64,000 nt of DNA from Yersinia massiliensis (lineage in GTDB: Bacteria; Pseudomonadota; Gammaproteobacteria; Enterobacterales; Enterobacteriaceae): positions 186,001 to 250,000 of the forward strand of contig NZ_CP028487.1 in assembly GCF_003048255.1 (NCBI RefSeq), given 5' to 3'. The translations under genes and the position numbers were made by a program. Shown one piece after another: positions 1-64,000 of this stretch. Under the pieces are notes generated by a model. The model saw only the letters and a program-made list of their open reading frames with translations, was not told the DNA's origin and searched no databases. Every line of letters starts with the position of its first letter. The stretch's first letter is position 1.

Positions 1-489
1 GCGCCGCAGTCGTATCCGGTGCAAGCGATGGCGACCATCACGACCCATGACCTGCCGACACTGCGAGGCTATTGGCAAGCGGATGACCTGACATTGGGTA
101 ATAAGCTGGGCTTATATCCGGACCAACAGATCTTGAAGCAGCTTTATCTCGATAGAGAGCGGGCGAAGCAAGGGTTGTTGGAAGGGCTGCATCACTATGA
201 TTGCGTGCCAAAAAAGGTGGGTCACAAAGCCTCGTTACTTGCGATGAGCCCTGTGCTCAACCGTGGGTTACAACGTTATGTCGCTGACAGTGCCAGTGCA
301 TTATTGGGGTTGCAGCCAGAAGATTGGTTGGATATGGCGACACCGGTCAACATTCCTGGCACCAGTGATGAATATCCCAATTGGCGACGTAAGTTAACGG
401 TGACGTTGGAAGAGATGTTTGCTGACGAGCACGTGAATCGGTTATTGAAGGATTTAGATAAGCGCCGCAAGAATGTTTCCGCGGGGTAA
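1..489 (+). CDS. malQ: 4-alpha-glucanotransferase (amylomaltase), C-terminal part
   Basis: The open frame enters the window at base 1 and ends with TAA at 487-489, giving about 162 residues of C-terminus; the 5' part lies outside. MalQ transfers maltosyl and longer dextrinyl units between maltodextrins in the cytoplasm. The visible part contains ATITTHDLPTLRGYW, the conserved C-terminal (beta/alpha)8-barrel segment of GH77 enzymes, which includes the HD pair used in substrate binding. The tail VNIPGTSDEYPNWRRKL is also typical of the family. Enterobacterial MalQ is about 690 residues, so about a quarter is seen. It lies upstream of nfuA in convergent orientation, as in other enterics where malQ is near gntX/nfuA. 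The identification rests on recognition of the C-terminal motifs. Confidence 0.93.
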   Translation, partial: APQSYPVQAMATITTHDLPTLRGYWQADDLTLGNKLGLYPDQQILKQLYLDRERAKQGLLEGLHHYDCVPKKVGHKASLLAMSPVLNRGLQRYVADSASALLGLQPEDWLDMATPVNIPGTSDEYPNWRRKLTVTLEEMFADEHVNRLLKDLDKRRKNVSAG

Positions 490-512
490 GGTTTGAGTGA
501 TTCTGAGTGACG

Positions 513-536
513 ATAAGGGGGAGAAATCCCCCTTAT
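513..536 (+). terminator. G5/C5 hairpin after malQ
   Basis: A perfect 9-bp stem (ATAAGGGGG / CCCCCTTAT) with a 6-base loop lies 24 bases after the malQ stop. There is no clear T-tract, so its role as a factor-independent terminator is inferred from position. A second hairpin with the same stem core is at 704-723. Confidence 0.5.
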
Positions 537-567
537 GATTATGACAATGTGCGTATAGCTAGCGGAG

Positions 568-660
568 AGAACAGACAGATCGTAAAGACGCCGTAAAATC
601 GTCCCTGATGGCTCGGGCCGCGCCATCCTTGGCGCGGACGCTTTACTCTTCTGCCTGCCC
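568..660. repeat. Intergenic palindromic repeat (Yersinia-type MITE-like element)
   Basis: This is a roughly 93-bp imperfect palindrome. The arm at 568-587 (GACAGATCGTAAAG type) is matched in inverted form by 641-660 (CTTTACTCTTCTGCCTGC). An inner stem CCGCGCC/GGCGCGG closes around ATCCTT near 618-637. From memory, sequences of this form (GTAAAGACGCCGTAAA...) are dispersed in Yersinia intergenic regions. It has no coding capacity, so it is most likely a non-autonomous miniature element or a transcribed hairpin between malQ and nfuA. Confidence 0.6.
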
Positions 661-703
661 TCACCGCTCTAGACTGAATCATTGGGATGGTGGCAGTAGT
701 TTT

Positions 704-723
704 AAGGGGGAGATGTCCCCCTT
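704..723 (-). terminator. Hairpin after nfuA
   Basis: A stem AAGGGGG/CCCCCTT with a 6-base loop lies 33 bases beyond the nfuA stop. It nearly duplicates the hairpin at 513-536, so the pair flanks the palindrome at 568-660. There is no long T-tract on the nfuA strand, so termination is an inference from position. Confidence 0.45.
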
Positions 724-755
724 TATGATGACTGTCGTACCAAGAACGCCAAGTA

Positions 756-1331
756 TTAGTAGTAAGAGTGTTCGCCGCGCTGATGCTCGGTCAAATCCCT
801 TACCCCTTTCAATTCTGGGAATTTCTGCAACAACTCTTTCTCGATGCCTTCTTTTAGCGTGACATCGACCATAGAACACCCGTTACAACCACCGCCGAAT
901 TGCAAAATAGCCAAGGCGTCAGGAGTGATTTCCATCAAGGTGACACGGCCACCGTGACCCGCCAATTGCGGGTTAATCTGCGATTGCAGGACATACTCAA
1001 CCCGTTCCATTAGCGGCGCATTGTCATCCACTTTGCGCATTTTGGCGTTCGGGGCTTTCAGGGTGAGCTGCGAACCGAGCTGGTCGGTCACGAAATCGAT
1101 TTCAGCATCTTCCAAATAAGGTTTGCTCAGCTCATCAATATAAGCTGACAGCTGTTCGAATTTCAGTTCAGTATCTGTGGCTTCAACGGCATCCGGCGGG
1201 CAATAAGACACACCGCACTCAGCGGTTGGTGTACCGGGGTTGATAACAAATACACGGATTTGGGTGCCTTCTTCTTGATTTGCCAACAATTTGGCAAAAT
1301 GAGATTGTGCTGCATCTGTTATTGTGATCAT
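756..1331 (-). CDS. nfuA: Fe-S cluster carrier/scaffold protein NfuA
   Basis: A 191-residue cytoplasmic protein, the same length as the enterobacterial NfuA family. Residues 1-100 form the degenerate A-type (IscA-like) domain. The C-terminal half is the NifU-like domain with FGGGCNGCS, placing the cluster-binding cysteines at about C149 and C152. NfuA receives [4Fe-4S] clusters and passes them to client enzymes, especially under oxidative stress and iron starvation. It is encoded just downstream of gntX on the same strand with about 60 bases between, the usual gntX-nfuA order. The ATG at 1331 is chosen because MITITDAAQ is the family N-terminus. Confidence 0.97.
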
Positions 1332-1390
1332 GGCATCTGCTCAATAGTTGACTACGCTTGTCGGCTATAATACGCCCATTGTTAGGGTGA

Positions 1391-2065
1391 CTACAAGGTT
1401 CGACAAATACACCAAACCTGCAACGAAGCAATCCCCTCAGCCCATAATAACGTGGCAATCTCATTCAGCGTGCTTCCCGTCGTCACAACATCATCCAGCA
1501 GGGCAATGTGTTGGCCTCGAATGGGCGTCACGCAACGAAAGATCCCCTGCAAATTTTGACGCCGTGCTGTGGCGCTGAGTTGTTGCTGAGGAGGCGTTGC
1601 ACGGACGCGCTGTAAGGTCATATTGCTATAGTGGCAGTTAAGCCAGCGAGCTAATGGCCGCGCTAAGAGGTCTGCTTGATTATAGCCGCGCCGCCAGCAG
1701 CGTGAACGGTGTAATGGCACACTGATAATACGATCCGGTTTAATCACCTTGCCATGACGTTTGGCATCGAGCCAACGCAGTAATAATAGGCGTGCCAAAG
1801 CCGGAGCCAGTTGGGTGCAGCCACTAAATTTGAGTTGCTTAATCAGCCCCTTTAGCGGAGGCGCGTAATCGCTGACAAAGATAATATTCTCCCAATCGGG
1901 TGGTTTATTTAGGCAACGGCCACAAGGAAGTTGAGTGTTAGCGCTGGGTAAGCCGCAGCGTGGGCAGCAAGGCGGTAACTTAGGCAAGTGGCGATTGCAG
2001 TAGCAGCAGATGCCGTGGCTAGCGTGGTGGAGGGGTTGGTGGCAGAGCCAGCAGTGGCTGTTAAT
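1391..2065 (-). CDS. gntX: ComF/GntX family phosphoribosyltransferase-like protein with atypical start
   Basis: This ComF-family protein (DNA utilisation/amidophosphoribosyltransferase-like) has the PRTase loop LLDDVVTTGSTLNEIA near the C-terminus and a cysteine-rich N-terminal zinc-finger region. The frame is open well upstream of the first conventional start (TTG at 1987). That upstream stretch encodes HCWLCHQPLHH...HGICCYCNRH, which aligns with the first zinc-finger half of E. coli GntX (CWLC...GICSVC). No ATG, GTG or TTG is in frame there. An ATT at 2065-2063 follows a strong AAGGAGGA with good spacing and gives 224 residues, close to the 227 of E. coli GntX. The start is therefore inferred: either a rare AUU start, or translation from TTG 1987 with loss of the first CxxC. 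The 5' end abuts a 130-bp tandem repeat. Function in this organism is not known beyond the family. Confidence 0.8.
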   Translation of the reverse strand: MNSHCWLCHQPLHHASHGICCYCNRHLPKLPPCCPRCGLPSANTQLPCGRCLNKPPDWENIIFVSDYAPPLKGLIKQLKFSGCTQLAPALARLLLLRWLDAKRHGKVIKPDRIISVPLHRSRCWRRGYNQADLLARPLARWLNCHYSNMTLQRVRATPPQQQLSATARRQNLQGIFRCVTPIRGQHIALLDDVVTTGSTLNEIATLLWAEGIASLQVWCICRTL

Positions 2066-2070
2066 ATGTT

Positions 2071-2375
2071 CCTCCTTCGTCCTTGACGCCGCAGGGTTGT
2101 TGGCTGCACTTACTCGCCCGAATCACTTACTGATGTAAGCTCATCGGGACTTGTTCGTTTGCCGCCTACCTGCAACGCCAATGACTTTGGAGGTTTCTTT
2201 CCACCTTCGTCCTTGACGCCGCAGGGTTGTTGGCTGCATTCACTTACCCGAATCACTGACGAGGGTCAGCTCATCGGGCTGCGTTCACTGGCCGCCTACC
2301 TGCAACGCCAATGACTTTGGAGGTTTCCTTCCACCTTCGTCCTTGACGCTGTAGGGTTGTTGGCTGCATTCACTG
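2071..2375. repeat. Tandem 130-bp intergenic repeat (two copies plus a partial third)
   Basis: The phrase CCTTGACGCCGCAGGGTTGT starts at 2081 and recurs at 2211 and, with two changes, at 2341, an exact 130-bp period. Each full unit ends with GCCGCCTACCTGCAACGCCA then ATGACTTTGGAGG. The third unit decays after about 35 bp. Units carry the GGCTGCATTCAC...ATCGGG...CTGCAACGCCAAT pattern also seen in the single elements at 10357-10475 and 54058-54175, so all three loci look like one dispersed Yersinia repeat family. The block fills the space between the divergent gntX and bioH genes. Confidence 0.85.
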
Positions 2376-2444
2376 TGCTCATTCCGTTAAGCCATCGGAT
2401 CAGGCAAGATACCCGACAAGATTAAGGCGACAGGATATTAGCGT

Positions 2445-3221
2445 ATGAAACAACTTTATTGGAACACCTGCGGTGAAGGTGATCGCGATCTTGTGTTGCT
2501 GCACGGATGGGGGCTGAATGCCGAAGTCTGGCATTGCGTTATTGATCGACTTGCTCCGCATTTTCGCCTGCACCTTGTGGACCTGCCCGGTTATGGCCGC
2601 AGCAAAGATTTTGGTGCGATGTCACTGTCTGATATGGCAGCCATTGTCTTGCAGCAGGCCCCGCAACAAGCGTTGTGGCTGGGGTGGTCAATGGGGGGGC
2701 TGGTGGTCAGTCAGATAGCATTAAGTCATCCGGAGCGAGTGGCAGGGTTGATCACCGTTTCTTCCTCACCGTGCTTCACAGCTCATGACGATTGGCCCGG
2801 TATCCGCCCTGAAGTGCTAGGAGGCTTCCAGCAGCAGCTCAGTGAAGATTTCCAGCGTACGGTTGAGCGTTTCTTGGCATTACAAACATTAGGGACCGAA
2901 AGCGCGCGACAGGATGCCCGCTTATTGAAAGCGGTGGTGTTGCAACACCAGATGCCGGAAGTGTCGGTGCTCACCGGTGGGCTGGAAATTCTGCGTACGA
3001 CAGATTTGCGCGACGCGCTGGCGACATGTTCTCTGCCATTTTTGCGCATCTACGGGTATCTGGATGGGCTGGTACCACGCAAAGTTGCCTCTTTGCTCGA
3101 CAGTGAATGGCCGCTCACGCAATCGGTGGTGATGAAGGGCGCGGCACATGCGCCATTTGTGTCCCATCCTGATGATTTTTCTAATTTAATTATTACGTTC
3201 GCACAACAAAATCAGCACTAA
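2445..3221 (+). CDS. bioH: Pimeloyl-[acyl-carrier protein] methyl ester esterase
   Basis: A 258-residue alpha/beta-hydrolase. BioH removes the methyl group from pimeloyl-ACP methyl ester, ending the BioC-BioH route to the pimelate moiety of biotin. The nucleophile elbow GWSMGG puts the catalytic serine at about residue 82. The oxyanion-hole motif LLHGWG is near residue 20. The acid and histidine fit DGLVPRK and [10 protein letters not shown] near the C-terminus. Length and spacing match the E. coli enzyme (256 residues). It is divergent from gntX, as in other enterics, with the tandem repeat between them. The RBS before the ATG is weak. Confidence 0.96.
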
Positions 3222-3387
3222 AACACCGAATGGCCGCTTCGCTGATTGGGCGTTTATCTCGCTTCGTGACAGCCTAACTAGGCAAATGAATGGATTATAT
3301 TTCGTCAATAAATGGCTAAATATTAATTTTGCTCAATAATTAAGACTGCTTTACTGGAGTAGACCATTCATTTACGAGGTATTTGGC

Positions 3388-3651
3388 ATGAATTTATTGA
3401 AAAATTTAACAATAGCTCTGGTGGTATCTGGGATTTCATTTGGCGCGATGGCGGCGGAAGAAATCACCAAAGATGAAGCAGCAAAGTACGAGAAGATTGG
3501 CACAATCTCAAGTTCCGGTGAGGCAACATCACCCATGGACGTGAAACAAGAATTATCAAAATTGGCTGATGAGAAGGGGGGTAAATACTATGTGATTACC
3601 TCCGAGCGCGAAAAGAAAAAGTTTGATGCCACGGCTGATGTGTATAAATAG
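3388..3651 (+). CDS. Small exported DUF1471 (YhcN/BhsA-type) protein
   Basis: An 87-residue protein with a clear signal peptide (NLLKNLTIALVVSGISFGAMA, cleavage after residue 22) and a mature part of about 65 residues. The motif KIGTISSSGEATSPMDVKQE followed by KGGKYYVITSE is the DUF1471 fold found in E. coli BhsA, McbA, YhcN and YdgH. Family members are periplasmic or outer-membrane associated and are induced by stress such as acid, peroxide or biofilm signals. Which paralogue this is cannot be decided from sequence alone, so no symbol is given. It has its own upstream region (3222-3387) and a terminator at 3660-3681. Confidence 0.85.
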   Translation: MNLLKNLTIALVVSGISFGAMAAEEITKDEAAKYEKIGTISSSGEATSPMDVKQELSKLADEKGGKYYVITSEREKKKFDATADVYK

Positions 3652-3659
3652 TCAATGCA

Positions 3660-3681
3660 GAGGATGCCCATTAGGGCATCC
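3660..3681 (+). terminator. Terminator of the DUF1471 gene, facing feoC
   Basis: AGGATGCCCATTAGGGCATCCT is a hairpin of about 9 bp with a short loop directly after the stop codon. It lies between two convergent genes and may serve both. Confidence 0.7.
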
Positions 3682-3691
3682 TGTTCCAGTA

Positions 3692-3940
3692 CTAATGTTG
3701 ATCTTTTAACTGATACACCACGGTATGGCACTGATTCTTTCCTTCGGGGCAACTTTTGCAACTGCCTGTCAGACACCCACTGTTATCTAACTCAATACGC
3801 TCAACCTTGCCCATCGCGGTCAGTCTTTCCAGCATTGCCTCGATCAAAGGTAAAGGCGTTGCCAATTGTTGACTTAACTGAGCCGCCCCCACATGACCAC
3901 TGAGGGCGATTGCATCGCGTAATTGCAGCAAACTTGCCAT
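3692..3940 (-). CDS. feoC: Fe(2+) transport regulatory protein FeoC
   Basis: An 82-residue winged-helix protein, last gene of the feoABC operon. The N-terminal 55 residues form the helix-turn-helix ([23 protein letters not shown]). The C-terminal loop carries four cysteines in [16 protein letters not shown], the FeoC iron-sulfur-cluster/redox motif. FeoC binds the FeoB N-terminal domain and protects FeoB from FtsH proteolysis; it may also sense oxygen through its cysteines. It follows feoB by 70 bases and ends just before the terminator of the convergent DUF1471 gene. Confidence 0.93.
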
Positions 3941-4010
3941 AGCCCCTCTTTTTTTCTCGGTAATACATCTGGTTATCGTGATCGGTCAGTGAGCCATGCC
4001 TATTCACTCA

Positions 4011-6326
4011 CTAATGGCAGTCATTACCGCTACTTTGGCAACAACTGGCCGGTGTGCTGTTTTGTAATCTCATGGTGACTCGGCTGCGTGCGCGGCGTAG
4101 GCCAAATATAATCAGTACATTCACCACAATCACTAAGGCAATAATGGTCAGGCTTTGTTGTGGGTGCTCGCGTATAGTCGCGACCTGATAAAACAGGGTC
4201 GCCAGTGAATAAGCCACATTCAGCCCCCAAAGAATCGAGAAGGTCATCCAGCCACGGCTAGTCTCCCGTGCGATAGCCCCCATAACGGAAACACAAGGCA
4301 CATACAACAGCACGAATATCAGGTAGCTATAGGCCGCAATACTCGAGCCGAATTTACTGCTCATCATGCCCATCGAACCTGCGGCCATTTCACCTTCGCC
4401 TTTGCTCGCTTCAATCGGATTCGAGAGCACACTGAGACTAAAGGTCTCTTTTAAGCCCTGCCATGTGGTTTCAGCCGCACCGGCCAGCTCACTCAGTAGG
4501 TTGAAGTTCTCAGCATCAAAGGGTTCATTTTTGATTTGCTCTGCGGTGTAGAGCGTATTCAGTGTCCCGACCACCACTTCTTTTGCCATGGCACCGGTCA
4601 CTAATCCGACGGTTGCCTGCCAGTTATCGCTATGAACGCCCATCGGGGTGAGTAACGGCGTCAGCACCTTACTGACGGAAGCGAGCGCCGAATCGTTGAT
4701 GCTATCCACCGCTTTGCCACTGAAAGAAAAGCTATTCAACCCGCCGATAAAGATACTGGCGATAACAATGACTTTCCCTGCCCGCAGGACAAAGCCTTTC
4801 AGTCGCTGCCACGTTTGTAATAACAAGCTTTTCAGATGAGGTACGTGGTAGACCGGCAGTTCCATCACAAAGGGGGAGGCTTCACCCCGCATTATGGTGT
4901 GTTTTAGCACCAATCCAGTGAGGATAGCGACGACGATGCCGAGTAGATAAAGAGAGAAAACGATACTGGCACCGTCTTGACCAAAGAAAGCGGCAGCAAA
5001 GACGGCAAAAATCGCCAGCCGCGCCCCACAGGACATAAAAGGCGCCATCATAATGGTGATCAAACGTTCACGTTGTGCATCCAGTGTTCGTGCGCCCATG
5101 ATGGAAGGTACATTGCAGCCGAAGCCGACAATGAGCGGCACAAAGGATTTACCCGGTAACCCCAGCGCTTGCATTAATCGGTCCATCACAAAAGCAGCGC
5201 GGGCCATATAGCCGGAATCTTCCAAGAACGAGAGGAACAGGTACATCATGCCAATTTGTGGAACAAGTGGCAGTACGGTGTTAATCCCGCCTCCGACACC
5301 TTGGGCGAGGAAGATAGTGAGCCATTGAGGGAAATGCAGGGTATAACCCACCCATTGCAGCCCTTGAATAAAGATGGCGGCGGAGCCGATATCAAATATG
5401 GGCTGCAACGCACCGCCAATATTGATAGCCAAAACAAACATTAAATACATCACAAACAGGAAGATAGGCACACCCAGCCAGCGATTGAGGATGACTTTAT
5501 CCAGCGCCAGAGTCAGGCGGTTAGGTTCAGCCTGCTGCGAGTTGCCGACGATATCACAGATGCGAGCAATGCTTTGGTAGCGAGCATCGGCAATCACCAG
5601 TTCCGGATCTTCGTGCTGGTTTTCTCGCAGATGAAGTCGTGCTTGTTCAACCTGAGAGGGGGCAATGCCTGCGCGGGCCAGGCTGTAAATGTCGCCTTCC
5701 AATATTTGCAGGGCCAGCCAGCGGCGTTGCTGAGTGGGCCAAGATTCAGGCATCGCCTGTACCAACTTTTCCACCTCTGCGAGGAGAACGGGGGGGTAGT
5801 TAACCAATGCTCTGAAGGTGGCGGGTTGAAGCGCATCGATACAGGTTTTTAATTCGTTAATGCCCTGACCGCGGGTTGATACCAGTGGAATAACTGGGCA
5901 GCCTAATTGCTGAGATAACGCAGAGATATCAATATCGATATGCTGGCTTTTGGCGATATCCAACATATTGAGTGCCACGATGCAGGGGATGCCTAACTCG
6001 ACCAATTGCAGTGTGAGATAGAGATTACGTTCCAGATTCGCGGCATCAATCACGTTGATCAGTAGGTCGGCTTCGCCACTCAGAATATAGTGGCAAGCAA
6101 TTTGCTCATCCAATGAAGTCTGTTCTGAGATGGTGGTCAGGGAATAAGTCCCCGGTAAGTCAACCAAAGTGACTTGATGCTGCGCGGTAGTGAAATGCCC
6201 CTCTTTGCGCTCAACGGTGACCCCTGCCCAGTTCCCCACGCGCTGACGAGCGCCGGTTAATTGGTTGAAAAGCGTGGTTTTACCCGCATTAGGATTGCCG
6301 ATCAGGCCGATTGTGAGTGCTTTCAT
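4011..6326 (-). CDS. feoB: Ferrous iron uptake GTPase-permease FeoB
   Basis: A 771-residue inner-membrane protein that moves Fe2+ into the cytoplasm. The start MKALTIGLIGNPNAGKTTLF is preferred over an in-frame upstream ATG at 6380 because it puts the G1 loop (GNPNAGKT, residues 10-17) at the family position. The G3 motif DLPGTYSL follows near residue 57. After the helical spacer come two Gate domains (one with GFGCNVPSIMGART, the other with GAMAKEVVVGTLNTLY) within a C-terminal region of many hydrophobic helices. Length matches E. coli FeoB (773). It is the middle gene of feoABC. Anaerobic and iron-starvation control is indicated by sites upstream of feoA. Confidence 0.97.
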   Translation of the reverse strand: MKALTIGLIGNPNAGKTTLFNQLTGARQRVGNWAGVTVERKEGHFTTAQHQVTLVDLPGTYSLTTISEQTSLDEQIACHYILSGEADLLINVIDAANLERNLYLTLQLVELGIPCIVALNMLDIAKSQHIDIDISALSQQLGCPVIPLVSTRGQGINELKTCIDALQPATFRALVNYPPVLLAEVEKLVQAMPESWPTQQRRWLALQILEGDIYSLARAGIAPSQVEQARLHLRENQHEDPELVIADARYQSIARICDIVGNSQQAEPNRLTLALDKVILNRWLGVPIFLFVMYLMFVLAINIGGALQPIFDIGSAAIFIQGLQWVGYTLHFPQWLTIFLAQGVGGGINTVLPLVPQIGMMYLFLSFLEDSGYMARAAFVMDRLMQALGLPGKSFVPLIVGFGCNVPSIMGARTLDAQRERLITIMMAPFMSCGARLAIFAVFAAAFFGQDGASIVFSLYLLGIVVAILTGLVLKHTIMRGEASPFVMELPVYHVPHLKSLLLQTWQRLKGFVLRAGKVIVIASIFIGGLNSFSFSGKAVDSINDSALASVSKVLTPLLTPMGVHSDNWQATVGLVTGAMAKEVVVGTLNTLYTAEQIKNEPFDAENFNLLSELAGAAETTWQGLKETFSLSVLSNPIEASKGEGEMAAGSMGMMSSKFGSSIAAYSYLIFVLLYVPCVSVMGAIARETSRGWMTFSILWGLNVAYSLATLFYQVATIREHPQQSLTIIALVIVVNVLIIFGLRRARSRVTMRLQNSTPASCCQSSGNDCH

Positions 6327-6412
6327 GGTCCAACGTAATATCAATAAATTAAGCTGCAGTAAGGCGTTTTCATCCGCCACAAGTCAGAAAAGATAGCGCG
6401 ATCACTGGGGAT

Positions 6413-6637
6413 TTAGGGCTGAAGGTCCAGTGTGAGCAAATCTAGATCTTTTTTGCGTACCACCAGGCTGACCCGACGGGTTTCTATCTGAATGGGATCG
6501 CCTAAAGGCGCAAGGCGAACAACATTAAATGAAGAACCGGGGAGCATACCCAGTGATAATAGTTTCTGCCGATAGGCTGGACTGATCTCAGGTGAGAAAC
6601 CTACGATTTTATAGGAACGCTGTGGAATAAGATGCAT
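6413..6637 (-). CDS. feoA: Ferrous iron transport accessory protein FeoA
   Basis: A 74-residue SH3-like protein, first gene of feoABC. The sequence [37 protein letters not shown] shows the family LGMLPG motif, followed by the [12 protein letters not shown] strand. FeoA binds FeoB and is needed for full Fe2+ uptake. The ATG at 6637 is the only start that gives the family N-terminus. The gap to feoB is 86 bases. A long upstream region (6638-7255) holds the operon control sequences. Confidence 0.95.
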
Positions 6638-6723
6638 AGGAGCCTCTTGAATTATCGTTTAATTGGCGTACCAGAGTTCAGGGTAAAGTTCAGAGTAATA
6701 TTAGTCTAAAAACTAATAGATGA

Positions 6724-6748
6724 GATAATGATAGTAATAATCATTTTC
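6724..6748. promoter_or_regulatory. Fur box of the feo operon
   Basis: GATAATGATAGTAATAATCA followed by TTTTC is very close to the 19-bp Fur consensus (GATAATGATAATCATTATC). It lies about 90 bases upstream of the feoA start. Fe2+-Fur repression of feo is established in enterics; the site here is read from sequence only. Confidence 0.8.
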
Positions 6749-6957
6749 ATATTCAACTAAGGCAAAATACTCAAAAGTAAGTATTAGTAACAATTCTACT
6801 CTTAGAATGAATGAGTCTGATGTCTATTTCGTGCTTGTTTTACCACCAAATTAGCGTGATCGCAAATGCGAATGATGAGTTAAATCAGTTAACTGAATGT
6901 TTCTATCACGGCCTGCTTGTTCTGTAAAATACGCATAAGTAACATAATCGATTCACT

Positions 6958-6971
6958 ATGATTTGAATCAA
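6958..6971. promoter_or_regulatory. FNR-type site upstream of feoA
   Basis: ATGATTTGAATCAA matches TTGAT-N4-ATCAA at 9 of 10 consensus positions. It lies 320 bases upstream of feoA. FNR activation of feo under anaerobiosis is known in E. coli; the long distance here lowers confidence. Confidence 0.5.
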
Positions 6972-7170
6972 ATAACATTAGTATTTTTATGAGGGGGGTA
7001 TCTGGCGGCGTAATTAATTATAAATTAATGGTAATTTTTAATTAATTAATAACTTTGTTAAATAGATTGTTAAATTCAATTCCCTCCTATCACGCATCGT
7101 ATTATTAATATCACCCTAAAATGAATTTGTTATTTTTTGTGTCTGCGACACCCGTGGTGTTTCGAGGTAA

Positions 7171-7208
7171 AAAATTCCCCAATATCAGATGGGCATCTAA
7201 TATTGGGG
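7171..7208 (-). terminator. Factor-independent terminator of tex
   Basis: On the minus strand a stem of CCCCAATAT with its complement and inner AGAT/ATCT pairs closes a short loop (7177-7207) and is followed by AATTTTTT. It stands about 50 bases after the tex stop. Confidence 0.9.
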
Positions 7209-7255
7209 AGTAAGTCAGTTATTCGATAACCGGTTAATCATCCTGACATTAACCA

Positions 7256-9616
7256 CTAGCGCTTTTTAAATGCGGCTGCCAGTGCATCACTCATGGCACT
7301 GTTGCCATTTGAGCTACTCTCGGTACGGCCTTTTGCTGGTGGGCGATGATTTGACTCATTATTACCACGTGGCCGGTTTGCACCACGGTTGTCATTTTGA
7401 GTTGTGGTGCGGTTCTCACCACCACGACGTGAACCACTTTCACCCGGCTGCTCATCAAGGCGCATGGTCAGCGCAATACGCTTACGCTGTAAATCAACTT
7501 CCATGACTTTCACTTTGACGATGTCACCGGCTTTCACCACTTTATGCGGATCATCGACAAACTTATCTGCTAGAGATGAGATATGGACCAAGCCGTCCTG
7601 ATGCACGCCGATATCGACAAAGGCACCAAAGTTGGTCACGTTAGTGACGGAACCTTCGAGGATCATACCCAGTGTCAGATCTTCCATCGTTTCAACGCCT
7701 TCGGCAAAGGTCGCTGTTTTAAACTCAGGGCGCGGATCTCGGCCTGGCTTTTCCAATTCGCGCAGAATATCGGTAACGGTCGGCACACCAAAACGCTCAG
7801 TGGTGAAATCGCGAGCGTTAAGGTTACGCAGTGCCGATGAATTCCCCATTAAATCCTGCAACGCTTGCTCGGTTGCGGCCAAAATGCGCTCGACCACGGG
7901 ATAGGCTTCTGGATGCACGGTTGAAGCATCCAGCGGGTTATCGCCATGATTGATACGTAAAAAGCCCGCGCACTGCTCAAAGGCTTTTGGCCCCAAGCGG
8001 CTGACTTTCAGTAATTGCTCGCGGTTATGGAAGCGGCCATTCTCATCACGCCAGTTCACGATATTTTGCGCCATCATGCGGGTCAAACCGGCGACGCGCG
8101 TCAGTAATGGCACAGATGCGGTATTTAAATCCACCCCGACGGCGTTCACACAGTCCTCAACGACGACATCCAGCTTTTTCGCCAGTTGGCTTTGGCTGAC
8201 ATCGTGCTGGTACTGACCGACACCGATAGATTTTGGATCGATTTTAACCAGTTCTGCCAATGGGTCTTGTAAGCGACGAGCAATCGAGACCGCGCCACGG
8301 ATTGAGACATCCAGATCGGGGAATTCCAATGCTGCCAGTTCAGATGCGGAATAAACCGATGCACCTGCTTCACTGACGATCACTTTTTGTGCGATGACGG
8401 CCGGATACTGCTGTTGCAGCTCAGTGAAGAAACGCTCGGTTTCCCGTGATGCAGTACCGTTACCGATAGCCACCAATTCCACCTGATGCTTGATGCACAG
8501 AGCGGCGACGGTGGCAGCCGCTTTGGCGGCTTGCCCAGTGTGAGGATAGATGGTGTCATAGGCGACCAGTTTGCCGGTAGCATCTACCACGGCCACTTTC
8601 ACGCCGGTACGTAACCCTGGATCCAGGCCCATTGTTGCACGCATACCCGCAGGAGCCGCCATCAGCAAATCTTGCATATTACGGGCAAATACATTGATGG
8701 CTTCATCTTCTGCCCGCTCGCGCAGGGTACTCATCAATTCGGTTTCCAGATGCATCAGCACCTTGATACGCCAAGTCCAGTTAACCACGGCTTTACGCCA
8801 AGCATCGGCTGGGGCGTTATTTAATCGCAAATCCAGATGATTGATGATGATTTGTTCACCCTGACTCTCGCGAGGGGGTTCATCAAACTGAGGATCAGGG
8901 TTGAGCGCGAGTTGCAACACGCCTTCATTGCGGCCACGGAACATCGCCAATGCACGGTGAGAAGGAATTTGAGCGATAGGCTCGTGGTGATCAAAGTAAT
9001 CGCGGAATTTAGCGCCTTCCTGCTCTTTGCCTTCCACCACTTTTGCCACTAGATGTGCTTGTTTCCACAGATATTGGCGCACTTTTGCCAGCAGGGTAGC
9101 ATCTTCAGCAATGCGCTCCATCAAGATGTAACGTGCGCCATCCAGTGCGGCTTTGGTGTCTGCGACACCTTTCTCCGCGTCAATATAAGCCAGCGCAACC
9201 TGTTCAGGGTCTTGTTGCGGGTCTTGCCATAAGCTGTCCGCCAATGGCTCCAGACCGGCTTCAATCGCAATTTGCCCACGGGTGCGGCGCTTTGGTTTAT
9301 AAGGAAGATAAAGGTCTTCCAACTCAGTCTTACTCATTGTGCCGTTGATGGCACCCGCAAGTTGATCAGTGAGTTTGCCCTGATCCTCGATGGATTTAAG
9401 AATGGTTTGGCGGCGGTCTTCGAGTTCACGCAGATAACCCAAACGGCTTTCCAACTGGCGCAATTGGGTATCATCCAACCCGCCGGTAACTTCCTTACGG
9501 TACCGCGCAATAAATGGCACGGTATTACCTTCATCTAGCAGGCTAATCGCGGAACTGACTTGCTCCGGTCGGGCCTGTATTTCGCTTGCAATAATGCGGC
9601 TCAGTTGTTCATTCAT
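7256..9616 (-). CDS. tex: RNA-binding transcription accessory protein Tex
   Basis: A 786-residue cytoplasmic nucleic-acid-binding protein (YhgF/Tex). Order of parts: N-terminal HTH-like helices, the YqgF-like RNase H fold ([22 protein letters not shown] around residues 328-350), helix-hairpin-helix repeats ([20 protein letters not shown] region), then an S1 RNA-binding domain ([21 protein letters not shown], about residues 650-725). The tail is Gly/Asn/Arg-rich and low complexity. Tex is conserved across bacteria and has been linked to transcription fidelity and rescue and to toxin expression in Bordetella. It is divergent from greB, the usual enteric arrangement. Confidence 0.96.
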
Positions 9617-9789
9617 AAGTCTGATATCAGTTCAGTAGTGAATAGGGGAAATGGCAGAGGATAGTTATACGGATTGCCCAGATAAAATGCCAGTCGAGCG
9701 GTCATCGAGCTTGAGCTAACGTGAACTTATCGGTAGAAACTTAGGGTATAGTAATGGTCTCTGTGCCAAAGGGATAATTGGATAATTTT

Positions 9790-10287
9790 ATGGCTAAAAG
9801 TAACTATATTACCCGTGAAGGCTGGCAAGCCCTGGATCGTGAGCTGCATTATCTGTGGCGAGAAGAGCGGCCAGTGGTCACACAAGCGGTATCCGAAGCT
9901 GCTGCCATGGGTGACCGTTCGGAAAATGCCGAATATATCTATGGTAAAAAGCGGCTACGTGAAATTGATCGCCGAGTGCGCTTTTTGACGAAGCGCCTTG
10001 AGGTGCTGAAAGTGGTCGATCCCGATCCCCGTCAAGAAGGTAAAGTCTTTTTTGGTGCGTGGGTGCGGGTAGAGAATGAAGCTGAAGAACAGCGTATCTT
10101 CCGTTTGGTCGGGCCGGATGAGTTCGATCCCGCCAAAAAATGGATTTCTATCGATTCGCCCGTTGCGCGCGCATTGATTGGTAAACAGGTGGATGATGAA
10201 GTCACCGTTCAAACACCCAATGGCGAGGCGACTTACTGGATTTTAGAGATTCGCTATCGCCCATTCGACGAAAGTGTTGATAATTAG
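9790..10287 (+). CDS. greB: Transcription elongation factor GreB
   Basis: A 165-residue protein. It has the N-terminal coiled-coil with the acidic tip EAAAMGDRSENAEYIYGKKRLREID, where D and E coordinate Mg2+ in the RNA polymerase secondary channel to stimulate cleavage of backtracked RNA. The C-terminal FKBP-like domain has RIFRLVGPDEFDPAKKWIS and SPVARALIGKQVDDEV. The GreB-specific WVRVENEAEEQ region separates it from GreA. An in-frame TTG at 9778 would add four residues; ATG at 9790 (MAKSNYITREGW) matches the family N-terminus. It is divergent from tex and followed by ompR. Confidence 0.95.
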   Translation: MAKSNYITREGWQALDRELHYLWREERPVVTQAVSEAAAMGDRSENAEYIYGKKRLREIDRRVRFLTKRLEVLKVVDPDPRQEGKVFFGAWVRVENEAEEQRIFRLVGPDEFDPAKKWISIDSPVARALIGKQVDDEVTVQTPNGEATYWILEIRYRPFDESVDN

Positions 10288-10356
10288 GCACAACAATAAG
10301 CTTTGTAACAATTTCGACTAGAATGTATACCATAAATCGCTGTCTGTAATACACGT

Positions 10357-10475
10357 CATACTTCAAGCTGCATAGGCGTTGGCTGCCTCCGTTCATGCCA
10401 GTCATCTGCCGAAGCAAGCTCCCGTGAATTCGCTCAGTTGCCGCCTTTTTGCAACGCGAATGATTGAGGGTATGA
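10357..10475. repeat. Dispersed intergenic palindromic element upstream of ompR
   Basis: The element of about 119 bp begins TCATACTTCAAGCTGCA and ends TGCAACGCGAATGATTGAGG then GTATGA, so the ends are imperfect inverted repeats. The interior GTTGGCTGCCTCCG...CAGTTGCCGCC resembles the units at 2071-2375 and 54058-54175. It lies 57 bases before ompR, so it may lie within or upstream of the ompB promoter region. Confidence 0.7.
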
Positions 10476-10532
10476 AGTCAGTATTTCTAACAATGTACAG
10501 ATTCGGGCAATACGGCCTTTGGGAGTAATAAA

Positions 10533-12601
<2,069 letters not shown>

Positions 12602-12667
12602 ACTTTCGCTTGTTTTAACGCGTTCGTTCTTGATTGGCCAACCTAAACGCCACCGATCATCTCAAAA

Positions 12668-12704
12668 AAATAAGGGCCGAAATATCATTTCGGCCCTTAT
12701 TTTC
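12668..12704. terminator. Bidirectional GGGCCG terminator between envZ and the first pilin gene
   Basis: AATAAGGGCCGAAAT and ATTTCGGCCCTTATT form a 15-bp stem around a 3-base loop, flanked by A-tract and T-tract, so it can terminate in both directions. Near copies end the cassettes at 13844-13876, 19384-19411 and 20511-20542. Confidence 0.9.
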
Positions 12705-12764
12705 TATTAACCTGGCTTAATGCCATTCATCTGACGTCATGCTGTTAATCTAGCGTTGTACTCA

Positions 12765-13412
12765 TTAGATACCGAAAGCAAACTGCATGGTAATTGAACC
12801 ATCAATATTTGCATTTTCAGTGACTGGACCGCCCATTGTCGTTGTACCCGCGAGTGTTGGGCTAACAACCATATCAGCAGTGAAAATTTTACCGGCTTTT
12901 TGCGTGGTGGTCGTTTCAGCCCAACCAAACATATAACCTTGTTGGAAATTAGCTGAACTCACGGTAGTAAACGCGCCTGCAGAACCATTCTTATAGAAAA
13001 CAAGACTCGAGAGCCCATCAACTTTTGCGTTTTTCATTTCTACAGTATAGAAACCAATTTTTCCTGTGTTGTTGATGTTGCCCAAGCCAAAATACAATGC
13101 ACTAGAGACATCACTTCTGCTATCGCGACGATTATCTGTTGGCGTTAAATTTAAGTATGTTTCGGCATCACAGGTGGCCACCCAGCTTTTTGTCATTGGT
13201 GTCAGGGCGGTAACTGCTGTGCCAGATTTAACTTGGGACGCTGAAATTTTTCCCAAATCATAAACACCCGCATCAGGGGAAATGACAGTACAGGTTGGTA
13301 CACTCAATTTACCTTTGACCTTTAACTCAGTCGTTGGCGGCGCAGCATGGGCAGCGGTAATGCCTAAAACCAAAGAAGCTAAAACCGTCAGACCAATCAA
13401 TTGCGTTTTCAT
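12765..13412 (-). CDS. DUF1120 fimbrial subunit-like protein (cassette A)
   Basis: A 215-residue exported protein. Signal peptide MKTQLIGLTVLASLVLGITA then AHA; the mature protein starts near residue 24. It belongs to the DUF1120 group (E. coli GltF/YhcF type) found with yhc-type chaperone-usher systems. Pilin-like features are visible: an N-terminal strand TTELKVKGKLSVPTCTV with the first cysteine, a second cysteine in SWVATCDAETY (likely disulfide), and an alternating hydrophobic C-terminal strand SITMQFAFGI suited to donor-strand binding by the chaperone. It is about 60% like the cassette B/D proteins by eye. Its own promoter block lies at 13430-13610. Adhesion or pilus structure is inferred from context. 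Confidence 0.82.
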   Translation of the reverse strand: MKTQLIGLTVLASLVLGITAAHAAPPTTELKVKGKLSVPTCTVISPDAGVYDLGKISASQVKSGTAVTALTPMTKSWVATCDAETYLNLTPTDNRRDSRSDVSSALYFGLGNINNTGKIGFYTVEMKNAKVDGLSSLVFYKNGSAGAFTTVSSANFQQGYMFGWAETTTTQKAGKIFTADMVVSPTLAGTTTMGGPVTENANIDGSITMQFAFGI

Positions 13413-13503
13413 GTGTCAGAAATCCAAAATCAAAATGTAGGGTGAAGTGATGGCTCGTCTGTCAGCATGTCGATGTAAACTCTATTTTGAGTTTGACTGA
13501 AAC

Positions 13504-13517
13504 ATGATCCAGATCAG
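13504..13517. promoter_or_regulatory. FNR-like palindrome, cassette A
   Basis: ATGATCCAGATCAG fits TTGAT-N4-ATCAA with one mismatch in each half. It is 92 bases upstream of the gene start and conserved in position in cassettes B and D, where the core is the perfect palindrome TGATCTAGATCA. The regulator (FNR, CRP-like or other) is not proven. Confidence 0.4.
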
Positions 13518-13586
13518 ATTATTTCATTGGGGTGATTAAACCGTAATCAGGCATGAACGTATATCGGAATGGAAGCGGACTTGATG

Positions 13587-13600
13587 TGAGAATATTCCTA
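13587..13600. promoter_or_regulatory. RcsAB-type box, cassette A
   Basis: TGAGAATATTCCTA matches the published RcsAB box TAAGAATATTCCTA at 13 of 14 positions. It lies 175 bases upstream of the start codon at 13412, the same distance as in cassettes B and D. Confidence 0.7.
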
Positions 13601-13843
13601 CGAAACTTTTATCTTATTAAACCCATTATTATCAATGTGTTAATTGTGAATTTAATGCTCAGAAATTATCTTTTTTGATGAATCCGAGTGACGAAAAAAG
13701 TAGGAGGTGGGTATTAGTTTGCCCTACCACCATCGCGAGTCAGTTATCCTCGATATTAGGGCGGAAATTCACGCCTATCAGCATTGGTGGATTCTCTTTT
13801 ATTTGTGAAAAAAGAATGGCGTTATCAATAAAACCAAAACAAA

Positions 13844-13876
13844 AATAAGGGCCGAAATAATATTCCGGCCCTTATT
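13844..13876 (-). terminator. Terminator of cassette B
   Basis: AATAAGGGCCG...CGGCCCTTATT, an 11-bp stem with a short loop, follows the cassette B pilin gene by about 75 bases. It is nearly identical to 20511-20542 and 12668-12704. Confidence 0.85.
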
Positions 13877-13952
13877 TACTATTAATATGTATTCACGATT
13901 AACGTGTATTCACTATTAATATATATCCACTATCAATTTATCTTCGCGGTAA

Positions 13953-14591
13953 TTAGATACCGAAAGCGAAATTCATGGTCATGGAACCGTCAAGCTCTGC
14001 ATCGTCAGTGATTGGACCGCCCATGGTGGTGGTGCCAGCCAAGATTGGGCTAACCGTGATATCAGCCACAAACACTTTACCGGTGCTCTGGGTGTTAGCC
14101 GCAGATGACCAACCGGTGCGTAAGCCTGTGGTCAAGCTAGCGGTTGTTGCTGCTGCAAACGTTGATGTTGCAGAAGAGAACAAGTTGGAGGCTTTGCCGT
14201 CTACAGTGCCGTTCTTAATCAACGCAGTGTAGTAACCGATTTTACCGGTAGTGTTCACGTTGCCCAGACCGAAGTTAGTGGTGGCAACAGCACTGGCAGA
14301 TGCTGCGCGGTTATCGACTGGCGTGAAGTTCAGATAAGTATCGGCATCACAGGTCACCGTCCAAGTTTTCGTCATTGGTGTCAGTGGGGTTGTGGCTGTC
14401 CCTGATTTGACTAAAGATGAAGACAATTTACCGAAATCATAAACACCTTCATCTGGAGAAGCGACGGTGCAACTTGGAACAGTCAGTGTACCAGTGACTT
14501 TCAGTTCAGCCGTTGGTGGTGCGGCGTGTGCTACAGCCATACCCAAAACCAGAGAAGATAAAACAGTCAGACCAATCAGTTGCTTTTTCAT
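13953..14591 (-). CDS. DUF1120 fimbrial subunit-like protein (cassette B)
   Basis: A 212-residue exported protein. The start is MKKQLIGLTVLSSLVLGMAV; an in-frame upstream start at 14606 would spoil the signal peptide. Cleavage is expected after AHA (residue 23). Two cysteines (TVPSCTV and WTVTCDADTY) and the C-terminal strand SMTMNFAFGI give a pilin-like Ig fold by inference. It differs from the cassette D protein at only about four residues (an LTV/LTA change in the signal peptide and three in the stretch near TSTFAAATTASLTTG), showing a recent duplication or gene conversion. It lies directly downstream of the chaperone gene and has its own control block (14600-14780). Confidence 0.83.
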   Translation of the reverse strand: MKKQLIGLTVLSSLVLGMAVAHAAPPTAELKVTGTLTVPSCTVASPDEGVYDFGKLSSSLVKSGTATTPLTPMTKTWTVTCDADTYLNFTPVDNRAASASAVATTNFGLGNVNTTGKIGYYTALIKNGTVDGKASNLFSSATSTFAAATTASLTTGLRTGWSSAANTQSTGKVFVADITVSPILAGTTTMGGPITDDAELDGSMTMNFAFGI

Positions 14592-14681
14592 GTGTAAGAT
14601 AACCAAATTTATAATGTAGGGTAAATAAAGATTTGTCTGTCAGCATGTGGATGTAAGCTCTATTTTAAGTTTCATCAAAAC

Positions 14682-14695
14682 ATGATCTAGATCAA
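14682..14695. promoter_or_regulatory. FNR-like palindrome, cassette B
   Basis: ATGATCTAGATCAA matches TTGAT-N4-ATCAA at 9 of 10 positions and contains the 12-bp perfect palindrome TGATCTAGATCA. It stands 91 bases upstream of the start codon. Confidence 0.45.
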
Positions 14696-14765
14696 TTTAT
14701 TTCGTCGGGGGAGATTAAACAATAATCAGGCATGGGCGTATATCGGAATGGAAGTGGACTTGATG

Positions 14766-14779
14766 TCAGAATATTCTTA
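14766..14779. promoter_or_regulatory. RcsAB-type box, cassette B
   Basis: TCAGAATATTCTTA matches the RcsAB consensus at 12 of 14 positions and stands 175 bases upstream of the start codon. Confidence 0.6.
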
Positions 14780-14882
14780 CGAAATACTTTTTCTAGTAGG
14801 GGGAATATATTGGGGAATAGCGTTTAGTGATTTAAAACTCAAGGGCACCATTCTCTGGCAACCCCTGAGCATTAGACGATTA

Positions 14883-15623
14883 TTAACGTGTGACAGGAAG
14901 AGCGACTTCCGTTTGCACAAAACCATAGCGGCTCAGTGGCGTGACTTTCACAGATGTCGGTGATGACTTGATCGAGAATTGTTTGCTGGTGCCCGGCATA
15001 ATATACGGGTTACCCAACGGAACGACTTCATTACTCGGGACTAAAACTACCTGTGGCCCCAGACGAACAACATGTTTACCTGGATTTTTAATCGTCAAAT
15101 TATTCCCTGATACGGAGAAAACCAGCTCCTCCCAAGGATTTTTAATTTGTGGCACTGCGCTCGGCTGAATAAGAAAACCGATTTCCTGACGGATAGGCAT
15201 GACGGTGGCATTACCAGAGACCTGCTCAACCCCTTCAAATGCCGCTTTTAGCAATACTTCATTGTCCAGTACGGCGCCTTTTTTCAGCACGAAGTTCACT
15301 TGCTGACTTTGGCCAGCATCAATGCGTGTCACTGGTGGTGAAATCAAAATCTGCTTACTGAAATCTTTGCCATCAATATCAATCAGTTTTGTCACCAGCA
15401 AAATAGGGTTGGCGGAAGTGTTATCAATGGTAAAACTCGCACGCCCCTCGCTTTCTTTCAATATGACGGTCGTACTTTCTAATTTGAACGATGCATTAGA
15501 GGCTAGACTCCAGCAGCTCAATAGCACCAGCACATTGAAAACAAGAAACGATTTAAAGCGATTATATACCGAGGTATAGGTCACGGTATTCTCGCTGCGA
15601 TGACTGACAATGGTCTTTTTCAT
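14883..15623 (-). CDS. Periplasmic fimbrial chaperone (PapD-like)
   Basis: A 246-residue chaperone of the chaperone-usher pathway, YhcA-like by context. The start MKKTIVSHRSENTV is chosen over 15674 because the longer frame reaches back to the usher stop. A hydrophobic segment at about residues 25-42 (FLVFNVLVLLSCWSLASNAS) acts as signal peptide with a long n-region. The first Ig domain has STTVILKESEGRASFTIDNT and LLVTKLIDIDG; the G1 strand region is QSQQVNFVLKKG. The second domain has NNLTIKNPGKHVVRLG and VLVPSNEVVPLG. It caps pilin subunits and delivers them to the usher at 15680-18058, 56 bases upstream. It is followed by the cassette B pilin. Confidence 0.9.
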   Translation of the reverse strand: MKKTIVSHRSENTVTYTSVYNRFKSFLVFNVLVLLSCWSLASNASFKLESTTVILKESEGRASFTIDNTSANPILLVTKLIDIDGKDFSKQILISPPVTRIDAGQSQQVNFVLKKGAVLDNEVLLKAAFEGVEQVSGNATVMPIRQEIGFLIQPSAVPQIKNPWEELVFSVSGNNLTIKNPGKHVVRLGPQVVLVPSNEVVPLGNPYIMPGTSKQFSIKSSPTSVKVTPLSRYGFVQTEVALPVTR

Positions 15624-15679
15624 AATAAATCCTGTGTCTGGAATATCGATTAGATCTCTTTTGCTGGCCGCCACTCACA

Positions 15680-18058
15680 TTAATGACATACCGCATCAGC
15701 AACTTCATACAATGTATCTGGATCAAATTTCTCCGGCACCCCATAACTTACAATGCACTCGCCCCGGTTGGCGGCCTTAACTCGCAGCGTGGCACCAATT
15801 GCGTTGTTTTCCAACATAAAATTGCCATCTCCAATCAGCGTTCCGAGGAAGTTACCCTTATCATCCAGCACGTTTGCTCCCACTGGCAGGGCATCGCCAT
15901 TGCTGTCACGAATGGTCAGCAGCAACTGGCGTGTTTCTGTTGCCTCAAAATTACGGGTTGCCACCGTGCCGCGGGTCATCATCAAATCGGCACTGGTACT
16001 GTTGAGACGTATATTCAATGGCAATGTTTTGGTACTAATTTGGGCCTTGGATGCACTGTAAGGCATCACTGATGGCAACAGCGCTGTGCCAGCATAGTCG
16101 GTTATGGACATCCCACTGCTCGGTGATGATACCCGTAAATTTGACTGACTAGGCACGTTCACTATTGCAAAGGTGTCACCAATGGCCGATGCCGAAGTTG
16201 CAAAGGTATTGTTCGCGTAAGCCATTGAACCACTAGATGCCACATACGCTGAACGACTATTGTTATTGGCCTGAGAAATCCCACCCGCCAGTTGTGAATA
16301 GGCTGTTTTCACATTCATTGCGCCATTAACTCGTTGCTGATTATTACCGCCCGTCACCCCCACGGAATACCCTTTGTTATCACCCCAAGCCCCTTGATAA
16401 GTGCTGCCCAGCGTCGTATTACCATTATTACGTTGCATCCGGCCAGTGAGAGACCCATTACCCAGTGGCATACTGAGTCCCAAATAGACAGCATTACGCC
16501 CCTGTGAACTTGACTGAACACTCAACGTGGTGGTCACTCGGCCAAATTGTTCACTGGCGGAAAACGTATGGGAGACACTGTTCTCTGCCTGATAATACAT
16601 ATTATTAGACAAAACATAGGAAAATGCGCCCCAGCGAGGATGTGCCCAGGTCACGGCTGCTGATGTGGCATTTTTCAGTTTGCCAACGGACAGGTCAGCC
16701 AAATTATTACCGCCACTTAGGGCATTATCAGGTGACCAGTAATTGCTTGATTCGTAAACCGTCGATAAAGACGCACTCAGGTTGCCGTTAATAGACACCT
16801 GATTTTGCAATCCGAGTTGGTAACCTTGTCCGGCACCTTGGGTATTGGTATAGCTCGCGGTGGCTGAAATCCAAGCACTCTCAAACCCGCTGTATAGATT
16901 TTGCGCACTGATATTTTGGTAATCGGCAGAAAGCAGCCCAGCGGTAGTGACCTGAAATGCATTCGCCGGACTAAATGCCATCTCGCCTGTTGCCAGTAAG
17001 GGAGACTTGTTTTCACTGCCACTGAGAGTGTCGCGGTAGCGGCCCAGTGCTAGCTGGTAGGTTGTCGCTTGTTGTTCAAAATTGGGATCAAGGGCGTTCG
17101 CGACGGTAAAATGTTGCTGGGTGCCGTCTTCTTCAATCACATCAACATCCGTAGGGACACCGCTGGAGAAATTGCTGATATTGGATAATGAGAACGGGCC
17201 CGGTGCCACCACGGTGCGGTAAATAACCCGCCCACGCTGGCGAATTTCGATAGTGGCGTTGGTGTTGGCAATCCCTTCAATGGGCACAACCAGTTGGGTG
17301 TTATTGAGTTGGGCATTATCGGAATAAAGCTGGGCGCCCATCACTGGCAGACCAGAGTAAGTATTGGCGACTAGGCCAAACTCCCCCAACTGTACCACCG
17401 ACTTTAAAGATTCAACGGCGCGTAATGCGTAGGTTTCCTGATTATCATAATGACTCACCCCTTGGTTATAATTATAAGAACCTCGGTTACGCACCACCCA
17501 GTTATAAAAATTAATACCCGGCTCGAATTGCCCCTGAAATAAATTCAGGTTGTCACTGTTGTTTTCGATGCGCTGGCCGAATAAATTATAATTTAGCAAT
17601 AAGGCGTGGCCGCCCCGCTGATATTCACTTTCTTCCAGTTCAGGGTCAAAGGCTTCTTGCGGTAATGTCATTTCTACTCGGAATTGCCCAGGAAATAGCT
17701 TAACGACCACTCCAGGCCACAGAGTTTCAATATTCTCGCAGCTGTCGCCACTGTCTTTATAGTGTAACTTTAATGCCATCAGCAGTTTTCGGTCAGCACA
17801 TAGTTGACCTTCGCTACCAAAGGTCGCTTCAGTACGGTAGGTTTTACTGGCATTGATAATAATGGTGACATCATGCTGACCCGGTAAGAATTTATCAGCT
17901 CCGCTGAAGAAATCAGCTAATTCTGCTGAATAGCCTAAACCTTCCAGTGTTTTTATATCAAATGCCGCCGCGCCTTCTTTTGTCGCAGAGAATCCTGCCA
18001 CAGGAAAAAGGGAAAGCAGACATAAGGTATAAAGGAATGAACACTGGCGACTGGCCAC
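15680..18058 (-). CDS. Outer-membrane fimbrial usher
   Basis: A 792-residue usher (FimD/PapC family, YhcD-like by context), slightly shorter than the usual 820-880. The start is GTG at 18058 with an AGGA about 8 bases upstream; MASRQCSFLYTLCLLSLFPV is a good signal peptide. Visible blocks are the N-terminal periplasmic domain (FDIKTLEGLGYSAELADFF...FLPGQHDVTIIIN), the C-x-C region (LCADRK, DSCENIE), the 24-strand beta-barrel with Tyr/Asn-rich strands, the plug domain near residues 240-320 (VVPIEGIANTNATIEIRQRG, GPFSLSNIS) and the C-terminal plug-like domain (GNFLGTLIGDGNFML). It forms the secretion pore for DUF1120 subunits. It may use the promoter left by the pilin remnant at 18220-18300. 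Confidence 0.93.
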   Translation of the reverse strand: MASRQCSFLYTLCLLSLFPVAGFSATKEGAAAFDIKTLEGLGYSAELADFFSGADKFLPGQHDVTIIINASKTYRTEATFGSEGQLCADRKLLMALKLHYKDSGDSCENIETLWPGVVVKLFPGQFRVEMTLPQEAFDPELEESEYQRGGHALLLNYNLFGQRIENNSDNLNLFQGQFEPGINFYNWVVRNRGSYNYNQGVSHYDNQETYALRAVESLKSVVQLGEFGLVANTYSGLPVMGAQLYSDNAQLNNTQLVVPIEGIANTNATIEIRQRGRVIYRTVVAPGPFSLSNISNFSSGVPTDVDVIEEDGTQQHFTVANALDPNFEQQATTYQLALGRYRDTLSGSENKSPLLATGEMAFSPANAFQVTTAGLLSADYQNISAQNLYSGFESAWISATASYTNTQGAGQGYQLGLQNQVSINGNLSASLSTVYESSNYWSPDNALSGGNNLADLSVGKLKNATSAAVTWAHPRWGAFSYVLSNNMYYQAENSVSHTFSASEQFGRVTTTLSVQSSSQGRNAVYLGLSMPLGNGSLTGRMQRNNGNTTLGSTYQGAWGDNKGYSVGVTGGNNQQRVNGAMNVKTAYSQLAGGISQANNNSRSAYVASSGSMAYANNTFATSASAIGDTFAIVNVPSQSNLRVSSPSSGMSITDYAGTALLPSVMPYSASKAQISTKTLPLNIRLNSTSADLMMTRGTVATRNFEATETRQLLLTIRDSNGDALPVGANVLDDKGNFLGTLIGDGNFMLENNAIGATLRVKAANRGECIVSYGVPEKFDPDTLYEVADAVCH

Positions 18059-18219
18059 AAAGATATCCTAAATAGAGTAAGCAATTATTTATCGATAATA
18101 GTGCATCTTGATGCTTTATTTATAAAATAATAAGCGTAGTGAGAGGCTGAAATACTTATTAGCGATAGTGTGCAATCAGGGCAACTGAAGCTTTGTCGGT
18201 TAAAGAATGTGAGCTTAGA

Positions 18220-18300
18220 GAAGCGACAGTGCAACGTGTGTTACAGCCATACCCAAAATCAGAGAAGATAAGCCGTCACACCAATCAGTGGCTTTTTCAT
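18220..18300 (-). pseudogene. 5' remnant of a DUF1120 pilin gene (cassette C)
   Basis: From the ATG at 18300 the minus strand reads MKKPLIGVTAYLL then stop. The DNA matches the signal-peptide coding region of cassettes B and D, with a 2-base loss that causes the frameshift. After the alanine-rich segment it jumps to a GTTGCACTGTCGCTTC stretch, which in intact copies lies further inside the gene, so an internal deletion is also present. The rest of the gene is missing. A 13-residue leader peptide could still be translated ahead of the usher. Confidence 0.8.
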
Positions 18301-18473
18301 GTGTAAGATATCCAAAATTAAAATGTAGGGTTAAGTAGTAATTAGTCTCAATATGCTGATGTAAGATTTATTTTTTTGTTTCACTGAAACATGAGCTAAG
18401 TCTATTAATTTCGTTGGGGTGATTAGACCGCAATCAGACATGGGCGTATATCGGAATAGAAGTGGACTTGATG

Positions 18474-18487
18474 TAAGAATATTCTTA
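18474..18487. promoter_or_regulatory. RcsAB-type box, cassette C (usher upstream region)
   Basis: TAAGAATATTCTTA matches the RcsAB box at 13 of 14 positions and forms part of the perfect 16-bp palindrome GTAAGAATATTCTTAC. It lies 174 bases upstream of the remnant ATG and 416 upstream of the usher start. Confidence 0.65.
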
Positions 18488-18679
18488 CTGAATGCTATTT
18501 TATTAAAATGATATTTATCAGTGTATTACTGTCATCAGATGATGTTCTGAGCCATCACTCTTAAGAAAGCACAACTTGATAGTAAATTGCGCTAGTCCGA
18601 TAAAATGTTTCATTTTGAAGAAATTGTTTTATGTGATTCTTACACTAAATAAATCACATAAGGCTAGGCATTTTATGGC

Positions 18680-19315
18680 CTAAATACCGTAAGCGAAGCT
18701 CAAAGTCACCGACCCATCAATATTGATATTTTCAGTAATAGCGCCACCCATCGTGGCGGAACTTGCCAGTACTGGTGTGACAGTCAAATCAGCACTGAAG
18801 ACTTTGCCAGCTTTTGCCGTCGTTGCGTTTTGCGCCCAACCAAAAGGCAAATTATTCGTCAGTGTTTCTGTCGTATGGCCTCCCTGGAATCCGTTTTCTA
18901 AGTAATAAAAAAAGCTACTTTCACCATCTACCTTGGCGTTGCTCAATCCGGTCCTAAAGTAACCAATCTTCCCTGTGCCATTGACAAAACCTAACCCAAA
19001 ATTATGGATTGCCGTGGTATTGCTAACAGATGATTTTCGATTATCAGTGGGTGTGAAACTGAGATAAGTCGAGCCATCGCAGGAGATAGTCCAGGTTTTA
19101 GTGATTGTGGGTAATATCACTGAGGTCGTAGGTTGTATTGTTGCAGCTGAAATATTACCCACGTTATAAACGCCGCCATCAGGGACATTGATCGTACAAG
19201 TTGGGACCCCTATTGAACCTTTGACTTTTAATTCAGGCGTCGGTGTTGCCGCTTGCACTACCAGAGATAAAAATAACGAACTGAAAATCGTTAAATTAAC
19301 AAATTGCATTTTCAT
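18680..19315 (-). CDS. Divergent DUF1120 fimbrial subunit-like protein
   Basis: A 211-residue exported protein with signal peptide MKMQFVNLTIFSSLFLSLVV then QA. It shares the family frame: ATPTPELKVKGSIGVPTCTI at the mature N-terminus, WTISCDGSTYLSFTPTDNR, GKIGYF and the C-terminal strand SVTLSFAYGI. It is clearly more diverged than the cassette A, B and D proteins. Its upstream region (19316-19438) lacks the RcsAB/FNR-like block and holds only the terminator of cassette D. It could depend on read-through or a local promoter. It may be a minor or tip subunit, which is inference. Confidence 0.8.
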   Translation of the reverse strand: MKMQFVNLTIFSSLFLSLVVQAATPTPELKVKGSIGVPTCTINVPDGGVYNVGNISAATIQPTTSVILPTITKTWTISCDGSTYLSFTPTDNRKSSVSNTTAIHNFGLGFVNGTGKIGYFRTGLSNAKVDGESSFFYYLENGFQGGHTTETLTNNLPFGWAQNATTAKAGKVFSADLTVTPVLASSATMGGAITENINIDGSVTLSFAYGI

Positions 19316-19383
19316 AAAATTAAATTTACCCCGTTTAGCATATAACGTGGAAAGGTAAAAAGTATCTTCAGGGAAACGATAAC

Positions 19384-19411
19384 AAGGGCCGAAATAACAT
19401 TCCGGCCCTTG
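19384..19411 (-). terminator. Terminator of cassette D
   Basis: AAGGGCCG...CCGGCCCTT stem with a 10-base loop stands about 28 bases after the cassette D stop. It shares the GGGCCG core of the other cassette terminators. Confidence 0.75.
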
Positions 19412-19438
19412 CTTTCAATTCACTTGTCTTTGCGGTAA

Positions 19439-20077
19439 TTAGATACCGAAAGCGAAGTTCATGGTCATGGAACCGTCAAGCTCTGCATCGTCAGTGATTG
19501 GACCGCCCATGGTGGTGGTGCCAGCCAAGATTGGGCTCACTGTGATATCAGCCACAAACACTTTACCGGTGCTCTGGGTGTTAGCCGCAGATGACCAACC
19601 GGTGCGCAGACCTGTGGTCAGGTTAGCTGTGGTTGTCGCCGTGAAAGTTGATGTTGCAGAAGAGAACAAGTTAGACGCTTTGCCGTCTACAGTGCCGTTC
19701 TTAATCAATGCAGTGTAGTAACCGATTTTGCCGGTAGTGTTCACGTTGCCCAGACCGAAGTTAGTGGTGGCAACAGCACTGGCAGATGCTGCGCGGTTAT
19801 CGACTGGCGTGAAGTTCAAATAAGTATCAGCATCACAGGTCACCGTCCAAGTTTTTGTCATTGGTGTCAGTGGCGTTGTGGCTGTCCCTGATTTGACTAA
19901 AGATGAAGACAGTTTACCGAAATCATAAACACCTTCATCTGGAGAAGCGACGGTGCAACTTGGAACAGTCAGTGTACCAGTGACTTTCAGTTCAGCCGTT
20001 GGTGGTGCGGCATGTGCTACAGCCATGCCCAAAACCAGAGAAGATAAAGCCGTCAGACCAATCAGTTGCTTTTTCAT
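19439..20077 (-). CDS. DUF1120 fimbrial subunit-like protein (cassette D)
   Basis: A 212-residue exported protein almost identical to cassette B (about 208 of 212 residues). The start is MKKQLIGLTALSSLVLGMAV; an upstream in-frame ATG at 20098 is not used because the signal peptide begins here. The same two cysteines and SMTMNFAFGI strand are present. It has the best-matching RcsAB box of the locus (20252-20265) at 175 bases upstream. With cassette B it forms a pair of direct repeats of about 640 bp or more flanking the usher and chaperone genes. Confidence 0.83.
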   Translation of the reverse strand: MKKQLIGLTALSSLVLGMAVAHAAPPTAELKVTGTLTVPSCTVASPDEGVYDFGKLSSSLVKSGTATTPLTPMTKTWTVTCDADTYLNFTPVDNRAASASAVATTNFGLGNVNTTGKIGYYTALIKNGTVDGKASNLFSSATSTFTATTTANLTTGLRTGWSSAANTQSTGKVFVADITVSPILAGTTTMGGPITDDAELDGSMTMNFAFGI

Positions 20078-20168
20078 GTGTAAAATGTCCAAATTCATAA
20101 TGTAGGGGTCAGTAATAATTGGTCTGTCAGCATGTCAATATAAGCTCTATGTTGAGTTTTATTGAAAT

Positions 20169-20182
20169 ATGATCTAGATCAA
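20169..20182. promoter_or_regulatory. FNR-like palindrome, cassette D
   Basis: ATGATCTAGATCAA is identical to the cassette B site and stands 92 bases upstream of the start codon. Confidence 0.45.
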
Positions 20183-20251
20183 TTTATTTCGTTGGAGTGA
20201 TTAAACCTTAATAAGGCATGGGCGTATATCGGAATGGAAGTGAACTTGATG

Positions 20252-20265
20252 TAAGAATATTCCTA
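20252..20265. promoter_or_regulatory. RcsAB box, cassette D (exact consensus)
   Basis: TAAGAATATTCCTA is identical to the published 14-bp RcsAB box. It lies 175 bases upstream of the cassette D start codon. Confidence 0.75.
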
Positions 20266-20510
20266 CTGACTAATCCTGTTAATTTAAATTAATTTAATCA
20301 ATGAGTTGGGTTGAGAATGAAAGCTGTCGGCTGTCATCTTTTTTTGAATAATCCTATTGATAAAAATAATAGGAATCAGATTCCTGCCTGCCTAAAAACT
20401 ATCGCAACTCAGTCATCGTCGGTTTTAGTGGATTATTAACGGCAATATGTATTGGCGGGTTCTATTTTATTGATGAAAACAGAGTTCAGGATATTAATAA
20501 AATCAAAAGA

Positions 20511-20542
20511 TAAGGGCCGGAAATAATATCCGGCCCTTATTT
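20511..20542 (-). terminator. Terminator of remnant cassette E
   Basis: TAAGGGCCGGAAATAATATC followed by CGGCCCTTATTT gives the same stem and tail as the cassette B terminator. It now follows a gene fragment only. Confidence 0.8.
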
Positions 20543-20600
20543 ACTATTAATGTGTACTCACTATGGATGTGTATCCACTATTAATCTGTCTTTGCGGTGA

Positions 20601-20739
20601 TTAGATACCGAAAGCGAAGTTCATGGTCATTGAACCGTCAAGCTCAGCATCGTCAGTGATTGGACCGGCCATGGTGGTGGTGCCAGCCAAAATTGGGCTC
20701 ACCGTGATATCAGCCACAAACACTTTACCGGTGCTCTGG
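20601..20739 (-). pseudogene. 3' remnant of a DUF1120 pilin gene (cassette E)
   Basis: The minus strand encodes only the last 45 or so residues of a cassette B/D-type pilin (QSTGKVFVADITVSPILAG ... SMTMNFAFGI). At about 20739 the match jumps straight to the promoter-block sequence CGTATATCGGAATGGAAG. The whole 5' two-thirds of the gene and its proximal leader are deleted. The RcsAB-like box here is decayed (TAAGAATATTTTCG at 20770-20783). Confidence 0.85.
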
Positions 20740-20836
20740 ACGTATATCGGAATGGAAGCGGACTTGATGTAAGAATATTTTCGCAGAATAATTTTCTATA
20801 GAGTTGAATATGTCGAGGAATAACGTCTATTGGGCT

Positions 20837-20876
20837 AAAACACCAAGAGGGACACAATGTGCCCCTCTTGGTGTTG
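20837..20876 (-). terminator. Terminator of pckA
   Basis: On the minus strand ACACCAAGAGGGGCAC pairs with GTGTCCCTCTTGGTGT around a short loop, then TTTT. It begins 27 bases after the pckA stop. Confidence 0.92.
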
Positions 20877-20902
20877 TACTAAAACGGCCTTCTTCTTCTA
20901 AA

Positions 20903-22522
20903 TCAGATTTTTGGCCCTGCGCTCACTAACGCAGCCCCTGCTGGGGTATCGGTATATTTGTCAAAGTTGGTGACAAAGCGCTGCGCCAAATCTTCTGCTT
21001 TCTCTTGCCACTGCGCAATATCCGCGTAGGTATCACGTGGGTCGAGAATGGCTGGGTCGACACCCGGTAGCGCAGTTGGCACTGCCAGATCGAAGATAGG
21101 CAGAGTGAAGGTTTCAGCCTTATCGATTTCACCGCTCAGAATGGCGTCAATGATGCCACGCGTATCTTTAATGGAGATACGCTTACCTGTCCCATTCCAG
21201 CCGGTGTTAACCAGATAAGCTTGCGCGCCTACCGCTTGCATACGCTTAACCAGCACTTCAGCATATTGCGTTGGATGCAGCGATAGGAAGGCCGCGCCAA
21301 AACAGGCAGAGAAGGTTGGAGTCGGCTCAGTCACACCACGCTCAGTTCCTGCCAACTTAGCCGTAAAGCCAGACAGGAAGTGATACTGGGTCTGATTCGC
21401 GGTCAAGCGTGATACCGGTGGCAATACGCCAAAGGCATCTGCCGTCAGGAAAATAACCTTAGTGGCATGGCCCGCTTTAGAAACCGGCTTAACGATGTTT
21501 TCGATGTGGTAGATCGGGTAAGAAACACGGGTGTTTTCTGTTTTGGAACTGTCGTTGAAATCAACTGTACCATCAGCCAGTACGACCACGTTTTCCAGCA
21601 AAGCATCGCGCTTAATAGCGTGATAAATATCAGGCTCGGCTTCTTCGGATAACTTGATGGTTTTGGCGTAGCAGCCGCCTTCAAAGTTAAAGACGCCATC
21701 ATCATCCCAGCCGTGCTCATCATCACCGATTAATTTACGTTTCGGGTCAGTAGACAGTGTGGTTTTACCTGTTCCGGACAAACCGAAGAAGATAGCGACA
21801 TCGCCTTTCTCACCGACGTTGGCTGAACAGTGCATGGATGCAATGCCTTTCAACGGCAACAGGTAGTTCATCATCGAGAACATGCCTTTTTTCATTTCGC
21901 CGCCGTACCATGTGCCGCCAATGAGCTGCATACGTTCCGTCAAGTTAAAGGCAACAAAGTTTTCGGAGTTCAGGCCCTGCTCTTTCCAATCCGGGTTAGT
22001 GCATTTAGCGCCATTCATGACGATAAAATCAGGCTCAAAGTGAGCCAGTTCTTCATCTGTTGGGCGAATAAACATGTTTTTGACAAAGTGTGCCTGCCAA
22101 GCCACTTCGGTGACGAAGCGAACTTGCAAACGAGTATCGGCATTAGCTCCGCAGAAGGTATCTACGACAAACAGACGCTTACCAGACAACTGTTGAGTCA
22201 CCAGCCCTTTCAGATGGCTCCAAGTCTCTTGGCTTAACGGTTTGTTATCATTCTTACCTTTGCCCTGATCTGCCCACCACACGGTATCCTGTGTGATAGC
22301 ATCGCGGACAATGTATTTATCTTTGGGGGAGCGGCCGGTAAAGATACCGGTATCGACCGCTATTGCTCCTGTGGTGGTGAGGGTTCCTCGCTCGTATCCT
22401 TCAAGCGTGGGCTTCGTCTCTTCCTGGAACAGTAAATCATAGCTTGGGTTGTAAACAATCTCGCTGACGTTATGGATGCCATAGGCGGCGAGCTCCTGCG
22501 GGGTAATTCCTTTAACACTCAT
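20903..22522 (-). CDS. pckA: Phosphoenolpyruvate carboxykinase (ATP)
   Basis: A 539-residue cytoplasmic enzyme that converts oxaloacetate and ATP to phosphoenolpyruvate, ADP and CO2, the entry step of gluconeogenesis. The P-loop [13 protein letters not shown] lies near residue 248, and [12 protein letters not shown] near residue 62 contains the oxaloacetate-binding arginine. The Mn2+/Mg2+ site region [20 protein letters not shown] follows the P-loop. Length matches E. coli PckA (540). It is monocistronic with its own terminator, located near envZ and hslO as in other enterics. Confidence 0.98.
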
Positions 22523-22717
22523 GTCATAACTCCTGGATCGTCAATTTTCTACCAGCGATTGTAAATCCTCAGCACCGATTAACAGCGATAGCGTTCAAAT
22601 ATTTAAATATATGACCTACATTTCGCTGGGTTATGAGAGATAGAACACGGAATATCGCAAGCATGAAACGGCAGAAGTGCTGGGCACGAGTCAGCACCCA
22701 GCAAAATGTTATGGAAA

Positions 22718-23599
22718 TTAATGAATTTGTTCAGATGATGCGCTGTTACCATTCTTGAGCGAAGCGATATCGACTGCATCAAAAAGGTAGTGGCTGCCAC
22801 AATATTCACAATGCATATCAATATTGCCATCTTGCTCCAGCATTTCGGTGATGTCATCTTCAGACAATGTTACTAATGCATCTGCACAACGTTCGCGCGA
22901 ACAGGTGCAACGGAAGCTGACGTTTTGCGGTTCATAGAGCGTCACTTCTTCCTGATGGTATAAACGATACAGCACCTCGTTGGCGGGCAGAGTGAATAAC
23001 TCCTCTGCTTTAACCGTAGCGGTCAACTGTGTCAGATGATCAAATTCATCTTCATTGCGCTCTTGCGCAGGCATGACTTGCAGTAGCATACCGCCAGCCG
23101 CCGCTTTGCCCTCTACGTGACCAGTGCGAATAAACAGGCGGGTGGGTAATTGCTCGGACTGCATAAAGTAATTTTCAAGACAGGCGGCGATGGTTTCACC
23201 TTCCAAGGCCACTACGCCCTGATAGCGTTCGCCTTTTTCTGGCGTAATGGTGATCACCAAATAGCCATTACCGACCATCTCTTTTAGTGTGCTGTCATCG
23301 TTTATCTCGCCTTTAAAGCGGGCGACACCACGCATTTCTTGCTGGTTATTGCCGTTAATCACCGCCAAGGTCAACGGACCATCGGTACTCTGTAATTGCA
23401 CGGTGATATCACCATCAAACTTAAGGGTAGCGGTCAGTAAGCTGGTCGCGACCAACATTTCACCCAACAACTTTTGTACCGCAGGTGGGTAATCGTGGTT
23501 AGCTAACACCTGCTGATAGGTTTCATTGACTGAAACCAGCTCACCGCGTACAGCATGGTTAGCAAACAGATAGCGATGTAATTGGTCGTGATTAGACAT
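22718..23599 (-). CDS. hslO: Redox-regulated holdase chaperone Hsp33
   Basis: A 293-residue cytoplasmic chaperone that is switched on by oxidation. The zinc-binding cysteines C231-x-C233 ([10 protein letters not shown]) and C264-x-x-C267 (MHCEYCGSH) are intact. An extra cysteine at 238 is also present. The N-terminal domain has [20 protein letters not shown]. When HOCl or peroxide plus heat oxidises the cysteines, the protein unfolds locally and binds unfolding clients. It follows hslR by 25 bases in an igaA-yrfG-hslR-hslO gene run. Confidence 0.97.
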
Positions 23600-23624
23600 A
23601 GGTTTCTCTCATTCTGGCCGCCGT

Positions 23625-24032
23625 TTACTCAGGCTCGCCTTGTTTAAATTTGATTAGATGCCGGCGCTCTTTTTTATCGGGCCGCCGATCTGGATGTGGC
23701 ATGGTCAGCGCATTCAATTTGCGCGCTTGTGCGACTTTTTCGCGGTTGGCGATACTGGCCTCAGTTTCTTCATACAATGCCTGCGCTTCGCTGGCACCTC
23801 GGCGCTGAGCATTGAGTGCCAGTACTCGGACTGTGCGTTCGTCATTGCCCTGACGTAGCCGAATTTCAGCATTAACCTCAACCAGTTTACTCGGTTTCCC
23901 ACGTTGGCCGTTGTAGTGGACTTTACCGCCATCCACCATATCCCGAGCGATAGCTCTGGTCTTATAAAACCGAGCCGCCCACAGCCATTTGTCCAGCCGA
24001 ACCGATTCGTCTACGGCCGTTTTATCCTTCAT
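23625..24032 (-). CDS. hslR: Ribosome-associated heat shock protein Hsp15
   Basis: A 135-residue S4-domain RNA-binding protein. VRLDKWLWAARFYKTRAIAR followed by GGKVHYNGQRGKPSKLV is the S4 core; the tail ALTMPHPDRRPDKKERRHLI is typical. It binds free 50S subunits carrying a stalled nascent chain and helps return them to use. ATG 24032 (MKDKTAVDE) is chosen over 24047 because a CAGGAG lies just upstream and the N-terminus then matches E. coli HslR. Confidence 0.95.
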   Translation of the reverse strand: MKDKTAVDESVRLDKWLWAARFYKTRAIARDMVDGGKVHYNGQRGKPSKLVEVNAEIRLRQGNDERTVRVLALNAQRRGASEAQALYEETEASIANREKVAQARKLNALTMPHPDRRPDKKERRHLIKFKQGEPE

Positions 24033-24090
24033 GAAGACTCCTGACATTGGGCTGATTTATTCTTCGTGTCAGCTTATTCGCTGTGTAACG

Positions 24091-24771
24091 TTATTCGTGA
24101 CGTAAATGCAATGCTGGCAATAACTTACGATAGTCATTGATAGCGGGATGGCCATGAAAAACTTTGTCGGCACAACTAGAATCTGGATTTTCAATCCCCA
24201 AACAATAGCGAATACCGAAGTTACGCGCGGCGTCCAAAATGGTTTCACTGTCATCGACAAATAATGTTCTGGCCGGGTTCAACCCCGTATGCTGCGCGAC
24301 GGCCTGCCAGAGACGTTGATCTTCTTTCGGATAACCAAATGTATGGGTGGAAAGTAATAAATCAAGGTGTTGATCGAGTGCGGTGTGCTCTATTTTCACA
24401 GCCAAGCTGTGTGGATGAGCGTTGGTGAGTAAAATGGTTTGCAACCCGCACTCGCGTAGACTGGCTAAAAAGGGTTCAGTATCTTGGCGCAGCCGCACTC
24501 GGTTGCCCGCTTGCGTGGTCATGGCGTAAATATCCAGATCTAATCGTTCGCTCCAATAATCAAAACAGTACCAATTCAGCGTGTGCTGCACAGACAGATA
24601 TTCATCGTGAATAATTTTGTGTGCTGACTCGAGCGGGATTCCTCGGCGCTGGCTGAGTGTCTCCGGTACCTGTTTTAGCCAGAAATGGCTGTCGAACTCT
24701 AAATCGAGCAGAGTACCGTCCATATCGAGCAGCACGGTATCAATTTCTTGCCAGTTGAACTCAGGGGGCAT
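24091..24771 (-). CDS. yrfG: GMP/IMP nucleotidase YrfG (HAD family)
   Basis: A 226-residue HAD-superfamily phosphatase. Motif I DMDGT puts the nucleophile Asp at 16 and the acid/base Asp at 18. Motif II is LLTNAH, motif III the conserved Lys in GYPKEDQRLW, and motif IV DDSETILDAA. The family (E. coli YrfG) hydrolyses purine nucleotides such as GMP and IMP; substrate here is inferred by orthology. It lies between igaA (60 bases upstream) and hslR on the same strand. Confidence 0.93.
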   Translation of the reverse strand: MPPEFNWQEIDTVLLDMDGTLLDLEFDSHFWLKQVPETLSQRRGIPLESAHKIIHDEYLSVQHTLNWYCFDYWSERLDLDIYAMTTQAGNRVRLRQDTEPFLASLRECGLQTILLTNAHPHSLAVKIEHTALDQHLDLLLSTHTFGYPKEDQRLWQAVAQHTGLNPARTLFVDDSETILDAARNFGIRYCLGIENPDSSCADKVFHGHPAINDYRKLLPALHLRHE

Positions 24772-24830
24772 AGCGACTCCACGATCACAAATAGTGGTGA
24801 TAAATTATACGCGCAATAAAGGCAAAAGGG

Positions 24831-26981
24831 TTAACGCAGGAGAGGAGGGGGCGTGAGGGTTTGGTTAAAGCAGCTGTCATAATAGCTCTGAATATTATCC
24901 ATGCGGCTACGGTTCTTCAGGATGCGCTGAATTAATAAGGTGGTGTTCACCACTAAACAGATAATCAGCGCCAACAGCAATAGGCTAGTCCCCAAATAAC
25001 GACTGAGCATCATCATATCCGGTTCGCTATGCAATGAGATATGCCGCGTACCATTCGCATCCACGGTAATATTGGTAATGATACCCTCGGCCTTGAATGG
25101 GGTATTCAGCAGTAGGCCTGAGAGCCGCTGCAATTCACGCCATTGTTCTAGGGCCGTGAAATCAAACAGTGGGACAGCAGGCGTCGGGTGATTCACCAAT
25201 TGTTTCCCTTCATCGCTAGTGATGAGGAACCCTCCTGGCGGCGGGCTGTTTAACGCCTCAGTCGCCAAATGCGTTTCACGGTAAACAAAGGATGACGTGG
25301 CGGTTTTAACCAGATTTTCTAGTGTATCGGCGCTCACGGGGCGTAACAAAACGTTCATGCCTTTCAAGGTGCCTGATTGTGCTCGTTTGACCAAGGCTGA
25401 CCAATTCTTCGCGTTACCCAAATTCACTAATGCATTCTTCAGGCGTATACAATCGCTATCTGCACCACATAACGCCTGCGTTTTTAAGACAATATCTGCG
25501 AAGTCGTTCAACAGAATCATACCGGATTTTTCGATCGCGGTTGCCAACTGCGGGTTGACATTAGCGTCGGTGCCTTGGGGATGTAACTGATGACTAACGG
25601 TCGCCATCAACGCCGCGGCTTTTTCAATCGTCTCAGACTCAGGTAATGGCAGAGGAGCCGCGTTATTCCAATAGATTCCGGAGCAATCAAAGGGGGTAAA
25701 TACGAAGTTATGGGGGTTCTGTGAATTTGGCGGCACGTAGCACATGCCTGTTCCCTGCGCTTTTAGCATATCGCCAATATGCAATGGCATTTTTTCTAGA
25801 GCTTCAACACTGGTGACCTGCTGGCTCTGCGCGCCTTGTAGCCAAGCGACGCTCAATTTTAGCGGTAAGCCAAGCGGTACATAGATTAGTAAGAGTGCCA
25901 TTACCAGCAAGGAGCCCGCCATCAGCGCCAGATTTTTCCCCCAACGTTGTAGTGGAAAATGTTTCATTTCATCGTGCAAGGATAGGAAGCGCCCTTGGCG
26001 GACTACCTGGCGGTTAAGGTAGATATCAATATTGGTTTTTTTACCCAAGTCATGGGCGAAATAAGGCCCCCAATGTGCCGGATAAATCAGGTCGACAATC
26101 CCAAGAGAGATATTGTTCATCTGCCCCTGATTGGATTCGCCAAATAGTCCCCAGCGTTTGGGAGTCCCACTCAAGCAATGGACTTCGCGCAAATCTTTTT
26201 CTGATAACGGTCGAAACATATTCCAGCATGCCCAGCCCGTTAATGTTGCCGCGATAATCACGAGCCACGGCAGAACGACGGCAGGCCCGATCAGGGCGAA
26301 AAACAGCAAAAGCATTGCCAGACAAATGGCCAAGGCTTCTTTTAAGCCATTTGCACTATGCAGCGCATATTCTTCGGCCGTTTCCTTGCGGATATTCAAT
26401 AGTTCAATATGTTCACTGTCCGCTTTTCGAATGGATGCATTTTGCGCGGTAGAGGGCAAAATAGGCTGATAGAGGCTTTCGGGTTGATGATCTTTCAGGG
26501 TATGGCCGTTAAGTGAAATCACTAACGGAATGGTCTGAGTTTGGATAAATTCGACATCATTATCCTGAGTAATGTATTGCTCCCATGACACCGGCAAATG
26601 GACTTCAATTGAATCAAGGTAATAGCGCCATTTATTGGGTTCATCGCTTGCCACACCGTAGCGAGTAATCGCGCGCGATACGGAGTAAACCTTATCACTC
26701 TGGGGGGTGAGAACGAGCTTTGCGGGCGCTAGATCGCGATTGGTCAGGGTGTTGGGATCAAAGGTTGTTAGCGTTTTGAAGCCTGTCTTCTCGTCTTGCT
26801 GGCTGAGTAGATAATTCTCAATATTAACGCGTTCTTCCGGTGTTAGTGTGCGGTGCGTGGGTTTCACAAATGGCTGTATTGCGGCTACGGGTAGGCGAGG
26901 GCGGAATTTTAACCACCAAAGTAAGCCTACTGCGATCAGACTGGTCAACAGTAAGGCCAATATTAAAACTATTGTGCTCAT
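24831..26981 (-). CDS. igaA: Inner-membrane Rcs phosphorelay inhibitor IgaA (YrfF/UmoB)
   Basis: A 716-residue membrane protein, close to the usual 710. The N-terminal segment VLILALLLTSLIAVGLLWWL is a membrane helix; a second pair lies near residues 205-260 (AICLAMLLLFFALIGPAVVL), a third near 345-370 (LALMAGSLLVMALLLIYVPL) and the last near 660-680. A long periplasmic domain (residues 370-650) carries four cysteines (GTGMCYVPP, FDCSGI, LCGADSDCIRL). IgaA restrains RcsD in the Rcs phosphorelay until RcsF signals envelope stress. It is the first gene of the run leading to hslO. This link is notable because RcsAB boxes occur in the fimbrial locus 5-13 kb away. Confidence 0.95.
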   Translation of the reverse strand: MSTIVLILALLLTSLIAVGLLWWLKFRPRLPVAAIQPFVKPTHRTLTPEERVNIENYLLSQQDEKTGFKTLTTFDPNTLTNRDLAPAKLVLTPQSDKVYSVSRAITRYGVASDEPNKWRYYLDSIEVHLPVSWEQYITQDNDVEFIQTQTIPLVISLNGHTLKDHQPESLYQPILPSTAQNASIRKADSEHIELLNIRKETAEEYALHSANGLKEALAICLAMLLLFFALIGPAVVLPWLVIIAATLTGWACWNMFRPLSEKDLREVHCLSGTPKRWGLFGESNQGQMNNISLGIVDLIYPAHWGPYFAHDLGKKTNIDIYLNRQVVRQGRFLSLHDEMKHFPLQRWGKNLALMAGSLLVMALLLIYVPLGLPLKLSVAWLQGAQSQQVTSVEALEKMPLHIGDMLKAQGTGMCYVPPNSQNPHNFVFTPFDCSGIYWNNAAPLPLPESETIEKAAALMATVSHQLHPQGTDANVNPQLATAIEKSGMILLNDFADIVLKTQALCGADSDCIRLKNALVNLGNAKNWSALVKRAQSGTLKGMNVLLRPVSADTLENLVKTATSSFVYRETHLATEALNSPPPGGFLITSDEGKQLVNHPTPAVPLFDFTALEQWRELQRLSGLLLNTPFKAEGIITNITVDANGTRHISLHSEPDMMMLSRYLGTSLLLLALIICLVVNTTLLIQRILKNRSRMDNIQSYYDSCFNQTLTPPPLLR

Positions 26982-27497
26982 CCCATCCCCATCCGAACGC
27001 CCCTGACTTACGTCAACTCTATGAAAAAAAGCATATAATTCGTAAACACAGTTTATACGTAAATACAGTGCAGAGGTATATAGCAGCGTTATTCAGTAGA
27101 CATATGCTACACGCAATTATCCATCAAGATAACTAATACAGTGTTCTTTAACTGCCCGTAGATTGAGTAGGATAACAAGGCTAATACATCGCTAATATCA
27201 GCATAATCTTATTTTCAAACACAACTTTTTACGTGCATTCAGCGGGGGTTGAGTGAAATTTCACCGATTGAATATTGACTAAGCTCGCCTTCATGTTAAA
27301 AACAGGTAAATTATATCTAACTGACATTGCGATAAAGGTTCTCATTAACGCACAATGTGATCAAGTTCTAATAAATCTCAGGACAACTTATCTAGCTAAT
27401 CATTATCGGCAAAAAATAGCGCGTTAAGTCACCATAAAAGTCCTGATTATCACGATATGAGTCCATTTGGCAGTGAGTTTTTAATTTTGGGGCCATC
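26982..27497. other. Intergenic region between igaA and nudE
   Basis: These 516 AT-rich bases lie between divergent genes and should contain both promoters. No coding frame, repeat element or strong operator was recognised. Many TAATA/TATAAT-like hexamers make a single promoter choice unsafe. Confidence 0.6.
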
Positions 27498-28055
27498 ATG
27501 AAACACCTGCAAAAACCAAAAATTCTTAAAATAGAAACGATTGCCCGTTCTCGCTTATTTACGGTCGAAGCGGTGGATTTGGCATTCAGTAATGGTGCAC
27601 AACGTGTTTATGAGCGTATGCGTCCATCCAATCGTGAGGCCGTGATGATTGTGCCGGTTATCGGCGATGATCTATTGCTGATCCGTGAGTATGCGGTTGG
27701 TATTGAAGCGTATGAGTTAGGCTTCCCTAAAGGGTTGATTGATCCTGGAGAAGACGTGCTGGAGGCCGCGAATCGCGAGCTGATGGAAGAAGTGGGATTT
27801 GGCGCTGAACGTTTCGACTACCTCACGAAGCTGACCATGGCACCGTCCTATTTTTCCAGCAAAATGAATATTGTCATTGCCCATAGCCTCTATCCGCAAA
27901 GTTTGGAAGGTGATGAGCCAGAGCCATTGCCGCAAGTACGTTGGCCGATTGCGAATATGATGGCATTGCTTGATGAGCCCGATTTTTGTGAGGCCCGCAA
28001 TGTCAGCGCACTATTTTTGGCACAAGCATTTCTTAATCGCACCGATATCGATTAA
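27498..28055 (+). CDS. nudE: ADP compounds hydrolase NudE
   Basis: A 185-residue Nudix enzyme. The Nudix box GLIDPGEDVLEAANRELMEE followed by VG (residues 79-100) has all key residues of GX5EX7REUXEEXGU. It hydrolyses ADP-ribose, Ap3A and NADH-type compounds. The start is an ATG preceded by GGGG; the N-terminal KILKIETIARSRLFTVEAVDL matches the family. It is divergent from igaA and convergent with mrcA, the standard enteric arrangement. Confidence 0.95.
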   Translation: MKHLQKPKILKIETIARSRLFTVEAVDLAFSNGAQRVYERMRPSNREAVMIVPVIGDDLLLIREYAVGIEAYELGFPKGLIDPGEDVLEAANRELMEEVGFGAERFDYLTKLTMAPSYFSSKMNIVIAHSLYPQSLEGDEPEPLPQVRWPIANMMALLDEPDFCEARNVSALFLAQAFLNRTDID

Positions 28056-28093
28056 TTCTCAGCATCAGAAATGGGTGTTGCTGCCTATCTAAT

Positions 28094-28124
28094 ATAGAGA
28101 CAGAAAAGTATAGAGACAGAAAAG
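28094..28124. repeat. Short tandem repeat (16 bp, two copies)
   Basis: ATAGAGACAGAAAAG occurs at 28094 and again at 28110 with no spacer, directly before the nudE/mrcA terminator stem. It is a small local duplication. Confidence 0.85.
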
Positions 28125-28156
28125 CCGGGATGATCTTGCGATCTCCCGGCTTTTTC
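28120..28156. terminator. Bidirectional terminator between nudE and mrcA
   Basis: AAAAGCCGGGA and TCCCGGCTTTT form an 11-bp stem with A-tract and T-tract on either side, so it serves the convergent nudE and mrcA genes. Confidence 0.93.
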
Positions 28157-28203
28157 ATTTTCATTCGCTCTCTATATTGCCGTGAGCGTGAATGACTGTG
28201 ATA

Positions 28204-30759
28204 TCAGAACAACTCGTGGGTTTGGCCGTTATCCATTAGCGTCGTCCCTGCCTCATGCACCGAATACTCGGTTGGCTGAGTGCCCTCGATAAAGAACTCA
28301 GGACGGCTACCCGGCCCACCGCTAGAGAGCTTGCCAGTTTGTTTATCAATCACGACGCTAACGATACCCGGCGGTGGCGCGACGGTTTTTTCCGGCAAAC
28401 CTGCGAGGGCAGCTTTCATAAAGTCATCCCATGCGGGTTGAGCCGTCTTCGCTCCACCTTCGGCACCCGAGATCTGGTCAGGTATCGCGCCTGATGCTGA
28501 ACTACGGCCTAAGTCGCGGCGATGGTCATCAAAACCAATCCAAACTGACGTGACCGTATCTGGGCCATAGCCAGAGAACCAAGCATCTTTCGAGTTGTTG
28601 GTTGTACCGGTTTTGCCACCAATATCTTTACGTTTTAAATCACGCCCTGCACGCCAACCTGTTCCCATCCAACCCGGTTCCCCAAAGATGTTGGAATTCA
28701 GTGCGTCGCGCATCAGGAAGGCTAACGGTGTACTGATCACATGTGGCGCATATTGTTCATCACTATTGAGTCTAGCCTGAGCAGGTGTAACTTGTTCCAG
28801 TTCAGGCACGGGAACACTGTTGGCTTCGTTATTCTGGGATGTCACGACGTTTTCAACGTTATCATCTGACAGCACAACCGAGCGCTGAGTATCGCCATAA
28901 ATAACCGGCAAGTTACAGTCTTCGCAGACAATTTTAGGCTTCGCTTCGAATAGTACATTGCCGACATCATCAGTGATTTTGGTGATGAAATAAGGGTCAA
29001 CCAAATAACCCCCATTTGCCAGCACCGCGTAGCCACGCACTAACTGCAATGGTGTAAATGATGCCGAACCTAAAGCCAGTGATTCTGAATGCACAATATT
29101 CTGTGCAGGGAAGCCAAAGCGTTGCAGATATTCAGCGGCATAATCCACACCCATCGCACGCATTGCCCGCACCATCACCACGTTCTTCGACTGGCCTAAA
29201 CCTTGACGCAAACGAATTGGACCATCGTAAGTGGGCGGTGAGTTTTTTGGCCGCCAATCGGTACCGGCACCAGCATCCCAACGGGTGATAGGCAAATCGT
29301 TGAGGATAGTGGCGAGTGTCAGCCCTTTATCCATCGCTGCGGTATACAGGAAAGGTTTGATATTTGAACCGACCTGACGCAGCGCTTGTGTGGCACGGTT
29401 GAATTTACTTTGGTTAAAGTCAAAACCACCGACCAAGGCTTTAATCGCACCGTTATTCGGATCGATGGAAACCAAGGCTGAGTTGACGTCCGGCACCTGC
29501 GCCAGCCACCAGCTATCCTCAACTTTTCTCACCCAAATTTGCTGGCCGGGTTGCACCACATCAGTCACTTGTTTTGGTGTCGGCCCTTGAGCATTGTCTG
29601 ACTTAAACGGACGTGCCCAACGCATACCTGACATTGGCAGTGTGACATTACTGCCATCGGCCAGCATGGCGGTGGCTTGTGTTGCATTCGCTTCAGTGAC
29701 AACGGCGGGGAGCAACGGACCATAGACTGGCAGCGTTTTCAGCGAATCAAGAATCTGTTCGCGGCTCCACGCACTCTCACCAACCTTCCACAAAACATTG
29801 GATGGGCCACGATAGCCATGGCGCATATCATAAGCCAACACATTGGCGCGTAAGGATTCAACCGCCGCCAACTGGAGTTTGCGTGTAATGGTGGTATAGA
29901 CCTGATAGCCGTCGGTATAGGCATTCTCACCGTAACGCTTGATCATCTCTTGACGCACCATTTCAGACAAATAGGGCGCAGAGAAGGCAATTTGCGGTGC
30001 ATGGTAGTTAGCGACGATATCTTCGCTACGTGCCTGATCGTATTGCGCTTGGGTGATGTACTTTTCATCCAACATGCGCGATAGCACGACATTACGGCGC
30101 GCGACAGCTCTGTCATGTGAATAAAGCGGGTTGAAAGTTGACGGCGCTTTGGGCAAACCGGCAATCATCGCCATCTGGCTAAGGGTCAACTCGTTGACAT
30201 CTTTACCGAAATACACCTGCGCGGCAGCACCGACACCATAGGCACGGTAACCGAGATAAATCTTGTTCAGATACAACTCAAGAATTTCATCTTTGGTGAG
30301 TAGCTGTTCGATGCGAATGGCCAGAAATGCTTCCTTGATTTTACGCATCAAGGTCCGCTCTGGGCTTAAGAAAAAGTTTCTCGCCAATTGTTGGGTAATG
30401 GTACTCGCCCCTTGGGAGGCGCGACCAGAAACCATGGCAATAGAGGCGGCACGTAGGATACCGACGGGATCCACACCATGATGGTCGTAGAACCGGCTAT
30501 CTTCCGTCGCAATGAACGCATGCACCATCTCTGGTGGAATTTGTTTTAGCGTTAACGGAATACGGCGTTTCTCACCGTATTGAGCGATCAATTCGCCTTC
30601 GGCGCTATACACCAACATGGGCGTTTGCAGCCGGACATCTTTCAGTGTGGCAACATCAGGTAGCTGAGGCTCAATATATTTGTAGAGACCAAATATCGAG
30701 GCTGCTCCCAGTAAAATGCAACACACTACAAGGATCAAAAAATACTTTACGAACTTCAC
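28204..30759 (-). CDS. mrcA: Penicillin-binding protein 1A (bifunctional murein synthase)
   Basis: An inner-membrane anchored enzyme of 851 residues that polymerises and cross-links peptidoglycan. Start GTG 30759 (VKFVKYFLILVVCCILL, membrane anchor) fits E. coli PBP1a (850 residues); an upstream in-frame start at 30783 would add eight residues. The GT51 glycosyltransferase domain has ATEDSRFYDHHGVDP and ASTITQQLARNFF. The transpeptidase domain has SxxK in QVGSNIKPF, SxN in GQSKNVVM and KTG in GGKTGTTNNS. An OB-like insert lies between. It is divergent from the hofM-Q operon. Confidence 0.97.
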   Translation of the reverse strand: MKFVKYFLILVVCCILLGAASIFGLYKYIEPQLPDVATLKDVRLQTPMLVYSAEGELIAQYGEKRRIPLTLKQIPPEMVHAFIATEDSRFYDHHGVDPVGILRAASIAMVSGRASQGASTITQQLARNFFLSPERTLMRKIKEAFLAIRIEQLLTKDEILELYLNKIYLGYRAYGVGAAAQVYFGKDVNELTLSQMAMIAGLPKAPSTFNPLYSHDRAVARRNVVLSRMLDEKYITQAQYDQARSEDIVANYHAPQIAFSAPYLSEMVRQEMIKRYGENAYTDGYQVYTTITRKLQLAAVESLRANVLAYDMRHGYRGPSNVLWKVGESAWSREQILDSLKTLPVYGPLLPAVVTEANATQATAMLADGSNVTLPMSGMRWARPFKSDNAQGPTPKQVTDVVQPGQQIWVRKVEDSWWLAQVPDVNSALVSIDPNNGAIKALVGGFDFNQSKFNRATQALRQVGSNIKPFLYTAAMDKGLTLATILNDLPITRWDAGAGTDWRPKNSPPTYDGPIRLRQGLGQSKNVVMVRAMRAMGVDYAAEYLQRFGFPAQNIVHSESLALGSASFTPLQLVRGYAVLANGGYLVDPYFITKITDDVGNVLFEAKPKIVCEDCNLPVIYGDTQRSVVLSDDNVENVVTSQNNEANSVPVPELEQVTPAQARLNSDEQYAPHVISTPLAFLMRDALNSNIFGEPGWMGTGWRAGRDLKRKDIGGKTGTTNNSKDAWFSGYGPDTVTSVWIGFDDHRRDLGRSSASGAIPDQISGAEGGAKTAQPAWDDFMKAALAGLPEKTVAPPPGIVSVVIDKQTGKLSSGGPGSRPEFFIEGTQPTEYSVHEAGTTLMDNGQTHELF

Positions 30760-30878
30760 CTGAGATTTCCCATTCAATGTCAATTGGGCAGTTTATAAAC
30801 AACCGCGCCGTAGTATAAAGGCAAGCCCTTAACATGGATACGTTCTTTTATTCTCTCTCGACAAGGAGGTCGACAAAG

Positions 30879-31913
30879 ATGTACTCACAATATTGGCAGG
30901 TTGGGCTGGATATTCAAATGGAGGCAATACGCGCCTTGGCAGTTGTCAAACGCCGTCATGGCTGGCAACTGCGCTACTGGTGGTCTCAATCCTTACCTGC
31001 CGGAACGTTGCGCGACGGCATTTTACATCAGCCTACAATCGTTAGCGACACACTCAAATTATTACGTAAACAATTACCGAGACATATTTCATTACGTATT
31101 GCATTGCCCGCACAGCGGATATTGCAACATTCGATGTTTGCGCCAGAGCGGCGTCTACGGGAGTCAGAATGCGAGGGCTATGTACAAGCTGCAGCCAACA
31201 GAGCCTTTCCTGTGAGCAGTGAAGGGCTAGCGCTGGATTATCGCATCAATACCTCATCTCATCGTGATGCCTCATCCAGTCGTGGCCTCCCCTCTGGCAA
31301 TCACAACTTATCCGGTACTGGTTATCACAAGTCACAGGCGACTGAGTTACTGATTACCGCAGCTCGCCAGACAGAAATCCAGCAATGGCAACGGTGTTTA
31401 CATCAAGCGGGTTTGCCCTCACAGGTTATTGATATCACGCCTTGTGCTTTGCGCTATATGGCGGCTGCGGCAGGGTTAACGGGGCCGTATTGGTTGATTC
31501 ACCGCTTGGCAAATGAGTGGCTATGGGTTTCTTCTCAAGAGATGCCGTTTGAGTTTGGTGTGGTCGCGATTGATGTTGATGATGGGGTAGGTACTTATCA
31601 TGCGAATGATACCGATCCTGAGATTGATACTGACCCTGAGATAGATACTAATAATAGCGTGCCATATACCCATTGCTCTAGCGCACTCGATCCGCTATCT
31701 GCATTGATGGCACAGCTTCAGGCCCGCTCTATCGATCAAGGCACTGCACCGATGAGGGTGTACTACAGCAGCACAATAGATGAACATTTACCTGACAATA
31801 CGCTTCCTTGGTCAACTTTTAAGGCATTTAGCCAGTACCAGCCACCTCTCCCTTCTTTACCATCAGCTTATACTCTGGCTGGAGGGCTGGCACTGCGCCC
31901 AGCGGATGTGTGA
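30879..31913 (+). CDS. hofM: HofM/PilM-like pilus assembly (DNA utilisation) protein
   Basis: A 344-residue cytoplasmic protein, first of the hofMNOPQ operon. Start ATG 30879 (MYSQYWQVGLDIQMEAIRAL) has AAGGAGGT 8 bases upstream; the in-frame ATG at 30834 has no such site. It is a PilM-like actin fold with weak conservation. Residues near 250-265 hold a small duplication (TDPEIDTDPEIDTNN) not expected in the family, encoded by two 18-bp units at about 31611-31646. The E. coli operon is needed for use of DNA as nutrient; a type IV pilus or competence-like role is inferred. It overlaps hofN by one base (TGATG). Confidence 0.85.
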   Translation: MYSQYWQVGLDIQMEAIRALAVVKRRHGWQLRYWWSQSLPAGTLRDGILHQPTIVSDTLKLLRKQLPRHISLRIALPAQRILQHSMFAPERRLRESECEGYVQAAANRAFPVSSEGLALDYRINTSSHRDASSSRGLPSGNHNLSGTGYHKSQATELLITAARQTEIQQWQRCLHQAGLPSQVIDITPCALRYMAAAAGLTGPYWLIHRLANEWLWVSSQEMPFEFGVVAIDVDDGVGTYHANDTDPEIDTDPEIDTNNSVPYTHCSSALDPLSALMAQLQARSIDQGTAPMRVYYSSTIDEHLPDNTLPWSTFKAFSQYQPPLPSLPSAYTLAGGLALRPADV

Positions 31914-32461
31914 TGTATCAGGTTAATTTCTCATTATGGCGCGCTGAGCGCCGATTCACACGCTACCGTTTTTGGCGTAATGCGGGTATGTGCCAGTGCG
32001 CGCTTTGGCTAATAGCACTGTTGATTGTTCAAGGGCAATCACGGGCGGTACAAGTCGACCAGCAAGCTAATTTAGCGGCGTTAACACAACAACAAATGGT
32101 ATTAAGCCAGCAACATCAGGCTGTGCAACAGGGAATGACTCAATTACAGCAGGTAGAGCAGCGTGCTCAGGTTTATCGTCAGGCACAGCAATCAGCTTAC
32201 CGTTACACCAGATTATTGCAGCAGCTATCACAACACATCCCATCAAGCTGTTGGCTGGTCAACTTATTGCCGCAAGGTGATGGTTTCGTGTTTGAGGCCA
32301 TCAGTCAGGACTATGCAGCCATTGATGTTTTCTTAGTGCAATTAAGCCGTCAGTCCTTACTAGCCAATGTGCGCTTACAAAAAATTGCTCAGCAGGATGA
32401 CGGTACTTTTCGCTTCAGTGTGTGGGCGGATTGGCAGCAGAGGGAAGATAACCATGAATAA
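31913..32461 (+). CDS. hofN: HofN/PilN-like protein
   Basis: A 182-residue bitopic inner-membrane protein. The start is ATG 31913 overlapping the hofM stop; a GTG at 31910 is one codon earlier. After a basic cytoplasmic stub (RAERRFTRYRFWRN) comes a membrane helix (CQCALWLIALLIVQG, about residues 22-38), then a glutamine-rich coiled coil (QQANLAALTQQQMVLSQQHQ and beyond) and a ferredoxin-like C-terminal domain. This is the PilN layout: it links the cytoplasmic PilM-like protein to the periplasmic alignment complex. It overlaps hofO by 8 bases. Confidence 0.85.
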   Translation: MYQVNFSLWRAERRFTRYRFWRNAGMCQCALWLIALLIVQGQSRAVQVDQQANLAALTQQQMVLSQQHQAVQQGMTQLQQVEQRAQVYRQAQQSAYRYTRLLQQLSQHIPSSCWLVNLLPQGDGFVFEAISQDYAAIDVFLVQLSRQSLLANVRLQKIAQQDDGTFRFSVWADWQQREDNHE

Positions 32462-33017
32462 GACATTACAGCATTGGATGGATAGGCCCGGCTGGCAACT
32501 CTGTTTATGGCAATGGGGGTTATTGGGGCTATTTAGCACCATCGCTTATGGCATGTTGCTGCGCCCCACATGGCAGCAACAGGTGTCCACTGAAGTTGAG
32601 CTTATTCAGTTTCAGCAGCAGATTGATCACCAACAATCTGTTTTGGCTGTATTACCCGCACTTTCACTCATTCGCCAACAAATAGCGGCGGCCGCTGAAG
32701 AAGAAAGCACATGGCAGCAAAATAATCGCTCGTTGGCCCATCTCGTCGGTCAATTGATAACGCCCTTTGGTGGGCAGGTCATGGCGTGGCAACGTCAATC
32801 AGAACAGAGTACCGATGTAAAGCCGGATCCCTTCTTGCATCGTCAATGGCAGGCGACCTTGCGGGTCAATTTCTATGGGCTACTTCATTTACTTCGTCAT
32901 TTATCGCTGAGCTCGGCCCCAGTTAAAGCCGAACGGGTGGAAGTTAAAAGCACGAACACGGAACTTATCGTGACAATGAGTTTGAAAGAATACTTTGTGG
33001 AGAGCGCCCATGAATAA
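32454..33017 (+). CDS. hofO: HofO/PilO-like protein
   Basis: A 187-residue bitopic membrane protein. Start ATG 32454 (MNKTLQHWMDRPGWQLCLWQ) is used because the longer frame only reads back through hofN. A membrane helix lies at about residues 18-40, followed by a coiled coil (EVELIQFQQQIDHQQSVL) and a C-terminal domain (LRVNFYGLLHLLRHL). This is the PilO position and layout, a partner of HofN. It overlaps hofP by 8 bases, so the operon is tightly coupled. Confidence 0.83.
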   Translation: MNKTLQHWMDRPGWQLCLWQWGLLGLFSTIAYGMLLRPTWQQQVSTEVELIQFQQQIDHQQSVLAVLPALSLIRQQIAAAAEEESTWQQNNRSLAHLVGQLITPFGGQVMAWQRQSEQSTDVKPDPFLHRQWQATLRVNFYGLLHLLRHLSLSSAPVKAERVEVKSTNTELIVTMSLKEYFVESAHE

Positions 33018-33393
33018 GTACCGCCGGGTGCTGGGATTACGGGTGACCACCTTATTGGTCTCTACATTGGTTGCTACTGTTTATGCCGAAACAACTGTTT
33101 CTACCAAGGTTGCCGAGCGTAATCCTTTTCAAAAAGTATCGACAAAATCTTGTCATCTTGATCGAGAACGGCTAGCCAGTTGGCAACTACAAGGCATCGT
33201 GAGTGGCGGGGGATACCAGTCTAGTTGGGGGAAATGGCCCGATGGTGACAGGCAAAAACTGGTGGTAGGCCAACAGTTGCTGCCAAATTGGCAAGTGATC
33301 CACATTGGTTCACGGCAGGTGAGTCTACAGCAGCTAAATCCAGACACAACCTGTACAGGGCTGCCCTCCACGCAGGTGTTATCGATGCGTTGA
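33010..33393 (+). CDS. hofP: HofP-like small periplasmic pilus assembly protein
   Basis: A 127-residue exported protein. Start ATG 33010 (MNKYRRVLGLRVTTLLVSTL) begins a signal peptide; a TTG start at 32995 is less likely. The mature part has two cysteines (KSCHLDRERLASWQLQGIVS and DTTCTGLPS) and a beta-rich core (LVVGQQLLPNWQVIHIGSRQ) like PilP/HofP family proteins that bridge the inner-membrane complex to the secretin. The gap to hofQ is 47 bases. Confidence 0.8.
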   Translation: MNKYRRVLGLRVTTLLVSTLVATVYAETTVSTKVAERNPFQKVSTKSCHLDRERLASWQLQGIVSGGGYQSSWGKWPDGDRQKLVVGQQLLPNWQVIHIGSRQVSLQQLNPDTTCTGLPSTQVLSMR

Positions 33394-33440
33394 GCTCACC
33401 ACGCTTGTGATAATAATCAGCATTAAAAGGAATTGATCTG

Positions 33441-34760
33441 ATGGATCTTGAAATAACGGGAACTCAACCCAGCAATAAAACGAAAATAGAAGATTGGCTA
33501 ATACGATCACGTAGTTTGTTACAGGCGGCTCGGCTAATCCTATTGGTGCTGAGTCTATTGCTCGTCAGTTCACCTACCTTTAGTGCAAAGAAGAGCCCAC
33601 ACGTCACACTCGATTTTCAAGATGCCCCAATTGCTATGGTGTTACAGGCACTGGCTGATTATCAGCAATTGAATTTGGTGGTTGCATCAGGGGTGAGTGG
33701 CAATATCAGCCTGCGGCTGGTTGATGTTCCTTGGGAACAAGCTCTGGCTATTATTTTGCGCATGGGCCATCTAAAAGTAGAGCATGAAGGGGCTGTGATG
33801 ATGGTCTTCACTGAACAAGACATACAGGAAAGGCAGCAACGTGCGACAAAAACCGCGGAGCCAGATGCCCTCATCAATCTCACTTTGGCATTACAACATG
33901 CGGATGCTGAACAGCTTGCTGAAAGTTTGGAAGAAGGGGACTTACTTTCACCTCGGGGCAGTGTGGTGGTCGATAAACGCACAAATACATTACTTATTCG
34001 CGACACTTCCGCTTCATTAACTTTATTGAAGGGGTGGCTAACTGAAATGGATTCCCCTCTCCAGCAGGTTCAACTGGCCGCACATATTGTGACGATGAGC
34101 CGTGAAAATTTGCAAGAGCTAGGCGTTCGTTGGGGGATGGGGAAAACGCCACAAGCCATGCCACTGAGAATAAATGATTTCAACGTCAATCTGCCGCTCC
34201 CAAATAGTACTGTTAGCGCAGGGTTTAATGTCGCTCGTATTGGCGGTCGCTTGCTGGAACTTGAGCTGAGCGCATTAGAACAAGAAAATCAGATCGACAT
34301 CATCGCCAGCCCACGCCTAATGATCTCTCATCAGCAAACGGCTAGCATCAAGCAAGGTTCTGACATTCCTTATACTGTTTCACGCGGCGAAAAAGGCGCT
34401 TCATCTATTGAGTTTAAGGAGGCTGTATTAGGGATGGAGGTAACACCTAAAATACTGCGCAATGGCAAAATTACTCTAAACTTGAAAATTAGCCAGAATA
34501 TGCCCGGAATGAAGATTAAGCGGGGTGATACTGAAGCTCTGCTAATTGATAAGCAGGAAATAAAAACTCAAATCACGGTCAGTAACGGCGAAACAATTGT
34601 GCTAGGGGGGATTTTCCAACAAAAAAATAGTCAGGTTGTTAATAAAGTGCCCTTTTTGGCCGATATTCCTTGGCTGGGTGCGTTGTTTAAACAAGATACC
34701 CAACAACAAAACCGACGAGAACTGGTGATTTTCATCACGCCAAAGCTCATCAGTGCTTGA
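33441..34760 (+). CDS. hofQ: Secretin HofQ (PilQ-like)
   Basis: A 439-residue outer-membrane secretin, somewhat longer than E. coli HofQ (412) because of an N-terminal extension before the signal-like helix (ARLILLVLSLLLVSSPTFSA, residues 30-49). An STN-like domain follows (VTLDFQDAPIAMVLQALADY), then a secretin N1-type domain (LQHADAEQLAESLEEG...VVDKRTNTLLIRD) and the C-terminal secretin barrel with VxGS-type region SIKQGSDIPYTVS and the signature IVLGGIFQ...VPFLADIPWLGALF. Start ATG 33441 has AAGGA upstream. It forms the outer-membrane pore of the Hof system. Confidence 0.92.
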   Translation: MDLEITGTQPSNKTKIEDWLIRSRSLLQAARLILLVLSLLLVSSPTFSAKKSPHVTLDFQDAPIAMVLQALADYQQLNLVVASGVSGNISLRLVDVPWEQALAIILRMGHLKVEHEGAVMMVFTEQDIQERQQRATKTAEPDALINLTLALQHADAEQLAESLEEGDLLSPRGSVVVDKRTNTLLIRDTSASLTLLKGWLTEMDSPLQQVQLAAHIVTMSRENLQELGVRWGMGKTPQAMPLRINDFNVNLPLPNSTVSAGFNVARIGGRLLELELSALEQENQIDIIASPRLMISHQQTASIKQGSDIPYTVSRGEKGASSIEFKEAVLGMEVTPKILRNGKITLNLKISQNMPGMKIKRGDTEALLIDKQEIKTQITVSNGETIVLGGIFQQKNSQVVNKVPFLADIPWLGALFKQDTQQQNRRELVIFITPKLISA

Positions 34761-35107
34761 ACCTTATGAGGTGCTGTTTCGTGAAAATAGATCAATCTTG
34801 GTGACTTTCTACAACTTTTTGTGTGCTAGAAAGCTTCTAAATTTGACGCTGCGCCAGATTTAGCTTACAAGGGTTACCGAATTGAGCACCGAGGTTTTTA
34901 ATAACGTTGATACGCCGATAAAAACGTATGGTTTCCCTCCCACGACGTGTACAACGATTTATTCGGTTGCCAAACTACCAGATGTGCTGAGATAATTTTC
35001 AGTCTGATCTCGCACTATCGCTCATGAGGTTTCAGTTTAGGTCCCGCCGCTAGTTTGATTGGCGGGGCGGGTTATCATTAACGAATAGTCTTAGTAATAC
35101 CAAAAAC
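34761..35107. promoter_or_regulatory. Region between hofQ and aroK with two weak hairpins
   Basis: The stretch of 347 bases has no credible gene. A weak stem (AAGC..TAAAT / ATTTAGCTT) at 34831-34866 could end the hof transcript. A GC stem CCCGCC (35043-35048) with GGCGGG (35061-35066) lies in the aroK leader, about 40 bases before its start. The aroK promoter should lie between them. Confidence 0.5.
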
Positions 35108-35629
35108 ATGGCAGAGAAACGCAATATCTTTCTGGTTGGGCCTATGGGTGCCGGCAAAAGCACTATTGGTCGTCAGTTAGCTCAGCAACTCAATATGGAG
35201 TTTTTCGACTCTGATCAAGAAATTGAGCGACGTACCGGAGCTGACGTGGGCTGGGTATTCGACGTGGAAGGCGAAGAAGGTTTCCGCGATCGCGAAGAAA
35301 AAGTTATTAATGAACTGACGGAAAAGCAAGGCATTGTTCTGGCAACCGGTGGTGGCTCTGTTAAATCCAGAGAAACCCGTAACCGTTTGTCAGCCCGTGG
35401 CGTTGTGGTGTACTTAGAAACTACAATCGAAAAGCAGTTAGCCCGTACTCAGCGTGACAAAAAACGTCCGTTGTTGCAGGTTGATTCGCCTCCGCGTGAA
35501 GTGTTAGAAGCACTGGCAAGAGAACGCAATCCGTTGTACGAAGAAATTGCAGATGTCACCATCCGCACTGACGATCAAAGCGCAAAAGTTGTTGCTAACC
35601 AGATTATCAACATGCTGGAAAGTAACTGA
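35108..35629 (+). CDS. aroK: Shikimate kinase I
   Basis: A 173-residue enzyme, the same length as E. coli AroK, that phosphorylates shikimate at the 3-OH in the aromatic pathway. Walker A is GPMGAGKST (residues 11-19). The shikimate-binding [11 protein letters not shown] and the [13 protein letters not shown] loop are present, and the LID contains [10 protein letters not shown]. First gene of the aroK-aroB-damX-dam-rpe-gph-trpS run. Confidence 0.97.
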
Positions 35630-35685
35630 TTTTAGCATTTTACTAATGCCCACGGGCGTAAGTTAAGAAGGTTACTGAGCGCGAC

Positions 35686-36786
35686 ATGGAGAAGATTACT
35701 GTCACGTTAGGGGAGCGTAGCTACCCTATTACGATTGCAGCTGGATTGTTCGATGATCCGGCTTCTTTTATGCCGCTAAAGGCGGGCGATCAGGTCATGC
35801 TGGTCACCAACGAAACGCTGGCACCACTCTATCTGGACTCGCTCCGGACAGTGCTGGAAGGCAGTGGCATTAAAGTGGATCAGGTGATTTTACCTGATGG
35901 CGAGCAGTACAAATCTCTCAGCGTTTTGGAGCAGGTATTTTCTGCCCTTCTGGAAAAACCGCACGGTCGTGATACTACCCTTGTCGCCTTAGGTGGCGGT
36001 GTAGTAGGCGACCTGACCGGTTTTGCCGCAGCTTGCTATCAACGTGGTGTTCGCTTTATTCAAGTTCCTACCACCTTACTTTCCCAAGTGGATTCATCTG
36101 TCGGTGGCAAAACCGCCGTGAATCATCCATTGGGCAAAAACATGATTGGTGCTTTCTATCAACCTGCATCGGTGGTGGTTGACCTCAATTGCCTGAAAAC
36201 TCTCCCTCCACGCGAGCTTGCTTCTGGGCTGGCTGAAGTTATCAAATACGGCATTATTCTGGATGCTGCTTTCTTCGATTGGCTAGAAGATAATATCGAC
36301 GCATTACTCGCACTGGATATGTCAGCGTTAGCTTACTGTATCCGTCGTTGCTGTGAATTAAAGGCCGATGTTGTTGCTGCCGATGAACGCGAAGAGAGCG
36401 GGATGCGCGCTTTACTTAATTTGGGTCATACTTATGGTCATGCCATTGAGGCTGAAATGGGGTATGGCGTCTGGTTGCACGGAGAAGCGGTGGCTGCTGG
36501 TATGATGATGGCAGCGCACACCGCCCGTCGTTTAGGCCAACTCTCGGTGGGTGATGTCGAGCGTATCAAAAAACTACTTTTACGTGCTGGTCTGCCAGTC
36601 TGTGGGCCGAAAGAAATGACACCAGAGTCTTATCTGCCGCATATGATGCGAGATAAAAAAGTGTTGGCAGGCGCGCTTCGTTTAGTATTGCCAACCGCAA
36701 TTGGTCAGTCAGAAATCCGTAGCGGTATTGAGCACGACATGGTGTTAGCGTCGATCGCGGACTGCCAGTCATCGAGAATGGTATAA
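35686..36786 (+). CDS. aroB: 3-dehydroquinate synthase
   Basis: A 366-residue NAD- and Zn-dependent enzyme that converts DAHP to 3-dehydroquinate. NAD-binding DGEQYKS and [20 protein letters not shown] are present, as are [20 protein letters not shown], the zinc ligand region [14 protein letters not shown] and [11 protein letters not shown]. It is close to E. coli AroB (362). It follows aroK by 56 bases. Confidence 0.97.
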
Positions 36787-36805
36787 GTGCCTTATTCCCA
36801 AGAAG

Positions 36806-36836
36806 TGGAATATTCCTAGGAAATAGAATATTCAGA
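36806..36836. promoter_or_regulatory. Nested palindromes between aroB and damX
   Basis: GTGGAATATTCCTAGGAAAT followed by AGAATATTC contains GGAATATTCC (36808-36817), TTCCTAGGAA (36814-36823) and a second GAATATTC (36827-36834). The first 14 bases match the RcsAB box at 11 positions. No function is assigned. Confidence 0.35.
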
Positions 36837-36988
36837 AGAACTATGCTCATAAGCACTATGATGTTGTATCATAAGAACATCATATTCCTTTGCTGCGGGC
36901 GGTTTAGCCTGTTTGCAGTCAGTAAATTCAATCAGCCAGGTCGCAGCGATAAATGCGGTCGGCGTTTGCCTCTAGTTGGAGGGTTTAG

Positions 36989-38002
36989 ATGGATGATTTA
37001 AAGCCGGGAGACGATCTGAAACCAGATAGTAGTGACCGTCGTCCTACACGCCCACGTAAGGCTTCTACGGGGCCGAAGCTTGCTGTTTCACGCCAACATA
37101 TGATGATTGGTATCGGCATCTTAGTGCTGCTATTGATCATTATTGCTATTGGTTCAGCCCTGAAAGCCCCAACAGAGCATGAAGCCTCTCAACAGAATCC
37201 GAATGTTGATGCCGCGAGAAATATCAATCTGTCTGATTCATCCTCACTCACTAGTGGCAATAACACTCAACCGAGTGTTGCAAATAATAGCAGTGATGGT
37301 CATGACGCCAACGGCGTGAGAAATACCGCGCAACCGCAAGATATCAGTGTTCCGCCAATTTCGCCGACCCCGACTGAGGCCGCGGCTCAGCCGTCAGCGA
37401 ACAGCCCAACGCAACGTGTCGAGTTGCCGGGCAATATGTCTGATGCGCTTTCCCAAACTCAAGGGCAAGTCGATACGCTGTCTCAAAATATGAATGACGG
37501 TCAGACTTCCACCTTACCGACAGCGCCGGCTACGGTTTCAGGTTCCAAAGGGGCAAAAGTCTCCGCGTCAGGTGAATCTATTACTCACCCGTCACAGAAA
37601 CCAGGTTCAGTCGCAGCCAAGCAACCAGCAACCAATCAAGCGGCCAACCATAAAAAACCAACCACAGCGGTCACCCCAGCCGCATCTGCGGTTGCTAAAT
37701 CAGGTTCGGCCAATGGTAGCAGCAGCACATTGAAAAATGCGCCAAGTAGTCATTTCACAATACAGCTGAGCAGTGCATCACGCTCGGACACGCTGAATGC
37801 CTACGCGAAGCAGCAGAAATTAACAGACTATCATGTCTATGAAACAAAACGTGATGGTAAACCTTGGTACGTATTAGTGACGGGTAACTACGCCTCTTCT
37901 GCTGATGCAAAAAAGGCCATTACGACATTACCCGCCGATGTTCAGGCGAAAAAACCGTGGGTTAAGCCAGTACAACAAGTACAGCAAGACCTTAAAAAAT
38001 AA
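36989..38002 (+). CDS. damX: Cell division protein DamX (SPOR domain)
   Basis: A 337-residue bitopic inner-membrane protein of the divisome, clearly shorter than E. coli DamX (428). The cytoplasmic part is residues 1-45 (basic, RRPTRPRKAS); the membrane helix is MMIGIGILVLLLIIIAIG (about 38-57); the long periplasmic linker is rich in Ser, Thr, Pro, Gln and Ala; the C-terminal SPOR domain starts near residue 255 (SSHFTIQLSSASRSDTLNAY) and binds septal denuded glycan. The shortening lies in the low-complexity linker. GGAGGG precedes the ATG. Confidence 0.93.
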   Translation: MDDLKPGDDLKPDSSDRRPTRPRKASTGPKLAVSRQHMMIGIGILVLLLIIIAIGSALKAPTEHEASQQNPNVDAARNINLSDSSSLTSGNNTQPSVANNSSDGHDANGVRNTAQPQDISVPPISPTPTEAAAQPSANSPTQRVELPGNMSDALSQTQGQVDTLSQNMNDGQTSTLPTAPATVSGSKGAKVSASGESITHPSQKPGSVAAKQPATNQAANHKKPTTAVTPAASAVAKSGSANGSSSTLKNAPSSHFTIQLSSASRSDTLNAYAKQQKLTDYHVYETKRDGKPWYVLVTGNYASSADAKKAITTLPADVQAKKPWVKPVQQVQQDLKK

Positions 38003-38085
38003 ATCATTCTTATTTGTGCGCTGATGTGCTGTTTGAAACAGAGTACAATCTGCGGCTCTGAATTATTAAGTAGCTAACTGACGGC

Positions 38086-38898
38086 ATGAAGAAAAACCGC
38101 GCTTTTTTAAAATGGGCTGGTGGGAAGTATCCGCTGGTTGATGACATACGACGCCATCTACCAGCGGGAGACTGCTTGATAGAGCCATTCGTCGGTGCGG
38201 GGTCGGTGTTTTTGAACACTGAGTATGAGTCTTACATACTGGCCGATATCAACAGTGATCTTATCAATCTCTATAATATCGTGAAGGAACGTACTGACGA
38301 CTTCGTACGTGATGCTCGCGTATTATTCACCGGAAATTTCAATAATCCTGAGCACTTCTATCTACTGCGCCACGAGTTTAATAGCAGTAATGATACCTAT
38401 CGCCGTGCATTATTGTTTCTCTATCTGAATCGTCACTGCTATAACGGTCTGTGCCGCTATAATTTGAGCGGTGAATTCAATGTGCCTTTTGGTCGCTATA
38501 AAAAGCCGTATTTCCCAGAAGATGAACTGTATTGGTTTGCTGAAAAATCGCAACATGCTGTTTTTGTTTGTGAGCACTATCAGGAAACGTTATTAAAAGC
38601 CGTGCATGGGGCCGTGGTTTACTGCGATCCTCCGTATGCGCCACTCTCTGCGACCGCGAATTTTACGGCCTATCACACCAATAATTTCGGTATTGCGGAT
38701 CAACAGAATCTGGCGCGTCTGGCTTATCAACTTTCGGTCGAAAACCAGATTCCAGTTTTGATTTCTAATCACGATACAGAACTGACGCGTGATTGGTATC
38801 ATCAAGCATCGCTGCATGTAGTGAAAGCGCGCCGAACTATTAGCCGTAATATCCTTGGCCGTAGTAAAGTGAACGAGCTTTTGGCGCTGTATAGCTAA
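38086..38898 (+). CDS. dam: DNA adenine methyltransferase (GATC)
   Basis: A 270-residue alpha-class N6-adenine methylase. FLKWAGGKYPLVDDIRRHLP is the N-terminal SAM-binding FxGxG-like motif region, FVGAGSVFLN follows, and motif IV DPPYAPLS lies near residue 182. The DNA-recognition region has YRRALLFLYLNRHCYNGLCR. Dam directs mismatch repair and phase control of surface genes, and is a virulence factor in Yersinia. Length is close to E. coli Dam (278). Confidence 0.97.
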   Translation: MKKNRAFLKWAGGKYPLVDDIRRHLPAGDCLIEPFVGAGSVFLNTEYESYILADINSDLINLYNIVKERTDDFVRDARVLFTGNFNNPEHFYLLRHEFNSSNDTYRRALLFLYLNRHCYNGLCRYNLSGEFNVPFGRYKKPYFPEDELYWFAEKSQHAVFVCEHYQETLLKAVHGAVVYCDPPYAPLSATANFTAYHTNNFGIADQQNLARLAYQLSVENQIPVLISNHDTELTRDWYHQASLHVVKARRTISRNILGRSKVNELLALYS

Positions 38899-38914
38899 GC
38901 GGGAGCGCCCGCTT
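38897..38914. terminator. Small GC hairpin between dam and rpe
   Basis: AAGCGGGAGCGCCCGCTT is a 7-bp stem with a 4-base loop right at the dam stop codon. There is no T-tract; it may only attenuate or protect the dam message. Confidence 0.35.
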
Positions 38915-39018
38915 GGAAATGATTCAAACCCAGCGTTTTATGGCGTCGCAGCTTGAGGCAGAGCAAAATCTGCCAACTAGCAATTGCATAAAACAAAGAG
39001 AGACGTTTGGAGAAGCGG

Positions 39019-39688
39019 ATGAAAAAGTTTTTAATTGCCCCGTCTATTCTGTCAGCCGATTTTGCCCGTTTGGGTGAAGATACCGCGAAGGTGCTCGCGG
39101 CGGGTGCAGATGTCGTGCATTTTGATGTGATGGACAATCATTACGTGCCTAATCTGACCATCGGGCCAATGGTGTGCCAAGCGCTACGCGACTATGGCAT
39201 TACCGCACCGATTGATGTGCACTTGATGGTGAAGCCCGTTGATCGCATCGTGCCGGATTTCGCTAAAGCCGGTGCAACTTATATTTCTTTCCATCCTGAA
39301 GCCTCAGAACATGTTGATCGCACACTGCAGCTTATCAAAGAGAGTGGTTGTAAGGCGGGTCTGGTGTTCAACCCAGCCACACCGCTTAGCTATCTTGATT
39401 ATGTGATGGATAAGCTGGATGTCATTTTGCTGATGTCGGTGAACCCTGGTTTTGGTGGGCAATCCTTTATTCCCGAAACGCTAAATAAGTTGCGCCAAGT
39501 GCGTAAGCTTATCGATGACAGCGGCTATGACATTCGTCTGGAAGTCGATGGCGGCGTGAAAGTGGATAATATTCGCCAAATTGCGGCGGCGGGTGCCGAT
39601 ATGTTTGTGGCGGGTTCCGCTATCTTCAATCAACCGGATTATGCTGCGGTCATCGATGCGATGCGTAGCGAACTGGCGATGTCTGCTC

Positions 39689-39696
<8 letters not shown>
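39019..39696 (+). CDS. rpe: Ribulose-5-phosphate 3-epimerase
   Basis: A 225-residue TIM-barrel enzyme that interconverts ribulose-5-P and xylulose-5-P. Metal and catalytic motifs are visible: [58 protein letters not shown] and [13 protein letters not shown] 39019 is chosen over the TTG at 39007 because it gives the family N-terminus and exact family length. Its stop overlaps the gph start by 8 bases. Confidence 0.97.
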
Positions 39697-41417
<1,721 letters not shown>

Positions 41418-41557
41418 GTGATGGCTTGGGTGTCAGCCGCCGTAAAAAGTCGCCAATAGCGATTTCGACGTAGAGAAGACAAGCAGTGGTATTAATACTG
41501 TCTGCCTGTTTTCTCTGCGGATATTGAACCTCTCCCCCACTTCCCAAGTACCTCTAT

Positions 41558-42970
41558 TTAGCTGACTTTTTCGATCTGCTGCTTGGCGTTGCCATGCTCA
41601 GCACTGGAAAACCAATTCAGTTTTTCGCGCAAGCTCACTACGCTGCCGACGATGATCAGGCTGGGGCTACAGACTTGCTGAGAGAGCAGCGCTAACTGGC
41701 TCAGTTCGCCGCTGACGACTCGTTGGTGCCGTGAAGTGCCGTTCTCAACCAACGCAACAGGCGTCGTGGCTGGCATGCCATGCCGAATCAGCTGTTGCTG
41801 GATCTCAGCGGCTTGGGATAATCCCATATAGAACACCAAGGTTTGTTTCTCTGCTGCCAGATTGGCCCAATCCAGTTGGCTGTCTTTTTTGGCGTGGCCC
41901 GTAATCAGCCGCACGCTTTGCGCATGGTCACGGTGCGTGAGAGGAATGCCGCTGTAGGCCGAACAGCCCGATGCCGCTGTAATCCCCGGTACCACAGAGA
42001 AAGGAATGTCGTATGCTGCCAGCGTTTCCAGCTCTTCTCCGCCTCGGCCAAAGATAAAGGGATCGCCGCCTTTCAAACGCACGACGCGCTTACCTTGTTG
42101 CGCTTGTTGCAACAAAATTTGATTGATTTGATCCTGCGGGACACTGTGGCGGCCCGATTCTTTACCGACAAAAATCCGCTCGGCATCGCGCCGAACTAGA
42201 TTCATCACCTCATCGGAGACGAGCCGGTCATACACCACGACATCGGCCTGCTGAATTTGCTGTAACCCTTTCAATGTCAGTAAACCTGCATCGCCAGGGC
42301 CTGCACCCACTAACACCACTTCACCGCGATCAGAGAGTGGCGCATTAAATAACTGCTCAATATGCTGTTCCGCTTGCACCCGATCGTCATTCGCCAGTGA
42401 TTGCGCCAAACGATCGTGGGTTAACAGTTTCTCCCAAAAGCGGCGGCGATCGGGCATGGCGGCAAAATGTTGTTTCACTCGTTGGCGTAAATTGCCCGCT
42501 AACTGCGCCAACTGCCCTAAATGCAGCGGCAACATCGCTTCAAGTTTTTCCCGTAGCAATCGCGCCAATACCGGTGCTTTGCCGCCGGAAGAGATAGCAA
42601 TCATGATGGGTGAGCGGTCAATGATAGATGGCATGATGAAACTGGTTCGCTTCGGATCATCCACCACATTGCAGAACACACGCTGTTGGTTGGCGCTTTG
42701 ATACACCAATGCATTCACTGCGACCTGATCTGTTGCGGCAATCACTAACCACTTTTCTGCCAGCAGTTCTGGAACAAACTCGCGACTGACTAAGGAAAGC
42801 CGCCCCTGCTCGGCCCAATCATGGAACTGCGGGGTAAATTCGCAGGCATTGACGGTGACGAGCGCACCAGCATCGAGTAGCAGTCGCGCTTTGCGTTCGG
42901 CAACTTCACCACCACCGACAAGCAGGCAGGCTTTGTTTTGCAGTTGGCAAAAAATCGGGAAGTAGTCCAT
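41558..42970 (-). CDS. cysG: Siroheme synthase (uroporphyrinogen methyltransferase/dehydrogenase/ferrochelatase)
   Basis: A 470-residue trifunctional enzyme that makes siroheme from uroporphyrinogen III, the cofactor of NirB and sulfite reductase. The N-terminal dehydrogenase/ferrochelatase half has [20 protein letters not shown] and [20 protein letters not shown] with the regulatory Ser. The C-terminal SUMT half starts near residue 216 with [20 protein letters not shown] and has [19 protein letters not shown] 42970 has AGGA 6 bases upstream and is preferred to TTG 42976. It lies downstream of nirC, separated by a terminator. Confidence 0.96.
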
Positions 42971-43001
42971 CGGCAATCCTTCAGATTTAGGTAGCGGTGA
43001 T

Positions 43002-43024
43002 AAAACCCGCCCTGACAGGCGGGT
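43002..43024 (-). terminator. Terminator between nirC and cysG
   Basis: On the minus strand ACCCGCC TGTCA GGGCGGGT is followed by TTT. It lies 16 bases after nirC and about 30 before the cysG start, so it may attenuate transcription into cysG. Confidence 0.8.
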
Positions 43025-43039
43025 GAACGCGGGTAACCG

Positions 43040-43846
43040 TTATTCTTTTACTGCTTGTGGCGCAAGGACTGCCGCAGGCTGTGGGCGTTGATCCCGTGGC
43101 GTGGCATACCAGTAACCCAAGCCCATAAAGACGGCACCGGACAGAGTATTGCCTAGCGTGACCCATAACAGGTTGTGACCAATGCCGCTCAGGGTGTAGG
43201 CCTCGCTGTGATGACCGAACCACGACAGCGCGAACAGCGTCATATTGGCCACTGAGTGCTCGTAGCCCGAAGCAATAAAGGCCAGCAAACACCACCAGAT
43301 AGCGATGAATTTTGCCGCGCCCTCGACACGAATTGCCATCCAGATCGCCAGACAAACCAGCCAGTTACATAATACACCCTTGAAGAATAAGGTCATAGCT
43401 GGCGCAGAGGTTTTTGCTAGTGCTGCCGTGTGAACCAAGCTGGTATCGACGGTGAGCAAGCTACCGCCGCCGTAGTAATAGAGCAGGGCGACAAAAACTG
43501 AACCCAGCAGATTCCCTAACCAAGTTTGCGGCAATACCGCCCACATTTGGCTGGATTTGATGGTGCCTGCTTTTACACCAAAGGTGAGAAACATGGTGTG
43601 ACCGGTAAACAGCTCAGAACCGGCGATAATCACTAAGGTCAGCGCTAGACCAAAAGTGGCTCCCATCACTAATGGACGATAAGCCGGGTCAATCAGGTTG
43701 CCTAAGGTAAAAATCAGGATAATACCCAGGCCAACATAGGCACCGGCCATGGCTGAACCAATCCAGAAACCCATCGGGCTTTCTTTGGCCAGTTTGACGA
43801 TCCTTGCGGCGTTAGCTGCGCATTTGTTAATCGTGTCGCTATACAT
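43040..43846 (-). CDS. nirC: Nitrite transporter NirC (FNT family)
   Basis: A 268-residue pentameric inner-membrane channel with six hydrophobic segments. It starts MYSDTINKCAANAARIVKLA and includes GMFG-like AYVGLGIILIFTLGNLID, the selectivity region AGSELFTGHTMFLTFG, and the second loop ASGYEHSVANMTLFAL. The FNT family conducts formate and nitrite; NirC imports nitrite for NirBD. It lies downstream of nirD (90 bases) in nirBDC. Confidence 0.96.
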   Translation of the reverse strand: MYSDTINKCAANAARIVKLAKESPMGFWIGSAMAGAYVGLGIILIFTLGNLIDPAYRPLVMGATFGLALTLVIIAGSELFTGHTMFLTFGVKAGTIKSSQMWAVLPQTWLGNLLGSVFVALLYYYGGGSLLTVDTSLVHTAALAKTSAPAMTLFFKGVLCNWLVCLAIWMAIRVEGAAKFIAIWWCLLAFIASGYEHSVANMTLFALSWFGHHSEAYTLSGIGHNLLWVTLGNTLSGAVFMGLGYWYATPRDQRPQPAAVLAPQAVKE

Positions 43847-43936
43847 CGTTCATCCTCAATCCCCAACATCACAAACGTTAGGGATGATCAAAAGGGGGGA
43901 TTCGGCATCCGGTACTGATCCGATGCCGGTTATCTA

Positions 43937-44263
43937 TCAGGCTTTGACTTGCACGATGCCGTCACGGACCCGCACGTCGTAATGGGCAACCGAACGCGTT
44001 TCATCTTCTAGGCAAAAACCATCATGTAGGCGGAAATGCTGTTTTTTCAGTGGGCTAGCCACCCACAGATCACCTTGATGCTCGGCCACTAATCCACGTG
44101 ATAGCACACTGGCCTGCGCGAAGGGGTCGATGTTACTGATGGCGAAAACCTGTTCGTCAGTGTAGGGGCGAAAAACGGCGACATGATGCTCGCCAATCAG
44201 GCCGCAGACACCGCTGCCGGGTAAAATATCGTCTAATTGGCAAAGTGGGATCCACTGGCTCAT
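43937..44263 (-). CDS. nirD: Nitrite reductase (NADH) small subunit
   Basis: A 108-residue cytoplasmic Rieske-like subunit without the cluster ligands. It shows WIPLCQLDDILPGSGVCGLI, VAVFRPYTDEQVFAISNIDP and GDLWVASPLKKQHFRLHDGF. It pairs with NirB in NADH-dependent reduction of nitrite to ammonium. Its start overlaps the nirB stop by 4 bases, indicating translational coupling. Confidence 0.96.
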   Translation of the reverse strand: MSQWIPLCQLDDILPGSGVCGLIGEHHVAVFRPYTDEQVFAISNIDPFAQASVLSRGLVAEHQGDLWVASPLKKQHFRLHDGFCLEDETRSVAHYDVRVRDGIVQVKA

Positions 44264-46806
44264 GGGTTTTCCTCCAGTTCTAATACCCGAATCGGAATGC
44301 GTTCGTCTGGGCGGGCTGGGCGATGTTGGTCGCGTTCAGGTACCACTTGTACGTTAGTGTCACGTAGTGGGCTGTTGATAAAGTGGGCAAAGCGAACTTG
44401 TGCCGCAGGGTTTTCGACGGTGGCTTTCCACTCGCAGGTCACTTTATCGCGCAAGCGGGCGATATCGGTTTCCAACTGATCGTTGATACCCAGTTTGTCG
44501 TCGAGAATAACCGCCCGTAAGTAGTCGATACCGCCTTCCAAACTTTCCAGCCAAACTGACGTTCGTTGCAACTTATCGGCCGTACGGATGTAGAACATCA
44601 TAAAGCGGTCGAGGTAGCGCATCAGGGTATCTTCATCCAGATCCGCCGCCAGTAAATCGGCGTGACGAGGTTTCATGCCGCCATTGCCGCAAACATAGAG
44701 GTTCCAGCCGTTTTCAGTGGCGATAATCCCCACGTCTTTACCCTGTGCTTCGGAGCACTCGCGTGTGCAGCCTGAAACGCCAAATTTCATTTTGTGTGGG
44801 GTACGGATGCCTTTGAAGCGATGCTCTAATGCCACACCGAAGCCCACGCTGTCTCCCACACCAAAACGGCACCAGGTACTGCCGACGCAGGTTTTTGCCA
44901 TGCGCAGCGCTTTGGCATAAGCGTGGCCGGTTTCAAAGCCCGCCTCAATCAGTTGCGCCCAAATGGCCGGTAGGTCATCTTTTTGCGCGCCAAACATCCC
45001 CACTCGCTGTGAGCCCGTCAGTTTGGTGTACAAATTATATTCTTTGGCGATACGACCGATGGTCAGCAAACCGTCTGGTGTGATTTCACCGCCTGGCGAG
45101 CGAGGGATAATCGAGTAAGTCCCGTCTTTTTGAATATTGCCGAGGAAGTTGTCATTGGTATCCTGCAATGGCGTGTGCTCGGGGGCCAAGATATAGTCAT
45201 TCCAGCACGATGCCAGTAGCGACCCTACCGTCGGTTTACACACTTCACAGCCGTAGCCTTTACCGTATTTCTCCCGCAGGGCATCGAAAGATTTGATCCC
45301 TTCTACGCGGATTAAGTGGTACAGCTCTTGGCGTGAGTAAGCGAAGTGCTCACAGAGATGATGATTAACTTCAATGCCTTGCTTGCTGAGTTCAGCATTG
45401 AGCACTTGCGTGACCAGCGGAATACACCCACCGCAACCGGTACCTGCTTTGGTGGCTGATTTCAGCGCGGCGACGGTATGGCAGCCTTGGCCGATAGCTT
45501 GAATAATGTCGCCTTTGGTGACATCAAAACAGGAGCAGATCTGCGCGCTATCAGGCAATGAATCGACACCCATCGCGGGTTTACTGCCAGCGTGGGCAGG
45601 CAGGATCAAGCTATCTGGATTATCGGGTAGCGTGATATTGTTCAGTGCCAGTTGCAGTAAGTTGCCATAATCCGAGGTATCCCCGACTAAAACGGCACCC
45701 AGCAGGGTTTTGTTGTCAGCACTGACCACCAGACGCTTATAAATTTCTTTATTTTCATCCAGATAAACGTAGCTACGTGCACCCTCTGTCCGGCCATGTG
45801 CATCGCCAATCCCACCGACATCAACACCCAGCAACTTCAGCTTGGCGCTCATATCAGCACCTTTGAAGGCGTTTTCGCGACTTAATAAGTGGTCGGCGGT
45901 GACCTGCGCCATTTTATAACCCGGCGCAACGAGGCCGAACGTCCGTTCTTGCCAAGATGCACACTCGCCGATGGCATACACATCGGGATCAGATGTTTGG
46001 CAATAATCATTAATAGCAATACCACCACGGCGACCTGTGGCTAAACCGCATTGATGAGCCAGCTTATCTTGCGGGCGAATACCGGTGGAAAAGACGATAA
46101 AATCGACTTCCAGTTGCGAACCATCGGCAAATAGCATGGTTTTACGACTGTTTTGGCCCGTATGAATGATTTCCTGCGTGTTTTTGCCGGTATGAACTCT
46201 CACGCCCATACGTTCAATCTTCTGACGCAGTTGATCACCGCCCATAGGATCAAGCTGTTCAGCCATTAACACCGGTGCAAATTCAATGACATGGGTTTCA
46301 ACGCCGAGGTTTTTTAACGCCCCTGCGGCTTCTAACCCAAGTAGTCCACCACCGATGACCGCCCCGCGTTTGCTGCGACGTGTACAGGCCTCAATCGCAT
46401 TCAAATCTTCAATGGTGCGATACACAAAGCAATCTTGCCCTTCGCTGCCTTTAATGGGAGGGATCCACGGATAGGAGCCGGTCGCCATAATCAGCTTGTC
46501 GTAATACAGGGTACGGCCGCTGTTAGAGTGAATCACTTTCTCGGTGCGGTTGATGGTAATGGCACGTTCGCCAACCAACACTTTGACACCGTGTTTCTCA
46601 TAAAAGCCTTCGCGAACCAGTGACAGTTCTTCGGCAGTGTGGTGGGAGAAGTAAGAAGAAAGATGGACCCGGTCATAGGCGATACGAGGCTCTTCGCATA
46701 ATACGGTTATCTCAAATTGGTCTTTATCTGCTTTATCCAGTAAGTCTTCAATAAAGCGGTGGCCGACCATGCCGTTGCCAATGATGGCAAGTTTGACTTT
46801 GCTCAT
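44260..46806 (-). CDS. nirB: Nitrite reductase (NADH) large subunit
   Basis: An 848-residue cytoplasmic siroheme enzyme. Order: FAD-binding IGNGMVGHRFIEDL and an NAD site GAVIGGGLLGLEAAGALKNL, then a [2Fe-2S] BFD-type domain (ICSCFDVTKGDIIQAI...GTGCGGCIPLV, residues 420-480), then the sulfite/nitrite reductase part with the [4Fe-4S]/siroheme cysteines in TCVGSTWCRFG and FGVSGCTRECSEAQ. It reduces nitrite to ammonium with NADH in anaerobic growth. Close to E. coli NirB (847). It is driven by an FNR/NarL promoter at 46864-46906. Confidence 0.98.
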   Translation of the reverse strand: MSKVKLAIIGNGMVGHRFIEDLLDKADKDQFEITVLCEEPRIAYDRVHLSSYFSHHTAEELSLVREGFYEKHGVKVLVGERAITINRTEKVIHSNSGRTLYYDKLIMATGSYPWIPPIKGSEGQDCFVYRTIEDLNAIEACTRRSKRGAVIGGGLLGLEAAGALKNLGVETHVIEFAPVLMAEQLDPMGGDQLRQKIERMGVRVHTGKNTQEIIHTGQNSRKTMLFADGSQLEVDFIVFSTGIRPQDKLAHQCGLATGRRGGIAINDYCQTSDPDVYAIGECASWQERTFGLVAPGYKMAQVTADHLLSRENAFKGADMSAKLKLLGVDVGGIGDAHGRTEGARSYVYLDENKEIYKRLVVSADNKTLLGAVLVGDTSDYGNLLQLALNNITLPDNPDSLILPAHAGSKPAMGVDSLPDSAQICSCFDVTKGDIIQAIGQGCHTVAALKSATKAGTGCGGCIPLVTQVLNAELSKQGIEVNHHLCEHFAYSRQELYHLIRVEGIKSFDALREKYGKGYGCEVCKPTVGSLLASCWNDYILAPEHTPLQDTNDNFLGNIQKDGTYSIIPRSPGGEITPDGLLTIGRIAKEYNLYTKLTGSQRVGMFGAQKDDLPAIWAQLIEAGFETGHAYAKALRMAKTCVGSTWCRFGVGDSVGFGVALEHRFKGIRTPHKMKFGVSGCTRECSEAQGKDVGIIATENGWNLYVCGNGGMKPRHADLLAADLDEDTLMRYLDRFMMFYIRTADKLQRTSVWLESLEGGIDYLRAVILDDKLGINDQLETDIARLRDKVTCEWKATVENPAAQVRFAHFINSPLRDTNVQVVPERDQHRPARPDERIPIRVLELEENP

Positions 46807-46863
46807 TTTTGCCTCAATTTTTAATTTTCTATGCTTACCTTAATCCTCCGTACATCGCATTTA

Positions 46864-46877
46864 TTGATGTAAATCAA
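46864..46877 (-). promoter_or_regulatory. FNR site of the nirB promoter
   Basis: TTGATGTAAATCAA is a perfect TTGAT-N4-ATCAA site. Its centre is 64 bases upstream of the nirB start, which predicts a transcription start near 46829 if it occupies the class II position (-41.5). Confidence 0.92.
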
Positions 46878-46890
46878 TTAGCGTTTCATA

Positions 46891-46906
46891 TACCTCTAAG
46901 GTGGTA
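46891..46906 (-). promoter_or_regulatory. NarL/NarP 7-2-7 site of the nirB promoter
   Basis: TACCTCTAAGGTGGTA is an inverted pair of NarL heptamers (TACYYMT-N2-AKRRGTA with two mismatches). Its centre is 28 bp upstream of the FNR centre, the same spacing as in the E. coli nirB promoter (-69.5 versus -41.5). Confidence 0.8.
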
Positions 46907-47098
46907 GATGGATGATTTTTAACGATTTTTGATAAGTTGCGGATTTCATTCATCTTTAGCTGAAAGGATTCAGTTTTGGCTTTTTTTTCACGAAAAGAAA
47001 AATGGATGCAATAAAAAGAAAATCGGGTGTGTGACAGCTGATCGGATAAGCTAAGAACCCATAACATCGAAAGTGGCAAAGGGAATATGGAGGTATCA

Positions 47099-48394
47099 AT
47101 GTCAGCGCAATCCTCAACGAATCATTTACTGGTGAGCATCAATAATGTGCGCCTTGTCGGGCAAACGGGGCTTTGGCAGCTCACGATAGATGAGGGAAAG
47201 ATCAGTGCGATTTCGCCGCAGCCTTCATCGCTGCCATCGGGGGCTGGCGTGCTCGATGCGCAGGGAGGGTTGGCCTTGCCACCCTTTGTTGAGCCACATA
47301 TTCATTTAGATACCACCCAAACGGCGGGGCAACCGAATTGGAACCAGTCTGGAACCCTGTTTGAGGGCATCGAGCGCTGGGCTGAGCGTAAGGCATTATT
47401 GACCCGTGAGGATGTGAAGCAGCGAGCATGGCAGACGCTGAAATGGCAGATAGCCAATGGGATTCAGCACGTTCGTACTCATGTCGATGTTTCCGACCCT
47501 AGCCTGACAGCCTTGAGTGCCATGCTGGAAGTCAAAGAAGAAGTCAGTCCTTGGGTGGATATGCAGATTGTGGCCTTTCCCCAAGAAGGTATTCTCTCCT
47601 ATCCCGACGGGGCAGCGCTGTTAGAAGAGGCACTGAGGCTGGGCGCAGATGTGGTGGGGGCTATCCCACACTTTGAATTCACCCGTGAATATGGCGTTGA
47701 ATCGCTACACATTGCCTTTGCGCTGGCACAGAAATATCAGCGGCTGGTGGATGTGCATTGCGATGAAATCGATGACGAACAGTCGCGTTTTGTCGAAACA
47801 GTTGCCGCTTTGGCGCATCGAGAAAACATGGGCGCGCGCGTCACCGCTAGCCATACAACGGCGATGCACTCCTACAACGGCGCTTATGCCTCGCGTTTAT
47901 TCCGGCTGCTAAAAATGTCCGGTATTCATTTTGTCGCTAATCCGTTGGTGAATATCCACCTGCAAGGGCGCTTTGATACTTATCCGAAGCGGCGCGGTAT
48001 TACGCGCGTCAAAGAGATGCTAGCGGCGGATATCAATGTTTGCTTTGGCCACGATGATGTCTTTGACCCTTGGTATCCGCTAGGGACCGCCAATATGTTG
48101 CAAGTGCTGCATATGGGGCTGCATATTTGCCAGTTAATGGGATACGGCCAAATCAATGATGGCCTGAATTTGATCACCCACAATAGCGCTAAAACGCTGA
48201 ATTTATCTGATTATGGGTTGCAGCTGGGTAATAGCGCTAATCTGATTATTTTGCCCGCAGAAAATGGTTTTGATGCGGTGCGACGGCAGGTACCGGTGCG
48301 CTATTCCATCCGTCATGGGGTGATGATTGCCCAAACGCAACCTGCGCAAAGCCGGATCTATTTGGGGCAAGAGGAAGTGATTAACTTTAAGTAG
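47099..48394 (+). CDS. codA: Cytosine deaminase
   Basis: A 431-residue cytoplasmic amidohydrolase that turns cytosine into uracil and ammonia. It has the metal ligands of EPHIHLD near residue 68, [14 protein letters not shown] with the catalytic Glu, [11 protein letters not shown] and [14 protein letters not shown]. It is strikingly close to E. coli CodA through the whole chain. ATG 47099 is chosen because GGAGGT lies 5-6 bases upstream; an ATG at 47087 would overlap that site. There is no codB permease gene next to it. It is divergent from nirB and shares its control region; it is convergent with tsgA. Confidence 0.95.
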
Positions 48395-48447
48395 GCGAGT
48401 GGGAAAAGAGATCGCTTGTTAAGCTGATGAGCGACTGAGTGGATAAG

Positions 48448-48478
48448 TTGCCCTGCTACCGCGAAAGCAGCAGGGCAA
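48448..48478. terminator. Hairpin after codA
   Basis: TTGCCCTGCT and AGCAGGGCAA form a 10-bp stem 54 bases after the codA stop and 65 bases beyond the tsgA stop. T-tracts are weak on both sides. Confidence 0.6.
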
Positions 48479-48542
48479 TAAAACCGTCAATACTTTCAAA
48501 CATTAATGCTTCAAAACGTCCAAACAATAACGCTTCAAATCA

Positions 48543-49727
48543 TCAATGTGTGACGTGGCCGTGGCTGCGGTGTTTGGTGAAGAAGCCCAGAATCAGACAC
48601 ATCACAAATACCACCAGATACAAACCGTTGGCCGTTGCCAGCGCGGCATGAACACCACTGTTTGCCACAATCGGGCCAGTGACCACGAAGGTCAACATGG
48701 TTCCCACGGTGCCGCAGGTCAAAATGAAGTTCACCAGTTTTGGTGAAGAGACTTTGGTTTGCAGTGAGCCGAGGGTAATCAGTGTGGTGTAAATGGCACT
48801 GGAGACAAAGCCCAATGTCAGGATGTAGTAGCTCAGATAAGCAGGGTTATCCGTGCTGACGAACAGGTACATCGCCAGTGTTGCCAGTGCAGCCAAGACG
48901 GTAACGATACGTTGCAGATCAAAGAAGCGCAGGATAAAGCTGAATACCCACATCCCAATCATGTAGGAGATCCAGAAGTTACTGACTAGCTGGCCCGCTT
49001 GGCTGATATCCATATTGAAGTTTTTAGTGGCATATTCAGGCACCCACTGGATGAAACCGAGTTGACCTAGGATATAGCACAGTGCCGCAATCGAGAGGAA
49101 TAGCACGCCGACACCCCATTTTTCTTTCGCGACAGGCTTGTTTTCATCGGTGGCTTTGTGGCCCAAAATGGGGAAGTCAGACATCAGCGTTAATACGAAA
49201 ATACCTAAATATAACAGACCGATGCAGGCATAAACCCAATACCACTCAATATGACGTGCCAGCAGCATCGCCGCGACAATCGGGAAAATCATCCCCGCCA
49301 TACTGAAAAATGAGTCGGTAAATAGCAGGCGCGAACCGCGCTGACGCCCTTCATACATATGGGTAACCAAGAAGGTCCCTATCGACATGGTGATCCCGCT
49401 GACCACGCCGAGAATAAACATGCTGATGGAGAAGACCATCAGATTGTGGCCCACCATCAATCCGGCAATCGCAATTAGCATCAGAATAAAACCAAATACT
49501 AACTGACGTTTTAATGGAATGATTTCCATCAACCAAGCATTCAGGAAAATGGAGATCAAAATACCAGCGTTAAGGAAGGTAAATGTATTACTCATACTGG
49601 CAATAGGCAGATTGAAGTATTCTGCGATATTCCCCATCACCATCCCGGTGACAATAACTAGCGCACCCGTAAGCGCGTAAGAAAAGTAACTTATCCAAGT
49701 GAGCCGGAGGCGATTGCTGTTATTCAT
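48543..49727 (-). CDS. tsgA: MFS transporter TsgA
   Basis: A 394-residue inner-membrane MFS protein with about 12 hydrophobic helices. Start [20 protein letters not shown] (49727) matches E. coli TsgA (393); the frame is open to 49826 but that part is short tandem repeats. Conserved stretches are [40 protein letters not shown] and [20 protein letters not shown]. Substrate is not established. It lies beside nirBDC in enterics generally; here codA sits between them. Confidence 0.95.
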
Positions 49728-49751
49728 AGATGGGGCCTGTTTCAGCATAGC

Positions 49752-49811
49752 GTTAATATAACCATAGTTAATGTAACCATAGTAAGAACATCGAAAGTAA
49801 GAACATCGAAA
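49752..49811 (-). repeat. Two adjoining 15-bp tandem duplications in the tsgA leader
   Basis: GTTAATATAACCATA and GTTAATGTAACCATA (49752-49781) are followed directly by two exact copies of GTAAGAACATCGAAA (49782-49811). The four 15-bp units fill the tsgA upstream region, 25 bases before the start. In the tsgA frame they would read YGYIN twice and FRCSY twice. Confidence 0.9.
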
Positions 49812-49827
49812 AGGGTTCAAAACCATT

Positions 49828-50192
49828 CAGTACTCAGGCGGCGGATCCTAGCACAGGCATTGAGTGTTTTTGTGACTTACATTCAATTTTTAATGCAATG
49901 CATGAAATCTGATAGAGATTAATAGTGAGCCGTCACATATTGCGACTTGAAGCAAATGATAAAGATTCTTAATTCAATTAAATTTAGGCTGGATTTAAGG
50001 TGCTCGAGGTATAATTCTCACCGTTTTTTTGGTGAAAAATCGATCAGTACGCTTGGCAGAAATCGCAGGCAATAGTGAAACATAATAAAAAACAGATAAT
50101 TATAAATAATTTTTTATTTTTCAGTCATTAAGATAAAGGGAAACTATCGTGATGAGTCATCCTGCGACGGCGCTAATACTCTTGGTACGCTG
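49828..50192. other. Gene-free AT-rich region before the DUF2946-type gene
   Basis: About 365 bases between tsgA and the metal-related pair. It holds an AT-rich tract (50085-50130) probably linked to the downstream promoter. A short frame ATGAGTCATCCTGCGACGGC starting near 50152 runs into a stop. No operator was recognised. Confidence 0.5.
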
Positions 50193-50714
50193 GTGCCACT
50201 GAGTCAGCTTATTCATCGCAGAAGGCGCTATTCGGCTTGGCTCGGAATAGCTGCAATTCTCATGTTATTTATCGCTCCAGTGATTTCAGTTTCGCTGGCG
50301 ATTTCTAATGAGCAAAATACGTCGGCTATCACGATGGTGGATTGCGCGATGGCTGACGGTGTGATGGCTGATGGCGTAAAAGCTGATCGCGCCGAGACTG
50401 ATCATGAGATGGCGATGTATAGTCATCACGGTGGTGGGCATGATGGCCCTCCTGATGGTGCGCATAGTCAGACTAAAACCACGAATACTCATGAGCAGGG
50501 GAGCCACCATGACAGCATGATGATGAATCATGCCGCCTGCGGATACTGTGTTTTGCTGACGCATCTTCCCCTGCTCAATACTGCATTTAAAGCGGATATC
50601 CGTTCTGCACAACTACTCGCTGAACCCTCACCACCGCGACTGATTCCAACACAAGTTGTTAATGACCGTTATTGCGAATGCCAACCTCGTGCCCCACCGA
50701 CCTCTTATTCCTGA
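50193..50714 (+). CDS. His/Met-rich DUF2946-like protein next to a copper receptor
   Basis: A 173-residue protein from GTG 50193; no better start was found in frame. A basic N-terminus (HRRRRYSAWLG) is followed by a membrane helix (IAAILMLFIAPVISVSLAI, about residues 19-37). The middle is rich in His, Met, Asp and Gly (MYSHHGGGHDGPPDGAHSQ and HHDSMMMNHAACGYCVLL), a metal-binding composition. The HAACGYCxLLxHLPLL motif with two cysteines marks the DUF2946 family, often beside TonB copper receptors and cop genes. It lies 100 bases before the TonB receptor. A role in copper handling is inferred. Confidence 0.75.
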   Translation: MPLSQLIHRRRRYSAWLGIAAILMLFIAPVISVSLAISNEQNTSAITMVDCAMADGVMADGVKADRAETDHEMAMYSHHGGGHDGPPDGAHSQTKTTNTHEQGSHHDSMMMNHAACGYCVLLTHLPLLNTAFKADIRSAQLLAEPSPPRLIPTQVVNDRYCECQPRAPPTSYS

Positions 50715-50814
50715 AATTCAATAATAACCATTTATTTGGTATGGATTTTTAATGTGAATTATCCGGTGTGACGTATTAATCACCGGAGTATTTTCTATTG
50801 CCCAAGGAATAAAT

Positions 50815-52902
50815 ATGTCTGGGAAGAATAACGGCTGTAAAAAAACATTATTAGCGTGCGCCATCACATCTGCATTTTCTGTCATAGCCTTAAATGCTTC
50901 AGCGGCGCAGCATGATCATTTGGCGGTGGCTAATCCTGCGCTTAATAGCAGCACGGTAAATAGCGGTATGGCTAATAACGGTATGGTTAATAGCAACACT
51001 GATAATCACAGTGATAAAAAAACCCATGATGCCGAAGTGATTACGGTTACCGCCCCACAGCATTCGCCGCTTACCATCGTCACCTCGCCTAAAACGCCGC
51101 GCCAACCCGTTCCGGCCAGTGATGGCGCGGACTATCTGAAAACTATCCCCGGTTTTTCGCAAATCCGTAATGGCGGTACGAATGGCGATGTGGTTTTCCG
51201 AGGCATGTTTGGCTCGCGAATCAAGATCCTAACGGATGGCGCTGAAACACTGGGGACGTGCCCATCACGGATGGATGCGCCGACCTCATATATTTCGCCG
51301 GAGAGTTTTGACCTACTGACAGTCGTGAAGGGGCCGCAATCCGTGTTATGGGGGCCGGGGGCTTCTGCGGGGACGATTTTATTTGAACGTGAACAACCCC
51401 GTTTTGAGCAAGCGGGGGTGAAAGGGAATGCCAGCTTGCTGGTGGGTTCCAACGGGCGTTGGGACAAAAACCTCGATACTAGTCTAGGCAACGAACAAGG
51501 CTATTTGCGCATGATGGGTAACCAGTCGCAAGCCGGTAATTATAAAGATGGCACCGGCACGCGAGTTCCCTCGAAATGGGATAAATGGAATGCTGATATT
51601 GCACTAGGTTGGACGCCTGATACCGATACCTTACTCGAATTCACGGCAGGTAAGGGCGATGGTGAGGCGAGCTATGCGGGGCGCGGCATGGACGGCTCTC
51701 AGTTTTTGCGAGAAAGCTTGGGCGCGCGGTTTCAGAAAACCAATATTGGTGAGGTGCTGGATAAAATTGAAGCTAAGGTTTACTACAATTATGTCAACCA
51801 TATTATGGATAACAATACGTTACGCACCCCACCAATGATGGCGATGTCGAGCAATCTCGATCGGCGCACCATCGGGGGCCGAGTGATGGGGACGTGGTTG
51901 TGGGAAGATCTGAAATTAGAAGCCGGCACTGACCTGCAAACCAATACCCATCGTAAGAACAAACAAAATACGTGGCAAAAAGACGCCAGCTTTGCGAATT
52001 ATGGCCTCTTCGGTGAACTGACGTGGACGATGAGTGAACAGGATAAACTGATTACCGGCACCCGTTTGGACCATAATCAGGTGACGAATTACACTCGCGC
52101 CGATGAACCCAGCCGTTCTGCCACTCTCCCCGCAGGTTTCATACGTTTTGAGCATAATCTGGCCGATGCACCGGTGATGTGGTATGCCGGATTAGGCCAT
52201 ACTGAACGTTTCCCTGATTACTGGGAGCTATTTTCACCAACATTCGGGCCAACGGGGTCTACCAGTGCTTTTGATGGGGTGAAGAGTGAAAAAACCACCC
52301 AAATTGATATTGGCGCGCAATACAGCGGCAAGCAGTTAAATAGCTGGGTATCCGCATATTTGGGCCGAGTGAATGACTTTATTCTGTTCAAATATGATCC
52401 CAATAACTTACGTATCAGTCAGGCCGATAATATCAATGCAACCATTATGGGGGGCGAGATGGGGGCAGGTTATACCTTCAATGACCACTGGAAAGCCGAT
52501 GCTAGCCTAGCTTACGCTTGGGGCGAGAACACCAGTAATCACCGTCCTTTACCGCAAATACCTCCTCTTGAAGCACGGTTAGGGTTGACCTTTGAAGCGG
52601 GTGACTGGAGCAGCACGGCATTATGGCGATTGGTCAGTAGCCAGCATCGGGTGGCGATCAACGAGGGGAACGTGGTGGGTAAAGATTTTGCCGACAGCGC
52701 GGGCTTCGGTGTGCTGTCAGCTAATGTGGCCTATAAAGTCACTAAGCAAGTGAAAGTCAGCGGGGGCATCGATAACTTGCTGAACAAAACCTACAGCGAG
52801 CATCTCAATCTGGCCGGTAATAGTGGATTTGGTTATTCCGTGAATACCCCGCTGAATGAGCCGGGCCGCACACTGTGGGCTAAATTAAATGTGACGTTCT
52901 AA
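50815..52902 (+). CDS. TonB-dependent copper receptor (OprC/NosA type)
   Basis: A 695-residue outer-membrane receptor. Signal peptide to about residue 30 (LACAITSAFSVIALNASAA). The mature N-terminus is rich in His, Asn and Met. A TonB-box-like stretch AEVITVTAP precedes the plug domain with SDGADYLKTIPGFSQIRNGG, GTCPSRMDAPTSYISPESFD and LTVVKGPQSVLWGPGASAGT, characteristic of the TonB-copper receptor subfamily. The 22-strand barrel ends in LWAKLNVTF with the terminal Phe. It is transcribed with the DUF2946-like gene and ends at a strong terminator. The copper substrate is inferred from family and neighbour. Confidence 0.9.
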   Translation: MSGKNNGCKKTLLACAITSAFSVIALNASAAQHDHLAVANPALNSSTVNSGMANNGMVNSNTDNHSDKKTHDAEVITVTAPQHSPLTIVTSPKTPRQPVPASDGADYLKTIPGFSQIRNGGTNGDVVFRGMFGSRIKILTDGAETLGTCPSRMDAPTSYISPESFDLLTVVKGPQSVLWGPGASAGTILFEREQPRFEQAGVKGNASLLVGSNGRWDKNLDTSLGNEQGYLRMMGNQSQAGNYKDGTGTRVPSKWDKWNADIALGWTPDTDTLLEFTAGKGDGEASYAGRGMDGSQFLRESLGARFQKTNIGEVLDKIEAKVYYNYVNHIMDNNTLRTPPMMAMSSNLDRRTIGGRVMGTWLWEDLKLEAGTDLQTNTHRKNKQNTWQKDASFANYGLFGELTWTMSEQDKLITGTRLDHNQVTNYTRADEPSRSATLPAGFIRFEHNLADAPVMWYAGLGHTERFPDYWELFSPTFGPTGSTSAFDGVKSEKTTQIDIGAQYSGKQLNSWVSAYLGRVNDFILFKYDPNNLRISQADNINATIMGGEMGAGYTFNDHWKADASLAYAWGENTSNHRPLPQIPPLEARLGLTFEAGDWSSTALWRLVSSQHRVAINEGNVVGKDFADSAGFGVLSANVAYKVTKQVKVSGGIDNLLNKTYSEHLNLAGNSGFGYSVNTPLNEPGRTLWAKLNVTF

Positions 52903-52968
52903 GCGAGCCTCTCATGGCATTGCCGAGCGAGATAGTGGCAATGCTAATGACATTAAACCTCAGGTATA

Positions 52969-53007
52969 AAACAGTGTGGTAGGCAGTTGGCTGCCACACT
53001 GTTTTTT
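52969..53007 (+). terminator. Strong terminator of the TonB receptor gene
   Basis: ACAGTGTGG and CCACACTGT flank an inner GGCAG/CTGCC stem, followed by TTTTTT. It starts 66 bases after the receptor stop and faces the LacI-type gene. Confidence 0.92.
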
Positions 53008-53046
53008 CCTGCTTATTATTGTTGCGAAGATTAATTATTGTGGCGA

Positions 53047-54033
53047 CTAATCGCGCTCGCGTGGCGGCATCACTGATTCACGCATGATAATTGAGGGTGA
53101 GAAGCTAGCAGGGGGAGTCTGCGGGTTAATCAATAATTGCGTGGCATATTGCGCCATTTCTACGATGGGAAAATGCAGGCTTGTGAGCGCAGGGGACACA
53201 AAAGGTGCGCGCTCTCCACTGTCGTAGCAAACCAACGAAATATCTTGCGGTACCTGTAAGTGATGCTTGTTGATTGCGAGCAGCGCACCAATGGCCATCT
53301 CTTCATTGCAACAATAGATGGCGGTCGGTAACTGCGCTAGATTGAGGATCTCATCAGCGCGTTGGTAGCCGCTTTCCAGATCATAAACACCTTCCACACA
53401 GGCGACAGGTGTTAATCCCGCCGATTGCATGGCATCGATAAATCCTTCTCGGCGTAACCCGCTGGAATGACGTTGCGCCGCGCCACTGATGCAGGCAATA
53501 CGTCGGTGGCCCGCGTCGATAAGCACCTGAGTTGCCATTTGGCTCGCACGGCGGTGATCGAAGGTCACGCAACGCGCTTCGAGGCCAGGGACTAACCGGT
53601 CAAGTAAGACGAATGAACGCCCTGCGGCAGCCAATTGACGCAGCTTTTCGTCACTGAGAAATCGGACATGGAGGATTAACCCGTCACAACGTAAGTTATA
53701 TAGGCGCTGAATGGCCTGCCACTCTTTCTCGGCATTATCCCGCCCTTGAGTGACTAATAGCTGCTTACCCTGAGACTCAGTTTCTGTTTGCACAAAATCC
53801 ATTAGCGCACCAAAGAAACCGCCGCGATAGGATGTTGTGACCAGCCCGAGGGTATGACTTTGGCTGGAGGCCAAGGCGCGCGCGGCAGGGTTTGGGGTGT
53901 AACCTAACACCGCCACCGCTTGTTCAACTTTCTCACGCGTGAGGGGTTTGACATTGGTATCACCGTTGACCACGCGGGAAACCGTAGCGCGGGAAACCCC
54001 GGCTAATACCGCGACATCTTCCAGTGTGACCAT
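53047..54033 (-). CDS. LacI-family transcriptional repressor
   Basis: A 328-residue regulator. The N-terminal HTH VTLEDVAVLAGVSRATVSRV with hinge PNPAARALASSQSHTLGLV is classic LacI family. The periplasmic-binding-like ligand domain follows (GLVTTSYRGGFFGALMDFVQ ... PQDISLVCYDSGERAPFVSP ... PALTSLHFPI). Start ATG 54033 has GGGGAG 8 bases upstream; the frame is open to 54054. It lies downstream of the GH4 gene on the same strand, so it probably controls that operon through the palindrome at 55527-55546. The ligand is likely a beta-glucoside or its phosphate, by inference. Confidence 0.92.
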   Translation of the reverse strand: MVTLEDVAVLAGVSRATVSRVVNGDTNVKPLTREKVEQAVAVLGYTPNPAARALASSQSHTLGLVTTSYRGGFFGALMDFVQTETESQGKQLLVTQGRDNAEKEWQAIQRLYNLRCDGLILHVRFLSDEKLRQLAAAGRSFVLLDRLVPGLEARCVTFDHRRASQMATQVLIDAGHRRIACISGAAQRHSSGLRREGFIDAMQSAGLTPVACVEGVYDLESGYQRADEILNLAQLPTAIYCCNEEMAIGALLAINKHHLQVPQDISLVCYDSGERAPFVSPALTSLHFPIVEMAQYATQLLINPQTPPASFSPSIIMRESVMPPRERD

Positions 54034-54057
54034 TTCTGACTCCCCTATACCCATCAG

Positions 54058-54175
54058 TCTTTCAAGTTGCAGTTTGTGTTGGTTACACGCGTTATTTGGC
54101 CCTGTCCATGGGCCTCGCCTCTTCGAGGCCGCTGCTTATTTCTCACCTGCAACGCCAATAAATTGGAATATAAAA
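54058..54175. repeat. Dispersed intergenic repeat between GH4 gene and LacI gene
   Basis: TCTTTCAAGTTGCAG at the left and CTGCAACGCCAATAAATTGG followed by AATATA at the right are imperfect inverted ends. The interior includes CATGGGCCTCG/CGAGGCC stems. It resembles the elements at 2071-2375 and 10357-10475 and may form a hairpin in the operon transcript. Confidence 0.65.
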
Positions 54176-54185
54176 TTTGTTAATA

Positions 54186-55502
54186 CTACAAATCCGCGAA
54201 CTGAGGCAAGTAAGGCTTATTGACCTGTAAAACCTCTTCCAGCAATGACTCAGCGACGCTGGCATTTGCAATCAGTGGGTTGGTCACTAATGCCAACAAG
54301 GCACTCTGACGGTCACCGTGGACTGCCGCTTCAATGGTCAGACGTTCATAGGCTTTTACTTGCTGCGTCAACCCATGCATTGACACGGGTAGGGGGCCGA
54401 AAGTGAGTGGATGAGCACCTTGTGCATCAACAATACAGTTGGTTTCTACCACAGAGTTGTCAGATAAACCGCGAATCGCCCCGCGATTTGTCGTATTCAC
54501 AACTAATTGAGTGCCCAAATTATTATAAATAGCACGAATAAGTTCTAATGCAACTTCAGAATAAAATGATCCACCACGGAAGCTAAGCTGCTCGGGTTTG
54601 CTGTCAAGGTGTGGGTCAGCATACAAATCAAATAACTCTTTTTCGACCTGCATCACCTGTTCTGCACGTGTACCACGCTCGGCAGCGGCAGCCATTTCTT
54701 CAGCCAGCATATCCTTAGTCTGGTAGAAATAGCGGTGATACGGGCAAGGAATCGCCCCCATTGCCCGCAGGAATTCAGGCGGCCATGGTGCTTCTTTAAT
54801 GTTGTTCATGGTCAGCGATGCACCGTTACACAGCATATCCATCACGTCGCCGGTGACATTTTTACCACGCTGTAAGACTTCATGCACCCACACCATGTGG
54901 TTTAGGCCAGCAAAGCGCAGTTGGATATCTTCATAGGGTGCTTGCAGTAAATTGGCGATCATATGGTGCATGCTGATGGGAACGTTACACAAACCAATAA
55001 TTTTTGCTTTGCTATAGCGAGTCACCGCTTCAGTGACGATCCCCGCGGGATTGGTGAAGTTAATGATCCAAGCGTCAGGCGCCAGTTGTTCAACTTTTGC
55101 GGCGATATCTAGCATTACAGGAATAGTACGTAAGGCTTTAGCAAAGCCACCAACCCCTGTTGTTTCCTGCCCTAGCATCTGATATTTCAGCCCCAGACGT
55201 TCATCAGCCGCCCGTGCAGGGAGCTGGCCGACGCGGAATTGAGTGAGAACAAAGCTAGCCCCTTCGATAGCACTTTCCAGCGAGAAGTGAACACTGACTT
55301 TGACTTGCTCCAATCCATGTCGATCCAGCATTCTTCGCGTTAGCGCGGCAATAATCTCTACTTTTTGGCGCCCTAATTCTACATCTGCCAATGCCAACTC
55401 AGTGACGGGTAACTGGTCAATGCGCTGAATCAGACCGTCAACCAACTCAGGGGTGTAACTACTACCGCCACCAATAATGGCAATTTTAAAGGATTTCATC
55501 AT
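54186..55502 (-). CDS. GH4 6-phospho-beta-glucosidase
   Basis: A 438-residue family 4 glycosidase, NAD+- and Mn2+-dependent. N-terminal Rossmann motif [18 protein letters not shown], the [12 protein letters not shown] loop, metal ligand region [14 protein letters not shown] with Cys near 171 and [11 protein letters not shown] with His near 201. The general pattern is that of CelF/ChbF/LicH enzymes that split cytoplasmic cellobiose-6-P or related sugars; the exact sugar is not decided. The start [13 protein letters not shown] is used. It forms an operon with the LacI gene. There is no PTS or other transporter nearby. Confidence 0.9.
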
Positions 55503-55526
55503 CTGGCCTCAAAATGGGTGAATTAG

Positions 55527-55546
55527 AAATGAGAGCGCTCTCATTT
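55527..55546. promoter_or_regulatory. LacI-family operator of the GH4 operon
   Basis: AAATGAGAGCGCTCTCATTT is a perfect 20-bp palindrome with the central CG step typical of LacI-family operators. It starts 24 bases upstream of the GH4 start codon. It resembles the CelR operator TGGGAGCGCTCCCA of actinobacteria. Confidence 0.9.
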
Positions 55547-55629
55547 GTAGGCAGATTAACGCTAAACCAAAAACAAAGTGGGATATTTCTCGCAAAAATG
55601 GCAGGTCATGGATAAGAAGATCTGTAAGA

Positions 55630-55645
55630 CGTGATCTCGCTTACA
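55630..55645. promoter_or_regulatory. CRP-like site between the GH4 operon and ppiA
   Basis: CGTGATCTCGCTTACA matches TGTGA-N6-TCACA at 8 of 10 positions. Both a sugar operon and ppiA are plausible CRP targets. Confidence 0.55.
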
Positions 55646-55759
55646 GAATTCCATTGTTGAACTGGCATGTCTTGATGGGTTAATTTGATTAATTAGTTGC
55701 GATTATGCTGCCTAATCACAGTGATGGCGGGTTTTCATCGAAAATGCGCATTTTGTTAC

Positions 55760-55774
55760 GTAAATATCCGTAAA
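55760..55774 (+). promoter_or_regulatory. CpxR box upstream of ppiA
   Basis: GTAAATATCCGTAAA is an exact GTAAA-N5-GTAAA direct repeat, 79 bases upstream of the ppiA start. E. coli ppiA is a known Cpx regulon member. Confidence 0.8.
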
Positions 55775-55852
55775 TGGGTGGCATTGCGTGGGTTAGCTCT
55801 CTAGAATCGAAGCGCTTTCCCGCTGTTTGTACCCTACAGAAAGGAACCGTTA

Positions 55853-56422
55853 ATGTTTAAACGTACTTTAGTGACCTTCGTCGCACTTTGCTCTCTTAGC
55901 GCCGTGGCACCAGCTGCTTTAGCGGCGGGTGAGCCTCATGTGTTGTTAACGACGTCCGCTGGGAATATTGAGTTAGAACTCAATAGTCAGAAGGCACCAA
56001 TCTCAACACAAAACTTCGTTGATTACGTCAACAACGGCTACTACAACAACACCATTTTCCACCGTGTCATTCCGGGCTTTATGGTGCAAGGTGGTGGTTT
56101 CACCGCTGATTTCAAACAAAAGACCGCTAAAACGCCAATCAAAAACGAAGCGGATAATGGCTTGCGTAACCTGCGTGGCACCATCTCAATGGCCCGTACC
56201 GCAGATAAAGATAGCGCCACCAGCCAATTCTTCCTTAACGTGGCAGATAACGCTTTCCTCGATCATGGTCAGCGTGACTTCGGTTATGCTGTGTTTGGTA
56301 AAGTGGTCAAAGGCATGGATGTGGTAGATAAAATCTCTCAAGTCCAAACCGAAAACGTTGGGCCGTATCAAAACGTGCCAGTGAAACCCATCACTATCTT
56401 GTCCGCGAAAGTGTTGCCTTAA
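55853..56422 (+). CDS. ppiA: Periplasmic peptidyl-prolyl isomerase A (cyclophilin)
   Basis: A 189-residue exported cyclophilin. Signal peptide [20 protein letters not shown] followed by AALA gives a mature start near residue 25. Cyclophilin signature: [20 protein letters not shown], then QGGGF with the catalytic Arg, and [20 protein letters not shown]. It catalyses proline isomerisation in the periplasm. Length matches E. coli PpiA (190). AAGGA precedes the ATG. Envelope-stress control is suggested by the CpxR box. Confidence 0.97.
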
Positions 56423-56432
56423 TCGCCGAACG

Positions 56433-56458
56433 ATCAGCCTTCTTTCTTGAGGGCTGAT
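56433..56458 (+). terminator. Hairpin after ppiA
   Basis: ATCAGCC and GGCTGAT pair across TTCTTTCTTGAG, 11 bases after the stop. The stem is 7-9 bp and the T-tract is short. Confidence 0.5.
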
Positions 56459-56555
56459 TAACGCCTCTAAAATCCCATTTCTGTCATAAATTAATCCGTG
56501 CCCCCAAATAGCAAGCTTATAATCAATTATCTAGCGACGTTGAGGTGAGTGGTTT

Positions 56556-58079
56556 ATGAGCGAAACATTACTGATCGGGAAAGCACTGCCAGCGCAAGAC
56601 TTGGTGATTTTATCGGCACTGGCAAACCGCCATGGTTTGATTACCGGTGCAACGGGAACCGGTAAAACCGTCACCTTACAAAAAATGGCTGAGCAATTCT
56701 CTCGCATTGGCGTGCCGGTTTTCTTAGCCGATGTAAAAGGGGATCTCTCTGGCATTGGTGCGGAAGGTGTCGCTTCAGAGAAACTGCAAGCCCGTCTGGC
56801 GGCGATAGGTGTCACTGATTGGCAACCTCAAGCATGCCCGATTATTCCTTGGGATATTTTCGCCGAAAAAGGTCATCCGATCCGTGCAACCATTTCTGAC
56901 CTTGGCCCCTTGCTGCTGGGTCGGTTGCTTGATTTGAATGACGTACAAAGCGGCGTGTTGCAGATCGTTTTTAAAATCGCGGATGATAACGGCCTGCTCC
57001 TGCTAGACATGAAAGACCTGCGTGCCATCGTGCAATTCGTGGGTGACAACGCTAAACAGTACCGCACTCAATACGGCAATATTACGCCAGCCTCTATTGG
57101 TGCGATTCAACGTGGTTTGCTGACCTTAGAAGAGCAGGGTGCCAATCAATTCTTTGGTGAGCCGATGCTGGATATCCACGATTTAATGCAAACTGACCGT
57201 CACGGGCAGGGGATTATCAATCTACTGGCGGCAGATCGGTTGATTAATCAACCCAAGTTATATGCCATTTTTTTGCTTTGGTTATTGTCGGAGCTGTTCG
57301 AGCAACTGCCGGAAGTAGGCGATGTCGATAAGCCTAAGCTGGTGTTTTTCTTTGACGAAGCCCATTTGCTTTTCACTGATGCGCCCACGGCATTGGTGGA
57401 TAAAGTTGAGCAAGTGGTCAGACTGATCCGCTCAAAAGGGGTCGGTGTTTATTTCGTGACGCAAAACCCGTTGGATATTCCCGATAAGATCCTCGGCCAA
57501 TTAGGTAATCGCGTGCAACATGCGTTACGGGCCTTCACGCCACGTGACCAAAAAGCAGTGAAAGCAGCAGCGCAAACAATGCGAGCCAATCCGGCCTTTA
57601 GTGCTGAACAAGTGATTACTGAATTGGCTGTGGGTGAAGCGCTGATCTCTTTCCTCGATGAGAAAGGGCGTCCAAATGTGGTGGAACGAGGGATGGTTAT
57701 CGCGCCGCAATCAAAAATGGGCGCACTGGATGCGGCTGCACGTAATCATGCGATCAATCATTCCCCGCTCTATGGCCGCTATGAAGAGATGGTCGATCGC
57801 GAATCGGCCTATGAGAAATTATCCACAGGCGGTTTTTCTACCCTAGGTGATGCTGCATCAGGGGAAGTAAAAGACTCTGAGCAACCCGCCGAGCACCAGA
57901 ATAACGGCGGCGGTGGCTTGATGGGTGGGCTAAATGACTTACTGTTTGGCTCTACTGGCCCGCGTGGCGGCAAACGCGATGGTATTGTCCAAACTGCCGC
58001 GAAAAGTATGGCTCGTGATCTCGGCCGACAAATTCTACGTGGTGTATTGGGTTCTATTACCGGCGGGCGTAAGCGCTAA
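56556..58079 (+). CDS. yjgR: YjgR-type HerA-like ATPase (DUF853)
   Basis: A 507-residue cytoplasmic P-loop ATPase of the HerA/FtsK type. Walker A is [20 protein letters not shown] near residues 28-46, followed by [13 protein letters not shown]. Walker B is [12 protein letters not shown], then the sensor [20 protein letters not shown] and arginine region [17 protein letters not shown]. The C-terminus is Gly-rich ([20 protein letters not shown]). The DUF853 family function is poorly known. Here it lies between ppiA and pabA, not at the usual E. coli yjgR place. Confidence 0.9.
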
Positions 58080-58153
58080 TGCTCTGTTTTGTGTTAAATC
58101 ATGTTGTGACTAAGGTTTATGACAATCTGTTCATTGAGTAAGTTAGGTTATCC

Positions 58154-58729
58154 ATGCTGTTATTAATTGATAATTACGATTCATTTACCTACAACCTCTA
58201 TCAGTATTTTTGTGAGCTGGGTGCGCAGGTGGTGGTGAAGCGTAATGATGAAATACAACTGACTGATATTGAAGCATTATCGCCTTCACATTTGGTGATC
58301 TCCCCCGGCCCCTGTACACCGAATGAAGCGGGGATTTCCTTGGCGGCGATCAGCCATTTTGCCGACAAATTGCCGATCTTGGGGGTTTGCTTGGGCCATC
58401 AAGCACTCGGGCAGGCTTTTGGTGCTCGCATTGTGCGGGCGCGGCAAGTCATGCATGGCAAGACCACGGCCATTTGTCACAGCAATCAAGGGGTTTTTCA
58501 AGGGCTTAATCAGCCGCTAACGGTGACCCGCTATCACTCATTAATCATTGACGCAGAGTCACTGCCTGCGTGTTTTGAATTAACCGCATGGACTGAGCAA
58601 GCGGGGAAGGTGGATGAGATCATGGGGATTCGCCATCGGACACTGCCACTGGAGGGCGTGCAGTTTCATCCGGAGAGTATCCTCAGCGAGCAAGGTCATC
58701 AATTATTAGCAAATTTTCTTAAAAATTAA
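58154..58729 (+). CDS. pabA: Aminodeoxychorismate synthase, glutamine amidotransferase component
   Basis: A 191-residue class I amidotransferase that supplies ammonia to PabB for 4-amino-4-deoxychorismate (folate pathway). The N-terminus [18 protein letters not shown] is typical, the catalytic cysteine is C79 in [12 protein letters not shown], and the His-Glu pair is in VQFHPESIL. The family also includes TrpG; the pabA-argD neighbourhood identifies this one as PabA. It precedes argD. Confidence 0.95.
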
Positions 58730-58809
58730 TGCGTTGAGTTGATCTTCTCCATTATGTGATCTTTTTGTTTGCTTGATTGTGATTTTTTATGCATATTTTG
58801 TGATTATAA

Positions 58810-60084
<1,275 letters not shown>

Positions 60085-60086
60085 GT

Positions 60087-60788
60087 TCACGACATATTCT
60101 TTTCATCACAGGCCATCGCTGCTAAGACAAAAGATAAATGGACAATGGCGTGGTTAAAGAACTGGGTCGGTGAATCGTCCTCGCTCGCAGCCCCTTCAGG
60201 GGGCGCTAGAAAGCCCAATTTGTTCATCACACTGCGTTTATGGTAGCTGATGGTTTTGTTGCTCAAACACAGGTAATCGGCGATAGCGTTGTTTGACCGC
60301 CCCCGCAGCAACAGGGTCAATATCATCCGCTCCTGATAAGTCAATCTCACCGGCTGTCTCCATTTGGGGTACAGTCGCGGGAAGAAAGCGGTGTTTATCT
60401 GTGTGATAAATTCACTCAGGGGAGCCTGCCGAGCTATCACGGCACACACCTGGCTGACGTGATAGAAATATTGCCTCAACAGACGAACACAAAACGCCTC
60501 TGCGATAATGATGACTCGGCAGCGGGGATAGTGTTCGCGTAAATGACTGATCCTATGGCTCAGGCTGATATCGGCGGTGGCATCCCTGTTCTGGAGATTG
60601 AGGATAATCAGGTGCGTGTCCGGAAAACGCTGCAACGGCCGATCACAGTCGGCTAGGGTAGCAACACTGGCCACCACGGTAGCCGGTGAGGCTTTTGATG
60701 AATGCGTGAGTATGTGTTTCAGGCTCCCGCGGGTAAACACGCAAGGGTGCTGAATAATCACCTGTTTTTTCTCTGTGGCGCTGGCCAT
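60087..60788 (-). CDS. LuxR-type HTH regulator with atypical N-terminal domain
   Basis: A 233-residue regulator. The C-terminal GerE/LuxR helix-turn-helix is clear: RLTYQERMILTLLLRGRSNN, then AIADYLCLSNKTISYHKRSV with MNKLG (about residues 147-193). The N-terminal 130 residues look receiver-like (HLIILNLQNRD, CRVIIIAEAF) but lack a normal phospho-acceptor pocket, a layout shared with RcsA, BglJ and MatA-type auxiliary regulators. The tail after the HTH (EGAASEDDSPTQFFNHAIVH) is unusual. It lies downstream of the adhesin array on the same strand. Control of the array is an inference. It is not a known named protein to me. Confidence 0.8.
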   Translation of the reverse strand: MASATEKKQVIIQHPCVFTRGSLKHILTHSSKASPATVVASVATLADCDRPLQRFPDTHLIILNLQNRDATADISLSHRISHLREHYPRCRVIIIAEAFCVRLLRQYFYHVSQVCAVIARQAPLSEFITQINTAFFPRLYPKWRQPVRLTYQERMILTLLLRGRSNNAIADYLCLSNKTISYHKRSVMNKLGFLAPPEGAASEDDSPTQFFNHAIVHLSFVLAAMACDEKNMS

Positions 60789-60981
60789 CTTTCATCTCAT
60801 TTAGTTGTTATTCATCGCTGTCCGGTATTGCCAGTCAGTGGCACCCTGGGCGCAAACCAATTACCGGTCACGGCTTCACTGGCGTTATGAGCAAACCCAA
60901 CATCAGCCTGCTGTGGTGCAGGCGATGCGGATGATGAGTGAGTTCAGACGCTGGTATCAAAAAGTGAAATCCGACATTACC

Positions 60982-62283
60982 CTAATGACACATCACAAAG
61001 TTATTGGCCATATCGCTGTTGGGTCCGTTGTGCCCGTAATTCCCATACGAGAATTCGACACCTAAGTGATTGCCTACGAAATCGCCCTCGGTAACGACTG
61101 TGGAGGAACGGTAAAATACAAATACTGTCGTCGGCCATCCATGGACTGCCGCCAAGCTGTCGGAAGGGTACACCGCATACAGGTCTAGTAACTCCGTCAC
61201 TGTGGGCAAGTTAGACTCACTGCCGCAGACCCGCCCGATGGCCGAGGCGTAGTTGTACCGGCCCCATATCTCGTTACTCAGGGGGTACGCTGAATCGTCG
61301 CCATCGCTAGCCATCTCTGCATCGAGATTAGGCCGCTTAAATGTCACGCCGTTAGCGGTTATCGTCTCTGACATATGGCCAAACATTCTTGCCAGCGGAG
61401 TATCTGGGCTCGTTAGGATGCTAAACGTCACATCGGCAGAGGCTGGAGTAGGATTTCCCGCCGCTACCACAACAATGGTCGTTTTCACCCCCGCTCCTCC
61501 TGGGTGCGTCACCGCGACCACGACCTGCCCATTCGCACCTGTCGTAAAGGGCATTAGTCCAGATGATAAGGGTGTCCCATCCAACAACAGGAAACCATTA
61601 TTGGTCCAGCCATTGCTGTTGCCCTGACGGTCAATCGATCCTCCGTTACCCACATTGATATTGGTACCGGGAGCCGGATTGCCGCTGGTGTCCCTTGCCG
61701 TGATGGTCATATTGATGACTCCCCCTTCCACAAATGCTGAGTCATTGTCCAGCTCAACGCTCAAGAGCGGTGGAACATCCACGTTTACCGTATAGGGGGT
61801 CGTGACGGGCAGTGGCCCCGCTGTGGTGGGCAAACCTGTCACGCTGCTGAGGGTCACCGGGGCATTTACCACCAGTGCCAGCGCCTGACCTGCGAAGTTA
61901 GACCCCAGCGGAGCCGCCAGTTGGGCCGGCGTCAGTGGCGTGCCGTTGTGCGTCCAGTTCAGGGTGGCGGATGACAGGTCTGTTATTGCACTGAGCCCGG
62001 TATCCCCGTCCGCATCCGACAGTGTCTGGTTGACTACCGTCGGCGAGACGGAGAACTGGTTCGGGACCAGTGCCCATCCCAGAGCGGCATTGTTTGCCAC
62101 CACCGTAGTCCCGTCCGGGTGCAACGCCTGCAGCGTCACCGTCCCCGTGGGCGGCGTGCCGTGTATCCGGTCGGTACTGTCACTCAACACCGCCAATGTC
62201 GGGCCTGCGACCAGTACCATTGTCACGGTCAGCACCATTCCCCTCAGCCAACCACGGCCGGTCCCGGTCTTCGTTTTGCTCAT
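60982..62283 (-). CDS. Adhesin-like protein with InvasinE-type adhesion domain (copy 1)
   Basis: A 433-residue exported protein. Start MSKTKTGTGRGWLRGMVLTV (62283) gives a signal peptide ending near LAVLS; the frame runs upstream to 62358 but the repeated leader argues for this start. Order of parts: a beta-rich N-terminal domain (residues 30-160, TGTVTLQALHPDGTTVVANN and LSDADGDTGLSAIT), a bacterial Ig-like domain (165-290, AFVEGGVINMTITARDTSGN to TFSILTSP), then the linker LARMFGHMSETITANGVTFK and a C-terminal adhesion domain with WGRYNYASAIGRVCGSESNL, PTVTELLDLYAVYP, HGWPT and YRSSTVV, ending in NFVMCH. The end has the form of the InvasinE/DUF823 domain. No beta-barrel or other export anchor is seen. 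Confidence 0.8.
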   Translation of the reverse strand: MSKTKTGTGRGWLRGMVLTVTMVLVAGPTLAVLSDSTDRIHGTPPTGTVTLQALHPDGTTVVANNAALGWALVPNQFSVSPTVVNQTLSDADGDTGLSAITDLSSATLNWTHNGTPLTPAQLAAPLGSNFAGQALALVVNAPVTLSSVTGLPTTAGPLPVTTPYTVNVDVPPLLSVELDNDSAFVEGGVINMTITARDTSGNPAPGTNINVGNGGSIDRQGNSNGWTNNGFLLLDGTPLSSGLMPFTTGANGQVVVAVTHPGGAGVKTTIVVVAAGNPTPASADVTFSILTSPDTPLARMFGHMSETITANGVTFKRPNLDAEMASDGDDSAYPLSNEIWGRYNYASAIGRVCGSESNLPTVTELLDLYAVYPSDSLAAVHGWPTTVFVFYRSSTVVTEGDFVGNHLGVEFSYGNYGHNGPNSDMANNFVMCH

Positions 62284-62406
62284 CACGCTGTATTCCTCTC
62301 CTGTCGCTTGTTGCTTATTGCTTATCTGTTGCCTGGGTTTACTACCTATTTCTGTCACCCCGTTAAAAGGAAACGTTAAAAACTAAAAAGTGAAACCCGA
62401 AATCAC

Positions 62407-63660
62407 CTAACGACAGGCCACAAAGGTGCTGTACGTATCGCTGAAGCTGTAGGCGTTGCTACTTCCCAAGTTGACGACATAGTGATATCCCTCGCTACCT
62501 ATCGTCGAGGCGCGATAAGCGTCGTAGGTCGGCCAACCCTGAACCGTCATCATCGTGTTGCTTGGATATGCCGCATACAGGTCCTCCAACTCCGGTCGGG
62601 TTGGCAGATTAGCTTCGCTGCTGCAGACTCGCCCGATGGCCGAGGCGTAATTGTACAGGCCCCAGGTTTCGTTGTTTTGGGTGTACACGGCGTCACCAGT
62701 CACCTCCGTGTTCAGGTACGGACGCCTGAATGTCACGCCATTGGCCGTGACCGTCTCCGCCATATGGCCAAACATTCTCGCCTGCGGAACATCCGGGCTC
62801 GTTACGATGGCGAACGTGACTTCTGCACCGACTGCTCCGGCCCCCGTCATCGCCACGAACGGTGTTTTTACCCCTACTCCGCCAGGGTGGGTTACCGGGA
62901 TGACAACCCGACCGTCGGCTCCTGTCGTAAATGTCTGGGTCCCAATATCTTGTCCGTCCAGTTGCAGTGGGCCATTGACGCCCGTCCAGGTGTTGCCCTT
63001 CCGGTCAGACGGATGCCCGCTAGTGTCAAAACGGATGACTGTCCCGGGCGCAGGAGTACCACTGCTGCTTCTGGCGGTGACCGTCATATTGATGACGCCG
63101 CCCTCCACAAACGCTGTATCGCTGTCAAAGTCGATGCTCAGTGTCGGTGGAACATCCACATTCACCGTATAGAGAGTTGTGACGACCTGGGGCCCCGCCG
63201 TGGTGGGCAAGCCTGTCACGCTGCTGACCGTCATCGGCATACTGACATTTAACGCCAGTGCCTGACCTGCAAAGTTATTCCCCAGTGGGGCAGCCAGTTG
63301 GGCCTGTGTCAGTGGTGTGCCGTTGTGCGTCCAGCTCAGGGTGGCAGATGGCAGGTCTGGTATTGCACTGAGCCCGGTATCCCCGTCTGCATCCGACAGT
63401 GTCTGGTTGTTCACTGTCGGCGAGACGGAGAACTGGTTCGGAATCAGCGCCCATCCCAGCGTGGCATTGTCAGCCACCAGCGTGGTGCCGTCCGGGTGCA
63501 ACGCCTGCAGCGTCACCGTCCCCGTGGGCGGCGTGCCGTGTATCCGGTCGGTGCTGTCACTCAGGACTGCCCCTGTCGGGCCGGCGACCAGTGCCATTAT
63601 CACGGCCAGTGCGGTTCCCCTCAGCCAACCACGGCCCGTCCCGGTCTTCGTCTCTCTCAT
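62407..63660 (-). CDS. Adhesin-like protein with InvasinE-type adhesion domain (copy 2)
   Basis: A 417-residue tandem homologue of copy 1. Start MRETKTGTGRGWLRGTALAV (ATG 63660; a GTG one codon earlier is possible). The N-terminal half is nearly the same as copy 1 (VLSDSTDRIHGTPPTGTVTL). The Ig-like part is diverged in its loops (TVIRFDTSGHPSDRKGNTWT). The C-terminal domain keeps WGLYNYASAIGRVCSSEANL, PTRPELEDLYAAYP, GWPTYDAYRAST and ends in TFVACR. The gap to copy 1 is 123 bases and repeats the leader sequence. Surface display or secretion is inferred. Confidence 0.8.
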   Translation of the reverse strand: MRETKTGTGRGWLRGTALAVIMALVAGPTGAVLSDSTDRIHGTPPTGTVTLQALHPDGTTLVADNATLGWALIPNQFSVSPTVNNQTLSDADGDTGLSAIPDLPSATLSWTHNGTPLTQAQLAAPLGNNFAGQALALNVSMPMTVSSVTGLPTTAGPQVVTTLYTVNVDVPPTLSIDFDSDTAFVEGGVINMTVTARSSSGTPAPGTVIRFDTSGHPSDRKGNTWTGVNGPLQLDGQDIGTQTFTTGADGRVVIPVTHPGGVGVKTPFVAMTGAGAVGAEVTFAIVTSPDVPQARMFGHMAETVTANGVTFRRPYLNTEVTGDAVYTQNNETWGLYNYASAIGRVCSSEANLPTRPELEDLYAAYPSNTMMTVQGWPTYDAYRASTIGSEGYHYVVNLGSSNAYSFSDTYSTFVACR

Positions 63661-63778
63661 CACGCTGTGTCCTTTTCCTGTCGCTTGTCGCCTATCTGTT
63701 ATCTGGGTTTACTACCCATTTCTGTCACCCCGTTAACAAGGAAACGTTAAAAACTAAAAAATGAAATCCGAAATGACC

Positions 63779-64000
63779 CTAACGACAGGCCACATAGTAA
63801 CTGCCCGTAAAGAGAAAGGGGCTGCTGCTGCCATCGTTCAAGAAGACACTATCGTGTAAACTCCCGCTAACTATCGTCGAGGAACGATATACGACGCTGA
63901 GCGGCCAACCCTGAACCGTATTCATCTCGTAGCTCGGGTATGCCGCGTACAGGGCCTCCAACTCCGGTCTGGTGGGTAAATTGGGTTCGCTGCCACAGAC
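63779..64000 (-). CDS. Adhesin-like protein (copy 3), C-terminal part, runs off window
   Basis: 73 residues of C-terminus are visible before the window ends: VCGSEPNLPTRPELEALYAA, then YPSYEMNTVQGWPLSVVYRS and a tail ending GSYYVACR. The conserved cysteines at both ends of the domain, the LPTRPELEALYAAYP motif and the GWP motif match copies 1 and 2. The tail between YRSST and the final YVACR is different in each copy. The 5' part lies beyond 64000. Confidence 0.8.
   Translation of the reverse strand, partial: VCGSEPNLPTRPELEALYAAYPSYEMNTVQGWPLSVVYRSSTIVSGSLHDSVFLNDGSSSPFLFTGSYYVACR

Follow-up and report, generated by a model that had tools for sequence, protein, structure and literature searches.

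In a 64,000-nt stretch of the Yersinia massiliensis genome (the window), each of the four transcription units of a DUF1120 chaperone-usher cluster is headed by an RcsAB-type box, and boxes of the same kind precede nearly all core DUF1120 lead genes that we could read in 25 Yersinia genomes. We consider it highly probable that these boxes are bound by RcsB together with a partner, either RcsA or a different LuxR-type protein, and that they form a standing element of DUF1120 promoters throughout the genus. The preliminary description had proposed that the DUF1120 system is a member of the Rcs regulon; at the sequence level this proposal is supported, and the box holds a near-constant position before diverged paralogues in other species.

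The cluster combines pilin, usher and chaperone genes, with matches to PF06551, PF00577/PF13953/PF13954 and PF00345 over the cut-offs (Table 1). An exact box before unit D and close variants before units A, B and C had been described previously, and all four were recovered; a fifth site had been called decayed, fairly so in view of its mismatches. The spacing of 174–175 nt between box and ATG, obtained by subtracting the coordinate of the first base of the start codon from that of the facing box edge, holds in all four units, with the correction that the ATG of unit C opens only a short remnant and no intact pilin gene.

Table 1 Features of the DUF1120 cluster and its promoters in the window
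Feature	Position	Strand	Description
Box, unit D	20252..20265	.	exact TAAGAATATTCCTA, 0 mismatches; 175 nt before ATG at 20077
Box, unit C	18474..18487	.	TAAGAATATTCTTA, 1 mismatch; 174 nt before remnant ATG at 18300
Box, unit B	14766..14779	.	TCAGAATATTCTTA, 2 mismatches; 175 nt before ATG at 14591
Box, unit A	13587..13600	.	TGAGAATATTCCTA, 1 mismatch; 175 nt before ATG at 13412
Decayed box	20770..20783	.	TAAGAATATTTTCG, 4 mismatches; adjoins pilin 3' remnant; repeat family D6
FNR/CRP-like palindrome, unit D	20169..20182	-	TTGATCTAGATCAT
FNR/CRP-like palindrome, unit B	14682..14695	-	TTGATCTAGATCAT
FNR/CRP-like palindrome, unit A	13504..13517	-	2 mismatches
Terminator-like hairpin following unit B	13843..13877	-	T-rich tail
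DUF1120 pilin gene, first of unit D	19439..20077	-	PF06551 over cut-off
DUF1120 pilin-like gene, second of unit D	18680..19315	-	211 aa; without own box
Decayed pilin leader, unit C	18262..18300 (approximate)	-	13 codons then stop; precedes usher gene
Outer-membrane usher gene, unit C	15680..18058	-	PF00577, 226.6 bits
PapD-type chaperone gene, unit C	14883..15674	-	NF007392, 303.8 bits (cut-off 183)
DUF1120 pilin gene, unit B	13953..14591	-	PF06551 over cut-off
DUF1120 pilin gene, unit A	12765..13412	-	PF06551 over cut-off
3' remnant of further pilin gene	20590..20745	-	94% identity with pilin B over 47 codons

The published RcsAB box is the 14-bp palindrome TaAGaatatTCcta, in which capitals mark the most conserved bases (PMC4325325, available portion), and the four unit boxes fit it with 0–2 mismatches. 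The unit C box is identical to the Yersinia consensus TAAGAAT-ATTCTTA given in the available portion of PMC4381331. Over the whole window, 13 strand-matches with up to three mismatches were found against 4.65 expected, and the largest number in 100 shuffles was 11. The promoter, from box to ATG, was duplicated together with the cassettes (repeat families D4 and D6); therefore, the four copies in the window are not independent of one another, and the independent evidence has to come from other loci and other species.

Within the 5.16-Mb genome, exact TAAGAATATTCCTA has three matches, one in the window and two on a 121-kb contig, and all three lie before DUF1120 pilin genes, while the reversed control pattern has none. 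Equally good matches are thus not strewn at random over the genome. When one mismatch is allowed, 15 places are found, seven of which are DUF1120 promoters; the reversed pattern again has none, and the genome control stands at 18 vs 0. Among the remaining eight, one is located 253 nt ahead of flhD (150.2 bits, cut-off 90), another precedes a capsule-export gene of the BexC/CtrB/KpsE-like type that narrowly misses its cut-off (426.5 vs 437.5 bits) and two precede GGDEF genes; genes of these kinds have already been tied to Rcs. In addition, the two distant DUF1120 paralogues of this genome have CAAGAAAATTCCTA and TGAGAAAATTCCTA where a box would be expected.

The box pattern gave 153 strand-matches in the 25 Yersinia genomes, against 25 for the reversed control (summed by hand). 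From 82 DUF1120 matches in these genomes we kept 68 that were near full length, leaving out 14 partial or weak ones, and divided them into 51 lead genes and 17 operon-internal genes; 47 leads form the core and the other four, which are distant, were treated separately. The upstream region of the core lead G014:C6:236830 is a run of N, and its omission gives 46 readable core leads. A box with up to three mismatches is present before 44 of these (up to two, 35/46; up to one, 22/46), with its left edge 159–203 nt before the ATG, whereas four flanking ranges of equal width gave 0, 0, 2 and 0 of 46. The two core leads without a box are G011:C1:2323798, with five mismatches at best, and G020:C95:326, with four. 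The box was found before none of the 17 operon-internal genes and at none of the four distant leads (G009, G015, G016 and G021).

This footprint is not confined to close copies: after promoters more than 90% alike were collapsed, 32 of 34 retained the box, and of the nine core clusters into which the promoters stay separated in blastn, eight have it, with shuffle frequencies of 0 to 0.0175 for the eight box-bearing representatives. The second-largest cluster holds eleven promoters with up to three mismatches, eight of them with exactly three. In the 32 non-redundant boxes, position 4 is always G and positions 10–11 always read TC, the first T is present in 29, and position 3 is split between A (19) and G (13); this conservation is partly built in, because the boxes were picked at up to three mismatches. 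The box is kept in promoters that have otherwise diverged, before single pilin genes that have no usher nearby, and where the pilin has decayed, as in unit C, which now leads with usher and chaperone. It stands before three usher operons whose leading pilin decayed with different scars. An exact box does not always mark a DUF1120 gene in the genus, since four exact matches in other genomes (L164–L167) were inspected that do not precede one; 209 nt downstream of the first of these is a secreted-looking ORF of 281 aa, and the other three have no clear target.

Outside the genus, the association was not seen. The DUF1120 profile matched 12 of 392 family-level genomes at E ≤ 1e-30, eight of which belong to other genera; in 17 of the 19 matches from other genera (two second genes were left out), the best box within 420 nt had at least four mismatches, save one with three at −276 from the match start. 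The best box had six mismatches in Serratia oryzae and five to seven at the non-enterobacterial matches (L057, L063–L066). The system is best read as an RcsB pilin regulon that spans multiple loci and is specific to Yersinia, through which the cell probably adjusts its DUF1120 pilus repertoire under envelope stress. The Rcs phosphorelay, held down by IgaA, would deliver phosphorylated RcsB to the boxes upon envelope perturbation, and bound RcsB would change the transcription of pilin, usher and chaperone genes jointly.

As for the sign of this control, we lean slightly towards a dimer that binds distally and activates or relieves silencing, rather than one that blocks the core promoter, given the far-upstream position of the box, well ahead of the FNR/CRP-like palindrome found in many promoters. 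This palindrome, downstream of the box, is a predicted second promoter element that is frequent and non-universal: with up to two mismatches it occurs at −112 to −70 in 21 of 34 promoters, against one of 34 when an equally wide control range is scanned. A −10 hexamer at a fixed distance from the palindrome was sought; in some promoters only, TACAAT or TATATT lies 32–34 nt from its centre, and we therefore claim no transcription start. The box of Y. pestis hmsC is 59 bp upstream of the start and is required for RcsB activation (PMC4325325, available portion).

The opposite sign, in which RcsB (with RcsA) represses the DUF1120 pilin genes and turns adhesion off under envelope stress, is the alternative that survives best, and we regard it as a real, if lesser, possibility. 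According to the available portions of two papers, RcsAB covers the core promoters of Yersinia hmsT and hmsHFRS and so represses them (PMC4381331), and in Proteus mirabilis mrpA, pmfA and ucaA are under Rcs repression (PMC7917084). One promoter-like match in unit D (20282–20254) places its −10 element within the box, which would suit repression; promoter-like matches in the window are at chance level (17 vs 17.8 expected). However, no member of the footprint has its box closer than ~145 nt to the ATG, so that steric blocking would need untranslated leaders of about that length in all of them. Hairpins similar to the terminator-like one after unit B occur near 12668–12703, 19378–19415 and 20510–20540; a terminator scan of the cluster gave seven matches against a shuffle mean of 7.9, i.e. 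chance level, and listed only two of the four hairpins.

RcsB is encoded intact in this genome (L038:1054-1707, 217 aa; NF008098 455.1 bits, cut-off 235). The best RcsA candidate (L099:1459-2085) covers positions 1–191 of the 207 in the profile and scores 57.7–57.8 bits against a curated cut-off of 162; thus, RcsAB, as against RcsB with another partner, is not established. It is conceivable, albeit unlikely, that the box is read chiefly by another LuxR-type regulator (EcpR/MatA-, BglJ- or plasmid-LuxR-like), with or without RcsB, and that Rcs is not the main input. Such regulators share the RcsB-type DNA-binding domain, and BglJ, MatA and GadE pair with RcsB (PMC7917084, available portion). 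The genome contains 32 GerE-domain matches, and a LuxR-type gene of the plasmid cluster (L027:11217-11630, interrupted by an in-frame stop upstream) lies behind a further box copy. We searched with the 137-aa plasmid piece against its own genome and the loci, and scanned the ORFs of 28 sources with an HMM built from 22 of the genome's own HTH segments. Near DUF1120 genes, LuxR-type ORFs were found at L027, L050 and L059 only, the HMM found none in the window cluster, and 13 of the 15 loci L048–L062 have no LuxR-type gene in the flanking DNA searched, indicating that the box is not accompanied by a conserved local regulator. A local LuxR regulator as the box reader was accordingly rejected for the flanking DNA covered, and the presence of the same 14-mer before flhD and further Rcs-type genes of the genome also speaks against a reader other than Rcs.

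The proximity of igaA had been offered as a further hint of Rcs control. The gene lies at 24831–26981 (Pfam IgaA, 1166 bits) and is separated by 4.6 kb from the closest box that is intact, and tblastn of IgaA matched only one of 18 loci, L049, which is the same insertion site in Y. massiliensis (flanks mostly ~7 kb or less). We rejected the neighbourhood as a functional link within the flanks searched, and the closeness looks incidental.

That the box is a passenger or a cassette edge at a recombination junction, with no regulatory role, is very improbable. The window boxes do move with duplicated promoters, and in several of these the similarity stops near the box; however, unit A and the plasmid cassette p2 are similar past it, single genes elsewhere with promoters unjoined by blastn hold it at the same place, and it outlives the decayed leading pilin in three usher operons with differing scars. 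Chance matches in AT-rich intergenic DNA, although 4.65 are expected per window for such an A/T-rich 14-mer at up to three mismatches, can be practically dismissed, being refuted by the genome control, the genus control and the positional footprint.

The Rcs relay in Yersinia is known mainly for genes of biofilm polysaccharide, c-di-GMP, motility and secretion. With the RcsB reading, the whole chaperone-usher pilin family joins its likely targets on comparative evidence, and DUF1120 pili gain a testable condition of expression. We tentatively suggest a Yersinia-specific 'pilin repertoire' regulon of complete usher operons, repeated single-pilin cassettes, plasmid copies and stand-alone pilins distant from any usher, for which the box may have arisen in the ancestor of the genus and persisted during promoter divergence, so that stress would switch many alternative subunits together with one or a few assembly machines. 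If this is true, the make-up of one pilus could be changed with subunits encoded elsewhere. Many promoters of one genus with one box at one distance also make an unusually clean natural experiment. DUF1120 pili are nearly absent from the literature searched, where the term was found just in a cysteine database paper, and neither DUF1120 nor a link from Rcs to it is named in the available portions of PMC4381331, PMC4325325, PMC9820224, PMC7730088, PMC9499468, PMC4773443 and PMC7917084. No published Rcs–DUF1120 link was found in the open literature covered, which several Yersinia Rcs transcriptome studies lie outside.

Among known systems, the best NCBIfam relatives of the pilin and usher are PRK15302, PRK15303 and PRK15304 of Salmonella and E. 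coli, all below the curated cut-offs, which we take to be Stj-type DUF1120 systems. The DUF1120 genes in the eight family-level genomes of other genera lack the box at the Yersinia place. In the E. coli mat (ECP) system, the partner of RcsB is encoded with the operon, in contrast to the DUF1120 loci, which have no conserved local regulator gene (LuxR-type ORFs in two of the 15 loci L048–L062). This fimbrial operon is activated via a MatA(EcpR)–RcsB heterodimer (PMC7917084, available portion). At E. coli bgl, BglJ–RcsB bound upstream lifts H-NS repression and the main activator is Crp-cAMP (PMC9499468, available portion), and 21 of 34 DUF1120 promoters likewise have an FNR/CRP-like palindrome downstream of the box; the genes differ. 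The mrp, pmf and uca chaperone-usher fimbriae of Proteus mirabilis are also under Rcs, with repression as the outcome, opposite to the sign favoured for the DUF1120 genes (PMC7917084, available portion). A parallel in both genus and box is Yersinia hmsCDE/hmsT/hmsHFRS with the same 14-bp RcsAB box; at hmsC, activation by RcsB depends on the box, which there precedes the −35 element (PMC4325325 and PMC4381331, available portions). The hms targets are c-di-GMP and exopolysaccharide genes whereas those described here are pilin, usher and chaperone units, and, unlike hms, a single gene family has box-bearing promoters at many places in one genome.

The genome comprises 5,164,900 bases in three contigs, of which the window occupies C1:186001-250000. 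The DUF1120 cluster is bordered by envZ and pckA, an insertion site common to the window and the Y. massiliensis loci L048 and L049, and the flanking proteins match those of Y. massiliensis CCUG 53443 (OmpR and EnvZ 100%, PckA 99.6% identical). The cluster genes, all of them minus-strand, make up four units, and a 14-bp RcsAB-type box (TAAGAATATTCCTA in its exact form) heads every one of these, confirming what the preliminary description had noticed. The window pilins carry DUF1120 (PF06551) above the family cut-off, and the sequence profile built from seven family members matched, weakly, a structurally solved fimbrial protein (7lhi, E 0.00023). Hairpins with a GGCCG stem lie 3' of several pilin genes; two were listed by a terminator scan, which, taken over the whole cluster, gave no excess above chance. 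A further LuxR/GerE-domain gene lies ~40 kb away.

Window features of the cluster and non-DUF1120 places matching the box
Feature	Location	Strand	Remark
Unit D	box 20252-20265; pilin 20077-19439; second DUF1120 gene 19315-18680	minus	
Unit C	box 18474-18487; usher 18058-15680; chaperone 15674-14883	minus	decayed pilin start 18300
Unit B	box 14766-14779; pilin 14591-13953	minus	
Unit A	box 13587-13600; pilin 13412-12765	minus	
Fifth, decayed box and 3' remnant of pilin	20590-20783		
FNR/CRP-like palindromes	13504-13517; 14682-14695; 20169-20182		downstream of box
envZ	11249-12601		cluster border
pckA	20903-22522		cluster border
LuxR/GerE-domain gene	60087-60788	minus	
Box, <=1 mismatch	253 nt upstream of flhD		
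Box, <=1 mismatch	458 nt upstream of capsule-export gene		BexC/CtrB/KpsE-like, just below its cut-off
Box, <=1 mismatch	131 nt upstream of GGDEF gene		
Box, one mismatch	94 nt upstream of PAS-GGDEF gene		gene closes chaperone-usher-like operon L032:2437-7873
Box, <=1 mismatch	583 nt upstream of type-1-like pilin		under family cut-off; other ORF begins 117 nt opposite way
Perfect palindrome TAGGAATATTCCTA	431 nt upstream of LuxR-type gene L031:2890-3597		gene adjoins 817-aa autotransporter-like ORF
Box, <=1 mismatch	211 nt upstream of gene resembling MFS transporter		our reading of the gene
Box, <=1 mismatch	within short ORF		

When the whole genome was scanned, all three exact matches (unit D and two on the 121,622-base contig C2) proved to be DUF1120 promoters, and the pattern read backwards gave none. 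With up to one mismatch there were 18 strand-matches at 15 places, compared with 0 for the reversed control, and DUF1120 promoters account for seven of these places (three in the window, four on C2). Across 25 genomes of the genus, the totals, summed by hand, were 153 strand-matches versus 25 for the control.

The seven-protein DUF1120 profile found 82 matches in 18 of the 25 genomes, of which 68 near-full-length ones were kept and 14 partial or weak ones left out. A gene counted as internal if another DUF1120 gene lay in the 300 nt upstream of it (n = 17) and otherwise as a lead (n = 51); the leads comprise 47 close family members (core) and four distant ones (E 1e-19 to 6e-8), and one unreadable core lead leaves 46. 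The box was present in 44 of 46 core leads with <=3 mismatches (35 with <=2, 22 with <=1), its left edge 159-203 nt upstream of the start, while four neighbouring ranges gave 0, 0, 2 and 0 of 46 in the same test. It was found in 0/4 distant leads and, in every range tested, in 0/17 internal genes. Because related promoters are not independent, we also collapsed those >90% alike, which kept the box in 32/34, and grouped the 51 leads by blastn into 12 clusters, nine of them core; eight of the nine carry it. Position 4 is always G and positions 10-11 are always TC in the 32 box-bearing promoters, a set itself chosen by <=3 mismatches; PMC4325325 shows these bases among the best conserved of the box. 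On the gene side, C follows in 32/32, then often AAGTC and further T/C-rich positions; this tail, present in many diverged promoters and weaker than the box, is possibly a second protein contact. Genome rank and genus footprint thus support, as far as sequence goes, the proposal that the DUF1120 system belongs to the Rcs regulon; the proximity of igaA, the Rcs inhibitor gene, taken earlier as a hint of such control, was not supported.

The pilin ahead of the usher has decayed in the window, G011 and G010 with different scars (a 13-codon start, the 3' part only, and the 5' part with three stops, respectively); the box (<=1 mismatch) nevertheless still heads the usher operon in all three, and the C2 counterpart of this pilin is intact. 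In Y. alsatica, aldovae and thracica, one box (3 mismatches in thracica) precedes pilin-pilin-usher-chaperone. Boxes with 1-2 mismatches also precede the single DUF1120 genes of L056, L058, L059, L060 and L061, where the 7.5-14.6 kb of sequence covering each locus gave no usher or chaperone match. The remote paralogues at C1:2806111 and C1:3515316 in the window's own genome likewise have a box. Selection seems to keep the box upstream of usher operons and lone pilin genes.

C2 is plasmid-like, with a RepE-like gene (under cut-off) and arsenic-resistance-like genes. Its locus L027 (C2:98000-117900) holds two DUF1120 cassettes, an inverted duplicate, flanking a single usher-chaperone pair; transposase ORFs of the IS6/IS240 family lie close by. 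In PLSDB, DUF1120 DNA resembling it occurs on two plasmids, one of Y. massiliensis (NZ_CP054046.1) and one of Y. hibernica (NZ_CP032488.1). A LuxR-type regulator gene with an in-frame stop (L027:11217-11798, minus) follows a truncated promoter copy whose box, at 11944, has 3 mismatches.

Outside Yersinia, relatives at E <=1e-30 turned up in eight genomes from four genera, and the box was absent at the expected place there (17/19 matches examined); Serratia oryzae lacked it as well. The link between box and DUF1120 therefore looks like a gain within Yersinia, on a thin sample of 392 genomes drawn from the family.

RcsB is encoded intact, and an RcsA-like protein, a candidate partner for it, scored below its cut-off. 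LuxR-type ORFs are rare near DUF1120 genes (2/15 named loci and C2), which speaks for a global regulator. At -112 to -70, 21/34 non-redundant promoters carry an FNR/CRP-like palindrome (TTGATCTAGATCAT and variants; 1/34 in the control range). The box lies some 60-95 nt upstream of it and at least about 145 nt ahead of the ATG. A distally bound RcsB-type dimer would activate the pilin promoters or relieve their silencing, and by position we lean slightly toward this sign of control over repression. Overall, the promoter comparisons support regulation of a known kind with a new and unusually consistent target set. Among known cases, hmsC has an RcsB box 59 bp upstream of its start (PMC4325325), bgl is controlled by BglJ-RcsB (PMC9499468), and the core promoters of hmsT and hmsHFRS are blocked (PMC4381331). 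The far-upstream DUF1120 box suits a distal activator or anti-silencer, as with RcsB at hmsC or BglJ-RcsB at bgl, and fits less well the core-promoter blocking of hmsT and hmsHFRS.
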